Assembly (NCBI GenBank): GCA_029961745.1
Contig: CP124680.1
Span: 5,332,001-5,396,000, forward strand
From: Nocardioides sp. L-11A
GTDB taxonomy: Bacteria; Actinomycetota; Actinomycetes; Propionibacteriales; Nocardioidaceae
Direction of reading: 5' to 3'
DNA length: 64,000 nt
In this document: positions 1 to 64,000 of the stretch, piece after piece
How positions within the stretch are numbered: the stretch's first letter is position 1
Layout of the letters: the number at the start of each line of letters is the position of its first letter
Position numbers and translations under genes: made by a program
Notes under the pieces: model-generated
Told to the model about the DNA's origin: nothing
Seen by the model: the letters and a program-made list of their open reading frames with translations, nothing else
The model's database searches: none

Positions 1-2
1 AC

Positions 3-149
3 TTCGAGCCCTTCCACCTGCAGGTCCTGCAGTTGACGGGCGCGGGCGAGGACCTGCGGGTCGAGCACGTCACGGCGTTCTTCGACGCCCGGCTGTTCGC
101 GCGGTTCGGGCTGCCGCCACGGCTGCCCGCCGACTACGTCCCGGCGTGA
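3..149 (+). CDS. C-terminal end of an ECF sigma factor with SnoaL-like tail (5' part outside window)
   Basis: An open frame enters from the left edge and stops at TGA 147-149, giving 48 visible residues. It ends with AFFDARLFARFGLPPRL, the pattern seen at the end of actinobacterial ECF sigma-70 factors that carry a C-terminal SnoaL-like domain (TIGR02960/ECF41-like families), where a predicted strand is followed by 'F-D-x-x-L-F-x-x-F-G-L-P'. Sigma regions 2 and 4 lie outside the window, so the role rests on the tail alone. The next gene starts 7 bases later on the same strand, so the two are probably co-transcribed. Another SnoaL-like enzyme is the main alternative. Confidence 0.55.
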   Translation, partial: FEPFHLQVLQLTGAGEDLRVEHVTAFFDARLFARFGLPPRLPADYVPA

Positions 150-156
150 GCCGGGG

Positions 157-735
157 GTGAGCTCGATGTCCGCCGCCACCGCGCCGGACGGGATGGTCGC
201 AGGTCTCGACCTGATGCAGCGCGCCCTCGACTACACGAGCGGCGCCCTCGGCACCATCACCTGCGCCGATGTCGACCGGCCGACGCCCTGTGCCGGCTGG
301 AGTCTGGCCGACCTGCTGGCCCACATGGAGGACGCCCTCGACGCCTTCTCCGAGGCGGCCGACGGCGCCGTCGGCCTCAGCAGTGCCGCCCCCACCCCCG
401 TCAAGGCCCGGGTGCAGTCGCTCCAGGTCAAGGCGTGCGCGCTCCTCGGCGCCTGGCTGAACGCGGACCGGCCGTACGTCGACGTGGGCGGCCACCCGCT
501 GCCCGTCGACGCGATCGCGCGGATCGCGGCGCTCGAGATCGCGGTCCACGGCTGGGACGTCGGCCGCGCCACCGGGCGGGGCGGACCACTGCCCGAGCCG
601 CTCGCCGCGGCACTGCTCCCCTCCGCCCTGCGGATCGCCCTCGCCGGCGACGAGCGGTTCGCGCCGCCCCTGCCGGTCGACATCGAGGCGCCCGCCGGCG
701 TCCACGTCCTCGCCCTGCTGGGCCGGCGCCCCTGA
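157..735 (+). CDS. TIGR03086-family metal-binding protein (DinB/maleylpyruvate isomerase-like fold)
   Basis: A protein of 192 residues. The N-terminal half contains PTPCAGWSLADLLAHM, the hallmark of the mycothiol-dependent maleylpyruvate isomerase N-terminal domain (TIGR03086 subgroup), in which a His of this helix and later His residues bind a divalent metal. Around residue 125 ALEIAVHGWDVGRATG supplies the second conserved His. Family members are thought to act in mycothiol-linked thiol chemistry, but the substrate is unknown here. The start shown is GTG 157; ATG 166 is also possible and lies closer to the usual family start. It follows the sigma-factor fragment by 7 bases and is probably co-transcribed with it. 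Confidence 0.8.
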   Translation: MSSMSAATAPDGMVAGLDLMQRALDYTSGALGTITCADVDRPTPCAGWSLADLLAHMEDALDAFSEAADGAVGLSSAAPTPVKARVQSLQVKACALLGAWLNADRPYVDVGGHPLPVDAIARIAALEIAVHGWDVGRATGRGGPLPEPLAAALLPSALRIALAGDERFAPPLPVDIEAPAGVHVLALLGRRP

Positions 736-737
736 AC

Positions 738-760
738 GGGGTTCCCTGTACGGGCACCCC
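738..760. terminator. Hairpin between convergent genes
   Basis: GGGGTTCCC is followed by a short loop and GGGCACCCC, giving a GC-rich stem with one mismatch just after the stop of the TIGR03086 gene and before the stop of the oppositely oriented secreted protein. There is no T-run, so it may act in either direction as an intrinsic-like or pausing hairpin. Confidence 0.5.
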
Positions 761-781
761 TGACGGCGTCCGCGGCGGACG

Positions 782-1507
782 TCAGCCCTTGAACCGGCTG
801 TCGACCTTCAGCGGCCTGCCCGCCCCGGCCCGCTTGAAGTTCACCACGACGGAGCCACCGCCGCACCGGTCGTAGCGCCGGACCGTGCTGAACTCGGCGG
901 CGGTCACCGAAGCACCGCGGGCGCGGACGGCGCGCTTGACCGCACCGGGGCGCATGCCCTTGTCGATGCGGCGGAACTCCTTCTTCGACACGCACTTGGC
1001 GACACGCGGTGCCCGGACGTCGGCGGTGGTCGGTGCCGCGAGGGCCGCGGGGGCCGCGGGGGCCGCGACGCGGCCGGCGCCGGAGCAGGCGGTCAGCGTC
1101 CTGACCGGCACCACCGCCTCGACCGTGATCCCGACCTGCGACCCGGAGAGGACGTAGACCCAGCCGTTGCTCGGGCGCCGCAGCGAGACCGTCGGGCCGA
1201 CGGTGCCCTTGTCGCTGTGCGAGTAGGTCCAGCCGGAGATGGTGAAGTTGTCGGAGACGTGCGCGAGGCCACCGGCCCCCGACTCCCGGAACTCGCCGCC
1301 GGCATCCGGGTACCGGCGGCCGTCCCAGTGCGCGAACACCGTGGACGTGCCGTCGCCGTTCGAGGTGGCGCAGACCAGGGTGCGGCCGCCCGCCCAGGAG
1401 GTGACCGGCTCCCAGCCCGGGGCCGCCGAGGCGGCCGGGAGGCCGAGCGTTCCCAGTCCGAGAGTGGTGGTCGCGATCGCCGCGAGTGCCGTCCGTCGGA
1501 TGCGCAT
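782..1507 (-). CDS. Secreted protein of unknown function
   Basis: 241 residues beginning with two Arg, a hydrophobic stretch and an AASA-A cleavage site near residue 28, so a Sec (or Tat-like, RIRR) export signal is likely. The mature part has a Trp/Gly-rich N-terminal half (about residues 30-120, possibly a beta-rich domain) and a C-terminal half of about 90 residues containing CVSKKEFRRIDKGM and four further Cys, which resembles small calcium-independent secreted modules of actinobacteria that begin 'C-V-[ST]-x-x-E-[FY]'. An Ala/Pro linker separates the halves. I do not recognise the family. It is divergent from the LtrA gene and has no obvious operon partner. Confidence 0.7.
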   Translation of the reverse strand: MRIRRTALAAIATTTLGLGTLGLPAASAAPGWEPVTSWAGGRTLVCATSNGDGTSTVFAHWDGRRYPDAGGEFRESGAGGLAHVSDNFTISGWTYSHSDKGTVGPTVSLRRPSNGWVYVLSGSQVGITVEAVVPVRTLTACSGAGRVAAPAAPAALAAPTTADVRAPRVAKCVSKKEFRRIDKGMRPGAVKRAVRARGASVTAAEFSTVRRYDRCGGGSVVVNFKRAGAGRPLKVDSRFKG

Positions 1508-1655
1508 GGAGGGTCCCGTCTCGTGGGTGTCCGCCGCAGAGACCGCGGCGCGGGTCCCCGCCCCCTACCCGCGGACGACAGCCGGTAACCCGCCCCCGTC
1601 CGCTCGCTCCCGACGGTGCCGCCCACGGGGGCCCGTTGTCCTTACACTGCCGGAC

Positions 1656-2906
1656 ATGCCCGAGAGCACCGCGCCGGACCTCCGGCACCGCAGCCGCCGC
1701 ATGCTCGGTCGCGATCCGCACGAGGCCCACCGGGTCGCGACGCCGCTGGAGCTGCTGTTCGACCTGACCTTCGTCGTCGCCTTCGGTACGGCGGCGAGCG
1801 AGCTCGCGCACGCGCTGGCCGAGGACCATGTCGGCGCGGGCATCGTCGCGTTCTGCTTCGCGACCTTCGGCATCTCCTGGGCGTGGATCAACTTCACCTG
1901 GTTCGCGTCGGCCTACGACACCGACGACTGGATCTACCGGCTCACGACCATGCTGCAGATGGTGGGCGTCCTGGTGTTCGCGCTCGGCCTGAAGCCGATG
2001 TTCAGGTCCGTCTACGAGCACGGCGACACCCTCGACAACGACCTCATGGTGTGGGGCTACGTCGTGATGCGGGTCGCCATGGTCCTCCAGTGGTGGCGCG
2101 CCGGTCGCCACGACGCCGCCCGGCGGCCGGTGTGCCAGACCTATATCGTCTCGATCCTCGCCGCCCAGGTGATCTGGTGCGTGCTCGCCCTCGTCGACCT
2201 GCCGGTCGGCACGACCTTCGCCGTGATGGCGGTGCCCTTCCTGATCGAGATCGGCGGTCCGGCGTACGCCGAGCGACGGCGCGGCGGGACGCCGTGGCAC
2301 CCGCACCACGTCGCCGAGCGCTACGGGCTGATGGTCATCATCGCCCTCGGCGAGGGGATGATCGGCACGATGGCGTCCATCAGCGCCCTCTCCGCGGACG
2401 GACTGACGTGGGACATCGCGTTGTTCGCGCTCGCCGGCACGGCGCTGACCTTCGGCATCTGGTGGAGCTACTTCGTCGTACCGACCGGCGACATCCTGCA
2501 TGCCCGGCCGGAACGCTCCTTCGCGTTCGGCTACGGCCACATGGGCGTCTTCGGGAGCATCGTCGCGGTCGGCGCGGGCCTGCACGTCGGCGCCTACTAC
2601 CTCGAGCACGCCGCGCACCTGGGACTGGTCGCCACCGTGCTCACCGTCGCCGTTCCGCTCGCGATCTTCACCGTGCTGCTCTACGGCGGCTACACGCTGC
2701 TGACCCGCAGCTTCGACACCCTCCACCTCGTGCTGCTGGTCGTCACCGCGGTCGTGATCGCGGCAGCGCTGCTGATGGCGGCGGCCGACGTAGACCTGGT
2801 CTGGTGCCTGCTCGTGCTCTCGCTGACGCCGTGGGTGACCGTGATCGGCTACGAGACGGCGGGCTACCGGCACAACAGCGACGTCCTCGCCCGGCTCGGC
2901 GACTGA
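1656..2906 (+). CDS. Low temperature requirement protein A (LtrA) family membrane protein
   Basis: 416 residues, almost entirely hydrophobic helices (about 11-12 membrane segments). The N-terminus carries the LtrA signature: TPLELLFDLTFVVAFGTAA followed by SWAWINFTWFAS and YDTDDWIYRL, and near residue 225 the ERYGLMVIIALGEG motif. Family members are integral membrane proteins named after a Listeria cold-growth locus; the biochemical activity is unknown. The start at ATG 1656 is preferred over upstream in-frame codons because TACACT (1643-1648) lies 7 bases before it, a leaderless -10 arrangement, and because family similarity begins about 20 residues later. The stop codon lies inside a hairpin shared with the convergent MFS gene. 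Confidence 0.88.
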   Translation: MPESTAPDLRHRSRRMLGRDPHEAHRVATPLELLFDLTFVVAFGTAASELAHALAEDHVGAGIVAFCFATFGISWAWINFTWFASAYDTDDWIYRLTTMLQMVGVLVFALGLKPMFRSVYEHGDTLDNDLMVWGYVVMRVAMVLQWWRAGRHDAARRPVCQTYIVSILAAQVIWCVLALVDLPVGTTFAVMAVPFLIEIGGPAYAERRRGGTPWHPHHVAERYGLMVIIALGEGMIGTMASISALSADGLTWDIALFALAGTALTFGIWWSYFVVPTGDILHARPERSFAFGYGHMGVFGSIVAVGAGLHVGAYYLEHAAHLGLVATVLTVAVPLAIFTVLLYGGYTLLTRSFDTLHLVLLVVTAVVIAAALLMAAADVDLVWCLLVLSLTPWVTVIGYETAGYRHNSDVLARLGD

Positions 2907-2923
2907 CGGCGCCCGGTCAGTCG
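2900..2923. terminator. Shared hairpin spanning both stop codons of convergent genes
   Basis: CGACTGAC (2900-2907) and GTCAGTCG (2916-2923) form a perfect 8-bp stem around an 8-base loop. The TGA of ltrA (2904-2906) is in the left arm and the TGA of the MFS gene (2917-2919, minus strand) in the right arm, so one element can end both transcripts. Confidence 0.6.
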
Positions 2924-4263
2924 TCGCGGAGCGGATGGGCGAGCTCGTCGGCGGGCAGCCGCGCCCAGACGATGGCGACGACCGCGGCGACTACGGGCAC
3001 CAGCGCCGCCACCGCGAAGGTCAGCTCGAGGCCGATCACCTCGGCGACCGGACCGGCCACGGCCATCGAGACCGGCATCAGGCTGATCGAGACGAAGAAG
3101 TCGAGCGAGGCGACCCGACCGAGGAGCTCCGGCGGCACCCGGCGCTGCAGCAGGGTGCCCCAGATGACCATCGGGGCGGAGAACAGCGCACCGACGACGA
3201 ACGCCGCCGCCGCGACCTGCCAGACCGCCGTGGCGAAGCCGATCACCAGGAACGGCATGCACCCGACGCCCCACATCAGGGTCATCACGCTCAGGTAGCG
3301 CCGGGGCAGGGGCAGCGATCCGGTCGTCAGCGATCCCACCGCGCCGCCGATGCCGAAGCAGGCCATCACGATGGCGTGGTCGCCCGGACCGCCGCCCAGC
3401 TCGTCCTTGATGAGGAAGGGCACCAGGACCTCGAGCGGGCCCATCAGCACCAGCATCATCACCGAGGCGAAGAGCAGCGTGGCGAGCAGCCACGGGGTGC
3501 GCACCATGTAGGCGAACCCCTCGCGCATGTCGGCCAGCGCCGCGCTCACCGCGCGCGCCGCCCCGCCGCCCGGCCCCTCGCCGGTGACCGGCAGGTCGCG
3601 GCGTACGGCGGTCAGAGGCACCAGCAGCAGCACCAGCAGCCCGCCGAGGTACGCCACCGCGGCCACCGAGATCGCCGCCGACGACGAGGCCGCCCCGACC
3701 ACGACACCCGCGACCGCCGGACCGAGCGCCTGGCCGACGGTCGGGCGCACCATGCCCTCGAAGCCGTTGACCGCGAGCAGGTCCTCCTCGGGCACCAGCG
3801 CCGGCAGCCACGCGGAGTAGGCCGGGTAGTAGAACGCCATCGCCATGCCGGCGATGAACGCCACGGTCGCGAGATGCCAGATCTGGGTGACGTCGGCGAA
3901 GGACAGTACCGCGACCAGGCTCATGCCGAGCAGCTCGACGGTCGTGGTGACGATCAGGATCAGCTTCTGCGGGACCCGGTCGGCGACCACGCCGCCGAGC
4001 AGCGCCGGGAGCACGACACCCACGGCGCCCGCCGTCGTCACCGCCGAGAGCGCGCTGGCGCCCCCGCCGATCCGGATCACCTCCCAGACCAGCGCCACCA
4101 CCCAGACACCGCCGCCGAAGCTGGTGAGCACCAGAGCCGCGCCCAGGCGCCGGTAGGAGGCATGGCGGAACGGCGTGAAGGCGCGCGGGATCCGCCGCGG
4201 GCGGCGGAGCCCGGGATCGGGCTCGCCGGGAGGCGGCACGAGAGGGGAGAGCTGATCGGTCAT
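2917..4263 (-). CDS. MFS transporter (drug-efflux/enterobactin-exporter-like)
   Basis: About 448 residues with twelve predicted membrane segments. The N-terminus FTPFRHASYRRLGAALVLTS and the repeated pattern of helices match the MFS_3 / DHA-like group (EntS, macrolide-efflux type), which export small molecules using the proton gradient. A charged cytoplasmic loop near residues 205-225 (VRRDLPVTGEGPGGG) separates the two six-helix halves, followed by REGFAYMVRTPWLLA, which is typical of this group. ATG 4263 is chosen because family similarity starts soon after; the frame is open to GTG 4284. The substrate cannot be told from the sequence. Convergent with ltrA. Confidence 0.85.
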   Translation of the reverse strand: MTDQLSPLVPPPGEPDPGLRRPRRIPRAFTPFRHASYRRLGAALVLTSFGGGVWVVALVWEVIRIGGGASALSAVTTAGAVGVVLPALLGGVVADRVPQKLILIVTTTVELLGMSLVAVLSFADVTQIWHLATVAFIAGMAMAFYYPAYSAWLPALVPEEDLLAVNGFEGMVRPTVGQALGPAVAGVVVGAASSSAAISVAAVAYLGGLLVLLLVPLTAVRRDLPVTGEGPGGGAARAVSAALADMREGFAYMVRTPWLLATLLFASVMMLVLMGPLEVLVPFLIKDELGGGPGDHAIVMACFGIGGAVGSLTTGSLPLPRRYLSVMTLMWGVGCMPFLVIGFATAVWQVAAAAFVVGALFSAPMVIWGTLLQRRVPPELLGRVASLDFFVSISLMPVSMAVAGPVAEVIGLELTFAVAALVPVVAAVVAIVWARLPADELAHPLRDD

Positions 4264-4527
4264 GGCGGTCCTCGGAGTCTGCACGGCAGGACCGACATCA
4301 CCATCGGATTCATCGGCTCGGTCCGCGTCGAGTGGACAACCTCAGGTCCGGTTCAAGTCAAGTCGCACCAGCCTGGGTTCAGGGCATGCCCAGATGTTCC
4401 GCGATCCCTGCGCGAAGCACCGGGAGCGGCACCGCGTCATCGACGCCATGCGCAGGCATCGATGCCGCCGCATCACGCATGCCCACCGTCCCCTCCGGTC
4501 GGGGACGTCAGCCGGTAGCGATGGCAT

Positions 4528-4959
4528 TCAGCCGACTGTCGGGTTGACGACCTCGAGCCGCGGATACCGTCGGGCGATCTTGGTATCCAAGGTGGCGAAA
4601 GAGTCTCCGCCCGCCGAGGCCACGGCGGCGAGGTAGTCGTCGGTCCACCATTGGTGGCTGTGGTGGACGCCGGCGGCGTGCGACGAGAGCCAATCGTCGA
4701 CATCGCGGCTCTCGTCGACCCATCCGAACCGCGCGTCGGCGAGGACCGACGCGACGAAGTTCCACGCCTCGACGCGAGTAAGCACATCCTCGCCGAGGAC
4801 GGCCGGGTCGCTGAGGTGCCGTAGCCAGGCCAGATGGACAACCCGGCAAAGCCCCAGCGAGCCATCAGCAGCCTCGTCGAGCCACGACCGCGTCTGAGCA
4901 TGGAAGACGTGCGCGGGCCAGAAGCCGGCCAGGCACGTACTCACGTCGAGCAGGATCAC
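4528..4959 (-). CDS. PIN-domain toxin (VapC-like)
   Basis: 143 residues. It opens with ILLDVSTCLAGFW, where the first acidic residue of the PIN active site follows a hydrophobic strand. Later acidic residues include E near 65 (ARVEAWNF region), D in WWTDDYLAA (about 108) and D in FATLDTKIARRY (about 125), the order expected of a PIN metal-dependent RNase. Such proteins cleave tRNA or other RNA when released from their antitoxin. The GTG start overlaps the stop of the upstream antitoxin by four bases (GTGA), the usual vapBC layout. It shows no truncation, so it would be an active toxin if expressed. Confidence 0.82.
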   Translation of the reverse strand: MILLDVSTCLAGFWPAHVFHAQTRSWLDEAADGSLGLCRVVHLAWLRHLSDPAVLGEDVLTRVEAWNFVASVLADARFGWVDESRDVDDWLSSHAAGVHHSHQWWTDDYLAAVASAGGDSFATLDTKIARRYPRLEVVNPTVG

Positions 4960-5199
4960 GGGAGCCGGTCGACGTCATCGTCGATGAGCGTCTGCTCGAG
5001 CTCGTCGGGACTGGTCTCGACCGTCCCCCGCCGCTTGGAGGCAATGAGGGCGAGCTCACCCCGCCGCTTCGTGCCCGCGGCACCGAGCTCGCGCGCAAGG
5101 GCGCGCGCGAAGAGGTCCTTGAGAGGTCTCGTCGCCCTCGGCCGCCCGCACTCGCGCCGCCCGGACGAGCGCGTCGGGCAGATCGATGGTCGTTCGCAT
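4956..5199 (-). pseudogene. VapB-like antitoxin with a single-base frameshift
   Basis: Starting at ATG 5199 the frame reads MRTTIDLPDALVRAARVRA, a typical ribbon-helix-helix antitoxin N-terminus, but after about 25 residues it changes to nonsense and stops early. Skipping one base near 5124 restores a frame reading LKDLFARALARELG and later SPDELEQTLIDDDVDRLP, which ends in the TGA that overlaps the toxin start. The interval is 244 bases, one more than a multiple of three, which agrees with exactly one inserted base. Either this is a true disabling mutation beside an intact toxin, a recoding site, or a base-calling error. As written, translation coupling to the toxin would fail. Confidence 0.72.
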
Positions 5200-5283
5200 C
5201 AACGCATATTGGCTTCATGGCCGGACTCGGGGTCTGGGCGAGCGGGGCCATGACTCGGTCCGCGCGGGGCCAGTCCCGCGGCT

Positions 5284-6753
5284 TCAGCCGGCCGGCAGCG
5301 CGACGTACGTCGTGTCGAGGTACTCCTCGATGCCCTCGAACCCACCCTCGCGGCCGAACCCGCTGGCCTTCACCCCGCCGAAGGGGGCGGCGGGGTTGGA
5401 GACCAGGCCGGTGTTGATGCCGAGCATGCCGGTCTCGAGCCGCTCGGCGAGCCGGATGGTGCGGGCGAGGTCGCGGGTGTAGGCGTAGGCGGCGAGGCCG
5501 TACTCGGTGGCGTTCGCGAGCCGGATCGCCTCGTCCTCCTCGGTGAACGTGGTGATCGGGGCGACCGGGCCGAAGATCTCGTTGCGGACCGCCTCGGCAT
5601 CGGCGGGCACCCCGGCGAGCACGGTCGGCGGATAGAAGAACCCCGGCCCCTGCGGCGTCCGGCCGCCGGTGAGCAGGCGGGCGCCTCGGTCGACGGCGTC
5701 GTCGACCAATGCGGCGACCGAGGCCACCGCCTTCGCGTCGATCAGCGGGCCGACCTGGACGCCGACGTCCTGACCGCGCCCGACCTTGAGCCCGCTCATC
5801 CGCTCGGCGAGCCGGGCGCCGAAGTCGTCGGCGACCGAGGCCTCGACCAGGAACCGGTTGGCGGAGGTGCAGGCCTCGCCCATGTTGCGCATCTTGGCGA
5901 TCATCGCGCCCTCGACCGCCGCGTCGAGGTCGGCGTCGGCGAAGACGAGGAAGGGCGCGTTCCCGCCGAGCTCCATCGAGACCCGCTGCAGCTGTCCGGC
6001 GGACTGCTCCACGAGTGACCTGCCGACGGCCGTCGAACCGGTGAAGCTCACCTTGCGCAGCCGCGGATCGGCCTGCAGGGTCCGGCTCAGGCCGCCGGAG
6101 TCGGAGGTCGTCACGACATTGAGTACGCCGGCGGGCAGACCTGCCTCGGCGAGCAGGGCGGCCAGCAACAGCATGGTCAGCGGAGTCTGCGACGCCGGCT
6201 TGATCACCATCGTGCAGCCCGCCGCCACCGCGGGCCCGATCTTGCGGGTGCCCATCGCGAGCGGGAAGTTCCACGGGGTGATGAACAGGCACGGGCCGAC
6301 CGGCTTGCGGACCGTCAGCAGCCGGCTGCCCCCGGCCGGGTTCTGCATCCAGCGGCCGTGGATCCGCACCGCCTCCTCGGAGAACCAGCGTAGGAACTCC
6401 GCCCCGTAGGTCACCTCCCCCTTGGCCTCGGCGATCGGCTTGCCCATCTCCAGACTCATCACCAGCGCGAGGTCGTCGGCGTGCTCGGTCACCAGGCCGA
6501 AGGCACGGCGCAGGATCTCCCCGCGCTCGCGCGGGGCCGTGGCCGCCCATCCCTGCTGGGCGGCCACGGCCGCGTCCAGTGCGGCGCGCGCGTCGTCGAG
6601 CGTGCCGTCCGCGACCTGCGTCAGCACCGACCCGTCAGCCGGGTCGAGCACGTCGATGCGCGCCCCACCCGCGCCGGGACGCCACTCCCCTCCGACGTAC
6701 AGCTGGCGGCGCGACTCCGGGAGCAGGTGGGCGAGACGGTCACGGAAGGTCAT
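5284..6753 (-). CDS. gabD: NAD(P)-dependent succinate-semialdehyde dehydrogenase
   Basis: 489 residues, the usual length for class SSADH. It oxidises succinate semialdehyde to succinate in GABA and related catabolism. Visible features include ITPWNFPLAMGTRKIGPAVA (cofactor site), FTGSTAVGRSL, the general-base ELGGNAPFLVF and the catalytic-Cys segment GEACTSANRFLV near residue 285, and the C-terminal GGVKASGFGREGG. ATG 6753 is chosen because similarity starts at once with MTFRDRLAHLLPESRRQLYVGG in family style; upstream sequence in frame is not protein-like. It stands alone on the minus strand; no GABA transaminase lies next to it, though an aminotransferase/mmsA pair lies about 17 kb away. 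Confidence 0.9.
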   Translation of the reverse strand: MTFRDRLAHLLPESRRQLYVGGEWRPGAGGARIDVLDPADGSVLTQVADGTLDDARAALDAAVAAQQGWAATAPRERGEILRRAFGLVTEHADDLALVMSLEMGKPIAEAKGEVTYGAEFLRWFSEEAVRIHGRWMQNPAGGSRLLTVRKPVGPCLFITPWNFPLAMGTRKIGPAVAAGCTMVIKPASQTPLTMLLLAALLAEAGLPAGVLNVVTTSDSGGLSRTLQADPRLRKVSFTGSTAVGRSLVEQSAGQLQRVSMELGGNAPFLVFADADLDAAVEGAMIAKMRNMGEACTSANRFLVEASVADDFGARLAERMSGLKVGRGQDVGVQVGPLIDAKAVASVAALVDDAVDRGARLLTGGRTPQGPGFFYPPTVLAGVPADAEAVRNEIFGPVAPITTFTEEDEAIRLANATEYGLAAYAYTRDLARTIRLAERLETGMLGINTGLVSNPAAPFGGVKASGFGREGGFEGIEEYLDTTYVALPAG

Positions 6754-6854
6754 GGCCCCACTCTGGCACCCCGTGGCGCGTACCGGGAGTGCGTCATCGG
6801 GGACCAGGATCTCGGGCTCCGGAGGGCTTCCGGAGGAAATCTGGCCCCGAGGTC

Positions 6855-6882
6855 TTGTCCCTCGCCCACGGCGCGCTAGAGT
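6855..6882 (+). promoter_or_regulatory. Putative sigma-A-type promoter for the small RNA
   Basis: TTGTCC (6855-6860) and TAGAGT (6877-6882) are separated by 16 bases. The predicted start, about 7 bases after the -10 box, falls on the first base of the first hairpin of the downstream RNA. No protein gene on the plus strand follows. Confidence 0.5.
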
Positions 6883-6888
6883 GGCACC

Positions 6889-6964
6889 AGTCGTACTTCG
6901 GAGGGAGCACCGATACGACTGAGCCCCTCGTCGACCCCATGCGATGAGGGGCTCTCTCCGTTTT
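6889..6964 (+). ncRNA. Candidate orphan small RNA made of two hairpins
   Basis: Hairpin 1 pairs AGTCGTA (6889-6895) with TACGACT (6914-6920) and, after a 2-base bulge, TCGG with CCGA, leaving an AGGGAGCA loop that resembles a Shine-Dalgarno sequence. Hairpin 2 follows directly: GAGCCCCTCGTC (6921-6932) with GATGAGGGGCTC (6943-6954), then a T-run at 6961-6964, so it looks like an intrinsic terminator. A promoter sits just upstream, and the whole unit lies in a 395-bp gap between two minus-strand genes, so it is neither a leader nor a 3' end of a plus-strand gene. I do not recognise an Rfam family. A transcript of about 72-76 nt is expected. Confidence 0.45.
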
Positions 6965-6987
6965 GGCTGGGCCGAGCGTGTCGCCCT

Positions 6988-7039
6988 GTCGAGGGCACCG
7001 CACGATCCTCGCTGCGCTCGGACCGCGGATGCCCTCGAC
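6988..7039. terminator. Imperfect inverted repeat downstream of the penicillin-binding protein gene
   Basis: GTCGAGGGCA-CCGC and GCGGA-TGCCCTCGAC form a long, nearly perfect stem in the gap after the PBP stop codon (7149, minus strand). It could end that transcript. The remaining bases of the 6754-7148 gap, apart from the small RNA, show nothing I can name. Confidence 0.4.
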
Positions 7040-7148
7040 GCGCTGCGCGCGGCGCCACGCTGCCGGCCGGGGGGGCGGCTCAGGTGCCACCCGCCTGCCG
7101 CTGCCGGCCCGCTGTACGGCCCACCTGACGTTCGCCCGCCTGCGCGCG

Positions 7149-9080
7149 CTACCGGGCGCCGCGGAGGAAGTCCTCGAGGACCGGGCCGGCGGTCTGCGAG
7201 CCCGACTCGCCGGTCCGCACGAAGACCGCGACGGCGAGATCGCCCTGGGCGGCGACCATCCAGGCATGGGTGCGCACCGTGCCCCCGTCGGCGTACTCGG
7301 CGGTGCCGGTCTTGGCGATCACGGCCGGGCCGGGGACGTCGGCCAGCCCGCGCCCACTGCCCTCCGTGACGACCTGGCGCAGCATCGCCCGCAGCTGGTC
7401 GGCCTCGGCGGGCGCGAGCGGTGTCGCCTCCGCGGGGACCGTGACATCGACCTGGTCGACGAGGCGCGGGACGACGGTCCGCCCCGCCTGGACGCTGGCG
7501 ATCACGGTCGCCATCGCCATCGGCGAGGCGAGCACCTTGCCCTGTCCGATCAGCGCCGCGGCGGCCTCGGTGTCGCTGCCGGGATCCGGGACCTCGCCGA
7601 AGTACGCCGGGAAGCCGAGGTCGTGGTCGATCCCGAGGCCCAGGGTGGCGGCGGCCGCAGCGAGATCGCCCGGGTCGAGCGCGTCGCGCTGACCGATCAG
7701 GGCGGTGTTGCAGGACTGCGCGATCGCCGCCCGCAGCGGGATCGTCCCGAGGGAGCCGGACGGGTAGTCGGAGTAGTTCTTGAACTCCTTGCCGTCGACC
7801 GTGACGGTGGGGGTGCACTCCACCTGGCTGTCGGGCGTGAGCCCGGCCCGCAGCAGAGCCAGCGAGGTGACGATCTTGAAGGTCGACCCGGGGGCGAACT
7901 GGCCGAAGGTGGCGTAGTTCTGCCCGTCCGTGGCCTCGTCGTTGGCGGCGGCGAGGATCGCCCCGTCACTCGGTCGCAGGGCCACCAGGGCGCCGGCCGG
8001 GCCCGTCGCCGCCAGCACCTGCTCGGCCAGGGACTGCAGCCGCTCGTCGAGGGTGATCGCGAGCGGCCGCCCGGGCTCGGCGTCGTGCCGGTACAGCTCT
8101 CGGCGCTCGGCGCCCTCGGCCGCCGGGACCGCGTAGACGACCCGGCCGACACTGCCCCGCAGCTGGTCGTCGTAGCGCGCCTGGAGGCCGGAGAGCCCGG
8201 CGACGTCGCCGCTGCGGTACTTCTCGGGCTCCTTCGCGACCATCTCGGCGGTCACCGGGCCGACCCGGCCGAGGATCGGAGCGGCGAAGTCGCGGCTGGG
8301 GGCGAGGGCGAGCTCGCCGTCCACCGTGTGGCCGCCCGCGATCGCGGCGAGCGCGTCGGTGAAGCCGGCCGGCTCCTGGCCGGCACGGTAGGTGATCGCC
8401 TCGACGAAGGCACGGGGACCGGCACCCTCGACCGCCTTGACGTAGGGCTTGACGTCGATCCCGACCAGCTCGGCCAGGGCGCGCGCGGACTCCGGCGCCA
8501 CCGCCGCGTCGACCCGCGAGCGGTCGATGCCGACCCGGACCACGGCCCGCTCGGTCACCAGCACGCCGCCACCGGCCCCGGTGATGTCGCCGCGGCCGGT
8601 CTGCTGGGTGACGGCGTCGAGGGCGTCGCCCTTGGCGAGGTCGGGCGCGACGAGGCCGGGGCCGAAGACCACCTGGGTGGGGCCCTCGTCGAGCGTGCTC
8701 GCGGGGTGGAACTCGGCGACGGTCTCGTAGGTCCACGGGTCCGCCCCGTCGACGATCGGCCAGGACCAGGTGACCGGGGCGGTGTAGCGCTCCTTGCTCT
8801 CGGAGGCCTCCCCGATCGTCACCGTGGGCGTGATGCCGTCCATCCCGCCGACGATGGCGCGATAGGCCGCGAGCACCTCGTCGGGCGTACCACTGCTGAA
8901 GGCGAGGCCGGCGAACGGGTTCGGCGCGCCGTCCTCGGCCGGCGCCGCCGCGCCGACCAGCGCCTTGGCCAGCTTCCGCGCCGTCGCATCGGCCTCGTCC
9001 GTCGCGCTGCTGCCGGAGCACGCACCCAGGGCTCCGCCGAGCAGGAGGAGGGAGATGAGGGCCGCCGAGGTCCGCCGCAT
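7149..9080 (-). CDS. Penicillin-binding transpeptidase lipoprotein
   Basis: 643 residues. The N-terminus is a lipoprotein signal ending LLGGALGAC (Cys 20). Residues about 30-140 match an NTF2-like (MecA N-terminal) domain, followed by a PBP dimerisation domain and a transpeptidase domain with the three active-site motifs: STFK with Ser near 399, SCN near 456 and KTGTA near 590. It would crosslink peptidoglycan outside the membrane, and the MecA-like layout is the one found in low-affinity class B PBPs of actinobacteria. It has no FtsW/RodA partner nearby, so it is probably an auxiliary enzyme rather than the divisome or elongasome PBP. Confidence 0.9.
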   Translation of the reverse strand: MRRTSAALISLLLLGGALGACSGSSATDEADATARKLAKALVGAAAPAEDGAPNPFAGLAFSSGTPDEVLAAYRAIVGGMDGITPTVTIGEASESKERYTAPVTWSWPIVDGADPWTYETVAEFHPASTLDEGPTQVVFGPGLVAPDLAKGDALDAVTQQTGRGDITGAGGGVLVTERAVVRVGIDRSRVDAAVAPESARALAELVGIDVKPYVKAVEGAGPRAFVEAITYRAGQEPAGFTDALAAIAGGHTVDGELALAPSRDFAAPILGRVGPVTAEMVAKEPEKYRSGDVAGLSGLQARYDDQLRGSVGRVVYAVPAAEGAERRELYRHDAEPGRPLAITLDERLQSLAEQVLAATGPAGALVALRPSDGAILAAANDEATDGQNYATFGQFAPGSTFKIVTSLALLRAGLTPDSQVECTPTVTVDGKEFKNYSDYPSGSLGTIPLRAAIAQSCNTALIGQRDALDPGDLAAAAATLGLGIDHDLGFPAYFGEVPDPGSDTEAAAALIGQGKVLASPMAMATVIASVQAGRTVVPRLVDQVDVTVPAEATPLAPAEADQLRAMLRQVVTEGSGRGLADVPGPAVIAKTGTAEYADGGTVRTHAWMVAAQGDLAVAVFVRTGESGSQTAGPVLEDFLRGAR

Positions 9081-9119
9081 GATCTAGGTTCTACCAGCCG
9101 CGCCCTCGATCGGGCCGGG

Positions 9120-9560
9120 TCACCCGTGCCCGGCGAGGAAGCGGATGCCCCGCGTCGTACCGTCCACGATGTCGGCCACGTGCGCCTGGAAGCCCGGGCA
9201 GGTGGTGATGTCGTGGGCGCGGCACTCCAGGGCGTGCTGGGTCAGATGCCGGGAGCGTTCGAGCTCGGCCTGCCGGCGGTCGAGCTCGTCGAGGTGGGCG
9301 CGCAGCGCGTCACGGCGACCGTCGACCGAGGCGTCGACCAGGGTGCGGATCTGCTCCAGGCTCATGCCGGACGCCTTGCTCGCGAGGATCACCGCCACGC
9401 GGTAGGCGTCGTCCTCCCCGTAGACACGTCGACCGGCGGGGTCCCGCTCCGGCCGCAGCAGGCCCTTGTCCTCCCAGTGCCGCAGCACGTGGGTCTCGAG
9501 CTCGAAGCGCGCGGCGAGCTCACCCACCGACCAGCGGATGTCCTTGCGACTTGACTTCAT
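9120..9560 (-). CDS. MerR-family transcriptional regulator
   Basis: 146 residues. The N-terminal winged helix reads WSVGELAARFELETHVLRHW and then DKGLLRPERDPAGRRVYGEDD, the MerR DNA-binding signature. A dimerising coiled coil covers about residues 75-110. The C-terminal sensor has two Cys in a CRAHDITTCPGF stretch, which may bind a metal or sense thiol/redox state. It is divergent from a flavin oxidoreductase with its own CxxC, separated by 28 bases that hold a perfect palindrome inside a 19-bp-spacer promoter, so it very likely controls that gene and itself. The palindrome covers its own start codon. Confidence 0.9.
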   Translation of the reverse strand: MKSSRKDIRWSVGELAARFELETHVLRHWEDKGLLRPERDPAGRRVYGEDDAYRVAVILASKASGMSLEQIRTLVDASVDGRRDALRAHLDELDRRQAELERSRHLTQHALECRAHDITTCPGFQAHVADIVDGTTRGIRFLAGHG

Positions 9561-9581
9561 GTGAACATGAAGTCACATCCT
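9551..9581 (+). promoter_or_regulatory. MerR-type promoter with 19-bp spacer and perfect operator palindrome
   Basis: TTGACT (9551-9556) and CATCCT (9576-9581) are separated by exactly 19 bases, the over-long spacing that MerR proteins correct by untwisting DNA. The spacer is filled by TGACTTCATGT (9552-9562), GA, ACATGAAGTCA (9565-9575), a perfect 11+11 dyad. The ATG of the flavoprotein (9589) lies 8 bases after the -10 box, so its message is probably leaderless. Confidence 0.75.
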
Positions 9582-9588
9582 GGGGTGC

Positions 9589-10521
9589 ATGGACAACTCA
9601 CCGCACTACGACGTCGTCGTGATCGGCGCCGGATCCGCCGGTCTCCAGGCCGCGCAGACCCTCGGCCGGATGCACCGGTCGACGCTCGTCATCAGCACCG
9701 ACCGCTACCGCAACGACCCGACCGGCCACATGCACAACTTCCTCGGCCACGACGGCGCCCCGCCCGCCGAGCTGCGTCTGGCCGCACGCAAGGACGCCGA
9801 GGCGTACGACGACGTCCGGTTCCTCGACACGGCCGGCGCCGGCGTCACCCGGATCACCGGGGAGCTCGACGCGTTCGCCCTCGAGGTCGAGGGCGAGCCC
9901 ACCGTCCACGCGCGCCGCGTGCTGCTGGCGACCGGCGTCCGGGACACCCTGCCCGACGTGCCCGGCGTCGCCGAGAACTTCGGCGACCTCGTCGCGCACT
10001 GCCCGTTCTGCCACGGCCACGAGTACGCCGGCACCCGGGTCGGCATCCTCGGCGCCGCGCCTCACGTCGGCGCCATGGCCTCGATGCTGCTGCCGATCGC
10101 GCGGGACCGGGTCGTGCTCACCAACGGCGCGGACCTCGACGAGGCGACCGGGGCGGCCCTCGCCCGGACCGGCGCGACCGTGCTGACGGAGGTCGTGACC
10201 GGCGTACGCAGGGAGGGGGACGGACTGGTCGTCACCCTGGCCGGCGAGACCGAGCTCGCGCTCGGCGGGCTGATCGTGAAGACCGACTGGCAGCAGGCGG
10301 CACCGTTCGCCGACCAGCTCGGCCTGGAGCTGTCGGAGGTCGGCGCGGTCGTGGTCGACGCCTTCGGCCGCACCAGCCTGCCGGGCGTCTATGCCGCAGG
10401 GGACATGGCCCAGGGCCCGGGACTGCCGATGCCCATGGCGTCGGTCCTCGTCGCCGCGTCCGCCGGGATGATGGCCGCCGCCGCCTGCGTGCAGGACGCC
10501 GCCCTGGCCCGGATCGCCTGA
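9589..10521 (+). CDS. FAD/NAD(P)-dependent disulfide oxidoreductase (thioredoxin reductase-like)
   Basis: 310 residues, the size of low-molecular-weight thioredoxin reductase. It begins with YDVVVIGAGSAGLQAAQTLG (FAD-binding dinucleotide fold), has a redox-type CPFC motif with Cys 138 and Cys 141 followed by HGHEYAG, a second nucleotide-binding segment near GILGAAPHVGAMA, and the terminal FAD motif GVYAAGDMAQGP. CPFCHG in place of the classical CATC suggests a thioredoxin-reductase-like flavoprotein with a different partner or substrate. It is divergent from and probably induced through the MerR regulator. A bacilliredoxin or mycoredoxin partner is not encoded nearby. Confidence 0.88.
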   Translation: MDNSPHYDVVVIGAGSAGLQAAQTLGRMHRSTLVISTDRYRNDPTGHMHNFLGHDGAPPAELRLAARKDAEAYDDVRFLDTAGAGVTRITGELDAFALEVEGEPTVHARRVLLATGVRDTLPDVPGVAENFGDLVAHCPFCHGHEYAGTRVGILGAAPHVGAMASMLLPIARDRVVLTNGADLDEATGAALARTGATVLTEVVTGVRREGDGLVVTLAGETELALGGLIVKTDWQQAAPFADQLGLELSEVGAVVVDAFGRTSLPGVYAAGDMAQGPGLPMPMASVLVAASAGMMAAAACVQDAALARIA

Positions 10522-10528
10522 CATGGCT

Positions 10529-10613
10529 GGTCTGCCTGCGGCGCAACGACCGAGTTTGTCGTAGAACCGCACCAGCGGCGACGAATTCGGTAGTTGCGCC
10601 GCGCAAGCAGACC
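10529..10613. repeat. 85-bp imperfect palindrome between convergent genes
   Basis: GGTCTGCCTGCGGCGCAAC (10529-10547) pairs with GTTGCGCCGCGCAAGCAGACC read backwards (10593-10613), and the inner parts ACCGAGTTTGTCG and CGACGAATTCGGT also pair, leaving a loop of about 17 bases. The arms are about 33-34 bp. It lies between the stop codons of the flavoprotein and the transglycosylase genes, so it can serve as a bidirectional terminator, but its length is more like a REP/MITE-type palindrome. Confidence 0.6.
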
Positions 10614-10636
10614 GACCACGCGAGCCGCCGACGAGC

Positions 10637-11236
10637 TCAATACCAACCCGTGCGCTCGGAGTGCTCCCAGGCCTTCTGGGCGTTGCCGTACCGCGCGGCG
10701 ATATAGGCCAGCCCCCACCGGATCTGGGTCTGCGGGTTGGTCCGCCAGTCGCTGCCCACGACCGCCATCTTCGTCGCGGGCAGTGACTGCGGGATGCCGT
10801 AGGCGCCGGAGCTGGGGTTCTCGGCGAGGTGGTTCCAGCCGGACTCGCGCTGCCACAGCGCGTCGAGGTAGCGCCACTGGTCGGCGGGGAACCCGAACTC
10901 GACCATCTCCCGGTAGCCGAGCGCCCGGTTGGAGCCGGCGTCGATCTCCGCGGGCAGCGGCGCGAGCGGGGTCCGCTTCGCGATCCGCTCAGCGCGCCGG
11001 GCGAGCTGGGCCATGATCTGAGGGGTCGGTACGTCGGCCCGGGCTCCGGAGCGGGAGAGCTCGGGCGCCGGCTCGGTGGGCGCGACCGGCGACGCCGACG
11101 CGGCCGGGCCGGTCGACGCGGTCGCGACGGGCTCGGCCGTCGGCGACGTCGTGCCCCCGCAGGCGCTCGCCAGCGATGCGACCGCGGCGGTCACCACGAC
11201 CGCGGCGGACGCGGCCGGCCGCCGCGAGCTCCCCAT
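10637..11236 (-). CDS. Lytic transglycosylase-like lipoprotein (SLT domain)
   Basis: 199 residues with a lipoprotein signal (VASLASACGG, Cys about 29), a Ser/Pro/Ala-rich linker to about residue 80, and a C-terminal domain containing ALWQRESGWNHLAENPSSGA, YGIPQSLPATKM and GLAYIAARYG. This is the aggregation-promoting-factor / SLT-like lysozyme fold, with the catalytic Glu in RESGW. It should cleave peptidoglycan glycan strands at the cell surface. It is short for the family, with only one catalytic domain and no LysM or other wall-binding repeat. The next gene upstream on the same strand is the helicase, 16 bases away. Confidence 0.87.
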   Translation of the reverse strand: MGSSRRPAASAAVVVTAAVASLASACGGTTSPTAEPVATASTGPAASASPVAPTEPAPELSRSGARADVPTPQIMAQLARRAERIAKRTPLAPLPAEIDAGSNRALGYREMVEFGFPADQWRYLDALWQRESGWNHLAENPSSGAYGIPQSLPATKMAVVGSDWRTNPQTQIRWGLAYIAARYGNAQKAWEHSERTGWY

Positions 11237-11252
11237 GCGGTCCGAGGGTAGA

Positions 11253-13022
11253 TCAGTCCCGCGGCTTGCGGGAGCGGTTCGGCGGGCCGTGGTCCTTGGC
11301 CAGCTCGATCAGCTTGCCGCTGATCCGGGTGCTCTTGAGCCGCTCCCACTGGTCGTCGGTCAGCCGCGCGGGCAGCTCGACGATCGAGTAGTCCGGCCGG
11401 ATGGTGATCTTGCCGAAGTCGCGGCGATCGAGGCCGCCCTCGTTGGCGAGCGCGCCGACGATCTGGCGGGGCTCGACCCGGTGCCGCTTGCCGACCTGGA
11501 TCTTGTAGGCCTGGAAGTTGCCGCCGGAGCGCGGGGCGCGGTCGCGGCCACCTCGGTCGCCACGGTCGCGGTCCCGACGGTCGCCACGGTCGCGGTCCCG
11601 ACGGTCGCCACGGTCGCCACGGCCGCCGCGGTCCTCGAACTCGCGACGCGGACGGCGCTCCGGCTCGGGCTCGGCCTCCAGCAGCAGCGGGGTGTCGCCC
11701 TGCATCGCGATCGCCAGCGCGGCGGCGACGTCGACCTCGGGTACGTCGTGCTCGCGGATGTAGTGGCCGACGACGTCGCGGAAGAAGGAGATCTGCGGCG
11801 ACTCGAGGGCGGCGGTGATCTGGTCGTCGAAGCGGCTCAGCCGCGACTCGTTGATCGCGTCGACGCTGGGGAGCTGCATCTGCTCCAACGTGGAGCGGGT
11901 GGCCTTCTCGATGTGCTTGAGGAGATAGCGCTCGCGGGGGGTGATGAAGGAGATCGCGTCACCGCTGCGGCCGGCGCGGCCGGTGCGGCCGATGCGGTGG
12001 ACGTAGGCCTCGGTGTCGGTGGGGATGTCGTAGTTGAAGACGTGGCTGATCCGGGGCACGTCGATGCCGCGGGCCGCGACGTCGGTGGCGACCAGGATGT
12101 CGAGCTTGCCGTCCTTGAGCTGGTTGACGGTGCGCTCGCGCTGGGCCTGGACGATGTCGCCGTTGATCGCCGCGGCGCTGTAGCCGCGGGCGCGCAGCTT
12201 CTCGGCGAGGGTCTCGGTCTCGTTCTTGGTGCGCACGAAGACGATCGCGCCCTCGAAGTTCTCGACCTCGAGGATCCGGGTCAGCGCATCCACCTTCTGC
12301 GGGTAGCTGACCATCAGGTAGCGCTGCTTGATGTTCTCGGCAGTCCGGGTCTTGCGCTCGATGGCGATCTCGACCGGGTTCTTGAGATAGGTCTGGGACA
12401 GCGAGCGGATCTGCTTGGGCATCGTGGCCGAGAACAGCGCGACCTGCTTGTCGTCCGGGGTGTCGGCGAGGATGGTCTCGACGTCCTCGGCGAAGCCCAT
12501 GTTGAGCATCTCGTCGGCCTCGTCGAGGACGAGGAAGCGCAGCTCGGTGAGGTCGAGCGTGCCCTTGTCGAGGTGGTCCATGATCCGGCCGGGCGTGCCG
12601 ACGACGATGTGGACGCCGCGGCGCAGGGCCGACAGCTGGACGCCGTACCCCTGGCCGCCGTAGACGGGGAGGACGTGGACGCCGCGCAGGTTGGCGGCGT
12701 ACTTCTCGAACGCCTCGCAGACCTGCAGCGCCAACTCACGCGTGGGCGCCAGGACGAGCGCCTGCGGGGTCTTCTGGGAGAGGTCGAGCTGGTCGAGGAT
12801 CGGCAGCGCGAAGGCGGCGGTCTTGCCGGTGCCGGTCTGGGCGAGGCCCATCACGTCGCGCCCCTCGAGCAGGTGCGGGATGGTCGCGGCCTGGATCGCG
12901 GACGGCGACTCGTAGCCGATGTCCTTGAGGGCCTTGAGGATGCGGTCACCGAGACCGAGGTCGACGAAGGTCGGGGGCTGGTCCGCAGCGTCACTCACCG
13001 GGTCACTCACCTGGTCACTCAC
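11253..13022 (-). CDS. deaD: DEAD-box ATP-dependent RNA helicase with RGG-like tail and DbpA-type RNA-binding domain
   Basis: 589 residues. The N-terminal RecA-like core has AQTGTGKTAAFALP (Walker A), PTRELALQV, VLDEADEMLNMGF and SATMP; the second core has VATDVAARGIDVP and HRIGRTGRAGRSG. After about residue 440 come an Arg/Asp/Gly repeat region (GDRRDRDRGDR units) and a DbpA-like RNA-binding domain (VEPRQIVGALANEGGL) near residues 505-575. It is expected to remodel rRNA and structured mRNA, as CsdA/DeaD does in the cold. The start region is unusual: three tandem 12-base units each begin with GTG AGT GAC, so there are three equivalent in-frame GTG starts (13022, 13010, 12998). Confidence 0.93.
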   Translation of the reverse strand: MSDQVSDPVSDAADQPPTFVDLGLGDRILKALKDIGYESPSAIQAATIPHLLEGRDVMGLAQTGTGKTAAFALPILDQLDLSQKTPQALVLAPTRELALQVCEAFEKYAANLRGVHVLPVYGGQGYGVQLSALRRGVHIVVGTPGRIMDHLDKGTLDLTELRFLVLDEADEMLNMGFAEDVETILADTPDDKQVALFSATMPKQIRSLSQTYLKNPVEIAIERKTRTAENIKQRYLMVSYPQKVDALTRILEVENFEGAIVFVRTKNETETLAEKLRARGYSAAAINGDIVQAQRERTVNQLKDGKLDILVATDVAARGIDVPRISHVFNYDIPTDTEAYVHRIGRTGRAGRSGDAISFITPRERYLLKHIEKATRSTLEQMQLPSVDAINESRLSRFDDQITAALESPQISFFRDVVGHYIREHDVPEVDVAAALAIAMQGDTPLLLEAEPEPERRPRREFEDRGGRGDRGDRRDRDRGDRRDRDRGDRGGRDRAPRSGGNFQAYKIQVGKRHRVEPRQIVGALANEGGLDRRDFGKITIRPDYSIVELPARLTDDQWERLKSTRISGKLIELAKDHGPPNRSRKPRD

Positions 13023-13205
13023 CCGTCAAGACTAGTGCGGTCAAGCGCGGGGAGCGTGATCCTCGTCGCGGTGCGCTGGGTCACCCAGCCGTCGACCGGG
13101 GATTCGACGTGGCCCCGCGTGGTAAGGACAGCCTGTAATGCCGGAACCCCTGCATCCGCTTTCATCTTCGGCATACGGTCATGCTCCGCGACGAGAAAGA
13201 ACTTC

Positions 13206-14744
13206 ATGAGGCCCGACACCACACACCGCCGCTTCCGGCACCTGCTGCTCGCGGCGATCGCCGTCCTCCTGTGCACCTCCGGTCTCGTCGCCGGCGTCAC
13301 CCAGCCGGCCAGCGCCGCGCCGAAGCCGGCGAAGGTGAAGGGCGTCAAGCTCAAGAAGCCCCGGGTCGACGGCACGACCGCCTCGTTCAAGGTCAAGTGG
13401 AAGCGCACCGCCCGCGCGACGTCGTACAAGGTGAAGTGGAAGGTGCCGGGCGGCAAGGCCCGCAAGGCGCGCACCGGCAAGACCTCCCACGTCATCGACG
13501 GCCTGGCCCAGGGCGCGAACTACTGCGTCAAGGTGCGGGCCTACAGCGGCAAGCGCAAGGGCAAGTGGTCCAAGCAGGTCTGCCGTACGTCGGCGCAGCT
13601 CGCCCCGGTCCAGCCGGTGTGGGTCGACCGCCAGCAGCCGCAGGGCGGCACCGTCGCCCTGACGTTCCGGTGGAACGAGGTGCCGGGTGCGACGTCCTAC
13701 GAGCTCGACTACGTCAAGGGCGAGAAGGACATCCAGAAGCAGAAGAAAAAGAAGAAGACGAAGACGGTGACGGTCGGGGGCAGCGGCAGCGGGGTCGCCA
13801 GCGTGACGGTCCCCGGCTTCGAGCCGAGTGCGACCTATTGCTTCCAGGTCCGCCCCTCGGGCCGTCGGGGAGTGGGGGCGTTCGGGGTCGCCGGCTGCAA
13901 GTACACCGAGCCGCTCAGCCGCACGGTCGGCGGACCGCTGCACCTCAACGTGATGACCTGGAACATGTGCACGGCCGTGTGCACCGGCGATCGCGACTGG
14001 TCGCTGCGCAAGGACGCCGCCACGGCCCGGATCGGCCAGATCGCCCCCGACGCGGTGGCGACCCAGGAGTCGGGGCAGGCGCTCGACGACTTCGACGCGA
14101 TGCCCGACTATTCGTTGGCGTGCAAGGTCGGTGACGGCGCGGCGACCCAGCCCGGCCTGCCCGCCGGGGCCAAGAACCAGGGGCTCCTGGTCCGTGACGC
14201 GCCCGACGCGCGGTTCGACGTCGTGGCCGGCACCGCGAACGGCTGGCGCTTCCTGCCCGACAACCACGGAGGTTGCTGGGTCGTCGTCGAGGAGGTGGCC
14301 AACCCCGCGCGCAGACTCGTCCTCGCCAGTGTCCACCTCATCCAGCCGGCTGCCGGGTCGGACCAGCTCCGTCTCGACCAGATGTCGGCGTTCTGGAACG
14401 CGCTCCACGCCGACCCGAACACCTTCGGGCTCCCGATCGTGATCGCCGGCGACTTCAACTCCGATCGCACCCGGCCCCTCGATGGCCCCCGGGTGCTGCT
14501 CAACGCCAACGGCTACGACGACGCCTTCGACGTCGCCGAATCCTACAACTCCCTGCCGTACGTCAACTCGTGGAACAACTGGTCGATCCCGCCGCCGATC
14601 TCCCTGCGCTGGGGAGCCCACGTCGACCGGGTCTTCGTGCCGCCGAACGCGCGGGTCACCAGCTGGCAGATGGAGCAGCCCTTCGCGGGCAGCCTGCAGC
14701 TCTCGGACCACTCCCCCGTCCGGGTGACGGTCGAGATCCCCTGA
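13206..14744 (+). CDS. Secreted endonuclease/exonuclease/phosphatase-fold protein with fibronectin type III domains
   Basis: 512 residues. A signal peptide ends at PASAAP near residue 40. Two fibronectin-III-like modules follow (about 45-135 and 140-235), rich in Lys, with a KQKKKKKTKTVT stretch. The C-terminal domain (about 245-510) has EEP-superfamily landmarks: NVMTWNMC, ATQESGQ with the metal-binding Glu, IAGDFNSDRT and LSDHSPVRV with the catalytic His. It should be a secreted DNase or phosphodiesterase-type phosphatase; the substrate is unknown. ATG 13206 is chosen because the signal peptide starts there. It has no operon partner. The 183 bases before it hold no recognised motif. Confidence 0.85.
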   Translation: MRPDTTHRRFRHLLLAAIAVLLCTSGLVAGVTQPASAAPKPAKVKGVKLKKPRVDGTTASFKVKWKRTARATSYKVKWKVPGGKARKARTGKTSHVIDGLAQGANYCVKVRAYSGKRKGKWSKQVCRTSAQLAPVQPVWVDRQQPQGGTVALTFRWNEVPGATSYELDYVKGEKDIQKQKKKKKTKTVTVGGSGSGVASVTVPGFEPSATYCFQVRPSGRRGVGAFGVAGCKYTEPLSRTVGGPLHLNVMTWNMCTAVCTGDRDWSLRKDAATARIGQIAPDAVATQESGQALDDFDAMPDYSLACKVGDGAATQPGLPAGAKNQGLLVRDAPDARFDVVAGTANGWRFLPDNHGGCWVVVEEVANPARRLVLASVHLIQPAAGSDQLRLDQMSAFWNALHADPNTFGLPIVIAGDFNSDRTRPLDGPRVLLNANGYDDAFDVAESYNSLPYVNSWNNWSIPPPISLRWGAHVDRVFVPPNARVTSWQMEQPFAGSLQLSDHSPVRVTVEIP

Positions 14745-14762
14745 CCGGGCCCGGCCGGCCCC

Positions 14763-16628
14763 TCACTCGACGGTCACCGACTTGGCCAGGTTGCGGGGCT
14801 TGTCGATGTCGTGCCCGAGCTCCAGGGCGGCGTGGTAGGCCAGCAGCTGCAGGGGGATGGTGAGCAGGATCGGGTCGAGCTCGCGCTCGTTGCGGGGGAC
14901 GTCGATCCGGCCGACCACCGCTCCACCCGGGCGATCGAGGTCGCCGAGGTCGACCCCGGCGTGGGTGACGACCACGAGCGGGCCGCCGCGAGCGGCGATC
15001 TCGTGCAGGGCGGCGACGTTGCGCTCGACCAGCTCGTCGTCGGGGACGATCGCGACGGTCGGCACGTCCGGGGACACGAGGGCCAGCGGACCGTGCTTGA
15101 GCTCGCTGGTCTGGTACGCCTCGGCGTGCCGGTAGCTGATCTCCTTGAACTTCTGCGCGCCCTCCCGCGCCACCGGGAAGCCCCGCACCCGGCCCACGAA
15201 GAACAGGTTCTCCGCCTCCGCCAGCCGCTTGGCGATGACGGCGAGCTCGGCCTCGGTCGCCAGGACCCGGTCGACCTGCTCGGGGATCCGGGTGAGGCCG
15301 GCGATGAGCCGGCGGCCGTCGGCGATGGAGAGATCGCGGACCCGGCCGAGCTGCACGGCGAGCATCGCGAACGCGAGGAACATGTTGGTCAGCGCCTTGG
15401 TCGAGGCGACGGCGACCTCCGGCCCGGCGTGCAGGTAGATCCCGCCGTCGACCTGGCGCGCGATCGCGGAACCGACGACGTTGACCAGCCCGATCACCCG
15501 ACCGCCCTTGCGCTGGACCTCCTGCACGGCCAGCAGGGTGTCGATGGTCTCGCCGGACTGGCTCACGGCGACGTAGAGCGTGTCGTGCTCGACGATCGGG
15601 TTGCGGTAGCGGAACTCGCTCGCCGGCTCCGCGTCGGCCGGGATCCGGGCCAGCTCCTCGAGCAGGGAGGCACCCATCTGCCCCACGTAGTACGCCGATC
15701 CGCAGCCGAGGATCTTCACCCGGCGGATCGCGCGCAGCTCGCGGGCATCGAGGTTGAGGCCACCGAGGTGCCCGGTGCCGAACCGGTCGTCGAGGCGTCC
15801 GCGGAGCACCGCCTCCGCCCGGGCGGGCTGCTCGAGGAGCTCCTTGTGCATGAAGGAGTCGTGCTCGCCCGCGTCGTACGCCGCGGGGTCGATGTCGACC
15901 TCCTTGGCGCGGCGGTCGGTGGCGGTGAGCTCCGGGTGGCCGGCGGACTGGGGGCCGCCCAGGGAGTACGTCGTGAAGCCCCCGGCGGTGATCGTCGCCA
16001 TCTCGCCGTCGTCGAGGTGGGCGACCGTGGTCGTGTAGCGCACCAGCGCGGCGAGGTCGGAGGCGACGTGCATCTCACGGTCGCCGACGCCGATGATCAG
16101 CGGGCTGCCGTTGCGGGCGACGACGAGCCGGTCGGGGAAGTCCCCATGGGCGACGGCGATGCCGTAGGTGCCCTCGACCCGCGCGAGCGCCTCCGCGATC
16201 CGCTGCTCCAGCGTCGTTGCCCCCGACCGGGCGATCAGATGCGCGAGCACCTCGGTGTCCGTGTCGGAGACCAGGGCGATCCCGTCGTCGGCGAGCTCGG
16301 CGCGCAGCGCGGCGGCGTTGTCGATGATGCCGTTGTGGACGACGGCGACCCGGGCCGCCTCGTCGGTGTGCGGGTGGGCGTTGACGTCGTTGGCCGGGCC
16401 GTGGGTGGCCCAGCGGGTGTGTCCGATGCCGATCCGGCCGCCGAACCGCTTGGGCAGGCCGTCGGCGAGCTCACGCACCCGGCCGGCGCGCTTGGCGACC
16501 TTGAGGCCGCTGCCCCCGAGGACCGCCACCCCGGCGGAGTCGTAGCCCCGATGCTCGAGCCGGGCCAGCCCCTCCAGCAGCAGGGGCGCCGCCTGCTGGG
16601 TCCCGATGTAGCCCACGATGCCGCACAT
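14763..16628 (-). CDS. glmS: Glutamine--fructose-6-phosphate aminotransferase (isomerising)
   Basis: 621 residues, standard length. It makes glucosamine-6-phosphate from fructose-6-phosphate and glutamine, the first step to UDP-GlcNAc for peptidoglycan. The start MCGIVGYIG places the catalytic Cys right after Met, which fixes ATG 16628. The glutaminase domain includes HRGYDSAG and GHTRWATHG; two SIS domains follow with CGSAYYVGQMG, SQSGETIDTLLA and the C-terminal end NLAKSVTVE. There is no glmS ribozyme-like sequence visible upstream, as expected outside Firmicutes. A small conserved gene lies 16 bases upstream on the same strand and is probably co-transcribed. Confidence 0.95.
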   Translation of the reverse strand: MCGIVGYIGTQQAAPLLLEGLARLEHRGYDSAGVAVLGGSGLKVAKRAGRVRELADGLPKRFGGRIGIGHTRWATHGPANDVNAHPHTDEAARVAVVHNGIIDNAAALRAELADDGIALVSDTDTEVLAHLIARSGATTLEQRIAEALARVEGTYGIAVAHGDFPDRLVVARNGSPLIIGVGDREMHVASDLAALVRYTTTVAHLDDGEMATITAGGFTTYSLGGPQSAGHPELTATDRRAKEVDIDPAAYDAGEHDSFMHKELLEQPARAEAVLRGRLDDRFGTGHLGGLNLDARELRAIRRVKILGCGSAYYVGQMGASLLEELARIPADAEPASEFRYRNPIVEHDTLYVAVSQSGETIDTLLAVQEVQRKGGRVIGLVNVVGSAIARQVDGGIYLHAGPEVAVASTKALTNMFLAFAMLAVQLGRVRDLSIADGRRLIAGLTRIPEQVDRVLATEAELAVIAKRLAEAENLFFVGRVRGFPVAREGAQKFKEISYRHAEAYQTSELKHGPLALVSPDVPTVAIVPDDELVERNVAALHEIAARGGPLVVVTHAGVDLGDLDRPGGAVVGRIDVPRNERELDPILLTIPLQLLAYHAALELGHDIDKPRNLAKSVTVE

Positions 16629-16644
16629 GTCCTCGTCCTTCTCC

Positions 16645-16923
16645 TCACCCGTAGACGACCCGACGGAGCTGGCGCTCCGAGAGGTCGGGCGCCGCGACCA
16701 CCGTGGTCCGCAGCTCCTCGCGGAGCCGGGCGAAGATCTCGTCGTTCTTCGCACCGTGCGTCTTCAGCTCCGCATGCCGCCTCCGGACCCACTCCTCCAC
16801 GGTCTCGTCGTGGAAGGCGAGGACGTCCTGCACCAGCCGGATCGCCTCCGCGGTGCCCAGACCGGTGCTGTCCTGGACGTGCTGGAGGAGTCGCTGGTCG
16901 ACGTGCACTCCGCGAGCGTGCAC
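16645..16923 (-). CDS. Small conserved protein upstream of glmS, function unknown
   Basis: 92 residues: hydrophilic, mostly helical, no Cys, no signal peptide. It starts MHARGVHVDQRLLQHVQ and ends LSERQLRRVVYG, with a central VEEWVRRRHAEL. I do not recognise a named family. Its spacing of 16 bases to glmS suggests one transcript and perhaps a role linked to glucosamine-6-phosphate or cell-wall control. The ATG chosen is the first in frame. Confidence 0.7.
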   Translation of the reverse strand: MHARGVHVDQRLLQHVQDSTGLGTAEAIRLVQDVLAFHDETVEEWVRRRHAELKTHGAKNDEIFARLREELRTTVVAAPDLSERQLRRVVYG

Positions 16924-16947
16924 CCCTGAGCGCCGATTCTCAAACTC

Positions 16948-16965
16948 CTGCCCGAAATCGGGCAG
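16948..16965. promoter_or_regulatory. Palindrome upstream of the small-protein/glmS transcript
   Basis: CTGCCCGA-AA-TCGGGCAG is a perfect 8+8 dyad 25 bases upstream of the start of the 92-residue gene. It may be an operator or a 5' hairpin in that message. Confidence 0.35.
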
Positions 16966-17140
16966 ATTGGCCCGATCGCGTCGGAAATGCGTTCCGCCGA
17001 AGGCAGTGGAGGAGGAACGCCACTCCCGACCGATCCAGACCGGCGTAGGTGGAGGACGGAGCCGGCCGATGCCGCACTTTCAGGCACCGCGGTGGGGAAT
17101 GTGCTACCTTGGTGAACACAAGGTGAACAGGAGGTGACCC

Positions 17141-17278
17141 ATGACCAACACGAACGTGACCGAGACGCATCTGGAGATGCGCTGGCTGCCGGTGACCGGC
17201 GCCGACGGACGCACGCGCATGGAGGCCGTCTGGGTCGAGGTCGGCCAGCCCGCCGCCGCGCACTCGCACGCTGCCTGA
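17141..17278 (+). CDS. 45-residue small protein
   Basis: An ORF of 45 codons, MTNTNVTETHLEMRWLPVTG and on to VWVEVGQPAAAHSHAA, preceded at ideal spacing by AGGAGGTGA, one of the strongest Shine-Dalgarno sequences in the window. Upstream are GGTGAAC units at 17111 and 17122 and TACCTT as a possible -10 box. A strong terminator begins 17 bases after the stop, so this is a one-gene transcript. The protein is acidic-neutral with a central RWLPVTGADGRTRMEAVWV segment that looks beta-rich. I do not know its function. The complete expression unit makes it very likely to be real despite its size. Confidence 0.72.
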   Translation: MTNTNVTETHLEMRWLPVTGADGRTRMEAVWVEVGQPAAAHSHAA

Positions 17279-17295
17279 CGCACGCGACTCTCTTC

Positions 17296-17329
17296 GAAGG
17301 CCGCCCCCCCGACCCGGGGGGCGGCCTTC
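17296..17329 (+). terminator. Strong GC hairpin ending the small-protein transcript
   Basis: GAAGGCCGCCCCCC pairs with GGGGGGCGGCCTTC across a short loop, a stem of about 14 bp, then CTGCTGTT. It lies 17 bases after the 45-residue ORF and well before the YceI gene. Confidence 0.85.
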
Positions 17330-17477
17330 TGCTGTTCCGGGTACCTCCAGCCCGACAGCCCGACCCCGTCGGACCGGACGTGACCCAGGTCACACGCTTG
17401 TCGGGAATGGTTGACGCGTCACCATTGGTTCCGGTCTTTGAAGTTTCAACAAACCCCACCACCCAGGAGCAGCCACC

Positions 17478-18032
17478 ATGAGCGAGTCCGCCGTCCTCAC
17501 CGACATCTCCGGCGACTACACCCTCGACACCGCCCACAGCCGCCTCGGCTTCGTCGCCCGGCACGCGGTGGTCACCAAGGTCCGCGGCCAGTTCACCGAC
17601 TGGAACGCCACGGCCCACATCGACACGGCCAACCCCGCCGCCTCGTCGGTCACCCTCACCATCAACCCGGCCAGCGTCAGCACCGGGGCTCCCGACCGCG
17701 ACGGCCACCTCACCTCCCCCGACTTCTTCGACACCGCCGCCTTCCCGGAGTGGACGTTCGTCTCCACCGACGTCAGCCGCGACGGCGACGAGTGGTCGAT
17801 CACCGGCGACCTCACCATCAAGGACGTCACCAAGCCGGTCACCATCGAGTTCGAGGAGAACGGCTCGGCCAAGGACCCGTTCGGCAACATCCGCGTCGGC
17901 TTCGAGGGCTCGGTCACCGTCAACCGCAAGGACTGGGGCCTGACCTGGAACGCCGCGCTGGAGACCGGCGGCGTCCTCGTCTCGGAGAAGATCAAGCTCG
18001 AGTTCGACATCTCCGCGATCAAGAACGCCTGA
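17478..18032 (+). CDS. YceI-family protein (lipid-binding beta-barrel)
   Basis: 184 residues. YceI proteins form an extended beta-barrel that binds polyisoprenoid or amide lipids. Signature parts are GDYTLDTAHSRLGFVARHAV, VRGQFTDWNATAHID, TSPDFFDTAAFPEWTFVST and the terminal DISAIKNA. There is no signal peptide, as is common in actinobacterial cytoplasmic YceI proteins. ATG 17478 follows AGGAGC at a good distance. A small dyad, TTGAA-GT-TTCAA (17438-17449), lies in the promoter region and could be an operator. The gene is followed by a perfect 15-bp hairpin. Confidence 0.92.
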   Translation: MSESAVLTDISGDYTLDTAHSRLGFVARHAVVTKVRGQFTDWNATAHIDTANPAASSVTLTINPASVSTGAPDRDGHLTSPDFFDTAAFPEWTFVSTDVSRDGDEWSITGDLTIKDVTKPVTIEFEENGSAKDPFGNIRVGFEGSVTVNRKDWGLTWNAALETGGVLVSEKIKLEFDISAIKNA

Positions 18033-18058
18033 TCGCCTCCCGCGAAAATCACGCGCGC

Positions 18059-18093
18059 ACACCCGGGTGAGTCGTCCAGACTCACCCGGGTGT
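18059..18093. terminator. Perfect 15-bp hairpin that also contains the next gene's -10 box and start codon
   Basis: ACACCCGGGTGAGTC (18059-18073) and GACTCACCCGGGTGT (18079-18093) pair perfectly around a 5-base loop, 27 bases after the YceI stop. CAGACT (18077-18082), which overlaps the loop and right arm, could be a -10 box for a leaderless message starting at GTG 18090. Confidence 0.75.
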
Positions 18094-19007
18094 CCGTCAT
18101 TTCACTCCCGCCCGGCCTGACCACCCGTCCGCTCGCGCTCGCCGACGTCCCCGCGGTCGTCGAGGTGATCGCCGAGCAGGAGCTGCACGACGTCGGTGCC
18201 GTCGAGATCGAGGAGGCCGACCTCCTCGCCGACTGGGGACGGCCGTCGTACGACCTCGGGACGAGCTCGGTCGCAGTGCTCGACGACGAGCGGATCGTCG
18301 CCTACGCCGAGCACCTCGGCGAGGAGCGGTACGACGCCGCGGTCGCCCCCGCCTACCGCGGCCGGGGCATCGGCTCCTGGCTGGCCGACTGGGCCCAGCG
18401 ACTCGCCCGCGAACGCGGCGTCGCCGTGCTCGGCATGCCCGTGCCCGAGGGCTCGGCCGGCGACCGGCTGCTCACCGCCCTCGGCTACCACGTGCGCTGG
18501 ACCAGCTGGGTGCTGCGCCTGCCCGCGGAGGCGCGGATCGAGGAGCGCCCGCTGCCGCCGGGGTACGCCCTGCGCGAGGCCGGACCGGAGGACCACGAGC
18601 AGGTCTGGACGGTCACCGAGGACGCCTTCCTGGAGTGGTCGGAGCGTGAGCGCGCCACCCTGGCCGACTTCGGCGCGCAGGTCTGGGGCCGCCCCGGCTT
18701 CGAGCCCTGGCACCTCCAGGTGGTCACCGGGCCCGACGGGCGGGTGGTCGGCGTGTCCCACGCGTGGAACAGCACGGGCGACGACCTCACCGAGACCTAC
18801 GTGTCCCGGCTCGCGGTCGCCCCGGAGCACCGTGGCCGCGGGCTGGCACAGTCGCTGCTCGTCACGTCCTTCGCCGCCGGCCGGGCGCGGGGCGCGACCT
18901 CCTCCGGACTGTCGACGGACTCCCGCACCGGCGCCCTGAGCCTCTACGAGAAGGTCGGCATGCGGCCGGCCTCCACCTGGGTGCACCTCGCGATCACCCT
19001 GTCCTGA
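18090..19007 (+). CDS. GNAT-family N-acetyltransferase with two GNAT domains
   Basis: 305 residues, arranged as tandem GNAT domains (about 8-150 and 155-300), like mycothiol synthase MshD in layout. The first domain has VAPAYRGRGIGSWLADWA and the second LAVAPEHRGRGLAQSLLV, both acetyl-CoA pyrophosphate-binding loops (R/Q-x-x-G-x-G/A). The substrate is unknown; double-domain GNATs of actinobacteria often act on small amines or antibiotics. GTG 18090 is the first usable start; it has no Shine-Dalgarno sequence and lies in the right arm of the upstream hairpin, so a leaderless message is likely. Confidence 0.85.
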   Translation: MSVISLPPGLTTRPLALADVPAVVEVIAEQELHDVGAVEIEEADLLADWGRPSYDLGTSSVAVLDDERIVAYAEHLGEERYDAAVAPAYRGRGIGSWLADWAQRLARERGVAVLGMPVPEGSAGDRLLTALGYHVRWTSWVLRLPAEARIEERPLPPGYALREAGPEDHEQVWTVTEDAFLEWSERERATLADFGAQVWGRPGFEPWHLQVVTGPDGRVVGVSHAWNSTGDDLTETYVSRLAVAPEHRGRGLAQSLLVTSFAAGRARGATSSGLSTDSRTGALSLYEKVGMRPASTWVHLAITLS

Positions 19008-19088
19008 CCCGCGCCGCGAGCCGACCCAACCGAACGGGCTCCCCGCGCGTCCCTCTCTGTGCAAGCCCCACCACGAGAGGATGGTCCG

Positions 19089-19661
19089 ATGGCGTCGCGC
19101 GCATCTCGGAGCCCGACGGACCAGCAGTTCGCCGCGCTGGTCCACACCGCCTGGCCCAGCCTGTACCGCACCGCGGTGCTGCTGGTCCGCGACCACGCGC
19201 TGGCCGAGGACCTGGTGCAGACCGCACTGGCCAAGACCTACGCCCACTGGTCGGGCATCCGCGACGTGGGCGCCGCGCGGGCGTATGCGCGACGGGCGGT
19301 CGTGACGACCGCGACCAGCTGGTTCCGGCGACGCTCCTTCCGCGGGGAGCGGCCGACCGCGGAGCTGCCCGAGCCGGACACCGAGTCCGACCCGCGCGGA
19401 CCCACCGGCGACCGGATCGACCTGCTGGCCGTGCTCGCCCGGCTGGCGCCGCGGCAGCGCGCGGTCGTGGTGCTGCGCTACTACGACGACCTCTCCGTCG
19501 AGGAGACCGCCGACCTGCTCGGCATCAGCACCGGCACCGTGAAGAGCCAGACCTCCGCCGCGCTGGACAACCTCCGGCGCCTGCTCGGGGACGGCGTCGA
19601 GCTCCCCGTGCCCGCCCCGACCGGACCCACCAGCCTGACCACCGGAGGCCACCATGGCTGA
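19089..19661 (+). CDS. SigE-family ECF RNA polymerase sigma factor
   Basis: 190 residues. Region 2 reads FAALVHTAWPSLYRTAVLLV and ALAEDLVQTALAKTYAHW; region 4 reads LAPRQRAVVVLRYYDDLSVEETADLLGISTG followed by VKSQTSAAL. This is the actinobacterial SigE-like (TIGR02983) pattern. ATG 19089 has GAGAGG upstream. The stop overlaps the start of the next gene by 8 bases, so expression is coupled. The partner is a single-pass membrane protein and is the obvious candidate anti-sigma factor. Confidence 0.92.
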   Translation: MASRASRSPTDQQFAALVHTAWPSLYRTAVLLVRDHALAEDLVQTALAKTYAHWSGIRDVGAARAYARRAVVTTATSWFRRRSFRGERPTAELPEPDTESDPRGPTGDRIDLLAVLARLAPRQRAVVVLRYYDDLSVEETADLLGISTGTVKSQTSAALDNLRRLLGDGVELPVPAPTGPTSLTTGGHHG

Positions 19662-20757
19662 GCGCCTCACCGACCTGCTCCACCACACCGTGGACGACCT
19701 GCCCCTCCCCCACCCGGACGCCGCCGCGATCGCCGCGGCGGGCCGCGCCCGCCGTACCCGCCGCCGGGTCGGGGCCGTCGTCGCCGCAGCGGCGGCGGTC
19801 GCCGCTGTCGGGGCCGGCGGGGCCGTCGTCGCGGGCCTCGACGACGGGCCGACCCGCAACTCCCACGTCGCCACCCAGGACCCGGCCGACGACGCGTACG
19901 CCCGGCTCGGGACGTACTCGGTGGGCGAGCACGTCGTCGTCGGCGCCGCCACCGTCGAGCTGACCCCGGCACCCCACCACCTCGCCCAGACGTCGGCCGG
20001 TGTCGTGACCCAGCAGTTCGGCAGCGGCGACGGCAAGTCGTTCAGCCTGGTCCGACCGGACGGGACCGTGACACCGCTGTCGATCCCCGCCGGCGCCTGG
20101 TCCGTCTCCGGCGACCCGAGCAACCCCCGGGTGGCCTGGCTGGTCCCGCTCGAGCAGGAGGGCCGGATCCACGTGTGGGACGTGGCGCGCGACGAGGAGC
20201 TCACCACCCTGCGGGTCGACCTGCCCGGCGAGATCCCCGCGGGAGGCACGTCCGGCCTCCGGGAGATCCAGCTGGACGGCGACTTCGCCTACGTCGGGAC
20301 CGACCGGCGCACGGCGCACCGGGTCGACTGGCGCACCGGCGCGGACCAGGAGCTGCCGTTCTCGCCGGTCGCCGTGCACGACGGCGTGGCGACCTCGTTC
20401 GACGACGGCCGCTGGAGCCTCGTCGAGGCCGCGACCGGCGACGTCATCCGCGACCTCGGCCCCCGGATCGAGACCGTGACGCTCTCACCGGACGGCAAGC
20501 ATGTCCTCGTCGTACGTACCGGCGGCAGCGGGTCCGTGGCGACCGTCGAGCCGACGACGGGCGGGACGCCGGTGGAGTTGCCCGGGTTCACCGGACTGAG
20601 CAGTTGGAGCGTCGGCGGCCGGATCGTCGGGCAGGTCGACGGCACGGACACGCTGCGCCGGTGCGACGTCGACGGGAGGTGCGACGACGCCCCGATCCCG
20701 TGGACCGACCAGGAGAACCCGCTGGCGCTGCCGGCGGACTACCTGATGCTCGGCTGA
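19654..20757 (+). CDS. Single-pass membrane protein with propeller-like extracytoplasmic domain; candidate anti-sigma factor
   Basis: 367 residues: a short cytoplasmic N-terminus (about 1-40) that includes LLHHTVDDLPLPHPDAAAI, an Arg-rich stop and one membrane helix near 45-65, then about 300 extracytoplasmic residues. The outer part has repeated beta-strand blocks (GAWSVSGDPSNPRVAWLVP, GDFAYVGTDRRTAHRVDW) like a WD40/YVTN-type propeller. Proteins of this form sit directly behind SigE-family sigma genes in actinobacteria and are thought to hold or signal to the sigma factor. No zinc-binding HxxxCxxC motif is visible, so it is not a classical ZAS anti-sigma factor. Confidence 0.72.
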   Translation: MAERLTDLLHHTVDDLPLPHPDAAAIAAAGRARRTRRRVGAVVAAAAAVAAVGAGGAVVAGLDDGPTRNSHVATQDPADDAYARLGTYSVGEHVVVGAATVELTPAPHHLAQTSAGVVTQQFGSGDGKSFSLVRPDGTVTPLSIPAGAWSVSGDPSNPRVAWLVPLEQEGRIHVWDVARDEELTTLRVDLPGEIPAGGTSGLREIQLDGDFAYVGTDRRTAHRVDWRTGADQELPFSPVAVHDGVATSFDDGRWSLVEAATGDVIRDLGPRIETVTLSPDGKHVLVVRTGGSGSVATVEPTTGGTPVELPGFTGLSSWSVGGRIVGQVDGTDTLRRCDVDGRCDDAPIPWTDQENPLALPADYLMLG

Positions 20758-22349
20758 CCCGGCTGCCCCGACTGACCCGCCATCACCTCGCGGGCCAGCA
20801 GCGCGACGTGCAGGGCCAGCACGTTCTCCGGATCGGCCAGGTCGATGTCGACGATCTGGCCGATCCGCCGCAGCCGGGCGTAGAGCGCCGGCCGGGAGAT
20901 GTGGCAGAGCTCAGCGGTGCGGACCTTGTTGCCGCCGCTGTGGCAGTACGCCGCGAGGGTGTCGGCCAGCCGCTCACCGGAGCGGGCGTCATGGGCCAGG
21001 AGCGCCCCGAGCTCGCGCTCGACGTACTGCTGCAGGCGCGGGTCGCCGCGCAGCAGGTGGAGCAGACCACGCAGGCGCAGGTCGTAGAGGCGCACCGCAC
21101 GGGGCGGGTCCACGGGCACGGCGGAGTCGGCGACCACCAGCGCCTCGCGGACGCTGCCCCCGGAGCCGGCGACGTCGTCGACCGCCGAGCCGACGCCGAC
21201 GACCAGGCGGGCGCCGGTGCGGGCCAGCCGCTCGACGAGCCGGTCGACGACCGGGTCACCGCCGCCCGCAGCGTGCGCGACGAGGGCGACCACGCGCTCG
21301 TCGTCGACCGGCCCGACCAGCCCGCTGGTACGACGCAGGCGCAGCTCGTCGAGCAGGTCGGAGGCCACCGCGCGGAGCTCACCGGCGTCGCCCTGCGGCC
21401 CGGGCAGCCGGACCACGACGCCGGTCACGTGGCGACCCTTCCAGCGCAGGCCGAGGGAGGTGAGCCGGGAGGCGAGGTGGGGCACGTCCAAACCGGCGGC
21501 GAGCTCGGTGAGCAGGGTGCGGTGCGCCTGCAGCTCGAGGTTCTGGGCGTCGCGGTCGATCAGCCGGCCCATGGCGAGCGCGGTGGCGCCCCGCTCGAGC
21601 AGCATCCGGTGTCGCGGCGTCACCTCCTCCTCGGTGACGTCGGTGACGTCGGCGCCGTCGGCGAGGAGCACCAGGCGGCCGAACCGGCCGGGCTCCGGGC
21701 CGACGTCGACGGCCGCGCCCGGGCCGCGCATCCGGGCGGCGCGGGAGCGGCGCTCCCAGTCGCCGATGACGGCGTCGTGGTCGCGCCCGGCGGTGTTGTA
21801 GGCGATCACGTGATGCACCAGGTTCTCGAAGACCACCGGCCGGCCGGCCATCTCGGCGACCAGGTCGACCACCTGCTGCGGCCGGGCCCGGCCCAGGGTG
21901 AGGCGGGTGAAGGCGCGGTGCGCCTCCTCGGACGCCTCCAGCTCGGCGAGATGGGCGTTGACGACGATCTGGTGCACCGCCTGGGTGACCGCCACGAACG
22001 ACGTCTCCCGGCGGAAGGCGACCAGCGGCAGGCCGCGCGCCTCCGCGGCGGCGACGAGAGCGGGCGGCAGTGCGTCGGTGTAGCGCCGGCCGAGCTCGAT
22101 CCCGAGACCCGCGATGCCGACCTCGACCAGCCCGTCGACGTACCGGCGCAGGTCTCCACGGGAGGACGGCAGCGCGATGCCCGTGGTGAGCAGCAGCTCG
22201 TCGCCGCTGAGCAGCGCGGCGATGTCGCTGAGCTCGCTGACGTGGACCCAGCGCACCGGCCGGTCGAGATGCTCGCGGGCGGCGACGACGAGCGGGGCGC
22301 CGCGTTGCAGCTCGGGCAGCGCGAGCACCGCGGCGAGGGTGGGCAGCAC
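20739..22349 (-). CDS. PucR-family transcriptional regulator
   Basis: About 536 residues. The N-terminal PucR domain (LPTLAAVLALPELQRGAPLV, then VSELSDIAALLSGDELLLTTG) is followed by a GGDEF-like middle part and a C-terminal helix-turn-helix reading TLAAYCHSGGNKVRTAELCHISRPALYARLRRI. PucR proteins control purine, amino-acid or amine catabolism in response to small ligands. GTG 22349 is preferred because GGGAGG lies 8 bases upstream; the frame also extends to ATG 22370. It is divergent from mmsA and the aminotransferase, which it most likely regulates. The end overlaps the convergent membrane-protein gene by 19 bases. Confidence 0.88.
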   Translation of the reverse strand: MLPTLAAVLALPELQRGAPLVVAAREHLDRPVRWVHVSELSDIAALLSGDELLLTTGIALPSSRGDLRRYVDGLVEVGIAGLGIELGRRYTDALPPALVAAAEARGLPLVAFRRETSFVAVTQAVHQIVVNAHLAELEASEEAHRAFTRLTLGRARPQQVVDLVAEMAGRPVVFENLVHHVIAYNTAGRDHDAVIGDWERRSRAARMRGPGAAVDVGPEPGRFGRLVLLADGADVTDVTEEEVTPRHRMLLERGATALAMGRLIDRDAQNLELQAHRTLLTELAAGLDVPHLASRLTSLGLRWKGRHVTGVVVRLPGPQGDAGELRAVASDLLDELRLRRTSGLVGPVDDERVVALVAHAAGGGDPVVDRLVERLARTGARLVVGVGSAVDDVAGSGGSVREALVVADSAVPVDPPRAVRLYDLRLRGLLHLLRGDPRLQQYVERELGALLAHDARSGERLADTLAAYCHSGGNKVRTAELCHISRPALYARLRRIGQIVDIDLADPENVLALHVALLAREVMAGQSGQPGQPSIR

Positions 22350-22445
22350 GGGCGCCACCTCCCTTGTCATAATGTCAATCCCACTGCCTGATCAGAGACA
22401 GTCTGCCACTGGCCGCAGGCGGCACTCCCGCCTACGGTCCTGAGC

Positions 22446-23939
22446 ATGACCACGACCTCCATCCCCCACTGGCTCGACGGTGCCCGCCTGACGGTCGACG
22501 GCGCCCGGACCGGCGACGTGTTCAACCCCGCGACGGGCGAGGTCACCGGTGCCGTGCAGCTCGCGGACGCCGCTCTCGTCGACCGTGCGGTGGCGTCGGC
22601 CGCCACGGCGGCGCGCGCGTGGAAGGACAGCTCCCTGGCCCGGCGTACTCAGGTCCTCTTCGCGTTCCGCGAGCTGGTCCGCAGCCACGCCGACGAGCTG
22701 GCCGCGGCGATCACCGCCGAGCACGGCAAGGTCCTCGACGACGCGGCCGGCGAGGTCGCCCGCGGCCTCGACAACATCGACTACGCCGTCGGCATCGCCG
22801 AGCATCTGCGCGGCTCCTTCTCCGCCGAGGTCGGCACCGGCGTCGACGTCCGCTCGATCCGCGAGCCGCTCGGGGTCGTCGCCGGCATCACGCCGTTCAA
22901 CTTCCCGGTGATGGTGCCGCTGTGGATGTGCGCCACCGCGATCGCGACCGGCAACGCCTTCATCCTCAAGCCCAGCGACCGCGACCCGTCGGCGTCGCTG
23001 CTGCTCGCCGACCTCTGGCAGCGGGCAGGCCTGCCCGACGGCGTGTTCACCGTGCTCCAGGGCGACGCCGGCACCGTGCAGGAGCTGCTCGCGCACCGCG
23101 GCGTCGCCGCGGTCAGCTTCGTCGGCTCGACCCCCGTCGCGCAGGCCGTCTACGAGGCGGGCACCCGCGCCGGCAAGCGGGTGCAGGCCCTCGGCGGCGC
23201 CAAGAACCACATGATCGTGCTGCCCGACGCCGACCTCGGGATGGCCGCCGACGCGGCGATCTCGGCCGCCTACGGCTCGGCCGGCGAGCGGTGCATGGCC
23301 GTCTCCGTGCTGGTCGCCGTCGGCGACGTCGCCGACCAGCTGATCAAGGAGATCCAGACCCGCGCGCTCGACATCACCGTCGGCGACGGCACCGTGGCCG
23401 GTACCGGCATGGGCCCGCTGATCACCGGCGCCCACCGCGACCGGGTCGCCGGCTACATCGACGCCGGGGCCGAGGCCGGAGCGACGGTGGTGCTCGACGG
23501 CCGTCGTACCGACGTCCCGGAGTCGGGCTTCTTCCTCGGTCCCTCGCTCATCGACCACGTCACCGAGGAGATGTCGGTCTACCGCGACGAGATCTTCGGG
23601 CCGGTCCTGTCGGTCGTCCGGGTCGACACCTTCGACGAGGCGATCGCCCTCGTCAACCGCAACGAGTTCGCCAACGGCGTCGCGCTGTTCAGCCGCGACG
23701 GCGGCGCCGCCCGGAGGTTCGAGCGCGAGATCGAGGTCGGCATGGTCGGCGTCAACGTGCCGATCCCCGTCCCGGTCGCGCACTACTCGTTCGGCGGCTG
23801 GAAGTCGTCTCTGTTCGGCTCGCACCACATGTACGGCGCCGAGGGCATCGCGTTCTTCACCCGGGCCAAGGTGATCACGTCGCGCTGGCCGGACCCGGCG
23901 ACGTCGACCATCGACCTCGGCTTCCCGCGCAACCGGTGA
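22446..23939 (+). CDS. mmsA: CoA-acylating methylmalonate-semialdehyde dehydrogenase
   Basis: 497 residues, standard length. It converts methylmalonate or malonate semialdehyde plus CoA to propionyl- or acetyl-CoA and CO2. Evidence: PATGEVTGAVQLADAALVDRAV, EPLGVVAGITPFNFPVMVP, VGSTPVAQAVYEAG, GGAKNHMIVLPDAD (Asn in place of the usual general-base Glu, diagnostic of MMSDH) and the catalytic-Cys segment GSAGERCMAVSV near residue 285. TACGGT ends 6 bases before ATG, so the message may be leaderless. It overlaps the aminotransferase by four bases (GTGA), so the two are one operon. Confidence 0.93.
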   Translation: MTTTSIPHWLDGARLTVDGARTGDVFNPATGEVTGAVQLADAALVDRAVASAATAARAWKDSSLARRTQVLFAFRELVRSHADELAAAITAEHGKVLDDAAGEVARGLDNIDYAVGIAEHLRGSFSAEVGTGVDVRSIREPLGVVAGITPFNFPVMVPLWMCATAIATGNAFILKPSDRDPSASLLLADLWQRAGLPDGVFTVLQGDAGTVQELLAHRGVAAVSFVGSTPVAQAVYEAGTRAGKRVQALGGAKNHMIVLPDADLGMAADAAISAAYGSAGERCMAVSVLVAVGDVADQLIKEIQTRALDITVGDGTVAGTGMGPLITGAHRDRVAGYIDAGAEAGATVVLDGRRTDVPESGFFLGPSLIDHVTEEMSVYRDEIFGPVLSVVRVDTFDEAIALVNRNEFANGVALFSRDGGAARRFEREIEVGMVGVNVPIPVPVAHYSFGGWKSSLFGSHHMYGAEGIAFFTRAKVITSRWPDPATSTIDLGFPRNR

Positions 23940-25312
23940 CTCCCGTGACCACCTTCTCGCCCGGGATCACCACCGACGCCGGCGTCGACACCGTGGTCGC
24001 CGACGACCGCGCCCACGTCTTCCACTCCTGGTCGGCGCAGGACAGGATCAGCCCGCTGCCGATCGCCGGCGGCGAGGGATCGCGGTTCTGGGACTACGAC
24101 GGCACGACCTACCTCGACTTCTCCTCGCAGCTGGTCAACCTCAACCTCGGCTACCAGCACCCCGCCGTGGTGGCGGCGATCCAGGAGCAGGCCGCGCGCC
24201 TGTGCATGGTGCAGCCGGCGTTCGCCAACGACGTGCGCGGCGAGGCGGCGCGGCTGATCGCCGAGCGCGCGCCCGGGTCGCTGAACCACGTGTTCTTCAC
24301 CAACGGCGGCGCCGAGGCCAACGAGAACGCGATCCGGATGGCGCGGCTGCACACGGGTCGGCACAAGATCCTCTCGACCTACCGCAGCTACCACGGCGCC
24401 ACCGCCGGCGCGATCGCGCTGACCGGTGACCCGCGGCGCTGGCCGTCGGAGCCGTCGATCCCCGGATCGGTGCACTTCTGGGGGCCCTACCCCTACCGCT
24501 CGGCCTTCCACTCCACCTCCGAGGCGGAGGAGGGCGTGCGCGCGCTGCAGCACCTCGCCGACACGATCATGGTCGAGGGACCCGCCACCATCGCCGCGAT
24601 CATCCTCGAGACCGTGGTCGGCACGAACGGCATCCTCATTCCCCCGCCGGGCTACCTCGCCGGCGTACGCGCGCTGTGCGACGAGCACGGGATCATGCTC
24701 ATCGCCGACGAGGTGATGGCGGGCTTCGGGCGCTGCGGCGAGTGGTTCGCGATCGACCACTGGGGCGTCGTACCGGACCTGATCACGTTCGCGAAGGGGG
24801 TGAACTCCGGTTACGTGCCGCTGGGTGGGGTCGTCGTCGCGGAGTCGATCTTCGACACCTTCCGTGAGCGCGCCTACCCGGGCGGGCTGACCTACTCCGG
24901 CCACCCGCTGGCCTGCGCGGCGGCGGTCGCGTCGATCCGGGTGATGGCCGACGGCGTCCTCGAGCACGCGCGGAGCATGGGCACCGACCTGATCGGCCCA
25001 CGGCTCGCCGAGATCGCCGCGCGTCATCCCTCGGTGGGCGAGGTCCGCGGGCTCGGGATGTTCTGGGCGGTCGAGCTGGTCCGGGACCGCGCGACCCGGG
25101 AGCCACTCGTCCCGTTCAACGCCGCGGGCGCCGACGCCGAGCCGATGACCCGGTTCGCCGCCGCCTGCAAGGAGCGCGGCCTGTGGCCTTTCGTCCACTT
25201 CAACCGCACCCATGTCACCCCGCCGTGCACGACCACACGGGAGGAGCTGCTCGAGGGACTGGCGATCCTCGACGAGGCGCTCGACGTGGCCGACGAGTAC
25301 GCCGCGGGCTGA
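23936..25312 (+). CDS. Class III omega-aminotransferase (beta-alanine/amine:pyruvate type)
   Basis: 458 residues. Class III PLP-dependent transaminase: VFFTNGGAEANENAIRMAR, YHGATAGAIALTGDPRRWP, IADEVMAGFGRCGEWFA with the PLP-contacting Asp, and the Schiff-base Lys in LITFAKGVNSGYVPLGGV. Coupling to mmsA suggests that it removes the amino group from beta-alanine (or 3-aminoisobutyrate) to give the semialdehyde that MmsA consumes. GTG 23936 overlaps the mmsA stop by four bases and starts MTPVTTFSPG in family style. A strong terminator follows. The alternative role in taurine or GABA turnover cannot be excluded from sequence alone. Confidence 0.88.
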   Translation: MTPVTTFSPGITTDAGVDTVVADDRAHVFHSWSAQDRISPLPIAGGEGSRFWDYDGTTYLDFSSQLVNLNLGYQHPAVVAAIQEQAARLCMVQPAFANDVRGEAARLIAERAPGSLNHVFFTNGGAEANENAIRMARLHTGRHKILSTYRSYHGATAGAIALTGDPRRWPSEPSIPGSVHFWGPYPYRSAFHSTSEAEEGVRALQHLADTIMVEGPATIAAIILETVVGTNGILIPPPGYLAGVRALCDEHGIMLIADEVMAGFGRCGEWFAIDHWGVVPDLITFAKGVNSGYVPLGGVVVAESIFDTFRERAYPGGLTYSGHPLACAAAVASIRVMADGVLEHARSMGTDLIGPRLAEIAARHPSVGEVRGLGMFWAVELVRDRATREPLVPFNAAGADAEPMTRFAAACKERGLWPFVHFNRTHVTPPCTTTREELLEGLAILDEALDVADEYAAG

Positions 25313-25324
25313 TCCCAGGACGAA

Positions 25325-25356
25325 CCGACCCGGCGCGTTTGAACGCGCCGGGTCGG
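25325..25356 (+). terminator. Perfect 15-bp hairpin after the mmsA/aminotransferase operon
   Basis: CCGACCCGGCGCGTT (25325-25339) pairs perfectly with AACGCGCCGGGTCGG (25342-25356) around a 2-base loop, 12 bases after the stop codon. The downstream repeats copy part of this sequence. Confidence 0.8.
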
Positions 25357-25420
25357 CGGTTGTCAGGCGTTCAGATGCGCCGGGTCGGCGGTTGTGAGGC
25401 GTTCAGATGCGCCGGGTCGG
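25357..25420. repeat. Two tandem 32-bp repeats derived from the terminator sequence
   Basis: Two copies of a 32-base unit (beginning CGGTTGT and ending GCGCCGGGTCGG) differ at one base. The GCGCCGGGTCGG portion matches the right arm of the preceding terminator, so the array probably grew from it. It ends at the PadR stop codon. Confidence 0.7.
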
Positions 25421-25423
25421 CGT

Positions 25424-26257
25424 TCATTCCGGGTCGGTGGGGTCCTCGGGATCTGCGGGATCTGCGGGGTCGGCGGGGTCCTCCGGATCTGCGGGGTCGA
25501 CGTCCCGGGTCGGGCCGTCGGCGAGGATGCCGTACAGGCTGCGCCGGGCGTCGACGAGCACGCCGACCGCGGCCTGGCGCTGGGCGTCGGAGCCGGCGGT
25601 GACGATCTGCCACACCGCGCCCATGACCTGGCCGATCTCGGCCTTGATGTCGGCATGGCCCTGGTCGACCGCGCCGCCCTGGGCCCGCTCCCGGTTGCGG
25701 TCGAAGGGCACCCAGACGGCGGCGAGCTCGTCGGCGTGCTCCTCGCACCAGGTCGCGCCCTTGGCGGTGAGCCGCATGGCGCGGCGCCCGCGGGCCTCGT
25801 CGATCTCGACGAGCTCCTCGTCCTGGAGCTGCTGGACGGTCGGGTAGACCGAGCCGGGACTCGGCTTCCACACGCCGCCGCTGCGGTCGGTGATCGCCTG
25901 GATCACCTGGTAGCCGTTCGGCGACTCCTCGCGCTGGTTGGCGTCGCGGAGCACGTCGAGGATCGCGGAGCGGACGTCGCCGCGGCGCACCCGCGGGCCA
26001 CGACCGGGCTCGGGGCGACCCATGCCGAAGAGGCCGGCGAGCCACGGCGGCGGCATGCCCGGGCCGCCGGGCCCGAAGCCGGGACCACCGTGGCGACCCC
26101 GGCCACGGCCGGGCTCACCCCACTGGTCCCAACCGGCCCAGCCGCCCCAGGGGCCGGGGCCCCCGCCGCGCTGGCGGCGCTGGAAGCCGCGGGGCTCGGA
26201 GCGACCCCAGGGGTCGCGGTCGTCGTACCGACCGACGTTCTCGTGATGGCGTCCCAT
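25424..26257 (-). CDS. PadR-family transcriptional regulator
   Basis: 277 residues. A Gly/Arg/Pro-rich N-terminal third (about 1-95) precedes the PadR winged helix: VRRGDVRSAILDVLRDANQR, GYQVIQAITDRSGGVWKPS and PGSVYPTVQQLQDEELVEI, then EARGRRAMRLTAKG. A C-terminal helix region (DIKAEIGQVMGAVWQIVTAG) should mediate dimerisation. The tail is a run of Asp-Pro units (DPADPEDPADPADPADPEDP). AAGGAGGT before ATG 26257 is a strong ribosome-binding site. A dyad 75-90 bases upstream fits PadR operators, so self-regulation is likely. Related proteins control membrane or multidrug-resistance genes. Confidence 0.88.
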   Translation of the reverse strand: MGRHHENVGRYDDRDPWGRSEPRGFQRRQRGGGPGPWGGWAGWDQWGEPGRGRGRHGGPGFGPGGPGMPPPWLAGLFGMGRPEPGRGPRVRRGDVRSAILDVLRDANQREESPNGYQVIQAITDRSGGVWKPSPGSVYPTVQQLQDEELVEIDEARGRRAMRLTAKGATWCEEHADELAAVWVPFDRNRERAQGGAVDQGHADIKAEIGQVMGAVWQIVTAGSDAQRQAAVGVLVDARRSLYGILADGPTRDVDPADPEDPADPADPADPEDPTDPE

Positions 26258-26332
26258 GGGGGACCTCCTTCGATGTCGGGGGCCTCGTGGGCCCGGCCTG
26301 AGTTCGAGATACCGCGGGAACAGATCGTGTTT

Positions 26333-26347
26333 GTATCACGATATATC
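26333..26347 (-). promoter_or_regulatory. Candidate PadR operator
   Basis: Read on the minus strand, GATATATCGTGATAC forms a near-palindrome (ATATC...GATAC), resembling the ATATC-N-GATAT type sites bound by PadR proteins. It is unusually AT-rich for this window and lies in the padR upstream region. Confidence 0.5.
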
Positions 26348-26391
26348 GCAACCGTACGCGACAACCATCAACCACGCAAGCCCGTCGGTCG

Positions 26392-27381
26392 TCAGGCCCG
26401 GTCGGGACGGGTCCGGGCGTGCCGCCGTCGGGCCCGCGCGCTCGGCGCGAACTCGTGGTCGCTCGGATGCCGCGACCGGGACGGAGGCCCGGCCGGCCCG
26501 GCGGGACCGGAGGAGCCCGCGGGTCCCGCCGTCCCCTCCGCGCTCGCGGCGGTGCTCGACGCCACGACCCACCGGGCGACCCGTTCGATGCGCAGCGCCA
26601 TCATCGCCGAGGGCGCGACGGCGCCGGTCAGGTACGTCGACAGCCGCGACGGGGAGGTCCCGATGAGCGCGGCGAACTCCCGCTGGGAGAGGCCGGTGCT
26701 GGTGACGCTGGCGCGGATCTGATCGGCGACGGTACGACGCTCGTCCTCACGGGTCACGCGCTGCACCAGACCGACGAACGCCTGCAGCCCGGCCGTCTCA
26801 CCGGCCCGGCCACCGGACTGGATCAGCGCCAGGTGCTCCTCGACCCGCCCGGTCCACGGCGCGGCCGCGGACGCCGCGGCCCACGCACGCCAGGCGCGCA
26901 GGTCCTGGCTGTCGATCACCGCGCCCAGATCCGCGGCCGAGCGGATGGTCGGCGGGACCTCGTCCCGCGCCCCCACGAGCAGCAGGCGCAGTGCCGCCTC
27001 GGCACAGGTCTTCTCCAGCTCGGGACTGCCGCTGATGACCGAGGTGCCGGCGCGGGCGCGCGACCCCCAGGCCAGGCGCCCCAGCCGCCCGACCAGGCGC
27101 ACGGTCAAGGACCGCTCCGGGTCGTCGATCCGGGCCAGGACACGCTCCTGGATCCGGGCGACGGTCGGTGCCCCTTCCGCGCCGATCAGCTCGTCGAGCC
27201 GACGGACGTCATCGGCCGAGGCGAAGTGGATGAGCGCCAGACAGTTGGCGAGCACGGCGCGATGCAGCAGCGCCGCCCGTCCCTCCAGGGCCACCCACGG
27301 CGGCTGTCCCCGATCCCAGAGCGCACGGGCATCGGGACTCGAGGCGACGTCGGCCTCGAACGACGAGATGATCCCCCACAC
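26392..27381 (-). CDS. XRE-type helix-turn-helix protein with long N-terminal domain
   Basis: 329 residues. The first 210 or so are helical and unrecognised, with several Trp (ALWDRGQPPWVALEGRAALL). A Cro/CI-type HTH follows near residues 225-275: VADQIRASVTSTGLSQREFAALIGTS ending in a recognition helix SRLSTYLTG. The C-terminal 50 residues are low complexity, with GPAG units and many Arg. It could be an antitoxin-like or stress regulator, but nothing nearby fixes its target. The GTG start lies at 27381. Confidence 0.75.
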   Translation of the reverse strand: MWGIISSFEADVASSPDARALWDRGQPPWVALEGRAALLHRAVLANCLALIHFASADDVRRLDELIGAEGAPTVARIQERVLARIDDPERSLTVRLVGRLGRLAWGSRARAGTSVISGSPELEKTCAEAALRLLLVGARDEVPPTIRSAADLGAVIDSQDLRAWRAWAAASAAAPWTGRVEEHLALIQSGGRAGETAGLQAFVGLVQRVTREDERRTVADQIRASVTSTGLSQREFAALIGTSPSRLSTYLTGAVAPSAMMALRIERVARWVVASSTAASAEGTAGPAGSSGPAGPAGPPSRSRHPSDHEFAPSARARRRHARTRPDRA

Positions 27382-27758
27382 TCGCCCGGTCCTCTTTCAC
27401 ACGGTGGCGGTTGCTCCCTTTCCCGAGAGCGCCCACCCGAAGACCCGCCAGATCATCCACAGGAGACGGCACCGACCCTAACCAGCCGGAGCGGCCGCCG
27501 GCAGGGCAATCCGGCACCTCACCGAGTCTTTACCGAGCGCGCAACGTGGCGTTCGCCACGGCTGCGGCTCGGGCATATCGCATCCGAGAACCGAGCGGTC
27601 AGATCGCCCGGCGGGCCATGTTGAGATGGCTCCGCGTTCTTCTCGGCGGCGCATCCGGACCATCGGCCGGAGAACCCCGGGTTCCAGAGGTATCTGGCGG
27701 GAATTTCCTCCGGCTCAACGCCGAGACCTCATCGGCGTTACGCCCTTGAAGGAGAACC
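27382..27758. other. 377-bp intergenic region with hairpin before the repeat-protein gene
   Basis: No credible ORF. AACGCCGA (27717-27724) and TCGGCGTT (27732-27739) form an 8-bp hairpin a few bases before the AAGGAG ribosome-binding site of the LPNTG protein, so it could restrain translation or act as an attenuator. A possible promoter is TTTACC with a downstream GCATAT, but the spacing is poor. The rest holds nothing I can name. Confidence 0.4.
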
Positions 27759-29079
27759 GTGAAATTTCCTGCGCGCCTCGACCGCGTACCCGCCCGGACC
27801 CGCCTGCTCGGCGCCCTCGTGACGGCGATCGCGCTGCTGACCGCCGCGCTCGCGGGACCGGCGCTGGCGGCCGACGCCGCGGCGCGCACCGACGCGGCGG
27901 CTCTCGCGAGTGGGCGGACGGGAGCCGGCGGTGACCGGGCGAAGGGCGACGACGCGAAGAAGGTCGTCGTGTGCAAGTACGTCTCCACCCCGGGCGGCGT
28001 GCTGGACCACATCGTGATCGTCAGCGTGAACACCCTCAAGGGATGGAACGGCACCACCTTCCCGTGGAGCTTCCCGGACGCGCACGACTCGGTCGCCGTC
28101 CGCTTCGCCAAGAAGGGCGAGCGCGCCAAGGACGTCCCGCTCTCCGCCTGCCCGACCGACGACGGCGAGGGCGAGGACGTGGAGATCACGCCGCCGACCA
28201 TCCCCGTCACCGACCCCTGCGGCACCGGCAACGCCACCTACGGCACCATCCCCACCGGCAACTACACCGCCACCCGCAACAACGACGGCTCCATCACCCT
28301 CACCGCCACCACCGGCCACACCTTCCCCGACAACAAGCCCACCCACAGCTACCCCACCCCCGTCGAGACCAACACCACCCCCTGCGACGACACCACGCCC
28401 GAGAACCCGGACGTCGAGATCACGCCGCCCACCATCCCCGTCACCGACCCCTGCGGCACCGGCAACGCCACCTACGGCACCATCCCCACCGGCAACTACA
28501 CCGCCACCCGCAACAACGACGGCTCCATCACCCTCACCGCCACCACCGGCCACACCTTCCCCGACAACAAGCCCACCCACAGCTACCCCACCCCCGTCGA
28601 GACCAACACCACCCCCTGCGACGACACCACGCCCGAGAACCCGGACGTCGAGATCACCCCGCCCACCATCCCCGTCACCGACCCCTGCGGCACCGGCAAC
28701 GCCACCTACGGCACCATCCCCACCGGCAACTACACCGCCACCCGCAACAACGACGGCTCCATCACCCTCACCGCCACCACCGGCCACACCTTCCCCGACA
28801 ACAAGCCCACCCACAGCTACCCCACCCCCGTCGAGACCAACACCGTCTCGTGCGGCGAGGTCGGCGGCGAGACCGAGAAGCCCGGCGAGGTCGGCGGCGT
28901 GGCCGTCGTCGCCTACGCCGAGCCGGACGGGGAGGTCGACGCGGCGGCGACCCCGCGCGCCGAGGGCGGGCTGCCGAACACGGGCGGCCCCTCGGCCGGG
29001 CTCGGCCTGCTCGGCATCGGCCCTCACCGCCGCCGGCGCCGCCCTGCTCGGATCGCGGCGCCGGAGCCGGTCCGCCTGA
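27759..29079 (+). pseudogene. Sortase-anchored repeat surface protein with a frameshift after LPNTG
   Basis: A signal peptide (LTAALAGPALAADAAA) is followed by a Lys/Asp-rich domain with VVVCKYVSTPGGVLDHIVIV (about residues 68-130), then three 78-residue repeats (DVEITPPTIPVTDPCGTGN; two Cys each), a short linker and GGLPNTGGPSAGLGLLGIG, an LPxTG-type sortase signal. After this the frame departs into Arg-rich sequence and runs to 29837. Removing one C from the CCC at 29021-29023 gives LTAAGAALLGSRRRSRSA and a stop at 29079, which is the normal hydrophobic anchor and basic tail. The 1321-base interval is one over a multiple of three, and a strong terminator follows the restored stop. As written, wall anchoring would fail. 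Confidence 0.75.
28177..28845 (+). repeat. Three tandem 234-bp coding repeats
   Basis: The TCCCCGTCACCGACCCCTGC segment recurs at 28201, 28435 and 28669, a period of exactly 234 bp (78 codons). The copies are almost identical at DNA level, including third positions, so they are recent duplications or are kept alike by recombination. Each codes for a beta-rich module with two Cys. Confidence 0.92.
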
Positions 29080-29089
29080 TCCCCGCCCC

Positions 29090-29120
29090 GGGTGCCCCGG
29101 TCCCATCCACCGGGGCACCC
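29090..29120 (+). terminator. 12-bp hairpin after the restored stop of the repeat protein
   Basis: GGGTGCCCCGGT (29090-29101) pairs with ACCGGGGCACCC (29109-29120) around a 7-base loop. It begins 11 bases after TGA 29079, which supports 29079 as the ancestral end of the gene. Confidence 0.75.
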
Positions 29121-29186
29121 CGACACCTCCACCACTCCGCGGCCTCGATCTCGGGCCCTGCCGCCCAGCGAAACGGAAACCCGACC

Positions 29187-29837
29187 ATGGGCACCCATTC
29201 CGAGGCACTCGCCACCCTCGCATCGGCGTCGACCGCCGTGACCGCGGCCGGGGTACTCCTGGCGGCGCGACCCTGGCAGGTCCGCCGTGGTGCGGCGGCG
29301 TCCGCGCCGGCGATCCCGGCCCGGATGCGCTGGGCCCAGGCCGCCGTCGTCTCGGTCTTCGCGACGCTGGGCGCCGTGGGCCCGGTACTGACCCTGGCGC
29401 TCACCCGCGGCCGGCCGACCGCGCCGACCACGGCGTCGGTGTTCCTCGTCTTCGCGCTGGGGCTGGCCGCGGCGGCCGGGGTGTGGTCCTGGGCGCACCG
29501 GCCGGTCGCCGGCCAGGCCCGCCGCCCGGACCTGCCCGCGCCCCGGCCGCGGTCGGCTCCCGCCTCCGCTCCCGGCTCCGCCCGCGACGCCGGCGGCCGC
29601 ACCGCCCCGGAACCCGGCCCGGCGGACGTGCCGGCCGACCCGGACCGGGTGCCGACGTGGTCGATCGCCGGGCTCAGCGGGCCAGCCAGGCGGCGTACGC
29701 GTCGAACGAGAACGGTCGGCCGAGGAAGCCGGCGACCAGCTCTGCGGCATTGCCTGCGCCGCCGGGAACCAGCACCCGGTCGCGGTATCGGTGTGCCACC
29801 TCGGGTGCGAACAGGTCGGCCTCGTCGAAGGCGCTGA
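29187..29837 (+). CDS. Small membrane protein with Pro/Arg-rich tail (3' end uncertain)
   Basis: 216 residues from ATG 29187. The first 100 or so form three likely membrane segments (TAVTAAGVLLAARPW, VVSVFATLGAVGPVLTLAL, VFLVFALGLAAAAGVWSWA); the remainder is Pro/Arg-rich. The last 55 codons overlap the convergent M3 peptidase gene by 164 bases and look like a frame with no selection, so the true end may be earlier or lost. I do not recognise a family. It may belong with the surface-protein gene upstream, but a terminator lies between them. Confidence 0.5.
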   Translation: MGTHSEALATLASASTAVTAAGVLLAARPWQVRRGAAASAPAIPARMRWAQAAVVSVFATLGAVGPVLTLALTRGRPTAPTTASVFLVFALGLAAAAGVWSWAHRPVAGQARRPDLPAPRPRSAPASAPGSARDAGGRTAPEPGPADVPADPDRVPTWSIAGLSGPARRRTRRTRTVGRGSRRPALRHCLRRREPAPGRGIGVPPRVRTGRPRRRR

Positions 29838-31611
29838 ACATGTCCTTCGCGATCACCAGCGACCACATGTAGGTGTAGTAGCCGGAGCTGTAGCCGCCGA
29901 GGTGGCCGAAGCTGGCGAACATGTGGGTGCCGGCGAGATAGGGCAGCGCGGCATAGCGGTCCTGCAGCTCGATCATCCGCGCCGTCAGGTCGGGGACCTC
30001 GGCGGCGCCGCGGTCGGCGTGGAACCAGTACGACATCGCCGCGTAGAACATCTGGGTGCGGGCGTAGATGCCCTTGCCGTAGTCGTCGGCCGCCCGCATC
30101 GCGGCGACCAGCTCCGCCGGGATCGGGTCGCCCGCGGCGTCGGTGGCGAAGGTGCGCAGTACGTCGGCGTGCCAGGCCCACTCCTCGAGCATCTGACTCG
30201 GCGCCTCGACGAAGTCCCACTCGGTGGCGACACCCGCGAAGCGGAACCAGTCGCCGTGCCCGCCGAGCACGTGGTGCAGCAGATGGCCGAACTCGTGGAA
30301 CAAGGTGACCACGTGGTCGTGCTCCATCAGGCCGCGGGAGAAGTTGCAGACCAGCACCCCCTCGGGCAGCTGCTCGCCACGAACGCCGTCGGCGAGCGTG
30401 AACTGCGCGGCGTGCTTGTACTTGCCGTCGCGCGGGTGCAGGTCGAGGTGGATCCGGCCGATCCGCTCCGCCTCGTCGGTGCGGAAGACGTCGTAGACGG
30501 TGACGTCCTCGTGCCAGACGGGTACGTCGACCGGCTCGTAGCGCAGCCCGAACAGCCGGCCGGTCACGTCCAGCAGGCCCTGGCGGACCTTGGCGAAGTC
30601 GAAGTAGGCGCGCACCCGTTGCGCGTCGACGTCGTACTTCTCGGCGCGGACCAGCTCGGCGTAGTGGTTGTAGTCGTACGCCGGGACCTCGGCCGCGTCG
30701 GGGTGGTCGCGGCGGTAGCGCTCCATCAGCTGATCGAGGTCGCGACGCATCGGCTCCTCGGCCGCCGTCACGATCCGCTCGATGAACGCGGGGATCGCCG
30801 GCCCGTCGCCGATCATCTTCACGTCGGCGTCGTAGGACGGCCAGTCGGCGTACCCCACGGTCGTCGCGAGCTCGTGGCGCAGCGCGAACAGCTCGGTCAG
30901 CAGTGGCTCGGTGGTGGGCCAGCCACGGTCGAGGAAGGCGACGGTGACCTCGCGCCGGACGTCCTGGTCGCGGGCGAACATCCGCACCGGCACCGAGTCG
31001 GGATAGTCCGTCGTCACGGTGACCATGCCCTCGGCGTCGACCGGGTGGGCGCTGAGCCAGTCGTCGGGCATGCCGGCGAGCTGCTGAGGGGTCACCCGGA
31101 CCGTACGTACGTCGTCGCGGATCACCCGGCTGAACTCCTGGTCGAGCTCGGTGATCCGCTCGCGGACCTGCGCGATCCGCGCCCGGGTCGCCTCGTCCTT
31201 GTCGACGCCCGAGCGGCGGAAGTCCTCACGCACCTTGGCGAGCATCCGGGCCGCCGCGGGGTCGGCGGCCACCGCCGCGTCGTCGATCGCCGCGAAGACG
31301 TCGTACAGCCCGCGGTCCAGACCCCATGCCGTGGCGATCCGCTGTGCCTCCTGCTCGGCGGCGTCGGCGAGGTCGCGGACCTCCTCGGCGGGGTGGACGT
31401 TGCCGAAGAGCGAGCCCGCGGCGGCGGCGTTGCCGAGGTGGCCCGCGGCGCGGTCCCACTGCCGCAGCGCCTCGACCGGGTCCGCCGGTGGCGCCGCCCG
31501 CAGCGCGTCGACCAGCGCCGTCGCCCGCGCGAGCTCCGCCTCGGTGGTGGCCCGGAACCAGGTGGGCCAGTCGTCGGGGGAGGTCGGCAGGGGGAGCGGC
31601 GCGAGCGTCAT
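29674..31611 (-). CDS. M3-family zinc metallopeptidase (oligopeptidase/peptidyl-dipeptidase type)
   Basis: 645 residues, the usual M3 length. The zinc site is LFHEFGHLLHHVLGG near residue 435, with the third ligand Glu in WDFVEAPSQMLEEWAW about 25 residues later. GICVN-type cues are replaced by GVLVCNFSRG, and the substrate-gating tail HMFASFGHLGGYSSGYYTYMW is conserved. It is a cytoplasmic enzyme that trims short peptides. There is no signal peptide. The start ATG 31611 gives MTLAPLPLPTSPDDWPTWF. It is divergent from the TasA-like gene. Confidence 0.93.
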   Translation of the reverse strand: MTLAPLPLPTSPDDWPTWFRATTEAELARATALVDALRAAPPADPVEALRQWDRAAGHLGNAAAAGSLFGNVHPAEEVRDLADAAEQEAQRIATAWGLDRGLYDVFAAIDDAAVAADPAAARMLAKVREDFRRSGVDKDEATRARIAQVRERITELDQEFSRVIRDDVRTVRVTPQQLAGMPDDWLSAHPVDAEGMVTVTTDYPDSVPVRMFARDQDVRREVTVAFLDRGWPTTEPLLTELFALRHELATTVGYADWPSYDADVKMIGDGPAIPAFIERIVTAAEEPMRRDLDQLMERYRRDHPDAAEVPAYDYNHYAELVRAEKYDVDAQRVRAYFDFAKVRQGLLDVTGRLFGLRYEPVDVPVWHEDVTVYDVFRTDEAERIGRIHLDLHPRDGKYKHAAQFTLADGVRGEQLPEGVLVCNFSRGLMEHDHVVTLFHEFGHLLHHVLGGHGDWFRFAGVATEWDFVEAPSQMLEEWAWHADVLRTFATDAAGDPIPAELVAAMRAADDYGKGIYARTQMFYAAMSYWFHADRGAAEVPDLTARMIELQDRYAALPYLAGTHMFASFGHLGGYSSGYYTYMWSLVIAKDMFSAFDEADLFAPEVAHRYRDRVLVPGGAGNAAELVAGFLGRPFSFDAYAAWLAR

Positions 31612-31721
31612 GGGCTCAGCCTAGAGAGACCGGTCGTCCCTGCCAGGTCACCGACCCGGTGGGCCGCGGCGACTCCGGACCTCGGTCGGCGGGGAGAAGC
31701 CGTGACCCAGCACCGGGCTAC

Positions 31722-31797
31722 GTGGCGAGCTGTGGAGATGGCGGGAAGATCGCGCGGACATCACGTGGAGCGTCCGTGGATCGCGGGCGAGCAGAGT
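31722..31797 (+). promoter_or_regulatory. Phased GTGG direct repeats and -10 box upstream of the TasA-like gene
   Basis: GTGGC (31722), GTGGA (31732), GTGGA (31765) and GTGGA (31776) lie in one helical phase (steps of 10, 33 and 11 bases), with weaker matches GGGAA (31743) and GCGGA (31754) filling the gap. CAGAGT (31792-31797) begins 16 bases after the last half-site. Direct repeats at 10-11 bp are the usual target of OmpR/PhoB-type response regulators. Confidence 0.6.
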
Positions 31798-31856
31798 TTC
31801 GGTCATCAGCAACGACCTGCTCACGACGAGCACGACACACCAGGAGAGCCTCCGCC

Positions 31857-32387
31857 ATGCGCATGTCCCGCAAGATCCTCGTCCCGCTCGCCACCCTCTC
31901 CGCGGCCGGCGCCATCGCTGTCGGATCCGGTGCCACCTTCACCTCGCAGTCGGGCAACACCGTCAGCGCCGTCACCGCGGGCACCCTGCAGCAGACGAAC
32001 TCCAAGGACGGCGGCGCGATCTTCGACCTGGCGAACCTCAAGCCGGGCGACACCCTGAACGGCACGCTGACTCTCACCAACACCGGCTCGCTGCCGGCCT
32101 CCTTCGGCCTGACGGAGACGTCGTCGACCAATGGCTTCACCGGGGACAACCTGAGCCTGGCAGTCACCAACACCACCACCGGCGCCACGGTCTACAGCGG
32201 CACCTTCGGCGGTCTGGTCGACGGAGCGAGGACGGACATCGGGGTCGTCCAGCCGGGGGTCGCGAACACCTTCCGCTTCACCGTGAAGCTCGCCACCGCC
32301 ACCCCGAACGCCGACCAGGGCAAGTCCGCCTCGGCCACCTATCAGTGGGACTCCGTCCAGCTCAACGGCGACACCTACGACCACTGA
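31857..32387 (+). CDS. TasA/camelysin-like exported protein with SipW-type signal peptide
   Basis: 176 residues. The N-terminus is a signal peptide of the alternate type processed by SipW (MRMSRKILVPLATLSAAG, then AVGSGATFTSQSGNTVSA). The mature part has DLANLKPGDTLNGTLTLTNTGSLPASF, matching the TasA/CalY fold of biofilm fibre subunits, and ends ATYQWDSVQLNGDTYDH. In Bacillus such proteins form extracellular amyloid-like or donor-strand fibres. The next gene encodes a SipW-type signal peptidase, as in tapA-sipW-tasA. ATG 31857 follows AGGAGAGCC. Its upstream region shares a repeat array with the Ig-like protein gene. Confidence 0.85.
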   Translation: MRMSRKILVPLATLSAAGAIAVGSGATFTSQSGNTVSAVTAGTLQQTNSKDGGAIFDLANLKPGDTLNGTLTLTNTGSLPASFGLTETSSTNGFTGDNLSLAVTNTTTGATVYSGTFGGLVDGARTDIGVVQPGVANTFRFTVKLATATPNADQGKSASATYQWDSVQLNGDTYDH

Positions 32388-32422
32388 TCCGGGCCGAACG
32401 AGCAAGGCCGTCCAGCGAGGAG

Positions 32423-33013
32423 ATGAGCACCATGGCAGCCCACCGCGACCACCCCGGCCCCGGGGTCGTGCGCCGCGCCGCCAGCGGCGTCGGCACCCTC
32501 CTGCTGGTCCTGATCTCGCTCGCGGCCCTCGCGGCGGTCCTTCCGTCGAGCCTGGGCCTCCAGCGCTACGTGATCACCGGCGGCTCGATGACCGGGACCT
32601 ACGACAAGGGATCGGTCGTCTTCGAGCGCGAGGTCCCGGCCGCCGACCTGCAGGTGGGCGACGTGATCACCTACCAGCCGCCGGTCTCGTCCGGCGTGAC
32701 CATGCTCGTCACCCACCGGGTCATCCGGATCACCCGCGACGACGAGGGCCGTCAGGTGCTCCGGACGCAGGGCGACGCCAACCCCGACCCCGATCCGTGG
32801 CGGTTCTCGCTGACGTCGGAACGCCAGCCCGTGGTGGCGTTCTCGGTCCCGTACGTCGGCTACGCGCTGATCGCCCTCGCCGACCGGGACACCCGGATGC
32901 TCGTCGTCGGCGTACCCGCCGGCCTGATCGCCCTCCTCAGCCTCGGGCAGCTCGTCACCGCCCTCCGTACTCGTCCGGGCTCGGCGCTGGGGGGTCGAGC
33001 CCGGACGGCCTGA
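32423..33013 (+). CDS. SipW-type signal peptidase I
   Basis: 196 residues. An N-terminal membrane helix (TLLLVLISLAALAAVLP) is followed by the catalytic Ser in YVITGGSMTGTYDKGS, a GDVITYQPP motif and TMLVTHRVIRI, where His replaces the Lys of ordinary bacterial type I peptidases; this Ser/His dyad is the ER/SipW class. QGDANPDPDPW and a C-terminal membrane helix (LVVGVPAGLIALLSLGQLV) complete the family pattern. It lies 35 bases after the TasA-like gene and should cleave its signal peptide and perhaps that of the Ig-like protein. ATG 32423 is chosen because GCGAGGAG precedes it. Confidence 0.92.
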   Translation: MSTMAAHRDHPGPGVVRRAASGVGTLLLVLISLAALAAVLPSSLGLQRYVITGGSMTGTYDKGSVVFEREVPAADLQVGDVITYQPPVSSGVTMLVTHRVIRITRDDEGRQVLRTQGDANPDPDPWRFSLTSERQPVVAFSVPYVGYALIALADRDTRMLVVGVPAGLIALLSLGQLVTALRTRPGSALGGRARTA

Positions 33014-33092
33014 CGGCGCTGGGCGTCGACAGGGGAACGGCCGGGCTCGCGTCGGTGGGAACGCGGGCCCGGCACTTCCTCCACTCCCTTCT

Positions 33093-33147
33093 GTGGAGAT
33101 CGCGTGTCCTCACCGTGGATCTCCCGTGGCGTCGCCATCCCTAGCGT
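33093..33147 (+). promoter_or_regulatory. 11-bp-phased GTGG repeats and -10 box upstream of the Ig-like protein gene
   Basis: GTGGA (33093), GTGTC (33104), GTGGA (33115) and GTGGC (33126) recur at exactly 11 bp. TAGCGT (33142-33147) begins 16 bases after the last one, the same offset as at the TasA-like promoter. This looks like an activator array for an OmpR/PhoB-type regulator touching RNA polymerase. Confidence 0.62.
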
Positions 33148-33195
33148 TGAGGACGACTCCGATCCGCCACCAGCCCCGTCACGAAGGACGCCGCG

Positions 33196-34998
33196 ATGCG
33201 ACACCCGCTCACCCTCCGCCTGGCCGTCCTCGGTCTGCTCAGCGCAGGGCTGATGCTGACGTCTACCGCGTCCTCGGACGCCACCTACGTGCGGTCGACC
33301 TCGAACACCGCGACCGTCCGGGCCGCCGCCGACTGGACCCCACCGGCCGTCGCCCTCGCACCGCCCGCGACGCCGGTGCAGGGCACCGTCACCCTGAGCG
33401 CGACGGCGGCCGACGCCGAGTCCGGCATCGCCTCGGTCGTCGTCCAGTACCTCGCGCCGGGCGACAGCTCCTGGACGACGCTCTGCACGACCACGGTGGC
33501 GCCGTTCAGCTGCGCCTGGAACACCCGCGCCGGCGTCGACGGCGGGTACGCCCTCCGGGCCCGCGCGGTCAACGGAGCCGGCTACACCACTGTGTCGGAC
33601 TCCGTGTCCACCACGGTCGCCAACAACGTCCTCGTCGTGCTCGGCGACCCCGGCGAGGTCGTCCGCGGCAGCGTCTCGCTGAAGACCAGCGTCTACAACG
33701 GGGGGCTCCTTCCGTGGCTGGTCTCCGTCCAGTACACGACCAACGGGGGCACGAACTGGAAGACACTGTGCACCGGCCTGAGCGCGCCGTTCACGTGCAC
33801 CTGGTCCACCACGACCTTCAGCAACGACTCGTTCGACCTCCGGGCCGTCGCGACGGCGGGCCTGACCTCGGCAACGTCGGCGGTCGTCAGCGACGTCCTC
33901 GTCGACAACGTCGCCCCGACCGTCGCCATGGTCGACCCCGGCTCGCCGCTCAGCGGTACGGCGACCTTCGCCGCCACCGCTGGCGACGTGGGGTCGGGCG
34001 TGCAGCAGGTGGTGCTGCAGTACGCCGCGGGCGGGGCGGGCTACCAGAACCTGTGCGTGCTCACCGCCGACCCCTACTCCTGCCGCTATCCGACGACGAC
34101 CCTGGCCGACGGCACGTACGCGTTCCGGGCCGTCGCGACCGACACGGCCGGCAACACGGCGACGTCGGCGGCGGTGACCGGACGCGTGGTCGACAACACC
34201 GTGTCCTCGGTGTCGCTCGACGATCCCGGCGCCTTCTTGTCGGGGCAGGCGACCATCACCGCCCAGGCCAACTCCACCGCCGGGATCGCCTCGGTCCGCA
34301 TCCAGTACGCCCCCGGCGGGACGATCGCCTGGACCGACCTGTGCACCGTGACCGCCGCGCCGTACTCCTGCATCTGGGACACCACGACCGTGGCGAACGG
34401 CGTCTACGACCTGCGGGCCGTCCTGACGGACGGCCGGGGTGCGACGTCGGCATCGGCGATCCTCGGCGGCCGCAGGATCGACAACAGCAGACTTCGCGCG
34501 GTCGACGTGCAGACCGGCAACGGCGAGGGGACCGCCGGCCGCGTCGACGCGGGCGACACCGTCACGCTCACCTACAGCGACGTCGTCGCTCCCACCAGCA
34601 TCACGCCCGGTTGGTCGGGCGCGGCCCTGCCGGTGACCCTGCGGCTGCGTGACGGCAACCTGCTCGGGGGCACCGGCAAGACCGACGCGATCGACGTGCT
34701 CCGCAACGGGGCCTCCGTCCAGCTCGGCTCGGTCGGGCTGCGGGAGGACTACGTCAAGGGGCGCAAGACCGTCCAGTTCAATGCCACCCTGACCGCCGCG
34801 ACGATCACCGTCGACGGCGTGCAGCGGACCGTGGTGACCGTGACCGTCGGGACCCTGTCCGGCGGGAGCGGACTGCGCACGGTGTCCACGGCGTCCACGA
34901 TGGTGTGGACGCCGTCCACGGCGGCCCTGTCCACGACCGGCGGCGCCTGCGCGGCAGCGCCGGCCGCCGAGTCCGGCGCGCCGGACCGGGAGTTCTGA
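33196..34998 (+). CDS. Secreted protein with four bacterial Ig-like repeats
   Basis: 600 residues. The N-terminal signal is followed by DATYVRSTSNTATVRAAADW, which resembles the post-cleavage segment of the TasA-like protein (A-T-F/Y then N-T), so it may also be a SipW substrate. Four Ig-like modules of about 95 residues follow (VTLSATAADAESGIASVVVQ; VSLKTSVYNGG; ATFAATAGDVGSGVQQVVLQ; ATITAQANSTAGIASVRIQY), each with a conserved Cys pair (L-C-T...F-S-C-x-W). A C-terminal domain (about 430-580) differs, with GDTVTLTYSDVV. It is probably an extracellular adhesin or fibre-associated protein. There is no anchor motif. Confidence 0.8.
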   Translation: MRHPLTLRLAVLGLLSAGLMLTSTASSDATYVRSTSNTATVRAAADWTPPAVALAPPATPVQGTVTLSATAADAESGIASVVVQYLAPGDSSWTTLCTTTVAPFSCAWNTRAGVDGGYALRARAVNGAGYTTVSDSVSTTVANNVLVVLGDPGEVVRGSVSLKTSVYNGGLLPWLVSVQYTTNGGTNWKTLCTGLSAPFTCTWSTTTFSNDSFDLRAVATAGLTSATSAVVSDVLVDNVAPTVAMVDPGSPLSGTATFAATAGDVGSGVQQVVLQYAAGGAGYQNLCVLTADPYSCRYPTTTLADGTYAFRAVATDTAGNTATSAAVTGRVVDNTVSSVSLDDPGAFLSGQATITAQANSTAGIASVRIQYAPGGTIAWTDLCTVTAAPYSCIWDTTTVANGVYDLRAVLTDGRGATSASAILGGRRIDNSRLRAVDVQTGNGEGTAGRVDAGDTVTLTYSDVVAPTSITPGWSGAALPVTLRLRDGNLLGGTGKTDAIDVLRNGASVQLGSVGLREDYVKGRKTVQFNATLTAATITVDGVQRTVVTVTVGTLSGGSGLRTVSTASTMVWTPSTAALSTTGGACAAAPAAESGAPDREF

Positions 34999-35393
34999 TG
35001 AGCGCTCCCACGCGAGGCTCGCAGACCGCCGCGGCGCTCACCGGACTGCTCGGCCTGGGCCAGCTGTGGTGGACGAACGGGAGTGAGCGCACCGCGGCCA
35101 CCGCGCTCGTCCTCGCACCCCTCAGCCTGCTCGCCGCGGCCGCTCTCGCCCGGATCAACTGCCTCGAGACGCGGCTGGCCGTCGTCCTGGTCGTGACCGC
35201 CCCGCTCGCGCTCACGGCCCTGGCGCTGACGATCGGCCTGCCCGGTCAGCCGCGGCAGGGGTTCGGCGTCGCGGCGCTGGTGGGCCTGGTGCTCCCCTTC
35301 TCCGTGCTGGTGGCTATCGACGTCGACCGACGCATCCGGTCCCGTCGGGCGCGGTCCGCCGGCGCGCACGCCGAGGACCCCTATGCTCGGTGA
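34998..35393 (+). CDS. Small integral membrane protein, function unknown
   Basis: 131 residues. The ATG overlaps the stop of the Ig-like gene (TGATG). It has four hydrophobic segments (TAAALTGLLGLGQLWW, TALVLAPLSLLAAAALA, AVVLVVTAPLALTALALTI, GVAALVGLVLPFSVLVAI) and a basic C-terminal tail DRRIRSRRARSA. The arrangement resembles small four-helix membrane proteins of actinobacteria. I do not recognise a family. Its place between the exoprotein and the two-component genes suggests a part in export or in signalling. The -10 box of the next gene lies inside its 3' end. Confidence 0.7.
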   Translation: MSAPTRGSQTAAALTGLLGLGQLWWTNGSERTAATALVLAPLSLLAAAALARINCLETRLAVVLVVTAPLALTALALTIGLPGQPRQGFGVAALVGLVLPFSVLVAIDVDRRIRSRRARSAGAHAEDPYAR

Positions 35394-36155
35394 GTGCCCG
35401 TGCGCCTGCTGATCGTCGAGGACGACGATGCCATCGCAGCCCCACTCCTGCGCGCCGTGCAGCGCGAGGGGTACGACGTGGTCCGGGTCGCGGCCGGGCG
35501 GCCGGCGATCGACCTGGTCGCCGCCGGCGGCGTGGACCTCCTGCTGCTCGACCTCGGTCTGCCCGACATGGACGGACTCGACGTGTGCCGCCAGCTCCGG
35601 GCCGACGGCTTCGTGGGGGGCATCCTGATCCTCACCGCCCGGGCCGGGGAGCTGGACCGGGTCGTGGGACTCGATGTCGGCGCCGACGACTACCTCGCGA
35701 AGCCGTTCAGCCTGTCGGAGCTGCTGGCCCGGGTACGCGCGCTGCTGCGTCGATCGCCCCCGCGGACGGGGGCCGACGACGCACCCGAGGCATCCGATCG
35801 GGCGCCCGCACCGCCAGCCCCGACGGCGGCGGTCCCTGACCCGTCGCCCGGCGGAGGCGACCGCTTCCGTGTCGACCGGTCCGCACGTCGCGCCTGGGTC
35901 GGCGACACGGAGCTGACCCTGACGGCGAAGGAGTTCGACGTCCTCGCGCTGCTGGACGACCACCGCGGAGCGGTGGTCACCCGCGAGGATCTGATGGCTC
36001 GGGTGTGGGACGAGAACTGGTTCGGGTCGACCAAGACCCTCGATACCACGGTCGGACGGCTGCGCCAGAAGCTCCAGGACGGCTCCGCTCCGATCCGGCT
36101 CGACACCGTCCGTGGTGTGGGATTCCGACTGGAGGGCGCCGCGCCCGATGCGTGA
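35394..36155 (+). CDS. OmpR/PhoB-family response regulator
   Basis: 253 residues. The receiver domain has the acidic pocket EDDD (9-12), phospho-acceptor Asp 53 in LLLLDLGLPDMDG, the switch Thr in LILTARAG and Lys in DDYLAKPFS. A Pro/Ala linker (about 125-155) leads to a winged-helix domain with ELTLTAKEFDVLALL, VVTREDLMARVWDENWFG and TTVGRLRQKLQ. GTG 35394 directly follows the previous stop; TATGCT lies 6 bases before it, so it also has its own leaderless promoter. It overlaps the kinase gene by 8 bases. It is the best candidate to bind the phased GTGG repeats of this module. Confidence 0.93.
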   Translation: MPVRLLIVEDDDAIAAPLLRAVQREGYDVVRVAAGRPAIDLVAAGGVDLLLLDLGLPDMDGLDVCRQLRADGFVGGILILTARAGELDRVVGLDVGADDYLAKPFSLSELLARVRALLRRSPPRTGADDAPEASDRAPAPPAPTAAVPDPSPGGGDRFRVDRSARRAWVGDTELTLTAKEFDVLALLDDHRGAVVTREDLMARVWDENWFGSTKTLDTTVGRLRQKLQDGSAPIRLDTVRGVGFRLEGAAPDA

Positions 36156-37422
36156 GCGGCTGGTCATCGCGTTCGTCGGCCTGACCATGGCCGTGATCGG
36201 ACTGTACGGCGTGCCGCGCGCCTACTTCCTCGCCGACCTGGTCCGCGACCAGGAGCGCGCGAAGCTCGACGGCACGGCGACCGCGCTGCAGGAGCTGTTC
36301 GACGAGCACCGCTCCGCGCACGGCACGGTCGATGAGGACCTGCTCGTCGTCGGCCTGGCTGCGGCGGACCGGGTCGAGCTGACGCCGATCGACGGCGAGC
36401 CGCTGATGGTCGGGGCCGAGCGCGACGGCTCCGGCGGGATCACGGTCCGCCGGAGCCTGGAGGACGGCAGCGTCCTGCGGCTGAGCGTCTCCGGCGACAC
36501 CGTGGGCGCGACCGTCCGCGACGCGATCATGCCGCTGGTGCTGCTCGGCCTGGCGCTGGCGCTGGTCTCGGCGATCCTCGGCCTCGTCCTGGCGCGTCGC
36601 CTCTCACGCCCCTTCCAGGAGCTCGCGCTGTTGTCGCGCGAACTCGGTCACGGCCGCTTCGACATCGACGTGCCCGCCTACTCCGTCCCGGAGGCCGAGG
36701 CGATCGGATCCTCGCTGCGGGGGGCGGCTGAGCAGCTCGACGATCTCGTGCGCCGTGAGCGGGAGTTCGCTGCCAACGCCTCGCACCAGCTGCGCACTCC
36801 CGTCACGGCGCTACGACTCAGCCTCGAGGACCTGACCCTGTGGCCGGAGACCGCACCCACCGTGGCGACGGAGCTGGAGCGAGGCATCGGCGAGCTCGAC
36901 CGGCTGAGCACGGCGATCGACGAGCTGCTCGCCCTGGCCCGCGGCCGGCGCATCGACGCGCAGGAGGAGGTCGACCTCGTCGCCCTGGTGCGGGCGAGCT
37001 CCGCGCGCTGGTCGCGTCGTCTGGCTGCCGAGTCGCGGGACCTCGTCGTCCGACAGTCGGGCCGGCGTTCGCGGGCCCGGGTCCCGGTCGGACCGCTGGA
37101 GCAGGTCCTCGACGTCCTGATCGACAACGCCCGTACCCACGGACGCGGCACCATCACGGTCGAGGTCCGCGACGCGGGCACCCATCTGGAGGTCGGGGTC
37201 GGCGACGAGGGGATCGATCACCTCGGCCCGGAGGTGTTCCACCGGGGCGTCAGCACCGGCACCGACGGCTCCGAGGGCATCGGCCTGGCGGTCGCCTCCG
37301 AGCTGGCCGAGGTGTGCGGCGGGCACCTGTCACTCGACGCGACGTCCCCCACCACCCGGTTCGTGCTGTGGCTCCCGCTCCGCGACCGCGGCGCCGATCC
37401 GCCGGCCCCTACCACCGAGTGA
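36148..37422 (+). CDS. Membrane sensor histidine kinase
   Basis: 424 residues. Two membrane helices (about 5-25 and 125-150) enclose an extracytoplasmic sensor of about 100 residues; a HAMP linker follows (LARRLSRPFQELALLSREL). The phospho-accepting His lies in FAANASHQLRTPVTALRLSL near residue 215; the ATPase part has VLIDNARTHG (N box), VGDEGIDHL and EGIGLAVASELAEVCGGHL (G boxes). It should phosphorylate the regulator encoded just upstream. The ligand is not known. The sensor is small and without Cys, and may sense surface or cell-envelope conditions. Confidence 0.93.
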   Translation: MRERLVIAFVGLTMAVIGLYGVPRAYFLADLVRDQERAKLDGTATALQELFDEHRSAHGTVDEDLLVVGLAAADRVELTPIDGEPLMVGAERDGSGGITVRRSLEDGSVLRLSVSGDTVGATVRDAIMPLVLLGLALALVSAILGLVLARRLSRPFQELALLSRELGHGRFDIDVPAYSVPEAEAIGSSLRGAAEQLDDLVRREREFAANASHQLRTPVTALRLSLEDLTLWPETAPTVATELERGIGELDRLSTAIDELLALARGRRIDAQEEVDLVALVRASSARWSRRLAAESRDLVVRQSGRRSRARVPVGPLEQVLDVLIDNARTHGRGTITVEVRDAGTHLEVGVGDEGIDHLGPEVFHRGVSTGTDGSEGIGLAVASELAEVCGGHLSLDATSPTTRFVLWLPLRDRGADPPAPTTE

Positions 37423-37423
37423 G

Positions 37424-38458
37424 TCAGCGCGAGGTCAGGGTCAGCGTGCCCTCGACCCGGTCCCAGTCGGACGGGGTGTTCTGCTCCCCGACCCAGCCGA
37501 CCACGCGGTAGGTGATCCCGCCCGCCGTCGCCGCGACCTGGGTGAGCTCGATGCTGCTGATGTCGAGCACCGTCCCCTCGGTGGTCGTGGTCGAGGGATC
37601 GCACGGGAACTGTCCCCGGCCGGTCCGCGTCGAGGTCGCCGACCAGTCGGCCCGCAGGGACAGGCCGACCCGCAGGCCACTCAGGTCGGTGCGGGTGAAG
37701 CGGGCGTTGATGTCGTCGTTGAAGCGGTCGCCGGCATAGGCCAGCGTGCCGCCGCCGGCCTCAGTGCGGTCGAGTGCGATACGGCAGTTGTCCGACTCCT
37801 CGAGGGCGGTCACCGAGCCGGCGCGCTCGTAGGTGCTGCCGGTGCTGGCGAAGGTCGGGTTGTGCGGGTCGCCGTCGACGGCCATCGAGATCGAGGCGGA
37901 CGCCGTGTGTCGCCAGGTCTCGACCCGACCCGTGGTCGGGTCGGTGCGCTCCCCCTCGTCGAGGAAGGTGAGCCGGCCGACCAGGGCCGCGTGCAGGGCC
38001 GCGTCGACGTCGACCTGGCTCCGCGAGACCCGGCAGTTGTTGCGCTCCTTGGTCTCCTTCACCTTCGTGGTCGCGTCCGCGCAGGCGAGCACCCAGTACT
38101 TCCCGGCGGCCGTCACGGGGACGTGCACCGGACCGCTGACGGTCTTCTTCTTGCGGGGCTTGATCCGCTTCACCGCCACGCTCCCGCCGACGATGTCGTC
38201 AGCGCTCCGCACCCGGTCCCGGGAGAGGTAGAAGCGCAGCGAGCTCCGCTTGGCGCTCGCGCGGCCCTTGTTGGCCACGGTGGCGCCGAGGTTGAAGGAG
38301 CTGCCGTGTCGCACCGTCGTCGGCGGCGTGCTCAGCGCGGAGACCACCAGGTCCGCCCGCTGGGGAGCCGCGCTCGCACCGGGCGTCGTCCCGAGCGTCG
38401 CCAGTGACGCTCCGAGCACCGTGGTCGCCGTCAGAATCGCCGTACGTCGCGCCTGCAT
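37424..38458 (-). CDS. Secreted CARDB-domain protein
   Basis: 344 residues: a Sec signal ending ATLGTTPGASAAP near residue 31, then a CARDB (cell-adhesion-related) domain at about 35-150 (ADLVVSALSTPPTTVRHGSS, NKGRASAKRSSLRFYLS, YWVLACADATTKVKETKERN). The C-terminal 190 residues form a beta-rich region with two Cys (CRIALDRTEAGGG, FPCDPSTT) that I do not recognise. CARDB modules occur in surface adhesion proteins. It is convergent with the histidine kinase gene, one base apart, so it may belong functionally to the exoprotein module without sharing its promoter; the GTGG array is absent upstream. Confidence 0.78.
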   Translation of the reverse strand: MQARRTAILTATTVLGASLATLGTTPGASAAPQRADLVVSALSTPPTTVRHGSSFNLGATVANKGRASAKRSSLRFYLSRDRVRSADDIVGGSVAVKRIKPRKKKTVSGPVHVPVTAAGKYWVLACADATTKVKETKERNNCRVSRSQVDVDAALHAALVGRLTFLDEGERTDPTTGRVETWRHTASASISMAVDGDPHNPTFASTGSTYERAGSVTALEESDNCRIALDRTEAGGGTLAYAGDRFNDDINARFTRTDLSGLRVGLSLRADWSATSTRTGRGQFPCDPSTTTTEGTVLDISSIELTQVAATAGGITYRVVGWVGEQNTPSDWDRVEGTLTLTSR

Positions 38459-38597
38459 CTTCTCGTCCTCTTTCCGCTGTCTCGTTCCGGGCGGACCGAC
38501 GATCGCGGGCCGGATGGCCCGAGCAGCAGAGGTGGAGGTCCCGCATCTTCCGGGACGGGCGGACCGGGCCGTGCGGCGGGATGCCCCGCGACGGCGT

Positions 38598-38642
38598 CAG
38601 CCGGTGGTCAGCCCGGTGGTCAGCCCGGTGGTCAGCCCGGTG
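38598..38642. repeat. 12-bp tandem repeat just after the sigma-factor stop codon
   Basis: CAGCCCGGTGGT repeats three to four times. Read on the minus strand each unit supplies another in-frame TGA (GGC TGA CCA CCG), so the sigma-factor frame ends in several tandem stops. Confidence 0.7.
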
Positions 38643-39864
38643 CGAGCTGACCGCGCCGGCGGGTGAGGTACGCGCGCTCGGCCACGTTGTCGCAGACCGC
38701 CAGCGCGGCGTCGTACTGGGTGCGCGCGTCGGCGCTGCGCCCCAGCCGACGCAGCAGCTCGGCGCGGGTGACGTGCCAGGCGTGGTAGCCGTCGAGCGGC
38801 AGTCGGTCGACGATCGCGAGCGCGACCTCGGGCCCGTCGATCTCGGCGACCGCGACCGCGCGGTTGAGGGCCACGATCGGGGACGGGTCCAGTCGGGCGA
38901 GCTGGTCGTAGAGCGCGACGACCTGGGACCAGTCGGTCGCGGTGGCGGTCGGCGCGTCGGTGTGGACGGCGTTGACCGCGGCGAGGATCTGGTAGCGGCC
39001 GGGCCGGTTGGCGGCCAGGCACTGCCGGACCAGGGTGTGCCCCTCGGCGATGAGCGCGCGGTCCCAGCCGCCGCGGTCCTGCTCGTCGAGGGGGACCAGC
39101 TCACCGCCGCGCACCCGCACCGAGCGGCGTGCCTCGGTGAGCAGCAACATCGCCAGCAGGCCGGTCGTCTCCAGGTCCGCGGGCAGCAGCTCGTGGAGGA
39201 TCCGAGCGAGCCGGATCGCCTCGCCGGTGAGCTCCTCGCGGACCGGGTCGCCGTCGCCGGAGGAGAGGTAGCCCTCGTTGAAGATGAGCAGCAGGACGGC
39301 CAGCACGGCGCCGACCCGGGCGGGCAGGTCCTCGGCCTCGGGCACCCGGTAGGGGATGTGCGCGCCCTTGATCTTGGCCTTGGCGCGGGTGATCCGCTGC
39401 GCCATCGTCGTCTCCTGGACGAGGAAGGCGCTGGCGATCTCGGCGACCGTGAGTCCGCCGAGCAGGCGCAGGGTGAGCGCGATCCGTGCCTCCGGCGCGA
39501 GCGACGGATGGCAGCAGGTGAAGATCAGCCGCAGCCGGTCGTCCTCGATGACGCCGGTCGGCTCGTGGGGAGTGTCGTCCTCGATCATGACGGCGGCCCG
39601 GTGCTTGCCGTCGCGGAGCTTCTCGCGGCGGAGGCGGTCGATGGCCCGGTTGCCGGCGGTGGTGGTGAGCCACGCACCGGGGTTGGGCGGCTCACCTGTC
39701 TCTGGCCAGTCCCGCGGCCACTTCTCGAGGGCGGCGACGAGCGCCTCCCCGGCCGCATCCTCGGCGATGTCGATGTCACCGAAGCGGCGGACCAGGGAGG
39801 CGATCAGCCGGCCGTACTCGTCGCGGAAGATCCGCTCGACGGCAGACCTGGGGTCCTCGCTCAC
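38632..39864 (-). CDS. RNA polymerase sigma factor, DUF6596 (SigJ-like/ECF42) type
   Basis: 410 residues, longer than ordinary ECF factors. Region 2 reads VERIFRDEYGRLIASLVRRFGDIDIAEDAAGEAL; region 4 reads LTLRLLGGLTVAEIASAFLV and TTMAQRITRAKAKIKGAHI. The C-terminal 220 residues are the DUF6596/TPR-like extension (LLLIFNEGYLSSGDGDPVREEL, LVPLDEQDRGGWDRALIAEG, YQILAAVNAVHTDAPTA). This is the ECF42 group, always paired with a YCII/DGPF protein, as here: the GTG start overlaps the YCII stop by four bases. Members are linked to antibiotic or stress responses, with the C-terminal extension acting in place of an anti-sigma factor. Confidence 0.93.
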   Translation of the reverse strand: MSEDPRSAVERIFRDEYGRLIASLVRRFGDIDIAEDAAGEALVAALEKWPRDWPETGEPPNPGAWLTTTAGNRAIDRLRREKLRDGKHRAAVMIEDDTPHEPTGVIEDDRLRLIFTCCHPSLAPEARIALTLRLLGGLTVAEIASAFLVQETTMAQRITRAKAKIKGAHIPYRVPEAEDLPARVGAVLAVLLLIFNEGYLSSGDGDPVREELTGEAIRLARILHELLPADLETTGLLAMLLLTEARRSVRVRGGELVPLDEQDRGGWDRALIAEGHTLVRQCLAANRPGRYQILAAVNAVHTDAPTATATDWSQVVALYDQLARLDPSPIVALNRAVAVAEIDGPEVALAIVDRLPLDGYHAWHVTRAELLRRLGRSADARTQYDAALAVCDNVAERAYLTRRRGQLAPG

Positions 39865-40226
39865 GCCTCGGCCGGGGGCTCGGCCTGGAAGGGCCGGACC
39901 TCGACCTTGCCCTGGCAGGCCCTCGAGCCGGCCGCGGCGTACTTCAACGCGGCGTCGAGGTCGGGGACCTCGATGATCCAGAAGCCGCCCACGTGCTCCT
40001 TGGTCTCGAGGTAGGGACCGTCGGTGAACACCGGGGCGTCGCCCTGGGCGTCGACGACCGTGGCGGTCTCGGCGCCCTCCAGGCCTCCGGCGAACACCCA
40101 GACGCCGTCGGTGCGCAACTGCTCGTTGAAGCGCTCGACCGCGGCGAACATCTCGGGCAGCTGGTCCTCGGGGACCGCGGCGTACTCCTCCTCGTTGCCG
40201 TGCACGGACAGCAGGTACTGCGTCAT
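39861..40226 (-). CDS. YCII/DGPF-domain protein paired with the sigma factor
   Basis: 121 residues with MTQYLLSVHGNEEEYAAV and the family hallmark DGPYLETKEHVGGFWIIE (DGPF-type motif), then DLDAALKYAA. The fold is a ferredoxin-like barrel. In ECF42 systems this partner precedes the sigma gene and is often a target of it. Here the stop TGA overlaps the sigma GTG, so translation is coupled. Enzymatic activity is unproven in this subgroup. Confidence 0.9.
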   Translation of the reverse strand: MTQYLLSVHGNEEEYAAVPEDQLPEMFAAVERFNEQLRTDGVWVFAGGLEGAETATVVDAQGDAPVFTDGPYLETKEHVGGFWIIEVPDLDAALKYAAAGSRACQGKVEVRPFQAEPPAEA

Positions 40227-40432
40227 GGATCTCTCCTGGTCTCGGTCGGTGCGGGACGGTCCGATGACCGCCGCTCACCCCCTCCACGAACGGGGGACGC
40301 TGGCTACGACAGCCTGCCACGGACTTTTTCATCGGCGTTCCCGCGACCCGCGCGGCGGGGTCCCGTCTCACGCCGGTCTCAGGCGGGTGCCGAACGGTTG
40401 CGACGTGGGCCCGCAGCGGCGAGCGTGCGGTG

Positions 40433-41989
40433 ATGTTCGACAAGCTGAAGCAGATCGGCCGGGCGCTGAGCCCCGACGCGATCCGGCAGGGACTCGCCGC
40501 CGGTCGCGAGGCGATGGCGAGCGGCGGCCACCTGAGCGAGGAGCAGCTCGCCGCGATGACACCCGAGCAGCGGGCGGCGTACGACGACGCGATGGCCCGG
40601 ATGCAGACGTCGGTCGACGAAGCGATCGCGGCCGAGGAGGCCCGGCGGGCGCTGTCGGGTCCTGCGGGCGCGTACCTGTACGGACCGATGCCGGACCGCG
40701 AGGCGCTGACCACGGTCGACCTCGGGACCCAACTCGCCCAGGCCCGGGCCGGACTCGGACAGGCGCTGCGCGAGACCGTGCGCGGCCGGACCGCCCCGGT
40801 CCCTCCGGCGCCCCCGGTCAGCGCGGACGCCGCGGTCCAGGCCGCGCACGAGCGGGCGGCGCGGGACGAGGCCCGGACGCCGTACCTCGCGCCGGACCGC
40901 TCGCCGGTCGTGCTCACCCGGGTGGCGACCGGTCGCAAGCGCCCGGTCGAGGAGCTGGCGGCATGGCTCGGCGGCTCCGGGCTGGCCGGCCGGCCCGACC
41001 TGGTCTACGGCGTGGCCCGGGTGCCGGACCACCTGCCCGGTGGACTCGGCATCCGCAAGGCGGCGATCATCGAGTGGGAGGTCGCGCACGCCGCGACCTC
41101 CGGCCTGCCGCCGGCGGCACCCGCCGCGCAGGTCGCCTTCGACGCCCGCGAGCGCTGGGCGGCGCGGTCGCCGGGTGAGCCGTCGGTGCTCGACGAGGAC
41201 CTCGGGCTGGAGTACCTCCGCCGGGCCGACCTCGGCCCGGATCGGTGCCTCGGCATCGCGCGACGGGTGGGCGTCGCCGCCACCGGCGGTGGCGACGAGG
41301 GTGAGAGTCCGCGGGTGCTGGTCGGCGTCACCGGCGTGGTCGTCCTCCATCCGGCGGGCGCCGCGGACGGCGTTCTGGAGCAGATGGCCGCGGCCCGGCC
41401 GCTGCAGGCCGTGCCGCCCCCCGACGTCCAGGTGACGGTGCTCAACTGGCTGGCCATCCGCAAGGTCGTGATGCCGCGCACCGACCAGCGACCCGTCGTA
41501 CCCTCACCCTTCCCGTACCTGCCGAGCACGCCGCAGGAGCTGCTGCAGGCCCACCTGGAGATCGTCGGCGTCCGGCCGCAGGACTGCTACAGCGCCCAGG
41601 TCACCCAGGACCAGGTCGGCGACATCATCGGCGGCACCGCCCAGGTCACCACGACGGGCGCGGAGAGCGAGCCGGCCGCCGACGGCCAGGTCCGCAGGCG
41701 GTTCCGGGGCGGCAGCCGGATCGTGGTCGCCTACCGCGACGCGCCGCAGTACGCCGCGGGGCGGGCTCGCTGGGCGGCGTACGAGCGTGACGTGCTGCAG
41801 GCCCGGCTCGCGGTCGACACGGCGGTCCGGGCGCCGGTCGACCGGCAGAGCGCACTCGACCGGGGCGTGCTGGGCGCACTGGTGCGCGGGGTGGAGGCCG
41901 TCGGAGACATCGTGACCGGCTACGGCTGGGACAGCACGGACTTCGACCAGATCCCGCACTTCCGGTACTGCTGGCCGCCGGCCCAGTAG
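40433..41989 (+). CDS. Large cytoplasmic protein of unknown function
   Basis: 518 residues from ATG 40433 (GTG 40430 is also possible). The start, MFDKLKQIGRALSPDAIRQG, and a helical region to about residue 140 lead to a globular centre containing RVATGRKRPVEELAAWLG, PDLVYGVARVPDHLP and a predicted mixed alpha/beta stretch. The C-terminal part has GGSRIVVAYRDAPQYAAGR and ends DSTDFDQIPHFRYCWPP. It has a single Cys pair at most, no signal, no membrane segment. I do not recognise it. It stands between a YCII/sigma pair and DUF1905 with its own upstream region and shows normal codon use for the window. Confidence 0.7.
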   Translation: MFDKLKQIGRALSPDAIRQGLAAGREAMASGGHLSEEQLAAMTPEQRAAYDDAMARMQTSVDEAIAAEEARRALSGPAGAYLYGPMPDREALTTVDLGTQLAQARAGLGQALRETVRGRTAPVPPAPPVSADAAVQAAHERAARDEARTPYLAPDRSPVVLTRVATGRKRPVEELAAWLGGSGLAGRPDLVYGVARVPDHLPGGLGIRKAAIIEWEVAHAATSGLPPAAPAAQVAFDARERWAARSPGEPSVLDEDLGLEYLRRADLGPDRCLGIARRVGVAATGGGDEGESPRVLVGVTGVVVLHPAGAADGVLEQMAAARPLQAVPPPDVQVTVLNWLAIRKVVMPRTDQRPVVPSPFPYLPSTPQELLQAHLEIVGVRPQDCYSAQVTQDQVGDIIGGTAQVTTTGAESEPAADGQVRRRFRGGSRIVVAYRDAPQYAAGRARWAAYERDVLQARLAVDTAVRAPVDRQSALDRGVLGALVRGVEAVGDIVTGYGWDSTDFDQIPHFRYCWPPAQ

Positions 41990-42000
41990 CGCCGGCGGGC

Positions 42001-42300
42001 TCAGGCCAGCCGCTCGGTGAGGTGGACCTCGACGGTGTCGCCGGCGTGCTTGCCGGAGTCCACCCGCAGGGCGTTGGCGACGGGCAGCTTGTGGGTGCCG
42101 TCGCCGAGCGCCATGAAGGACGTCTCGAAGGGCGCGCCGTCGACGGTGCCGCGGACCTTGACCCGGCCGCGGGTGCCGAAGCGCGCGACGGACTCGGGCC
42201 AGATCACATAGGTCCAGCCGCCCTTGGCGTCGCTCTGACGGAGGGTCTCGGTGAAGGTGATGTCGAGCGGACCGATGCCGCTCTGCTCCGGGATGCTCAT
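42001..42300 (-). CDS. DUF1905-domain protein
   Basis: 99 residues: [43 protein letters not shown] reading through to [20 protein letters not shown], the DUF1905 beta-barrel pattern (family often fused to a YdeI/OmdA-type helical domain). Here it stands alone. Function is unknown; it is convergent with the preceding gene, stops 11 bases apart. Confidence 0.85.
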
Positions 42301-42366
42301 GGACGTGTCGACCGTCGCACCGGGCTCGATTCATCGCCCCCGCGACTCCCTCCGTAGCCTTCTCTG

Positions 42367-43647
42367 GTGAGTCTTCGCGGGATGCTGGCCGACACCCGGC
42401 CGTTGCAGGATCCGCACTTCCGGCGGCTGTGGACCGCCAATATCGTTACCGTCGTCGGGGCCCAGCTCACGGTGGTGGCGGTGCCGGCCCAGATCTACGC
42501 CGACACCGGCTCGTCGGCGTACGTCGGGCTCACCGGTGTCTTCGGTCTGGTCCCCCTCGTCGTGTTTGGTCTGTGGGGCGGTGCGCTCGCCGACCACTTC
42601 GACCGTCGCACGATCCTGATGATCACCACGAGCGGGCTGATCGGCACCGCCGCGCTGTTCTGGCTGCAGGCGGCCCTGGATGTCGGGAACGTGTGGCTGC
42701 TGCTCGGGCTGTTCGCCGTCCAGCAGGGGTTCTTCGCGGTCAACCAGCCGACCCGGGCCGCCGTCCTGCCCCGGCTCCTGGGGCCCGCTCTGCTGCCCGC
42801 GGCGAACTCCCTGAACATGACAGTCATGCAGGCGGGCGCGATCGGCGGCCCTCTCATCGCCGGCGTCCTGATCCCGTTCACCGGCTTCTCGTGGCTCTAC
42901 CTCGCGGACGCGGTGTGCCTGCTCGCGACGATGTGGGCCGTGATCCGGCTGCCCGCGCTGCCGGTCGAGGGCATCGCGGCGGGTACGCCGGGGCTGCGGT
43001 CGGTGATCGAGGGCATCGCCTACCTGCGCGGCCAGCCGGTGCTGATGATGTCGTTCGTCGTCGACATCATCGCGATGGTCTTCGGCATGCCGCGGGCGCT
43101 GTTCCCCGAGATCGCGCACGAGAGCTTCCTCGGCCCCGAGGAGGGCGGGCTGGCGTTCGCGCTGCTCTTCGCCGGCATCCCCATCGGCGCCGTCCTCGGC
43201 GGGGTGTTCTCGGGCTGGGTCTCCCGCATCAGCGCCCAGGGCCGGGCGGTCGTCTGGTGCATCGTCGTGTGGGGCCTGGCCATGGTCGGCTTCGGGCTGG
43301 CCGTCTTCGCCGCCGACTCCCTTCCCGGCCCGGCCCGCGCCTGGCTCGTCGTCGCGGTGCTCATGCTCGTCGTCGGCGGCGCCGCCGACATGGCCTCGGC
43401 CGCGTTCCGCACCTCGATGCTGCAGACCGCGGCGGCCGACGAGGTTCGTGGCCGGCTGCAGGGCATCTTCATCGTCGTGGTCGCCGGCGGGCCCCGGATC
43501 GCCGATGTCGCCCACGGCGCCACCGCGGCCATGGTCGGTACGGCGACCGCGGCTGCCGGTGGCGGCGTACTCGTCGTCGTCCTGGTGGTCGTGGCGGCGC
43601 TCGCCGTACCGTCGTTCGTGCGCTACCGCGTGACAAGATCCGCCTGA
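42367..43647 (+). CDS. MFS transporter (EntS/macrolide-efflux-like)
   Basis: 426 residues, twelve predicted membrane helices, with DPHFRRLWTANIVTVVGAQLTVVAVPAQIY and LWGGALADHFDRRTILMITT (the D-x-x-x-R-R loop between helices 2 and 3), QPTRAAVLPRLLG and a mid-protein loop near residue 200. It belongs to the same MFS_3 group as the gene at 2917-4263 but is clearly distinct. The substrate is unknown. TAGCCT lies 6 bases before GTG 42367, so the message is likely leaderless. It is the last gene before the CRISPR-Cas locus. Confidence 0.87.
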   Translation: MSLRGMLADTRPLQDPHFRRLWTANIVTVVGAQLTVVAVPAQIYADTGSSAYVGLTGVFGLVPLVVFGLWGGALADHFDRRTILMITTSGLIGTAALFWLQAALDVGNVWLLLGLFAVQQGFFAVNQPTRAAVLPRLLGPALLPAANSLNMTVMQAGAIGGPLIAGVLIPFTGFSWLYLADAVCLLATMWAVIRLPALPVEGIAAGTPGLRSVIEGIAYLRGQPVLMMSFVVDIIAMVFGMPRALFPEIAHESFLGPEEGGLAFALLFAGIPIGAVLGGVFSGWVSRISAQGRAVVWCIVVWGLAMVGFGLAVFAADSLPGPARAWLVVAVLMLVVGGAADMASAAFRTSMLQTAAADEVRGRLQGIFIVVVAGGPRIADVAHGATAAMVGTATAAAGGGVLVVVLVVVAALAVPSFVRYRVTRSA

Positions 43648-43751
43648 TTCCGCGGCCGGATCTGCCGTTCTCCGGTTTTCGTCGGGGGTGACGTCTACCT
43701 TCCAGCCATGCTCTTCGAATCGGTCGCGATGCTCGACAGACGACAGCGTCA

Positions 43752-46124
43752 ATGTCGATGCGCGTCGATGACGGTGAGGGATGCCGCGCGGTGACTGCCG
43801 GGCCGTCGACCCCCGTCCCGGCTCGTCCCCTGTGTGTCGAGCCTGCGCTCTACGCGCACACACCTCCCAACGGGTCGACGACCTGGCACCTCTGGGCCGA
43901 CCACGCGCGGATCGTCGGCACGCTGGCAGCCGACTTCGGCGCCGCCTTTCGAGCTGCTGAGATCTGCCGCCTCCTCGGGATCACCCATGACGCCGGCAAG
44001 CTGACCGATGACGTGCAGCGTGCCCTGCGCCAGCGAGCCGTCGACGGAGGGCGGCGACTCGGCCATCCTCACAAGTGGGAGGGAGCCGCGCTGTCAGCGC
44101 TTCTCCTGGATGCCGGCAACGTGTCTGCCGCACAAGTCATGGCGCTTGCCAACTTCGGTCATCACAACTTCATTCCGGACCGTACGGATCCCGAGACGGT
44201 GCAGCCCATCCTGCGCTTCGTCGACCGGAACCGCCGGCACCTGGACGAGCTCGTCGCCAAGATGGAGTCCGAGTTGAGCCTCGATCTCCGCGAGCTCGCC
44301 GCTGACGTGACGATGCCCGAGTGGATCAGCACACGCGCGGATCTCGAACTCTTCACCCGCCTCTGCCACTCCACTCTCGTCGATGCCGACTTCCTCGACA
44401 CGGCGGCACACTTCGACGGGTCAGGGGTGCCCCATCGCAGCGTGGTCCGCGGCGTCGAGCAACTCCGATCTCACTTCGAGCGGGAGTATCACCGTCGCTA
44501 CACGCCTCAACCGGGCAAGCCCGCATCGGAGCTCAGCGGGCTGCGTTGGGAGTACTTCGACGCGGGGCGCCGAGCCGGCGCCGCGAGCACCGCGAGCACC
44601 GCGACAAGCGGCGGGATCTACCGGCTGCCTGCCCCGACCGGATGCGGAAAAACGCTCTCGGCGGCGGCCTTCGCGCTGACCCACGCCGCGTCCTTCGGCA
44701 AGCGTCGGGTGATCGTCGCGGTTCCCTACACCTCGATCACGACGCAGAACGCGGCCGTCTACCGCGATCTCCTGGGTGGGCTCGGGGACGACGTCGTGCT
44801 CGAGCACCATTCCGCCATCCTCGACGAGAGCGTCGCAGACGATGGTTGGCGACGCCTGGCGGCAGCGAACTGGGACGCGGAGTTCATCGTGACCACGACC
44901 GTTCAACTCTTGGAGTCTCTCTTCTCGAACCGCCCTTCTGCAACGCGCAAGCTGCATCGGCTGGTCAACTCGGTCATCGTGATCGACGAGGTGCAATCGC
45001 TTCCGCTGAGGCTGGTTCCCGCCACCCTTCGGATGATGCGTGAGCTGAGCGAGCGGTACGGCGTCACGTTCTTGCTCGCCTCCGCGACCCAGCCGGCGTT
45101 CTGGTCGTTCGACGAGTGGCGCGACCTCCCCATGAACGACGTGATGCCGGTCGACTACGTGCCGGCCATCACTCAGCGGGTGACCTACGACGTGCGAGCA
45201 TCCGAGCAACCATGGGAGGAGATCGCCGACGAGGTCTCCGCGGAGCGTCAGGCCCTGACGATCGTCAACACCACGGCCGACGCTCAGAGGCTCCATGGCC
45301 TCATCGCCTCCCGCGTCGATGTCGGCGTCCCTGTACTGCATCTCTCCACTCGGATGTACAGCCGTCACCGCGCGAGCGTCCTCGAGACAGCCAGGCGACT
45401 GCTCGACCAGAAGGCACCCGTCGTCTTGGTCTCCACCCAGCTCATCGAGGCAGGCGTCGACATCGACTTCCCCGTCGTCTACCGCGCCCTGGCCCCTGCT
45501 GACTCCGTCGTCCAGAGCGCCGGGCGTTGCAACCGGGAAGGACTGCTGGGGGTCGGCGCCGGACGTGTCGTCGTGTTCCAACCTGAGGACGCGCGGTTTC
45601 CAGCAGGTGAGTACGCCGACGCGGCGCGGATCACCAAGTCGCTCTTCATCGAGCAGGCCGGCCGCAAGAATGCAGATGACCCGAGTCGCGCGGTGTTCGG
45701 CGACCCCCGGTCGATGGAGAACTACTACCGGCACCTCTACAGCCTTCATCACGACTCGTCGGCCAAGACGGTGTCGACCGATATCGCGCAGCACCGCAAG
45801 GATCTCGCGTTCGCTCGCACCAACGACGCCTTCCGGCTGATCGAGGACCGGAGCACCTCGGTGGTCGTCACCGATCACGACGACGCCGACGACGCGGAAC
45901 TGCCCGCTCCGCTCATCGAGCGGCTTCGGCTCCCCGGCTATGTCATGAGCCGAGCCGATCGCCGACTGCTCGGCGCCTTCACAGCGACCGCGCCGAGTCT
46001 GCTGCGACTCACCCAACCCCACCTGTTCGAGCAACTCGAAGGAGGACCTCTCTTATGGCGAGGCGACTACGACGACCACTGCGGTCTGGTGCTGGACACG
46101 ACGAGCGAAGCGACGATCTGGTGA
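43752..46124 (+). CDS. cas3: CRISPR-associated helicase/nuclease Cas3 (type I-C)
   Basis: 790 residues. The N-terminal HD nuclease has WHLWADHARIVG, LLGITHDAGKLTDDVQ, GHPHKWEGAAL and ANFGHHNF. The SF2 helicase follows: Walker A PTGCGKTLSAAAFAL near residue 296, VIDEVQSLPLRL (DEVQ box) near 411, LLASATQPAFW and the second RecA lobe with VSTQLIEAGVDIDFPVVYR and QSAGRCNREG. It degrades target DNA after Cascade recognition. It is the first gene of the cas set. Base composition and codon use in 43.7-51.5 kb are visibly less GC-extreme than in neighbouring genes, which suggests acquisition by transfer. Confidence 0.95.
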   Translation: MSMRVDDGEGCRAVTAGPSTPVPARPLCVEPALYAHTPPNGSTTWHLWADHARIVGTLAADFGAAFRAAEICRLLGITHDAGKLTDDVQRALRQRAVDGGRRLGHPHKWEGAALSALLLDAGNVSAAQVMALANFGHHNFIPDRTDPETVQPILRFVDRNRRHLDELVAKMESELSLDLRELAADVTMPEWISTRADLELFTRLCHSTLVDADFLDTAAHFDGSGVPHRSVVRGVEQLRSHFEREYHRRYTPQPGKPASELSGLRWEYFDAGRRAGAASTASTATSGGIYRLPAPTGCGKTLSAAAFALTHAASFGKRRVIVAVPYTSITTQNAAVYRDLLGGLGDDVVLEHHSAILDESVADDGWRRLAAANWDAEFIVTTTVQLLESLFSNRPSATRKLHRLVNSVIVIDEVQSLPLRLVPATLRMMRELSERYGVTFLLASATQPAFWSFDEWRDLPMNDVMPVDYVPAITQRVTYDVRASEQPWEEIADEVSAERQALTIVNTTADAQRLHGLIASRVDVGVPVLHLSTRMYSRHRASVLETARRLLDQKAPVVLVSTQLIEAGVDIDFPVVYRALAPADSVVQSAGRCNREGLLGVGAGRVVVFQPEDARFPAGEYADAARITKSLFIEQAGRKNADDPSRAVFGDPRSMENYYRHLYSLHHDSSAKTVSTDIAQHRKDLAFARTNDAFRLIEDRSTSVVVTDHDDADDAELPAPLIERLRLPGYVMSRADRRLLGAFTATAPSLLRLTQPHLFEQLEGGPLLWRGDYDDHCGLVLDTTSEATIW

Positions 46125-46191
46125 TCAGCCCACGTCGCACCGCGAAATCAGGATCACGTCACCTTCAGGCAGCACATTGGAAGGTCGCGCA

Positions 46192-46887
46192 ATGAGCACG
46201 CCTCATCACGACTGGGACACGCTGCCTGTTCCTTCGTCATTCCGATATCCGCCGCTGTCCGTCGAGGCCAGCGGCGATTGGGCCTGCTTCACCAGGCCGG
46301 AGTTGGTCAGCGAACGGGTGAGCTACCCGATCATCACGCCGGCAGCAGCGGTCGGTCTGCTCTCCTCCGTCTTCTGGAAGCCCCAGTTCCGCTGGGTCGT
46401 CGAGCGGATCGAAGTGCTCGCGCCCGTCAAGTGGACGACCTTCCGACGCAACGAGAGCGGCTCCGCGATCACCCGCGATCACCTCTCCAAGGGTTACCTT
46501 GACGTGGACGACACGGTGCAGCAGCGGATGACCACGATGCTGCGCGACGTCCACTACCGCATCCACGCCAACGTCTGGGTACACCCCGAGGCCGAAGAAC
46601 AGGCCCCGGCCAAGTGGAGGGATCAGTTCCAGCGTCGCGTGAAACGTGGACAGTCCTTCCGTACGCCATTTCTGGGGATGCGGGAGTTTCACGCGGACGT
46701 GATGGAGGCGAGTGACACCGCACCCATCGGCTGGACCGAGGATCTCGGGGTCATGCACCACTCCGTCGTCTACGACGAGCGGACGGGCGCTGAGACCTAC
46801 GACTGGTTCGAGGCGAAGGTCGTCGACGGCGCGATGGACATCCCCCGAATCGGGTTGATGGCTGCCCACGACCTCGAGGTCGGGTGA
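46192..46887 (+). CDS. cas5c: Cas5 (Cas5c/d), crRNA-processing subunit of type I-C Cascade
   Basis: 231 residues. The RAMP fold is indicated by YPPLSVEASGDWACFTRPEL, VSYPIITPAAAVGLLSSVFW (with a Trp-containing helix), VLAPVKWTTFRRNE and FRTPFLGMREFHADV. In type I-C systems lacking cas6, this protein cuts the repeat hairpin and stays on the 5' handle. No cas6 occurs here, which agrees. ATG 46192 is chosen because family similarity begins there; the frame extends upstream to 46177. It overlaps cas8c by four bases (GTGA). Confidence 0.93.
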   Translation: MSTPHHDWDTLPVPSSFRYPPLSVEASGDWACFTRPELVSERVSYPIITPAAAVGLLSSVFWKPQFRWVVERIEVLAPVKWTTFRRNESGSAITRDHLSKGYLDVDDTVQQRMTTMLRDVHYRIHANVWVHPEAEEQAPAKWRDQFQRRVKRGQSFRTPFLGMREFHADVMEASDTAPIGWTEDLGVMHHSVVYDERTGAETYDWFEAKVVDGAMDIPRIGLMAAHDLEVG

Positions 46888-48698
46888 CGAGGATGCTCCT
46901 TCGCGCGTTGAACGAATACGGCGGAGCCGGCGGGCGCACGCCGGCGGGCTATGCGATGAAGACCCTCGGCTTCGTCCTCCAGATCGACTCGGACGGCGAG
47001 GGCTGCCAGTTGCACTCGCGCTACGAGCGCCTCGAGACGCCTGACGGAAAGTCACGGGCCGTGGCTGGATCCGCCCTGATCCCGAATGTCGTTCGGACGG
47101 TCAAGCCGGTGCCCATGCTCGGATGCGACAACGCGAGCTATGTGCTCGGTCGCCCCAAAGCTGAGAAGGATCCTGCCAAGCAGGAGAAGGAGGCCGCGAA
47201 GGCAGGCGTCAAGTGCGCGGCTTTCGACGCCCTGCTTCGGGAATACGCGGAAACGGCCGGTGACGACGACGCGCTGGTCTTCCTCCGTTGGCGCGGCAAT
47301 GGCGAACCAGGGCTGGAGAGGGCGATTGCCGCTCTGGACTCATTCAGTATCGGCCGTCTGGATCTCGATCCGATCGCGATCCAAGTGGGCGCGTCATCGC
47401 AGATCCACTCGAAGCCGTCCGCTCAGAGTTTCTGGAGCGCGCGCGCAACATCGTCCAAATCCCGCGGCGAGCCACGCATCTGCCTCGTCTGCGGCCGGCT
47501 CAAGCCAGTCGTCGACACGCTTCCGCAATCCCTGACCGGGGCGCTCATCCCTGCCACGTCGACCTCCAACGTGGCCCTGGTGAGCGTCAACTTCCCGGCG
47601 GCTTCTCGCGGCGCAAGCGGCACTGGGCTCCGGTCGGCGCCGATCTGTGCGGACTGCGCGACCGGTGCCGTCTCGGCCTTCAACACGCTCGCCGCCTCGC
47701 CAGATCACCGCTGGGGCGGGCGGAACGAGGCACAGGCGACGATCTGGTGGACCGAGGATGGTTCGGTCGACTTCAATACCCTGGAAGCGCCAGAGCCTCG
47801 CGAGGTCGCCGCATTTCTCACGGCCCTCGACAGAGGGCACAGACCCATCGGCGAGTTCGAGGATGCAGACCACTTCTACGCCCTGACGTTCTCAGGCAAC
47901 GTGGCTCGGCTCGTGATCCGTCAGTGGATCGACCTCCCGTTGCTGGAAGCCCACCGGAACGTAGTCGCATGGTTCGACGACAGCGCCGGACCAGTGCCCG
48001 GCAGAGCCAATTTTGGCGTATCGGAGATGGCTAGGAGCTGCGGTGACTTCGTTCCCTCCGACGGCTTGTTCTCGGGCTTGCCAGAGGGCTCCCGTGAACT
48101 GCTGATCACGTGCGCGCTGACCGGGGCGAAGATCCCACGAAACCTGTTCACCCGGGCCATCGGTCGAGCGCGGGCGGAGACCCACTATCTGTCGCTCTCC
48201 GACGCGCGAGCTGTTGGCGTCGTACGGCGACGCATGCATGCCCGCTTCGCTCTGATCCGCCTCATCCTCAACCGCTCTCACCTGAAGGGGAAGCCATTGC
48301 CACCACATCTCGATGAGGACAGAAGCGAGCCGTCCTATCTCTCCGGGCGCCTCTTCGCCGTCCGGGAGTCGCTCCAGTACCAGGCATTGGGCGAAGTGAA
48401 CGCGTCGATCACCGACCGTTACTTCGAGCGGGCGTCAGCGAACCCGGCAAGTGTCGATCACGCGCTCTCAACCCTGGAACAACAGCACCTTCGTGCTCTC
48501 CGGAGGAAGGGACGACGTGACGCCGAGATCGCCTTCAGCAAGCGTGTCGACGATCTCCATGCCAGATGCGGGGCGGCTCCCGGTCGGCTGACGAGCGAGG
48601 AGCAGGCCCTCTGGATCGCCGGCTACTACCAGCAGCGTCAGGCGAACTTCCAGCGGGCGCAAGAGAACAAGCAGCAGACCACCTCCGAGGAGAACTGA
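46884..48698 (+). CDS. cas8c: Cas8c (Csd1), large subunit of type I-C Cascade
   Basis: 604 residues beginning MLLRALNEYGG and GYAMKTLGFVLQIDSDG in the Csd1 manner. Residues about 185-270 contain CLVCGRLKP and, about 55 residues later, CADC, a possible four-Cys zinc site inside the segment that normally reads 'CLVTG' in better-known Csd1 proteins. The C-terminal part has ALTGAKIPRNLFTRAIGRAR and LNRSHLKGKPLPPHLDE, close to the family C-terminus. It recognises the PAM and supports R-loop formation. In many I-C systems an internal start also yields Cas11; none can be named here with certainty, though a Met-bearing C-terminal helical region is present. Confidence 0.92.
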   Translation: MTRMLLRALNEYGGAGGRTPAGYAMKTLGFVLQIDSDGEGCQLHSRYERLETPDGKSRAVAGSALIPNVVRTVKPVPMLGCDNASYVLGRPKAEKDPAKQEKEAAKAGVKCAAFDALLREYAETAGDDDALVFLRWRGNGEPGLERAIAALDSFSIGRLDLDPIAIQVGASSQIHSKPSAQSFWSARATSSKSRGEPRICLVCGRLKPVVDTLPQSLTGALIPATSTSNVALVSVNFPAASRGASGTGLRSAPICADCATGAVSAFNTLAASPDHRWGGRNEAQATIWWTEDGSVDFNTLEAPEPREVAAFLTALDRGHRPIGEFEDADHFYALTFSGNVARLVIRQWIDLPLLEAHRNVVAWFDDSAGPVPGRANFGVSEMARSCGDFVPSDGLFSGLPEGSRELLITCALTGAKIPRNLFTRAIGRARAETHYLSLSDARAVGVVRRRMHARFALIRLILNRSHLKGKPLPPHLDEDRSEPSYLSGRLFAVRESLQYQALGEVNASITDRYFERASANPASVDHALSTLEQQHLRALRRKGRRDAEIAFSKRVDDLHARCGAAPGRLTSEEQALWIAGYYQQRQANFQRAQENKQQTTSEEN

Positions 48699-48699
48699 G

Positions 48700-49575
48700 A
48701 TGACTTCCCACACCGACCCCACCGTCAAGCACGATGCCCTGCTGTTGTTCGAGGCCGTCGACTCCAACCCGAACGGCGACCCTGACAACGCCGGCAAGCC
48801 CCGTACCGACCTCGACACGGGCCATGGGCTCGTGTCCGACGCAAGCCTGAAGCGGAAGGTGCGCGACGCCGTCCAGTTCCAAGTCGATCAGGGACTTCTC
48901 ACGCCGGCCGATCGGTACCAGATCTTCATCCGCCGCGGTGTCTCGCTCAACGAACAACTGGAGGCCGCCTACGAAGCGCTGGGGCAAGACAAGGGCAAGC
49001 CCAAGGCAGCGTCGGTCGCCAAGGGCGCGGCGTACATGATCGCGAACTACTACGACGTGCGGATGTTCGGTGCCGTCATGAGCACAGGCCACGCGTCCGC
49101 GGGCAAGGTGACCGGTCCCGTCACTGTTGGCCTTGCCCGCTCACTCGATCCCGTGCTGCCTATCGATCTCGGCATCACCCGCACGGCGTCGACCAAGGAG
49201 GCGGACAAGGACAACGCCTCCCAGATGGGCAACAAGTCCGTCATCCCCTACGGGCTCTACGTCTGTCGGATCCACTACCAGCCCACCAAGGACAACCAGG
49301 TGACCCCGGAGGACTTGGAGGTCCTCTGGTCCACGCTCTCCACCATGTTCGAAGTCACCCGGAGCGCTGCGCGGCCGGACGTATCGGTACGCAACCTGTT
49401 CGTCTTCAGCCACTCGAATGCGCTGGGTGATGCTCCCGCGAGGAAGCTGCTGGACACCGTGAGCGTCACCAAGGTGACCGACGCCGAGGTGCCCACGTCG
49501 TCCAGCGACTACGTGATCGAGCCTCCCGCAGACGGAGCCCTGCCGAAGGGCATCTCCCTGGTGACCGTCGTGTAG
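48700..49575 (+). CDS. cas7c: Cas7 (Csd2), backbone subunit of type I-C Cascade
   Basis: 291 residues. FEAVDSNPNGDPDNAGKPRTD is the Csd2 signature, followed by GLVSDASLKRKVRDAV, AYMIANYYDVRMFGAVMSTG, VTGPVTVGLARSLDPVLPIDLGITR and KSVIPYGLYVCRIHYQP. Several copies of this RAMP protein coat the crRNA spacer. It starts two bases after the cas8c stop and is followed by cas4 after a 2-base gap, so it lies in one operon. Length is normal for the family. Confidence 0.95.
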   Translation: MTSHTDPTVKHDALLLFEAVDSNPNGDPDNAGKPRTDLDTGHGLVSDASLKRKVRDAVQFQVDQGLLTPADRYQIFIRRGVSLNEQLEAAYEALGQDKGKPKAASVAKGAAYMIANYYDVRMFGAVMSTGHASAGKVTGPVTVGLARSLDPVLPIDLGITRTASTKEADKDNASQMGNKSVIPYGLYVCRIHYQPTKDNQVTPEDLEVLWSTLSTMFEVTRSAARPDVSVRNLFVFSHSNALGDAPARKLLDTVSVTKVTDAEVPTSSSDYVIEPPADGALPKGISLVTVV

Positions 49576-49577
49576 CC

Positions 49578-50159
49578 GTGACCTCCAGCGAACCCGACAG
49601 TGGCTGGCTGCGCATCTCGGCGATCCAGCACTACGCGTACTGTCCGCGCCAGGCCTATCTGCTCTCCGACGGGGTGTGGGCTGACAATCACCTGACGGTC
49701 CAGGGAACGGCTGGGCACGAGCGAGTCGATGCCGGTGGAGCAGACCGAAGAAGAGGCGTCGTCGTGCATCATCGCGTGCCCTTGGTGAGTCATGAGCTGC
49801 GGCTCCACGGGATCGCCGATGCGGTCGAGCAGCATCGGGACGGTCGGCTTCTGCCGGTCGAGCACAAGCGAGGGCGGGGCGCCGGCGACCTCCTTCCTTC
49901 GTTGGCCCAAGTGGTGGCGCAGGCGATCTGCCTCGAGGAGATGCTGGACGTGGAGGTTCCCGAGGTGGCCCTCTACATCACCAAGGAGCGGAGGCGCGAC
50001 GTCTATCGCACCGAGGAGCACCGTTCGCGTGTTGTGTCGCTCGTCGAAGAGGCTCGTCTCCGACTTCAAGAGGAGATACCGCCCAACTTCGCCAGCCGAC
50101 TCTGCCAGTCGTGCAGCGTCCGGAACGCCTGCCAGCCACGTGGCGCGGAGTGGCGATGA
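49578..50159 (+). CDS. cas4: Cas4, CRISPR adaptation exonuclease
   Basis: 193 residues. RISAIQHYAYCPRQAYLLS gives the first iron-sulfur Cys (about residue 18); GIADAVEQH and LPVEHKRGRG supply the RecB-type Asp, Glu and Lys; the last Cys group is LCQSCSVRNACQP near the C-terminus. The Fe-S cluster and nuclease motifs are intact. Cas4 trims and selects PAM-correct prespacers with Cas1-Cas2. GTG 49578 is used. It overlaps cas1 by four bases (ATGA). Confidence 0.94.
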   Translation: MTSSEPDSGWLRISAIQHYAYCPRQAYLLSDGVWADNHLTVQGTAGHERVDAGGADRRRGVVVHHRVPLVSHELRLHGIADAVEQHRDGRLLPVEHKRGRGAGDLLPSLAQVVAQAICLEEMLDVEVPEVALYITKERRRDVYRTEEHRSRVVSLVEEARLRLQEEIPPNFASRLCQSCSVRNACQPRGAEWR

Positions 50160-51172
50160 CGTCGTACTTCCTCAGAACGCTCTTCGTCCACACCGCCGGG
50201 ACACGCCTGGTGCTCGACGGCGACGCTGTCCGCGCGCTGCGTGATGAGGCCCCGCCACGACGTCTTCCGCTCAACGCCATCGACTCCATTGCGGTACTCA
50301 GCGGCATCGACGTCTCAACGCCCCTCTTGACAAGATGTGCGGAGGATGGCCGGACAATCGCAATCCTGAGTCGCTACGGGAAGCCACGGGCGATCATCGA
50401 GGGACCGACCAGTGGGCGCGGGCGCCTTCGACGCCTGCAGTATGAGTCCCACTTCGACACGAGCCGTCGCGATGCCCTGGCGCGGTCGATCGTCGCGGGA
50501 AAGATCCGACAGATGGCATGGGCGCTCAAACAGTGGGCTCGTGACGCCGAGGCAACCGCCGCGACTCAGCTGCAACAGGCGGCCGCCGCACTGCAACAAG
50601 ACCACGCATCCCTAGCAGACATCGGGAGGCTCCAAGCGCTCGGGGTGGAAGGTGCCGCGTCCCGGCGCTATTTCGAGTGCTTCCCTGTGGCGCTGAAGGT
50701 CGGGGACTTCCCGGGTCGCCAACGTCGCCCGCCTCCCGACCCGGTCAACGCCGTACTGTCGTTTCTCTACTCCATGACTCGCCTGGCGGTCCACGGCGCG
50801 ACTCATGCGGCGGGGCTCGATCCGTACTGCGGATTCCTTCATGGCGATCGTGACGGCCAGCCATCACTCGTACTCGACCTGATGGAGGAGTTTCGGCCGG
50901 AGGCAGATCGTCTCACCGTCTCGTTGTTCAACCGGAGACAGCCACGCGATGAACACTTCGAGACGTCCCTCACCGGCGCTGTGTCGCTGACGGACGTCGG
51001 CCGCGAGATCGTCATGAATGCTTGGCATCAGCATCGAAAGCAAGAGACACGGCTCCGATCAGCACAGATGCTCGTGCCCAACGCGGCAATCCCTATCCTG
51101 CAGGCCAACCTTCTGGCAAACAGCCTCCGCAGCAGGAGCTCCTACACAGCACACGAGTTGGTCGTCCGATGA
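50156..51172 (+). CDS. cas1: Cas1, CRISPR integrase
   Basis: 338 residues in the type I-C Cas1 pattern: FVHTAGTRLVLDGDAVRALR and LPLNAIDSIAVLSGIDVS in the beta domain, then the alpha domain with the metal ligands Glu in GVEGAASRRYFECF (about 165), His in CGFLHGDRDGQ (about 228) and Asp in LVLDLMEEFRP (about 240). It inserts new spacers at the leader end with Cas2. All catalytic residues are present, so adaptation should be possible. The ATG overlaps the cas4 stop and its own stop overlaps cas2 (ATGA). Confidence 0.96.
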   Translation: MTSYFLRTLFVHTAGTRLVLDGDAVRALRDEAPPRRLPLNAIDSIAVLSGIDVSTPLLTRCAEDGRTIAILSRYGKPRAIIEGPTSGRGRLRRLQYESHFDTSRRDALARSIVAGKIRQMAWALKQWARDAEATAATQLQQAAAALQQDHASLADIGRLQALGVEGAASRRYFECFPVALKVGDFPGRQRRPPPDPVNAVLSFLYSMTRLAVHGATHAAGLDPYCGFLHGDRDGQPSLVLDLMEEFRPEADRLTVSLFNRRQPRDEHFETSLTGAVSLTDVGREIVMNAWHQHRKQETRLRSAQMLVPNAAIPILQANLLANSLRSRSSYTAHELVVR

Positions 51173-51459
51173 ACCTTGTCGTCACCTACGACGTTTCGAC
51201 CTTGACCGTAGCAGGCAAGCGCCGGCTGCGGCGAGTCGCGAAGATCTGCGAAGGCTACGGCCAACGTGTTCAGTACTCGGTGTTCGAGGTAACCTGCTCG
51301 AAGTCCGATCTCGCGAAGCTCCTCCACAAGCTCGAAGAGGTGATCGAGTCTAAGGAGGACAGCCTTCGGCTGTACCCGATCCACTCCGAGGACTTCAATG
51401 CGGTGATCCGCTTGGGCGAATCGCAGAACCTCCCGCACGATCAAGCATGGACGCTCTGA
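51169..51459 (+). CDS. cas2: Cas2, CRISPR integration partner
   Basis: 96 residues, full length. NLVVTYDVSTLTVAGKRRLRRVAKIC carries the conserved Asp after the first strand, and YGQRVQYSVFEVTCSKSDLAKL and RLYPIH complete the ferredoxin-like fold. It dimerises and bridges two Cas1 dimers. It is the last cas gene; the leader and array start 124 bases later. Confidence 0.95.
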   Translation: MNLVVTYDVSTLTVAGKRRLRRVAKICEGYGQRVQYSVFEVTCSKSDLAKLLHKLEEVIESKEDSLRLYPIHSEDFNAVIRLGESQNLPHDQAWTL

Positions 51460-51582
51460 GAATCGCTGGCGATGCCGCCCTTACCGTGGCCTGCCCACCC
51501 CGTGGATCACAGGAGTTTCATTCCGTCACAGTTGGATGCATCGGTAGCCTCGTCCCGAGCCCGGTTGTGCAGGTCAGATGGG
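51460..51582 (+). promoter_or_regulatory. CRISPR leader
   Basis: 123 bases between the cas2 stop and the first perfect repeat. The side is assigned because the opposite end of the array carries a degenerate terminal repeat and the variant repeats. It is somewhat less GC-rich than the array. No clear -35/-10 pair stands out to me. Confidence 0.7.
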
Positions 51583-54240
51583 GTGCACCTCGGCGGTAGG
51601 CCGAGGTGGGAATCTCAACCTCGCGGCGATCGGGGTGGTGCAGCTGCTGCCGGCGGGTGCACCTCGGCGGTAGGCCGAGGTGGGAATCTCAACATCCCCG
51701 TAGTTGCGCTTGTCGTGGCTGCGACGGGGTGCACCTCGGCGGTAGGCCGAGGTGGGAATCTCAACTACTCCATCACGTGCTCGTTCGAGGTGGCCTGATG
51801 CCGTGCACCTCGGCGGTAGGCCGAGGTGGGAATCTCAACGTGACAGAGGGTGCTTCTCCTCTGGGCCACGGTGAGGGTGCACCTCGGCGGTAGGCCGAGG
51901 TGGGAATCTCAACCACGGCCACGAGGTCAAGGTGTCCCGGTCGGACTGGGTGCACCTCGGCGGTAGGCCGAGGTGGGAATCTCAACAAGGTCGCTGACGG
52001 CCCCGAGGGCGACGACGCCCTCCGGTGCACCTCGGCGGTAGGCCGAGGTGGGAATCTCAACCGCCCCGACGGCGCCGCGGTCGGCAAGATCGACAGCCCG
52101 GTGCACCTCGGCGGTAGGCCGAGGTGGGAATCTCAACCAGTCGCCCACGAGGACGACAGCGGTCGCGCCGTGGTGCACCTCGGCGGTAGGCCGAGGTGGG
52201 AATCTCAACTCGCAGGCGGGCAGGGGTGCGTCGATCTCGACGTGGTGCACCTCGGCGGTAGGCCGAGGTGGGAATCTCAACCACGCCCCGACGAGCGGGA
52301 ACCCGAGATCGGTCCAGTGCACCTCGGCGGTAGGCCGAGGTGGGAATCTCAACACCAGCGCCGCGGTGCCCGCGATACCAGCGGTCGCGGTGCACCTCGG
52401 CGGTAGGCCGAGGTGGGAATCTCAACACGATCCGGGGGTCGTTCCTGCGGACGAAGTTCCGGCGGTGCACCTCGGCGGTAGGCCGAGGTGGGAATCTCAA
52501 CTGCGCCTGCCCCCGCCACTCGCGGGCGAGGCTGTCGTGCACCTCGGCGGTAGGCCGAGGTGGGAATCTCAACCTGCTGGCCCGGATCGCCGAGGATGAG
52601 CGGCTGGCGTGCACCTCGGCGGTAGGCCGAGGTGGGAATCTCAACCCTGCCCGGACCGTTGCAGGGGACCACCAGCGGGCTCGTGCACCTCGGCGGTAGG
52701 CCGAGGTGGGAATCTCAACACCTGCTGGCGCTGTGCCGAAGCCGGCCGACCGCAGTGCACCTCGGCGGTAGGCCGAGGTGGGAATCTCAACTTCGTGGAC
52801 TTGAGGGTTGAGGGGGTGAACCCGAGTGCACCTCGGCGGTAGGCCGAGGTGGGAATCTCAACACCTGCTGGCGCTGTGCCGAAGCCGGCCGACCGCAGTG
52901 CACCTCGGCGGTAGGCCGAGGTGGGAATCTCAACGTCGACCACCCCGCCGTCGAGGTGCAGGCATCGATCGTGCACCTCGGCGGTAGGCCGAGGTGGGAA
53001 TCTCAACCTGCCCGCCAGGTCCCCGGCCGCGGTGACCGTGGCGGTGCACCTCGGCGGTAGGCCGAGGTGGGAATCTCAACTCGTCGCCCTCGGTCTCGAT
53101 CTCGAACCAGACCGGTGCACCTCGGCGGTAGGCCGAGGTGGGAATCTCAACTCCTTCGTGGTGGGTGCGGTGCGGTAGCGGTCGGGGCGTGCACCTCGGC
53201 GGTAGGCCGAGGTGGGAATCTCAACCTCTGGTTGGCGTTGAGCACGACGTCGCGCGCCTTGGTGCACCTCGGCGGTAGGCCGAGGTGGGAATCTCAACTT
53301 CATCCAGCGGGCGATCGGGAAGGCTCTCCTGCGTGCACCTCGGCGGTAGGCCGAGGTGGGAATCTCAACATTCCCGTACGCCGGACTGCCGGCCCGACCT
53401 CGCCGTGTGCACCTCGGCGGTAGGCCGAGGTGGGAATCTCAACTTCGGCTACTGGGCGATCGAGGAGCACCACACCCGCGGGTGCACCTCGGCGGTAGGC
53501 CGAGGTGGGAATCTCAACTTCACCGTCACCACGACCTCGCTCGTGTCGCAGTCGTGCACCTCGGCGGTAGGCCGAGGTGGGAATCTCAACATCGCCACCG
53601 AGCGCAACGAGTTCGCCAAGTGCAAGAGTGCACCTCGGCGGTAGGCCGAGGTGGGAATCTCAACTCGCGAACCTGCGCGAGCGTGGTCGCGGTGTCGCTG
53701 CTGTGCACCTCGGCGGTAGGCCGACGTGGGAATCTCAACGAGTGGATCAACTCCGCCGGCGCGGTGATCTCGTGTGCACCTCGGCGGTAGGCCGAGGTGG
53801 GAATCTCAACTGGTGGTGACCCAACGCCACGACCAGGAGGAAGCACCGTGCACCTTGGCGGTAGGCCGAGGTGGGAATCTCAACGCCGCCGCCGCGGGAG
53901 CGTTCAAACTGGCGCAGGTGCACCTCGGCGGTAGGCCGAGGTGGGAATCTCAACTGGCCCGGGCGCGCGCTGGGCGGCGTACGCTCCCGGTGCACCTCGG
54001 CGGTAGGCCGAGGTGGGAATCTCAACATCGGCTGGTCGATGCGGGCCCGACGTAGGCGTCGTGCACCTCGGCGGTAGGCCGAGGTGGGAATCTCAACATC
54101 AAGCGGATCGCGCCGGGGAAGATCCAGAAGTCCTGTGCACCTCGGCGGTAGGCCGAGGTGGGAATCTCAACTTGGTCATGAGCAGGTTGTCCGGGGCGAC
54201 GCTGGTGCACCGCGGTGGTAGGCCGAGGTGGGAATGTCCC
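51583..54240 (+). CRISPR. CRISPR array: 37 repeats of 37 nt, 36 spacers of 33-39 nt
   Basis: Repeat units begin GTGCACCTCGGC and end GGAATCTCAAC. The structure is 3 nt, a 9-bp stem CACCTCGGC/GCCGAGGTG with loop GGTAG, then an 11-nt 3' tail GGAATCTCAAC, the length of the 5' crRNA handle made by Cas5 in type I-C. Starts are at 51583, 51657, 51729, 51803 and so on to 54135; the last copy (54205-54240) has two substitutions and a diverged end, marking the leader-distal side. Repeats at 53703 (one G to C in the stem) and 53848 (one C to T, giving a wobble pair) are single-base variants. The spacers after repeats 16 and 18 are identical. ORFs predicted across this region are artefacts of the repeat. 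Confidence 0.99.
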
Positions 54241-54345
54241 GGCAGTCGGTCCCCGCGTCGTGCCCGACGAGATGGTCGGGAATCGCCGCATCAGCGACCC
54301 ATCCGTCAGGTGCGCCGTACGGGGCCGATCGGCCATGCTGGGGAG

Positions 54346-55374
54346 GTGCCCCTGCTCGACTCCGCCCTCCCCCTCGCCGCGGCGCCCATGGCCGGCGGCC
54401 CCTCCACCCTCGGCCTCGCCACGGCGGTGAGCGAGGCGGGCGGATTCGCCTTCCTGCCGGGGGGCTATCTCTCCGCGGAGGCGTTCGCGGCCGACCTCAC
54501 GGCCGCACGCGCCACTGGCCAGGCGTTCGGGGTCAACCTGTTCGTGCCCCAGGCGGGCGCGATCGCGCCCGACGCCTATCGCGCGTATGCCGCCGAGATC
54601 CGCGCGGAGGCCGATGCGCTGGGCGCGGACCTGGCGGCAGAGCCGCGGCACGACGACGACGCCTGGCGGGCGAAGGTCGACCTGCTCCTGGCCGAGCCGG
54701 TGCCGGTCGTCTCCCTGACCTTCGGCCTGCCCCGCCAGGGCGACATCGCGGCGCTGCGGACGGCGGGCTCGCGGGTGCTGGCGACGGTGACCACGCCCGA
54801 CGAGGCACGCGCCGCCGAGGAGGCCGGCGTTGACGGGCTGGTCGTCCAGGGGCCGGCGGCGGGCGGCCACAGCGGCACCTTCGACCCGCACCGCCCGGTG
54901 CCCGCCGCCGCGAGCGCTGCCGACACCGCGGACGTCGTGCGGGCCGTGGCGGCGGTGACCCGACTGCCGCTCGTCGCCGCCGGCGGGGTCGACGGACCGG
55001 GCGCCGTACCCCTGCTGCTGGCTGCGGGCGCCGAGGCCGTCGCCGTCGGCACCCTCCTGCTCCGCGCCACCGAGGCGGGCACCAGCGCCACCCACCGCGA
55101 CGCGCTCGCGGATCCCGGGTTCACGACGACCGTGGTCACCCACTGCTTCACCGGACGGCCCGCCCGGGCGCTACGCAACGGGTTCGTCGAGCGGCACCAC
55201 GCCGCGGCGCCGTACGGCTATCCGGAGCTGCACCACCTCACCCGCGACCTGCGCCGCGCCGCCGCCCGCGCGGGCGACCCGCACCGGCTGCACCTGTGGG
55301 CCGGCACGGGTTGGCGCGGCGCGCAGGCGCGGCCGGCGGGCGAGATCGTGCGGGAGCTGGTCGCGGGTCTCTGA
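54346..55374 (+). CDS. Nitronate monooxygenase/2-nitropropane dioxygenase-like flavoprotein
   Basis: 342 residues, a TIM-barrel FMN enzyme. Key parts are PLAAAPMAGGPSTLGLATAV (N-terminal FMN-binding strand), GQAFGVNLFVP, VVSLTFGLP, VDGLVVQGPAAGGHSGTF and LPLVAAGGVDGPGAVPLLLAAG (phosphate-binding). Family members oxidise propionate-3-nitronate or reduce quinones/enoyl substrates; the catalytic His is present in the AGGHSG motif. GTG 54346 is chosen because CATGCT lies 7 bases before it; the reading frame upstream runs back through the CRISPR array and is not coding. It is not part of the CRISPR operon. Confidence 0.87.
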   Translation: MPLLDSALPLAAAPMAGGPSTLGLATAVSEAGGFAFLPGGYLSAEAFAADLTAARATGQAFGVNLFVPQAGAIAPDAYRAYAAEIRAEADALGADLAAEPRHDDDAWRAKVDLLLAEPVPVVSLTFGLPRQGDIAALRTAGSRVLATVTTPDEARAAEEAGVDGLVVQGPAAGGHSGTFDPHRPVPAAASAADTADVVRAVAAVTRLPLVAAGGVDGPGAVPLLLAAGAEAVAVGTLLLRATEAGTSATHRDALADPGFTTTVVTHCFTGRPARALRNGFVERHHAAAPYGYPELHHLTRDLRRAAARAGDPHRLHLWAGTGWRGAQARPAGEIVRELVAGL

Positions 55375-55383
55375 GCCGGGCGC

Positions 55384-55794
55384 TCAGCCGCCGGCCAGCA
55401 CGACCCGGGTCCGCCGCAGGACCTCGTCGAGGACCCGACCGGCGGCGGCGACATCCGCCTCGTCGAGGCCCTTCCAGACCGGGGCGGTGGTCGCGGCGAT
55501 CTCGTCCTGGACGGCGGCGACGAGCTCACGACCGCGGGGCGTGGGCCGACCGGCGGCGACCAGGCCGGCGGCCACGAGAGTGTCGACGAGGCCGGATGCA
55601 TCGGCGAACCGCGCACGGTCGGCCACCGCCGCGGCGAGAGCCGCGTCGTCCGCGAGGTCGCCGTCGAGCGCCTGGGCGAGCCGGAGCGCGACCCACTGGG
55701 GCTCGGTCAGCCGTCCGTCGAGGATGCGGAGGAGCAGGGCGGACAACGACTTCTCCGTCTGGCCGATGAGCTGGGGTCCGAAGCGGACGGGCAT
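55384..55794 (-). CDS. MarR-like winged-helix protein
   Basis: 136 residues: FGPQLIGQTEKSLSALLLRILDGRLTEPQWVALRLAQAL and GLVDTLVAAGLVAAGRPTPRGRELVAA fit a short MarR-type winged helix, ending in a helical dimerisation tail. It is divergent from a second MarR-type gene across about 75 bases that hold two similar operators. ATG 55794 is chosen. The target may be the paired promoter itself. Confidence 0.72.
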   Translation of the reverse strand: MPVRFGPQLIGQTEKSLSALLLRILDGRLTEPQWVALRLAQALDGDLADDAALAAAVADRARFADASGLVDTLVAAGLVAAGRPTPRGRELVAAVQDEIAATTAPVWKGLDEADVAAAGRVLDEVLRRTRVVLAGG

Positions 55795-55810
55795 GAGCAC
55801 TCCTTGATTC

Positions 55811-55850
55811 GTTGGTACGACCAACAATACCGGATCATTGGCCCTACCAA
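55811..55850. promoter_or_regulatory. Two TTGG-N5-CCAA operators between divergent MarR-type genes
   Basis: GTTGGTACGACCAAC (55811-55825) is a near-perfect dyad and TTGGCCCTACCAA (55838-55850) keeps the same TTGG-N5-CCAA core. Their centres are 26 bases apart. TAGACT (55858-55863), 6 bases before GTG 55870, is the likely -10 box, so a protein bound here would block or modulate both promoters. Confidence 0.65.
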
Positions 55851-55869
55851 CATTCCGTAGACTGCGCGG

Positions 55870-56289
55870 GTGACCTCGCTGCAACGTGTCGCCGGCCGGC
55901 CGACCTGGGCGCTCGGCCGAGCCCATGCGCGCGCCCAGGGCCTGCTCGGCGAGGCGTTCGCGGCGGCGGGCGTGCGCGGCTACCACTACCGCCTGCTCGC
56001 CGCCCTCGCCGAGTACGGTCCGTGCAGCCAGGCCGACCTGGGCCGGGCGACGGGGATCGACCGGAGCGACGTGGTCGCCGTCCTCGACGATCTCGTCGCG
56101 TGGCGGATGGCGCGCCGCGACCCCGACCCGGCCGACCGGCGGCGCAATGTCGTGACTCTCACCCGCGCCGGCGAGCGCCGGCTCGTCGAGCTCGACCGCG
56201 TCCTCGACGACGTCCAGGAGGACGTGCTCGCACCGCTGACCGCAGCGGAGCGGCGCACGCTGCTGGCCCTGCTCGCCAAGCTCAGCTGA
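55870..56289 (+). CDS. MarR-family transcriptional regulator
   Basis: 139 residues. RPTWALGRAHARAQGLLGEAF, YHYRLLAALAEYGPCSQADLGRATGI and VVAVLDDLVAWRMARRDPDPADRRRNVVTLT are a standard MarR winged helix with the wing DPADRR. It should bind the TTGG-N5-CCAA sites and sense a phenolic or oxidant ligand. The start GTG is preceded by TAGACT at leaderless spacing. Its end overlaps the convergent DinB gene by 8 bases. Confidence 0.9.
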   Translation: MTSLQRVAGRPTWALGRAHARAQGLLGEAFAAAGVRGYHYRLLAALAEYGPCSQADLGRATGIDRSDVVAVLDDLVAWRMARRDPDPADRRRNVVTLTRAGERRLVELDRVLDDVQEDVLAPLTAAERRTLLALLAKLS

Positions 56290-56782
56290 GCAGCCCCCGC
56301 ACGTACGCCGCCTGCCCGGCGTGCTGTGCACAGTCGTCCACCACGCTGACCAGCCGGACCCCGAGGGTGACGGGCGGGTCCCAGCGGGTGTCGACGACCC
56401 GGTCGAGGTCGCCGGGCTCCACGGCGCCGACGAAGGCCAGGGTCCGGGCGTGGGTGGCGCGGTAGTAGTCGAGCAGCAGGCCGGCGGGGGCGCGGACCAG
56501 GCCGACCTGCTCGGCCGTGTGGCCGTAGCCGATGTCGCCCGGGTCGAGCGGGAGCGCGAAGCGCTCGGCGTACCCCTCGTCACTCCAGACCTGGCCGGTC
56601 CCGGCGACGTCGGCGACGTGGTCGTCCTGCACCCGGGTCAGGTGCCAGACCAGCCAGGCGATCGGGTTGGCGTCCGGGCCCGGGCGCCGGAGGAGGAGCG
56701 CGTCGTCGGCGCCGTCGAGGACCGACTCGACGACGCCGAGGACGCGGGAGAAGGCGTCGGTCAGCAGATCGGCAGGAGTCAT
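56282..56782 (-). CDS. DinB/DUF664 protein (mycothiol transferase-like)
   Basis: 166 residues of the DinB superfamily: VVESVLDGADDALLLRRPGP, then NPIAWLVWHLTRVQDDHVAD with metal-binding His, and the C-terminal SVVDDCAQHAGQAAYVRGLL with the third His. These four-helix metal proteins include bacillithiol- and mycothiol-S-transferases; in an actinobacterium the cofactor should be mycothiol. The substrate is unknown. ATG 56782 is the family start. Confidence 0.88.
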   Translation of the reverse strand: MTPADLLTDAFSRVLGVVESVLDGADDALLLRRPGPDANPIAWLVWHLTRVQDDHVADVAGTGQVWSDEGYAERFALPLDPGDIGYGHTAEQVGLVRAPAGLLLDYYRATHARTLAFVGAVEPGDLDRVVDTRWDPPVTLGVRLVSVVDDCAQHAGQAAYVRGLLS

Positions 56783-56819
56783 GCCACCGACGCTACGCCC
56801 CGGCGCCGACCCGCGACGT

Positions 56820-57761
56820 TCAGCTGATCAGCTCGTCGAGCCGGTTGTAGACGTCGGCCGAGCCCTGCACGACCCGGCTCTCGCGGCCGTCGATCGACAC
56901 CGGGACCGGCCCCTGCACGGTGATCCGGCGGACCTCGCGCAGCTGGGTGTCGAAGTCGGCGACGGCGTAGTGCTGGGTCGCGCGGTTGTCCCAGATCGCG
57001 ACGTCGCCCGCCTGCCAGGCCCAGCGCACGGTGTTCTCAAGCTTGGTCACGCGGTCCTGGAGCAGGTTGAACAGGGCGGCCGACTCCTTGGAGTTGAAGC
57101 CGACGAAGTTCTTCACGAAGTGGCCCAGGAGCAGCGCGCGCTCGCCGGTCTCCGGGTGGATCCGGACGACGGGGTGCTGGGTCTGGTAGACCGTCGAGGC
57201 GAACTCGGCGCGGCTGAACTGGGAGTTGGCCTCGCCCTCCTCGGTGTAGTGGTTGGCGTAGTCGTAGTCGTTGGTGTGCACCGCCCACAGGTCGTCGACG
57301 AGGGCCTTGAGCTGCGGCGGGAGCGACGCGTACGCCGTGACCGTGTTGGCCCAGACGGTGCTGCCGCCGTACTTCGGGATGGTCACGCCGCGCAGGATCG
57401 AGAACGCCGGCACCCGGTCGACGAAGGTGACGTCGGTGTGCCAGGAGTTCGCGGCCATGCCCTTGGTGGCCTTGAGGGCGAGCACGCGCGCGCTGCCGGT
57501 GTTGACGGTCGGGTGGGCGGTGGTGAGCGGGCCGAGCAGCTCACCGAAGGCGATCTGCGCGTCGTCGCCGAGGTGGTCCTGGCCGCGGAAGAAGACGACC
57601 TTGTGCTCGTTGAGCGCCGCCCGGATGTCGGTCACGGTCTCCGGTGCGAGGTCGCCACCGAGTCGGACACCGTCGATGCGAGCGCCGATCCGGCTGCCGA
57701 GCCTGCTCACCGTGATCGTCCCGGGGGCAGCGGCGGTCTCGCGGTCGAGGCTGATGGTCAT
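56820..57761 (-). CDS. TauD/TfdA-family Fe(II)/2-oxoglutarate-dependent dioxygenase
   Basis: 313 residues. The metal ligands are [17 protein letters not shown] (H-x-D, about residues 107-109) and the distal His in [13 protein letters not shown] near 265, followed by the 2-oxoglutarate Arg in [30 protein letters not shown] and [13 protein letters not shown] match alkylsulfatase AtsK / TauD proteins. These enzymes release sulfite or sulfate from taurine or alkyl sulfates. It is divergent from the ROK regulator and ABC transporter operon, so the transporter may import its substrate. ATG 57761 starts [15 protein letters not shown]. Confidence 0.9.
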
Positions 57762-57876
57762 GAGTGGGCCCTTCGGTGACGGGGAATCGGACGAGGCCCA
57801 ACGGTGCGGAGGAATCCCGGGTCGGACAAGGCTTCCGCTCACCGTGATCCGAACCCGCCCGGATCGCGGGATCGGT

Positions 57877-57931
57877 TTGCGCCGTGCCCTCCGGCATGAT
57901 CTACAGTTTGTCGAGTAGGTTGATAGACAAA
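57877..57931 (+). promoter_or_regulatory. Promoter and operator of the ROK regulator gene
   Basis: TTGCGC (57877-57882) and TCTACA (57900-57905) are 17 bases apart. TTTGTC (57907-57912) and GACAAA (57926-57931) form an inverted repeat starting right at the expected transcription start, so a repressor bound here would block initiation. It is the AT-richest stretch of the divergent region. Confidence 0.6.
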
Positions 57932-57964
57932 CCATTCGACACGACCCGGACGAGGAGGCACGGC

Positions 57965-59056
57965 ATGACACGCTCACCGATCATCACCGTGTCCCGCGGC
58001 CGGTTCAGCCCCACCGCGGCCCAGGTGCTGGAGCAGGTCCGCGCCGTGGGCCGGGCCTCGCGCGACGAGGTCGCCGCCGCGACCGGGTTGAGCATCGCGA
58101 CCGTCGGCCGCGCGGCCACGCTGCTGGTCGAGCGCGGCCTGCTCCGCGAGCGGCCCGACCGCGCCCGGGCCGGCGTCACCGGGCGCCCCGGCGTCCCCGT
58201 CGAGATCGACCCCGACCGCTACGTCACCATCGGCGTCCACATCGGCCGGCGGATCGCGACGGTCGCCCTCGGCGACCTCACCGGCCGGGTCCTCGCCGCG
58301 CAGACGGTACGCCGCCCGCTCGGAGACGAGCCCGATCTCGAGCAGCTCAGCCGAGCGGCCGCGACGCTGCTCGGCTCCCACCCGGGGCGGGTCCCGGTGG
58401 CCGCGGGCCTGGTCGCTCCGTGGCGGGAGATCGCACTGGTGCCGACCGAGCGCGAGGCCGAGCTGCACGAGCTGACCGGCCTCCCGGTCCGCACCGGCGA
58501 CCACATCTCCGCGGTCGCGGCGGCCGAGTTCCTGCACCGCCGACACGGCCGTCACGACACCACCAGCCCCGATCCCGCCGGCCTCACGCTCTACCTCTAC
58601 GCGCGCGACACCTTCGGCTGGTCGGTGGCCGTGGACCGCGGCGTGCAGACCGACGTCACCCGGTCGGCCGGCCTGGCCCACTTCCCCACCGGCTCAGGGA
58701 TCGCCTGCCCCTGTGGGCGCACCGGGTGCCTCGCCGCGACCGTCGAGGCCGGGTCCGCCGCCGAGCGCGCCCGGATCCTCGGTACGACGGCCGGGGCGGT
58801 GCGCGACATGCTCTCCCCCGACCGGGTCGTACTGGTCGGCCAGGCCTTCACCGGCGACCCGGGCCTGCTCGACGCGATCGTCGCCGCGTACGACGCGCAC
58901 AGCGCGCTCGACCACCCGGTCCCGGTGTCGTTCACCCGCTTCGGCAGCGACATCCAGGCGATCAGCGCCTGCACGGTCGCCCTCGGTCCGGTCCTCGACG
59001 ACCCCCTCGGGTGCGTCGAGGCGGACGGCGGGTGTCGACGCCCGCTCGGCGCCTGA
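57965..59056 (+). CDS. ROK-family transcriptional repressor
   Basis: 363 residues. An N-terminal winged helix ([39 protein letters not shown]) is joined to a ROK sugar-kinase-like domain with [21 protein letters not shown] in place of the usual ATP-binding DxGGT, and the zinc-type motif [16 protein letters not shown] (three Cys). The kinase active site looks degenerate, which fits a regulator. It probably controls the downstream transporter genes and the divergent dioxygenase. ATG 57965 follows GAGGAGGC. The ligand, often a sugar, is unknown here. Confidence 0.88.
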
Positions 59057-59108
59057 CCACCCTCCTCCCGCACCCCCGCACCTCCCGCACCCTGCGAAAG
59101 GAACACCC

Positions 59109-60719
59109 GTGTCCACTTCTGCCCCTGCGCACCCGCGCCGACGCTCCCGCCGACGCCCGAGCCGCCTGGTCGCGACCGCGATCGCGCTGCTCACGCTCGT
59201 GGCGGCCACTGCGTGCTCCTCCGCCGTGGACGAGCTGAAGGCCAGCTCCGGCGAGCGCCAGGAGGGCGGCACGCTGCGCGTCGGCGCCCTCAACGACATC
59301 ATCCCGGCGCGCATCTTCACGAACTCCAGCGACGCCATCAACCTGCTGATCGGCAGCGTCTACGACTCGCTCATCGACTATCCGCTCGACGAGCTCGAGC
59401 CGCAGCCGTCGCTGGCGACGTCGTGGGAGCAGTCGGCGGACGGCACCCGGCTGACCCTGCAGCTGCGCGACGACGTCACCTTCCATTCCGGCCGCCCCTT
59501 CACCAGCAAGGACGTCGAGTTCTCCATCAAGACCTGGGCCGACCCGGTCTGGACGGTGCAGCTGCAGCGCACCGCGGCGGCGATCACCGGCTTCGACACC
59601 AGCGACGAGCACGCGATCACGCTGACCTTCGCACACCCCCTGAGCAACGTCTTCGACCTGCTCGACATGCTGCCGATCATCGACGCCGAGTCGATCGACC
59701 AGCTCCGCGAGGGCAAGGCGTTCGTCGGGACCGGCCCGTTCGAGTTCGCGAGCTGGAGCCCCGGCGCCAAGATCAGCTTCACCCGCAACGACGACTACTG
59801 GCGCGGCAGGCCCGCCCTCGACGGCATCGACGTCAGCGTCATCCCGGACCCGCAGGCCCAGGTCTCCCAGCTCCGCGCCCACCAGCTCGACCTGATCCTC
59901 GGCGCGTCGTACCGCGACTTCGAGAGCCTCGGCAAGGACGAGGCGTTCCGCGTCAACCAGTGGAACGGCGCCGAGGGTCAGGTGTACGTCGGCACCAATG
60001 TGACGAACCCGGCGCTCTCCGACGTGCGGGTCCGCCAGGCCATCGCCTACGCCCTGGACCGCAGGCGGGTGGTCGACGAGGTCTACCGCGGCGCCGCCAT
60101 CCCGATCAGCCTGCCCTGGCCGGACTACTCGCCCGCCTACGACGCGGACGCCAACGCGACCTACGACTTCGACCTCGACAAGGCGAAGGCCCTGGTCGAG
60201 GAGGCGAAGGCCGACGGCGTGACGATCCCGAAGCTCCCCCTGACCTATCCGTCGGAGAACCCGGCCTACGGCGCCATCGCGCAGATCGTCCAGGCGGACC
60301 TGGCGAAGGCCGGTATCGAGGTGGAGCTGGACCCGCAGGAGCAGGCACAGGTGATCCAGCAGCTGATCGGCGCGAAGTTCGAGGGCCTGTGGATCCTCAA
60401 CCACGCCTACGCGCACTACACACCCTCGACATTGGCCGTGTCGGCGTACCCGTTCAACGCCGACCACAACGCCTCGCTCTACGTCGACGCGGACTACAAG
60501 GCGATCGCCGACGAGGTGTGGAACCAGCCGGCCGTTCAGGGGGGAGGCGACGTCGACCCGGCCGACTACGCCGCCCTCAACGAGGCGCTGCTGAAGGGCT
60601 CCTTCCTGCTGGAGATCGCGATCACGCTGCCCCAGGACGCCAGCAGCACCCAGGTCCACGACATCGGCCAGACCAAGCGGGGCGAGCCGCTGTTCTACGA
60701 CACCTACCTGACGAAGTGA
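59109..60719 (+). CDS. ABC transporter substrate-binding lipoprotein (family 5, oligopeptide/nickel type)
   Basis: 536 residues. A lipoprotein signal ends TLVAATACSS (Cys about 36). Family-5 landmarks: EGGTLRVGALNDI, YDSLIDYPLDELEPQPSLATSWE, VTFHSGRPFTSKDVEFSIK, GTGPFEFASWSPGAKISFTRNDDYW and VRQAIAYALDRRRVVDEVYRG. It binds peptides, nickel chelates or other small solutes outside the membrane. GTG 59109 has AAAGGA upstream. It heads the transporter genes, 52 bases after the ROK regulator, and is followed by the permease gene after 7 bases. Confidence 0.93.
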   Translation: MSTSAPAHPRRRSRRRPSRLVATAIALLTLVAATACSSAVDELKASSGERQEGGTLRVGALNDIIPARIFTNSSDAINLLIGSVYDSLIDYPLDELEPQPSLATSWEQSADGTRLTLQLRDDVTFHSGRPFTSKDVEFSIKTWADPVWTVQLQRTAAAITGFDTSDEHAITLTFAHPLSNVFDLLDMLPIIDAESIDQLREGKAFVGTGPFEFASWSPGAKISFTRNDDYWRGRPALDGIDVSVIPDPQAQVSQLRAHQLDLILGASYRDFESLGKDEAFRVNQWNGAEGQVYVGTNVTNPALSDVRVRQAIAYALDRRRVVDEVYRGAAIPISLPWPDYSPAYDADANATYDFDLDKAKALVEEAKADGVTIPKLPLTYPSENPAYGAIAQIVQADLAKAGIEVELDPQEQAQVIQQLIGAKFEGLWILNHAYAHYTPSTLAVSAYPFNADHNASLYVDADYKAIADEVWNQPAVQGGGDVDPADYAALNEALLKGSFLLEIAITLPQDASSTQVHDIGQTKRGEPLFYDTYLTK

Positions 60720-60726
60720 GCCGGCG

Positions 60727-61698
60727 ATGATCCGCTACCTCCTCCACCGGCTGGGCTCGGCCCTGCTGGTGACGGTGCTCGCGTCGATCGGGATCTTCGC
60801 CCTGATCCGGCTGGTGCCCGGCGACCCGGTCTCGGTGCTCGCCGGGCCGGACGCCACGCCCGCGTCCCGCGCGGCCATCCGCGCGGAGCTCGGGCTGGAC
60901 CAGCCGTTCTGGAGCCAGTACCTGCACTGGCTCGGCGATCTCGCCCGGCTGGACCTCGGGCCGTCGTACAAGCTCGGGGGCGACGTGGGCAGCCTGATCG
61001 CCGACGGCGCGCTCAACACCGTGGTGCTGACGCTGTTCGCGCTGGTGCTGGCCTCGGCCGGCGCGCTGGCGGCCAGCACCGCCGCGGTCGTGTGGGACCG
61101 GCGCTGGCTCAACTCGCTGCTCTCGGCGCTCAACACGGCCGCGGTGGCGGTGCCCACGTTCGCGACGGCACTGGTGCTGGTGCTGGTGTTCGCGGTGCGC
61201 TTCCCCGTCCTGCCGGCCGGAGGTACGCCGCCGGGCGGGTTCTTCGCCCACCCCGACATCGCCTTCCAGTACCTCATCCTGCCGGGCCTGGCCCTCGCCC
61301 TCCCGGCCTGGGCGGCGCTGACCCGCTTCCTCACCGAGGCGCTGCGCACCCAGCTGCGACAGCCCTATGTCACCACCGCACGGGCGCTGGGCATCCCACG
61401 GCGCCGGATCGTGCTCACCCAGGCGCTGCGCAACGCGCTGCCGTCGTCGATCACGGTGCTGGGCATCCAGTTCGGCACCCTGCTCGGCGGCGCGATCCTG
61501 GTCGAGGCGGTGTTCGCCTGGCCCGGACTGGGCCGGCTCATCGAGCAGGGCATCTCGTCGCGCGACTACCCCGTCGTGCAGGTCCTACTGCTGCTCTCGG
61601 TCGTGGTGTTCGTGCTGACCCAGCTCGCCAGCGACCTGATCCACGCGTGGCTGGACCCGCGCGTGCGCCTGACCACCGGCACGAACGGAGCCTCGTGA
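60727..61698 (+). CDS. ABC transporter permease (DppB/OppB type)
   Basis: 323 residues with six predicted membrane helices: YLLHRLGSALLVTVLASIGIFALIRLVPGDPV is the DppB N-terminus, and the coupling loop reads TARALGIPRRRIVLTQALRNALPSS (EAA-type motif). VFAWPGLGRLIEQGI and a final helix complete it. The ATG of the next permease overlaps its stop (TGATG). It forms the channel with the second permease. Confidence 0.94.
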   Translation: MIRYLLHRLGSALLVTVLASIGIFALIRLVPGDPVSVLAGPDATPASRAAIRAELGLDQPFWSQYLHWLGDLARLDLGPSYKLGGDVGSLIADGALNTVVLTLFALVLASAGALAASTAAVVWDRRWLNSLLSALNTAAVAVPTFATALVLVLVFAVRFPVLPAGGTPPGGFFAHPDIAFQYLILPGLALALPAWAALTRFLTEALRTQLRQPYVTTARALGIPRRRIVLTQALRNALPSSITVLGIQFGTLLGGAILVEAVFAWPGLGRLIEQGISSRDYPVVQVLLLLSVVVFVLTQLASDLIHAWLDPRVRLTTGTNGAS

Positions 61699-62597
61699 TG
61701 TCCGCATCCGTCGACGTCTCCCTGGAGGAGCCGCTCTCCCCGGTGCCGGTCGGCCCGGTCCCCGGCGATCCCGCCCCCGCGCGGCGCCACGGGCTGCTGT
61801 CCGCCCTGCTCCGCGGGCGCGGCCTGGCCGGGCTCGTGCTGGTCGGCGCGGTGGTGCTGCTGGGCGTGCTCGGGCCGCTGGTCGCGCCGTACGGTCCGAC
61901 CGAGCAGGTCCCGGGCGCCAACCTGCTGGGTCCGAGCGCCGGGTACTGGCTCGGCACCGATGAGCTCAACCGCGACATCCTCTCCCGGACGCTCTACGGC
62001 ATCCGGGCCGACCTGGTCGTCGTCTTCGCGGCGGTGCCGATCGGCGCCGTGCTCGGGGTGCTGCTCGGCCTGGTCACCAGCTGGTGGTCGGTCACCGACG
62101 TCGTCGCGCAGCGGGCCTTCGACCTGCTGCTCGCCTTCCCCGCCCTCATCCTCGGCATCCTGCTGACGGCCTTCTTCGGCCCCGGCCTGCTCACCGTCGG
62201 GATCGTCATCGTGGCGCTGGAGATCCCCGTCTTCGGGCGGCTGGTGCGCACCGCGGTCCGCACGGTGCGCGAGATGCCGTTCGTCGAGGCCTCCCAGGTC
62301 GTCGGCGCCGGGCCGCTGTGGGTGTTGCGCAAGCACGTGCTGCCCAACGCGCTGGAGCCGCTGACCGTCCAGCTCGCCGTGTCGATGTCGGTCGCGGTGT
62401 TCATCGAGGGCGCGATGAGCTTCCTCGGCCTCGGCGTCCGCCCGCCGCATCCGTCGCTCGGCTCGCTCATCAAGGACGGCGTCCGGCTGCTGCACGACGC
62501 CCCCTTCTTCGCCGTGGGCCCGCTGGCCGTCGTGGTCGCGCTGGTCCTCGGCCTCCTCCTCATCTCCCAGTCGCTCTCGGAGGCCCGCCGTGCTTGA
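61698..62597 (+). CDS. ABC transporter permease (DppC/OppC type)
   Basis: 299 residues. A Pro-rich cytoplasmic start (PLSPVPVGPVPGDPAPARR) precedes six helices. WLGTDELNRDILSRTLYGIRADLVV is the DppC N-terminal signature, and EASQVVGAGPLWVLRKHVLPNALEPL is the EAA coupling loop. SFLGLGVRPPHPSLGSLIKDG is conserved at the end. It overlaps the ATPase gene by 8 bases. Confidence 0.94.
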   Translation: MSASVDVSLEEPLSPVPVGPVPGDPAPARRHGLLSALLRGRGLAGLVLVGAVVLLGVLGPLVAPYGPTEQVPGANLLGPSAGYWLGTDELNRDILSRTLYGIRADLVVVFAAVPIGAVLGVLLGLVTSWWSVTDVVAQRAFDLLLAFPALILGILLTAFFGPGLLTVGIVIVALEIPVFGRLVRTAVRTVREMPFVEASQVVGAGPLWVLRKHVLPNALEPLTVQLAVSMSVAVFIEGAMSFLGLGVRPPHPSLGSLIKDGVRLLHDAPFFAVGPLAVVVALVLGLLLISQSLSEARRA

Positions 62598-64000
62598 TCT
62601 CCACTCCACCGAGGCCGTGCTCGCCGTCGAGCACCTCGCCATCTCCTTCGCCCAGCCGCGCCCCGCCGTCGAGGACGTGTCGGTGACCCTGCGCCGGAGC
62701 GAGATCCTCGCCCTGGTGGGCGAGTCCGGCTCCGGCAAGTCGATGACCGCGCGCGCCGTCCTCGGCCTGCTGCCACCGGGCGCGCGGGCCACCGGGTCGA
62801 TCCGGTACGACGGCGCGGAGATCCTCGGCCTTCCCGAGGCCGAGCTCAACCGGATCCGGGGGAGGCGGATCGCGATGGTCTTCCAGGAGCCGCAGACCGC
62901 CCTCAACCCGGTCCGCACCATCGGCTGGCAGCTGCGCGAGGCGCTGCGGGCCCACGGCAGGATCTCGCGGAAGGCCGCGACGGAGCGGGCGGTCGAGCTG
63001 CTGCGCGCGGTCGAGATCCCGGAGCCGGAGCGGCGCCTGGGGTCGTACCCGCACCAGCTCTCCGGAGGTCAGAAGCAGCGGGTCGTCCTCGCGCTCGCCC
63101 TCGCCAACGAGCCCGACGTACTGCTCGCCGACGAGCCGACCACAGCGCTCGACGTCACCGTCCAGGCCGAGATCCTGCGGCTGCTCGACCGGATCCGCGA
63201 GCGCACCGGGACCGCGATCGTGCTGATCACGCACAACATGGGCGTCGTCGCGGAGATCGCCGACCGGGTCGTGGTCCTGCAGGCGGGGAACGTCGTCGAG
63301 GAGGGCGAGACCCGCGCGCTCTTCGCCGAGCCGCGCGAGCCGTACACGCGGACGCTGCTCGCCTCGGTGCTGCGGCTGCCCGAGCTCGACGGAGAGATCG
63401 AGCCGCCCGTCGCCGAGGACGCGGCGGGGCCGTCGGGGCCGTCGGGGCCGTCGGGGCCGCCGGGGCCGCCGGGGCCGCCGGGGCCGCCGGGGCCGCCGGG
63501 GCCGCCGGCCGTGCCGGCCGTGGAGTTCCGCGGTGTCCACGTGCACTACGGGTCCAGCCGCCGCGGCCGCGCCTTCCCCGCGATCGCGGACGTCTCCCTC
63601 GCGGTCGCACCCGGCGAGGTGGTCGGGCTGGTCGGCGAGTCCGGTTCGGGCAAGACCACCTTGGGCCGCCTGGCCGCGGGCCTGGTCCCGCTCGCCGGCG
63701 GCCAGGTGCTGCTGCGCGGGGAGGACGTGCTGGCCGCGCCCCGCGCGCAGCGGCGCCACCTGCGCCGGGGCCTGGCGTTCGTGCACCAGGACCCCGAGGC
63801 CTCGCTCGACCCGCGCTACGCCGTCGGGGCGAGCATCCGCGAGCCGCTGGACATCCACCGGGTCGGCACGCCCGCCGAGCGGGACGCCCGGGTCGCCGAG
63901 CTGCTCGAGGCGGTCCAGCTGCCGGCGTCGTACGCCGTCCGGCGGCCGCGCGAGCTGTCCGGCGGTCAGCGGCAGCGGATCGCGCTGGCCCGTGCCCTGG
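62590..64000 (+). CDS. ABC transporter double ATP-binding protein (DppD-DppF fusion) with collagen-like linker; 3' end outside window
   Basis: At least 470 residues from GTG 62590; the frame stays open to the edge. First nucleotide-binding domain (about 10-265): GESGSGKSMTARAVLG (Walker A), Q-loop MVFQEPQTALNP, signature LSGGQKQRVVLALALA, LLADEPTTALDVT (Walker B). A linker of nine Gly-Pro-Ser/Pro triplets (about residues 280-306) follows, then a second domain with GESGSGKTTLGRLAAG, FVHQDPEASLDP and LSGGQRQRIALARAL, where the window ends. Both ATPases look intact. This drives the transporter encoded just upstream. The collagen-like linker, coded by 9-bp tandem repeats, is the unusual part. Confidence 0.94.
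   Translation, partial: MLDLHSTEAVLAVEHLAISFAQPRPAVEDVSVTLRRSEILALVGESGSGKSMTARAVLGLLPPGARATGSIRYDGAEILGLPEAELNRIRGRRIAMVFQEPQTALNPVRTIGWQLREALRAHGRISRKAATERAVELLRAVEIPEPERRLGSYPHQLSGGQKQRVVLALALANEPDVLLADEPTTALDVTVQAEILRLLDRIRERTGTAIVLITHNMGVVAEIADRVVVLQAGNVVEEGETRALFAEPREPYTRTLLASVLRLPELDGEIEPPVAEDAAGPSGPSGPSGPPGPPGPPGPPGPPGPPAVPAVEFRGVHVHYGSSRRGRAFPAIADVSLAVAPGEVVGLVGESGSGKTTLGRLAAGLVPLAGGQVLLRGEDVLAAPRAQRRHLRRGLAFVHQDPEASLDPRYAVGASIREPLDIHRVGTPAERDARVAELLEAVQLPASYAVRRPRELSGGQRQRIALARAL

Follow-up and report, generated by a model that had tools for sequence, protein, structure and literature searches.

Conserved 11-bp half-site arrays at both promoters of a TasA/SipW cassette in Nocardioides sp. 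L-11A, probable operators of the cassette's own OmpR-type regulator

Two promoters of one gene cassette are each preceded by an array of GTGG-type half-sites at 11-bp steps, with a -10-like box at a fixed distance from the last repeat, in the window analysed here (the whole 64,000-nucleotide stretch of the Nocardioides sp. L-11A genome). The array is real and conserved and, judged from the sequence, appears to be accounted for well by an OmpR-type operator that serves a dedicated two-component system. We think it very likely that arrays of this kind are a conserved operator type for the regulator of the cassette, encoded at 35394-36155, which would replace a -35 element and activate both transcription units. 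The features concerned are the following.

29674-31611, minus strand: M3 peptidase gene, divergent, bordering the cassette
31722-31786, plus strand: TasA-side half-site array, a distal half-site at 31722 and five in-register 11-mers
31792-31797, plus strand: CAGAGT, -10-like box of the TasA promoter, with a conserved column pattern in the matrix from relatives
31857-32387, plus strand: TasA/camelysin-like secreted protein, 176 aa (PF12389, 28.6 bits, cut-off 22.5)
32423-33013, plus strand: SipW/archaeal-type signal peptidase I (TIGR02228, 75.5 bits, cut-off 51.85)
33093-33136, plus strand: Ig-side half-site array, four 11-mers at 33093, 33104, 33115 and 33126
33142-33147, plus strand: TAGCGT, -10-like box of the Ig promoter, with a conserved column pattern in the matrix from relatives
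33196-34998, plus strand: Ig-like (Big_7) exoprotein, 600 aa (PF17957, 70.1 bits)
34998-35393, plus strand: small protein, 131 aa, with no Pfam or NCBIfam match
35394-36155, plus strand: OmpR-type response regulator (PF00072, 87.8 bits; PF00486, 81.9 bits)
36148-37422, plus strand: histidine kinase (HAMP, HisKA, HATPase_c), open frame from 36112, ATG at 36148
37424-38458, minus strand: CARDB-domain gene, convergent, bordering the cassette

The cassette consists of six plus-strand genes, for the TasA/camelysin-like protein, the SipW-type peptidase, the Ig exoprotein, the small protein, the OmpR-type regulator and the histidine kinase. The first product is placed in the camelysin family by Pfam and is related to TasA by profile, as a profile of 31 orthologues matches the solved TasA chains 5of1 (E 1e-4) and 8aur (E 1.9e-4). 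Its AlphaFold2 model (mean pLDDT 66.5) has a β-sandwich core, with residues 8-51 at low confidence; the Foldseek matches of the model, which bear on a TasA-like jelly-roll fold, were weak (query TM-score <=0.39 among the best 50 matches listed), and the archaeal filaments 7ueg and 7pnb were among the weak matches listed. A fibre or matrix role of the protein is suggested by its family. TasA-family protein and SipW-type peptidase share one locus, PF12389 and TIGR02228 both scoring over cut-off, and the peptidase gene has a second ATG start at 32432. The Bacillus-specific equivalog models NF046066 and NF046067 were not reached by the TasA-like protein or the peptidase (56.3 bits for NF046067, against a cut-off of 190). 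The nearest solved chain to the regulator is RegX3 (2oqr, E 2.8e-47). D53, T81 and K103 of the regulator, which we take to be the phospho-acceptor aspartate and the switch residues, respectively, are conserved in at least 94% of 31 orthologues. The kinase gene adjoins the regulator gene, its ATG at 36148 overlapping the end of the latter; upstream, the ATG of the small gene overlaps the stop codon of the Ig gene, and its own stop abuts the GTG of the regulator gene. Because these frames overlap or abut, the genes for the Ig protein, the small protein, the regulator and the kinase look like one operon behind the second array.

On the TasA side, 11-mers start at 31732, 31743, 31754, 31765 and 31776, that is, 60, 49, 38, 27 and 16 bp before the box, and GTGG itself starts at 31722, 31732, 31765 and 31776. 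The Ig-side 11-mers begin 49, 38, 27 and 16 bp before the Ig box, with GTGG at 33093, 33115 and 33126 and GTGTC at 33104. Every half-site coordinate of the original prediction proved right when the window was re-read, and so did its statement that both boxes begin exactly 16 bp after the start of the last GTGG (31776 to 31792; 33126 to 33142). It had described steps of 10-11 bp on one grid; the grid stands, but close to the promoter each step measures exactly 11 bp, and the GTGG at 31722 represents a 10-bp step, one base off the 11-bp register. The view that the two promoters are unrelated had to be abandoned, both being parts of one conserved cassette. The repeats are direct, in tandem and on one helix face (resultant length 0.90 at period 11, for offsets 10-60). 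Transcription is predicted to start near 31805 at the TasA promoter and near 33153-33155 at the Ig promoter, and a conserved C-A, some 12-13 bp downstream of the first base of the box, would suit a start there. A search of Rfam at both promoters returned nothing beyond a chance microRNA match (E 0.61).

The genome is a single contig of 5,684,321 bases (5.68 Mb); genome-wide tests were pattern searches, with the background taken from the window. The two strands of the window hold 183 [TCG]AG[ACG]GT boxes (82 + 101). Three in-register GTGG were found at the two promoters only, and none of the remaining boxes had two or more; in a control with ten shifted registers per strand, at most 3 boxes had two or more GTGG. 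The joint pattern GTGGANNNNCCGTGGN12YAGMGTT, allowed up to 3 mismatches in the whole genome, gave 10 matches, and its reverse gave 25; two of the 10 are exact, being the two promoters of the window, and the other 8 have 3 mismatches. A looser pattern gave 63 matches at up to 2 mismatches, against 115 when reversed; it too was exact only at these promoters, and neither of two other sites, each with 1 mismatch, reached 8 bits with the weight matrix described below, which leaves no third good site in the genome. A three-GTGG pattern with a spacing that fits neither promoter gave 4 matches, none of them at the locus, and its control also gave 4. The genome search proposed along with the original prediction, for 11-bp repeats with a box at +16, thus has its exact matches only at the two promoters, and in this genome the arrays are restricted to these two places.

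With the peptidase as query, 70 loci were obtained from a genome collection, of which 33 (L015-L047; mostly Nocardioides, Aeromicrobium, Knoellia and other actinobacteria) were compared. The genes for TasA, SipW and the Ig protein occur together in 31 of the 33; in L043 TasA and Ig lie away from SipW, and L045 is without Ig. The regulator is present in 30 of the 33 cassette loci. As to the other three, L024 ends within the Ig gene, L044 has TasA and the regulator on another contig, and L045 has none. The upstream regions numbered 69, window included (36 TasA-type and 33 Ig-type), and held 77 boxes. In these regions the distance from GTGG to a box downstream was 16 bp in 41 cases and 27 bp in 32, and it was 38, 49 and 60 bp in 16, 28 and 5 cases, respectively. 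All other offsets occurred at most 4 times each, and around 80 control boxes elsewhere in these loci every GTGG offset occurred at most 2 times. An iterative weight matrix (the array model) covered 60 of the 69 regions, 35 of the 36 TasA-type and 25 of the 33 Ig-type; of the 8 Ig-type regions that it misses, those of L035, L040 and L044 keep, by eye, a GTGG 16 bp before the box. Because the matrix was built on the same data, it was retested leaving each locus out. Under these conditions 59 of the 60 sites were recovered at >=20 bits; the TasA site of L023 was lost, and that of L043 lay at the threshold. Neither L015-L047 nor the window had an unrelated place that reached 20 bits. No array-model site at 20 bits was found in L045 and L048-L084 (38 loci with distant peptidase relatives).

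Read 5' to 3', the consensus of the array is GTTCCGAACY, GTGGAGATCGC, GKGGAnnTCGY, GTGGAnnnCCC, GTGGATCGCnGCTCCC and TAGCGTT. The repeat unit is approximately GTGGAnnTCnC, in four to five copies and sometimes more further upstream, and in this operator type a TAGNGT-type -10 box starts 16 bp after the start of the last repeat. A model trained on distant genera (13 sites from 8 loci of Knoellia, Janibacter, Intrasporangium, Serinicoccus, Terrabacter and Arthrobacter) scored, in the window, 34.7 bits at 33142, 26.9 at 31781 and 19.6 at 31792, and then -2.2; the match at 31781 is the TasA array shifted by one repeat. An Aeromicrobium-only model (14 sites) found in the window only the two promoters, the next best place scoring below zero. 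Models trained on Ig promoters recover the TasA promoter, and models trained on TasA promoters recover the Ig promoter. Aligned on the register that the matrix sets, the arrays of the window and those of the more distant genera agree at 52% and 56% of positions, and their flanks at 30-40%; agreement in the 3' flank of the Ig promoters is 40%. A corrected pattern, run on 32 of the 33 cassette genomes (that of L032 being left out), gave 35 matches against 7 for its reverse. Of these, 30 lie in cassette loci and 2 in L140, a further locus with TasA and regulator; the remaining 3 are elsewhere, one of them (L141) without an array-model match. In 198 genomes of the family the same pattern gave 74 matches in 55 genomes, against 26 when reversed, and a control with the wrong spacing (CT one base late) matched in none of the 198.

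Several further observations concern the layout of the related loci. Extra GTGG(C/A) repeats lie upstream of the TasA arrays in, for example, L015, L017 and L026. Further upstream than -45, the step from one GTGG to the next is 10 bp in 13 cases and 11 bp in 7; a 10-bp distal pitch is suggested, with the periodicity at offsets 61-129 similar for 10, 10.5 and 11 (0.52, 0.56 and 0.56). In L022, L026, L028 and L031 the Ig array is apparently contained in the 3'-terminal part of the sipW frame, the Ig start being extrapolated. The TasA array is present and the Ig array absent in L027, L036, L039 and L046; in L039 and L046 the gap between SipW and Ig is about 19 and -9 nt, and one transcript is therefore likely. 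L030 and L034 carry two TasA-like genes each, every one with its own array, and the two promoters in L034 are nearly identical. In L021 (8957-9684) the regulator matches as two overlapping pieces in different frames, which may reflect a frameshift or a sequencing error.

The only PF00486 match in the window is the 35394-36155 gene, as had been claimed for OmpR-type regulators. The locus combines a regulator with receiver and winged-helix (Trans_reg_C) domains, tandem repeats and an adjacent kinase gene, as expected of the OmpR/PhoB type. The proposal that the arrays are of the kind bound by OmpR/PhoB-type activators gains support from sequence and gene context, with a geometry conserved far beyond the window, and the same holds for 35394-36155 as the candidate reader, given the 30 of 33 loci and the arrays that stand before regulator operons. 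At <=1 mismatch, sites were found in 24 of the 198 family genomes. The regulator (E 1e-55) was found in 20 of these 24 and in 45 of the 174 others, with a Fisher p of 7.6e-8 that overstates independence, because the genomes are related and several of the 198 also supplied the model; the reversed pattern showed no association (p 0.65). At <=2 mismatches, the regulator was found in 34 of 55 genomes with a site as against 31 of 143 others. Regulator-positive genomes without a site number 45 of 65 at 1 mismatch and 31 of 65 at 2, in part a result of the strict pattern, and the regulator search missed at least one regulator (G086). The four site-bearing genomes without the regulator at E 1e-55 (G137, G181, G182 and G194) each have a relative with about 60% identity over the receiver domain. 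In G137 this relative directly follows the array (L209); in the other three the nearest regulators are weaker matches (E 1e-41 to 1e-43). At L209 and L211 a regulator operon that lacks TasA directly follows the array.

A sister branch of the regulator was represented by 24 more distant genes (E 1e-79 or weaker), from which 20 loci were taken. A same-strand 11-bp GTGG array lies within 2.5 kb upstream in 8 of the 20 loci, the other 12 being without one; the controls gave one opposite-strand position in the 20 loci and a window background of 1 in 124,252. Four of the 20 loci have a TasA-family gene (31-33% identity) placed after the array and before the regulator. The genome G085 (locus L206) has kept TasA, array and kinase, and no regulator was found in it at E 1e-40. 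At L206 (4074-6102), the TasA-like gene with its array is directly followed by an intact-looking histidine kinase gene.

Another OmpR-type regulator, such as MtrA or a PhoP/RegX3 orthologue, might bind the arrays, either by itself or jointly with the cassette regulator, a reading that we consider unlikely. The genome has 21 PF00486 matches, that is, 20 besides the cassette regulator, some genomes carry array-like sites outside the cassette, and a GTTACC- or GTTCC-type element that resembles an MtrA half-site often opens the array. MtrA sites, as given in passages of two papers, are GtnAcC-n5-GTnAcn, direct repeats at an 11-bp pitch (PMC13189361; PMC5650626). The pitch is shared, but the core of the arrays is GTGGA, the array columns do not follow GtnAcC-n5-GTnAcn, and only the opening GTTACC/GTTCC of some arrays is MtrA-like; a literature search on MtrA with GTTACC found no paper. 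PHO boxes of Streptomyces PhoP/RegX3 and the site of Microlunatus PolR likewise have OmpR-type regulators on tandem 11-nt direct repeats, the PolR site being GTTCACnnnnnGTTCaC and the Streptomyces PhoP unit GtTCAccnnnn in the passages available from PMC6754071. RegX3 is also the nearest solved relative of the window regulator. However, PHO boxes have a GTTCAC core and serve phosphate genes, whereas the window arrays have a GTGGA core and serve a TasA/SipW cassette at two sites in the genome, and the consensus GTGGAnnTCnC does not contain the GTTCAC-type 11-nt unit. The repeated unit is thus neither GTnAC nor GTTCAC, a global regulator should have many sites where this genome has two, and across the family genomes the sites accompany the cassette-type regulator.

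If the cassette regulator reads the arrays, the kinase would phosphorylate it, and the phosphorylated regulator would bind side by side along one helix face of each array. It would stand in for a -35 element and recruit RNA polymerase holoenzyme, because the two promoter-proximal repeats occupy the position expected of the -35; repeats that end in a copy 16 bp before the box leave no room for a separate -35 at the usual distance. The first promoter would switch on TasA-SipW and the second the Ig protein, the small protein, the regulator and the kinase, and repeats further upstream would add regulator subunits, steepening the response. Because the second unit holds the regulator's own gene, in frames that overlap or abut, the regulator probably exerts positive feedback on its own operon. 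Binding, its dependence on phosphorylation, activation rather than repression, and a matrix function of the proteins we infer from the sequence.

Passages of PMC10936776 describe SARP sites as direct repeats spaced by 11 or 22 bp, of which the last lies 8 bp from the -10 element. In the same passages, the afs box spans -40 to -19, its two 11-bp repeats overlapping the -35 and the spacer, and the SARP AfsR, which holds sigma region 4, takes over from the -35 contact (PMC10936776). The window arrays share the repeat spacing and the position near the -10 with these operators, within 1 bp. With a transcription start 13 bp downstream of the first base of the box, the last two repeats would cover -40 to -19; as this is where the afs box lies, we expect sigma adaptation or a PhoB-like mode of activation. 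The activation mode of PhoB is similar to sigma adaptation; a literature search on PhoB with sigma found no paper.

It is very improbable that the box and the last GTGG form the promoter of an alternative sigma factor, the repeats being secondary. Conservation is indeed among the highest in the columns of the box, of the last GTGG and of the T four bases upstream of the box, but such a promoter needs one upstream element, against four to five copies every 11 bp, and the 16 bp from GTGG to box leave a spacer of about 10-12 bp. The usual spacers of the sigma-70 family are longer, and TAGNNT suits the principal sigma factor. Binding of the array by a SARP-type activator, for which the geometry within 1 bp of SARP sites speaks, as does a heptamer GTGGATC that ends 9 bp before the box, has less to recommend it still: the single PF00486 domain of the window belongs to a two-component response regulator, in the loci and genomes compared it is this response regulator that was seen to travel with the arrays, and the arrays are longer than SARP operators. 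Chance or base composition, in a genome of 72% G+C whose window holds GTGG 380 times on one strand and 430 times on the other, is scarcely credible in the face of the reversed and shifted-register controls and of conservation across genera, which uphold the original view that the geometry is hard to explain by chance.

Array-like sites (16-40 bits) also lie near 6 kb in nine loci from other genomes of the Nocardioides group, G181, G182 and G194 being among such genomes (L202, L203, L204, L205, L207, L208, L210, L212 and L213). The order here is GTTACCGAACG, then GTGG at 11-bp steps, then TAGNGTT or similar, and a non-coding-looking stretch of 150-250 nt follows, containing GGGGGGA loops in repeated copies and, in many cases, a hairpin that resembles a terminator. 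No regulator was found within the 12 kb examined at these loci, and 6 of the 9 lie about 2 kb from a tRNA gene. At gathering level the nine stretches matched no Rfam family except tRNA; that of L208 has a folding z of -2.35. Possibly, the stretches form a family of small RNAs. No such site was found in the Nocardioides sp. L-11A genome. Tentatively, and with more doubt than confidence, the loci might be drawn together as a widespread actinobacterial matrix switch, in which an autoregulating two-component system would act through long 11-bp arrays and SARP-like sigma adaptation on TasA-type fibres and an Ig exoprotein, the operator type having been recruited in relatives for small RNAs with GGGGGGA hairpin loops.

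TasA-type fibres are known mainly from Bacillus, under other regulators; SinR/SinI, which control the TasA operon there, were not seen at the window cassette. As in Bacillus tapA-sipW-tasA and in the sipW-calY operon of B. cereus (arrangement as given in passages of PMC10151520), a TasA/camelysin-family protein stands beside a SipW-type peptidase, but the window cassette adds an Ig exoprotein and its own two-component system. Among the titles listed in the literature searches, none was on this operator or cassette; the motif, its targets and the cassette are new as far as the literature was searched, OmpR-type operators being already known as a kind. Nocardioides, Aeromicrobium, Knoellia, Janibacter and other genera have a TasA/SipW cassette with its own sensor system and a recognisable operator. 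This operator is of use for annotating the regulon and gives exact footprints, and response regulator sites at the position of SARP sites may help to decide whether sigma adaptation is general in actinobacteria. For the organism itself, a soil-type actinobacterium, the arrays look like a dedicated on-switch for an extracellular fibre system.
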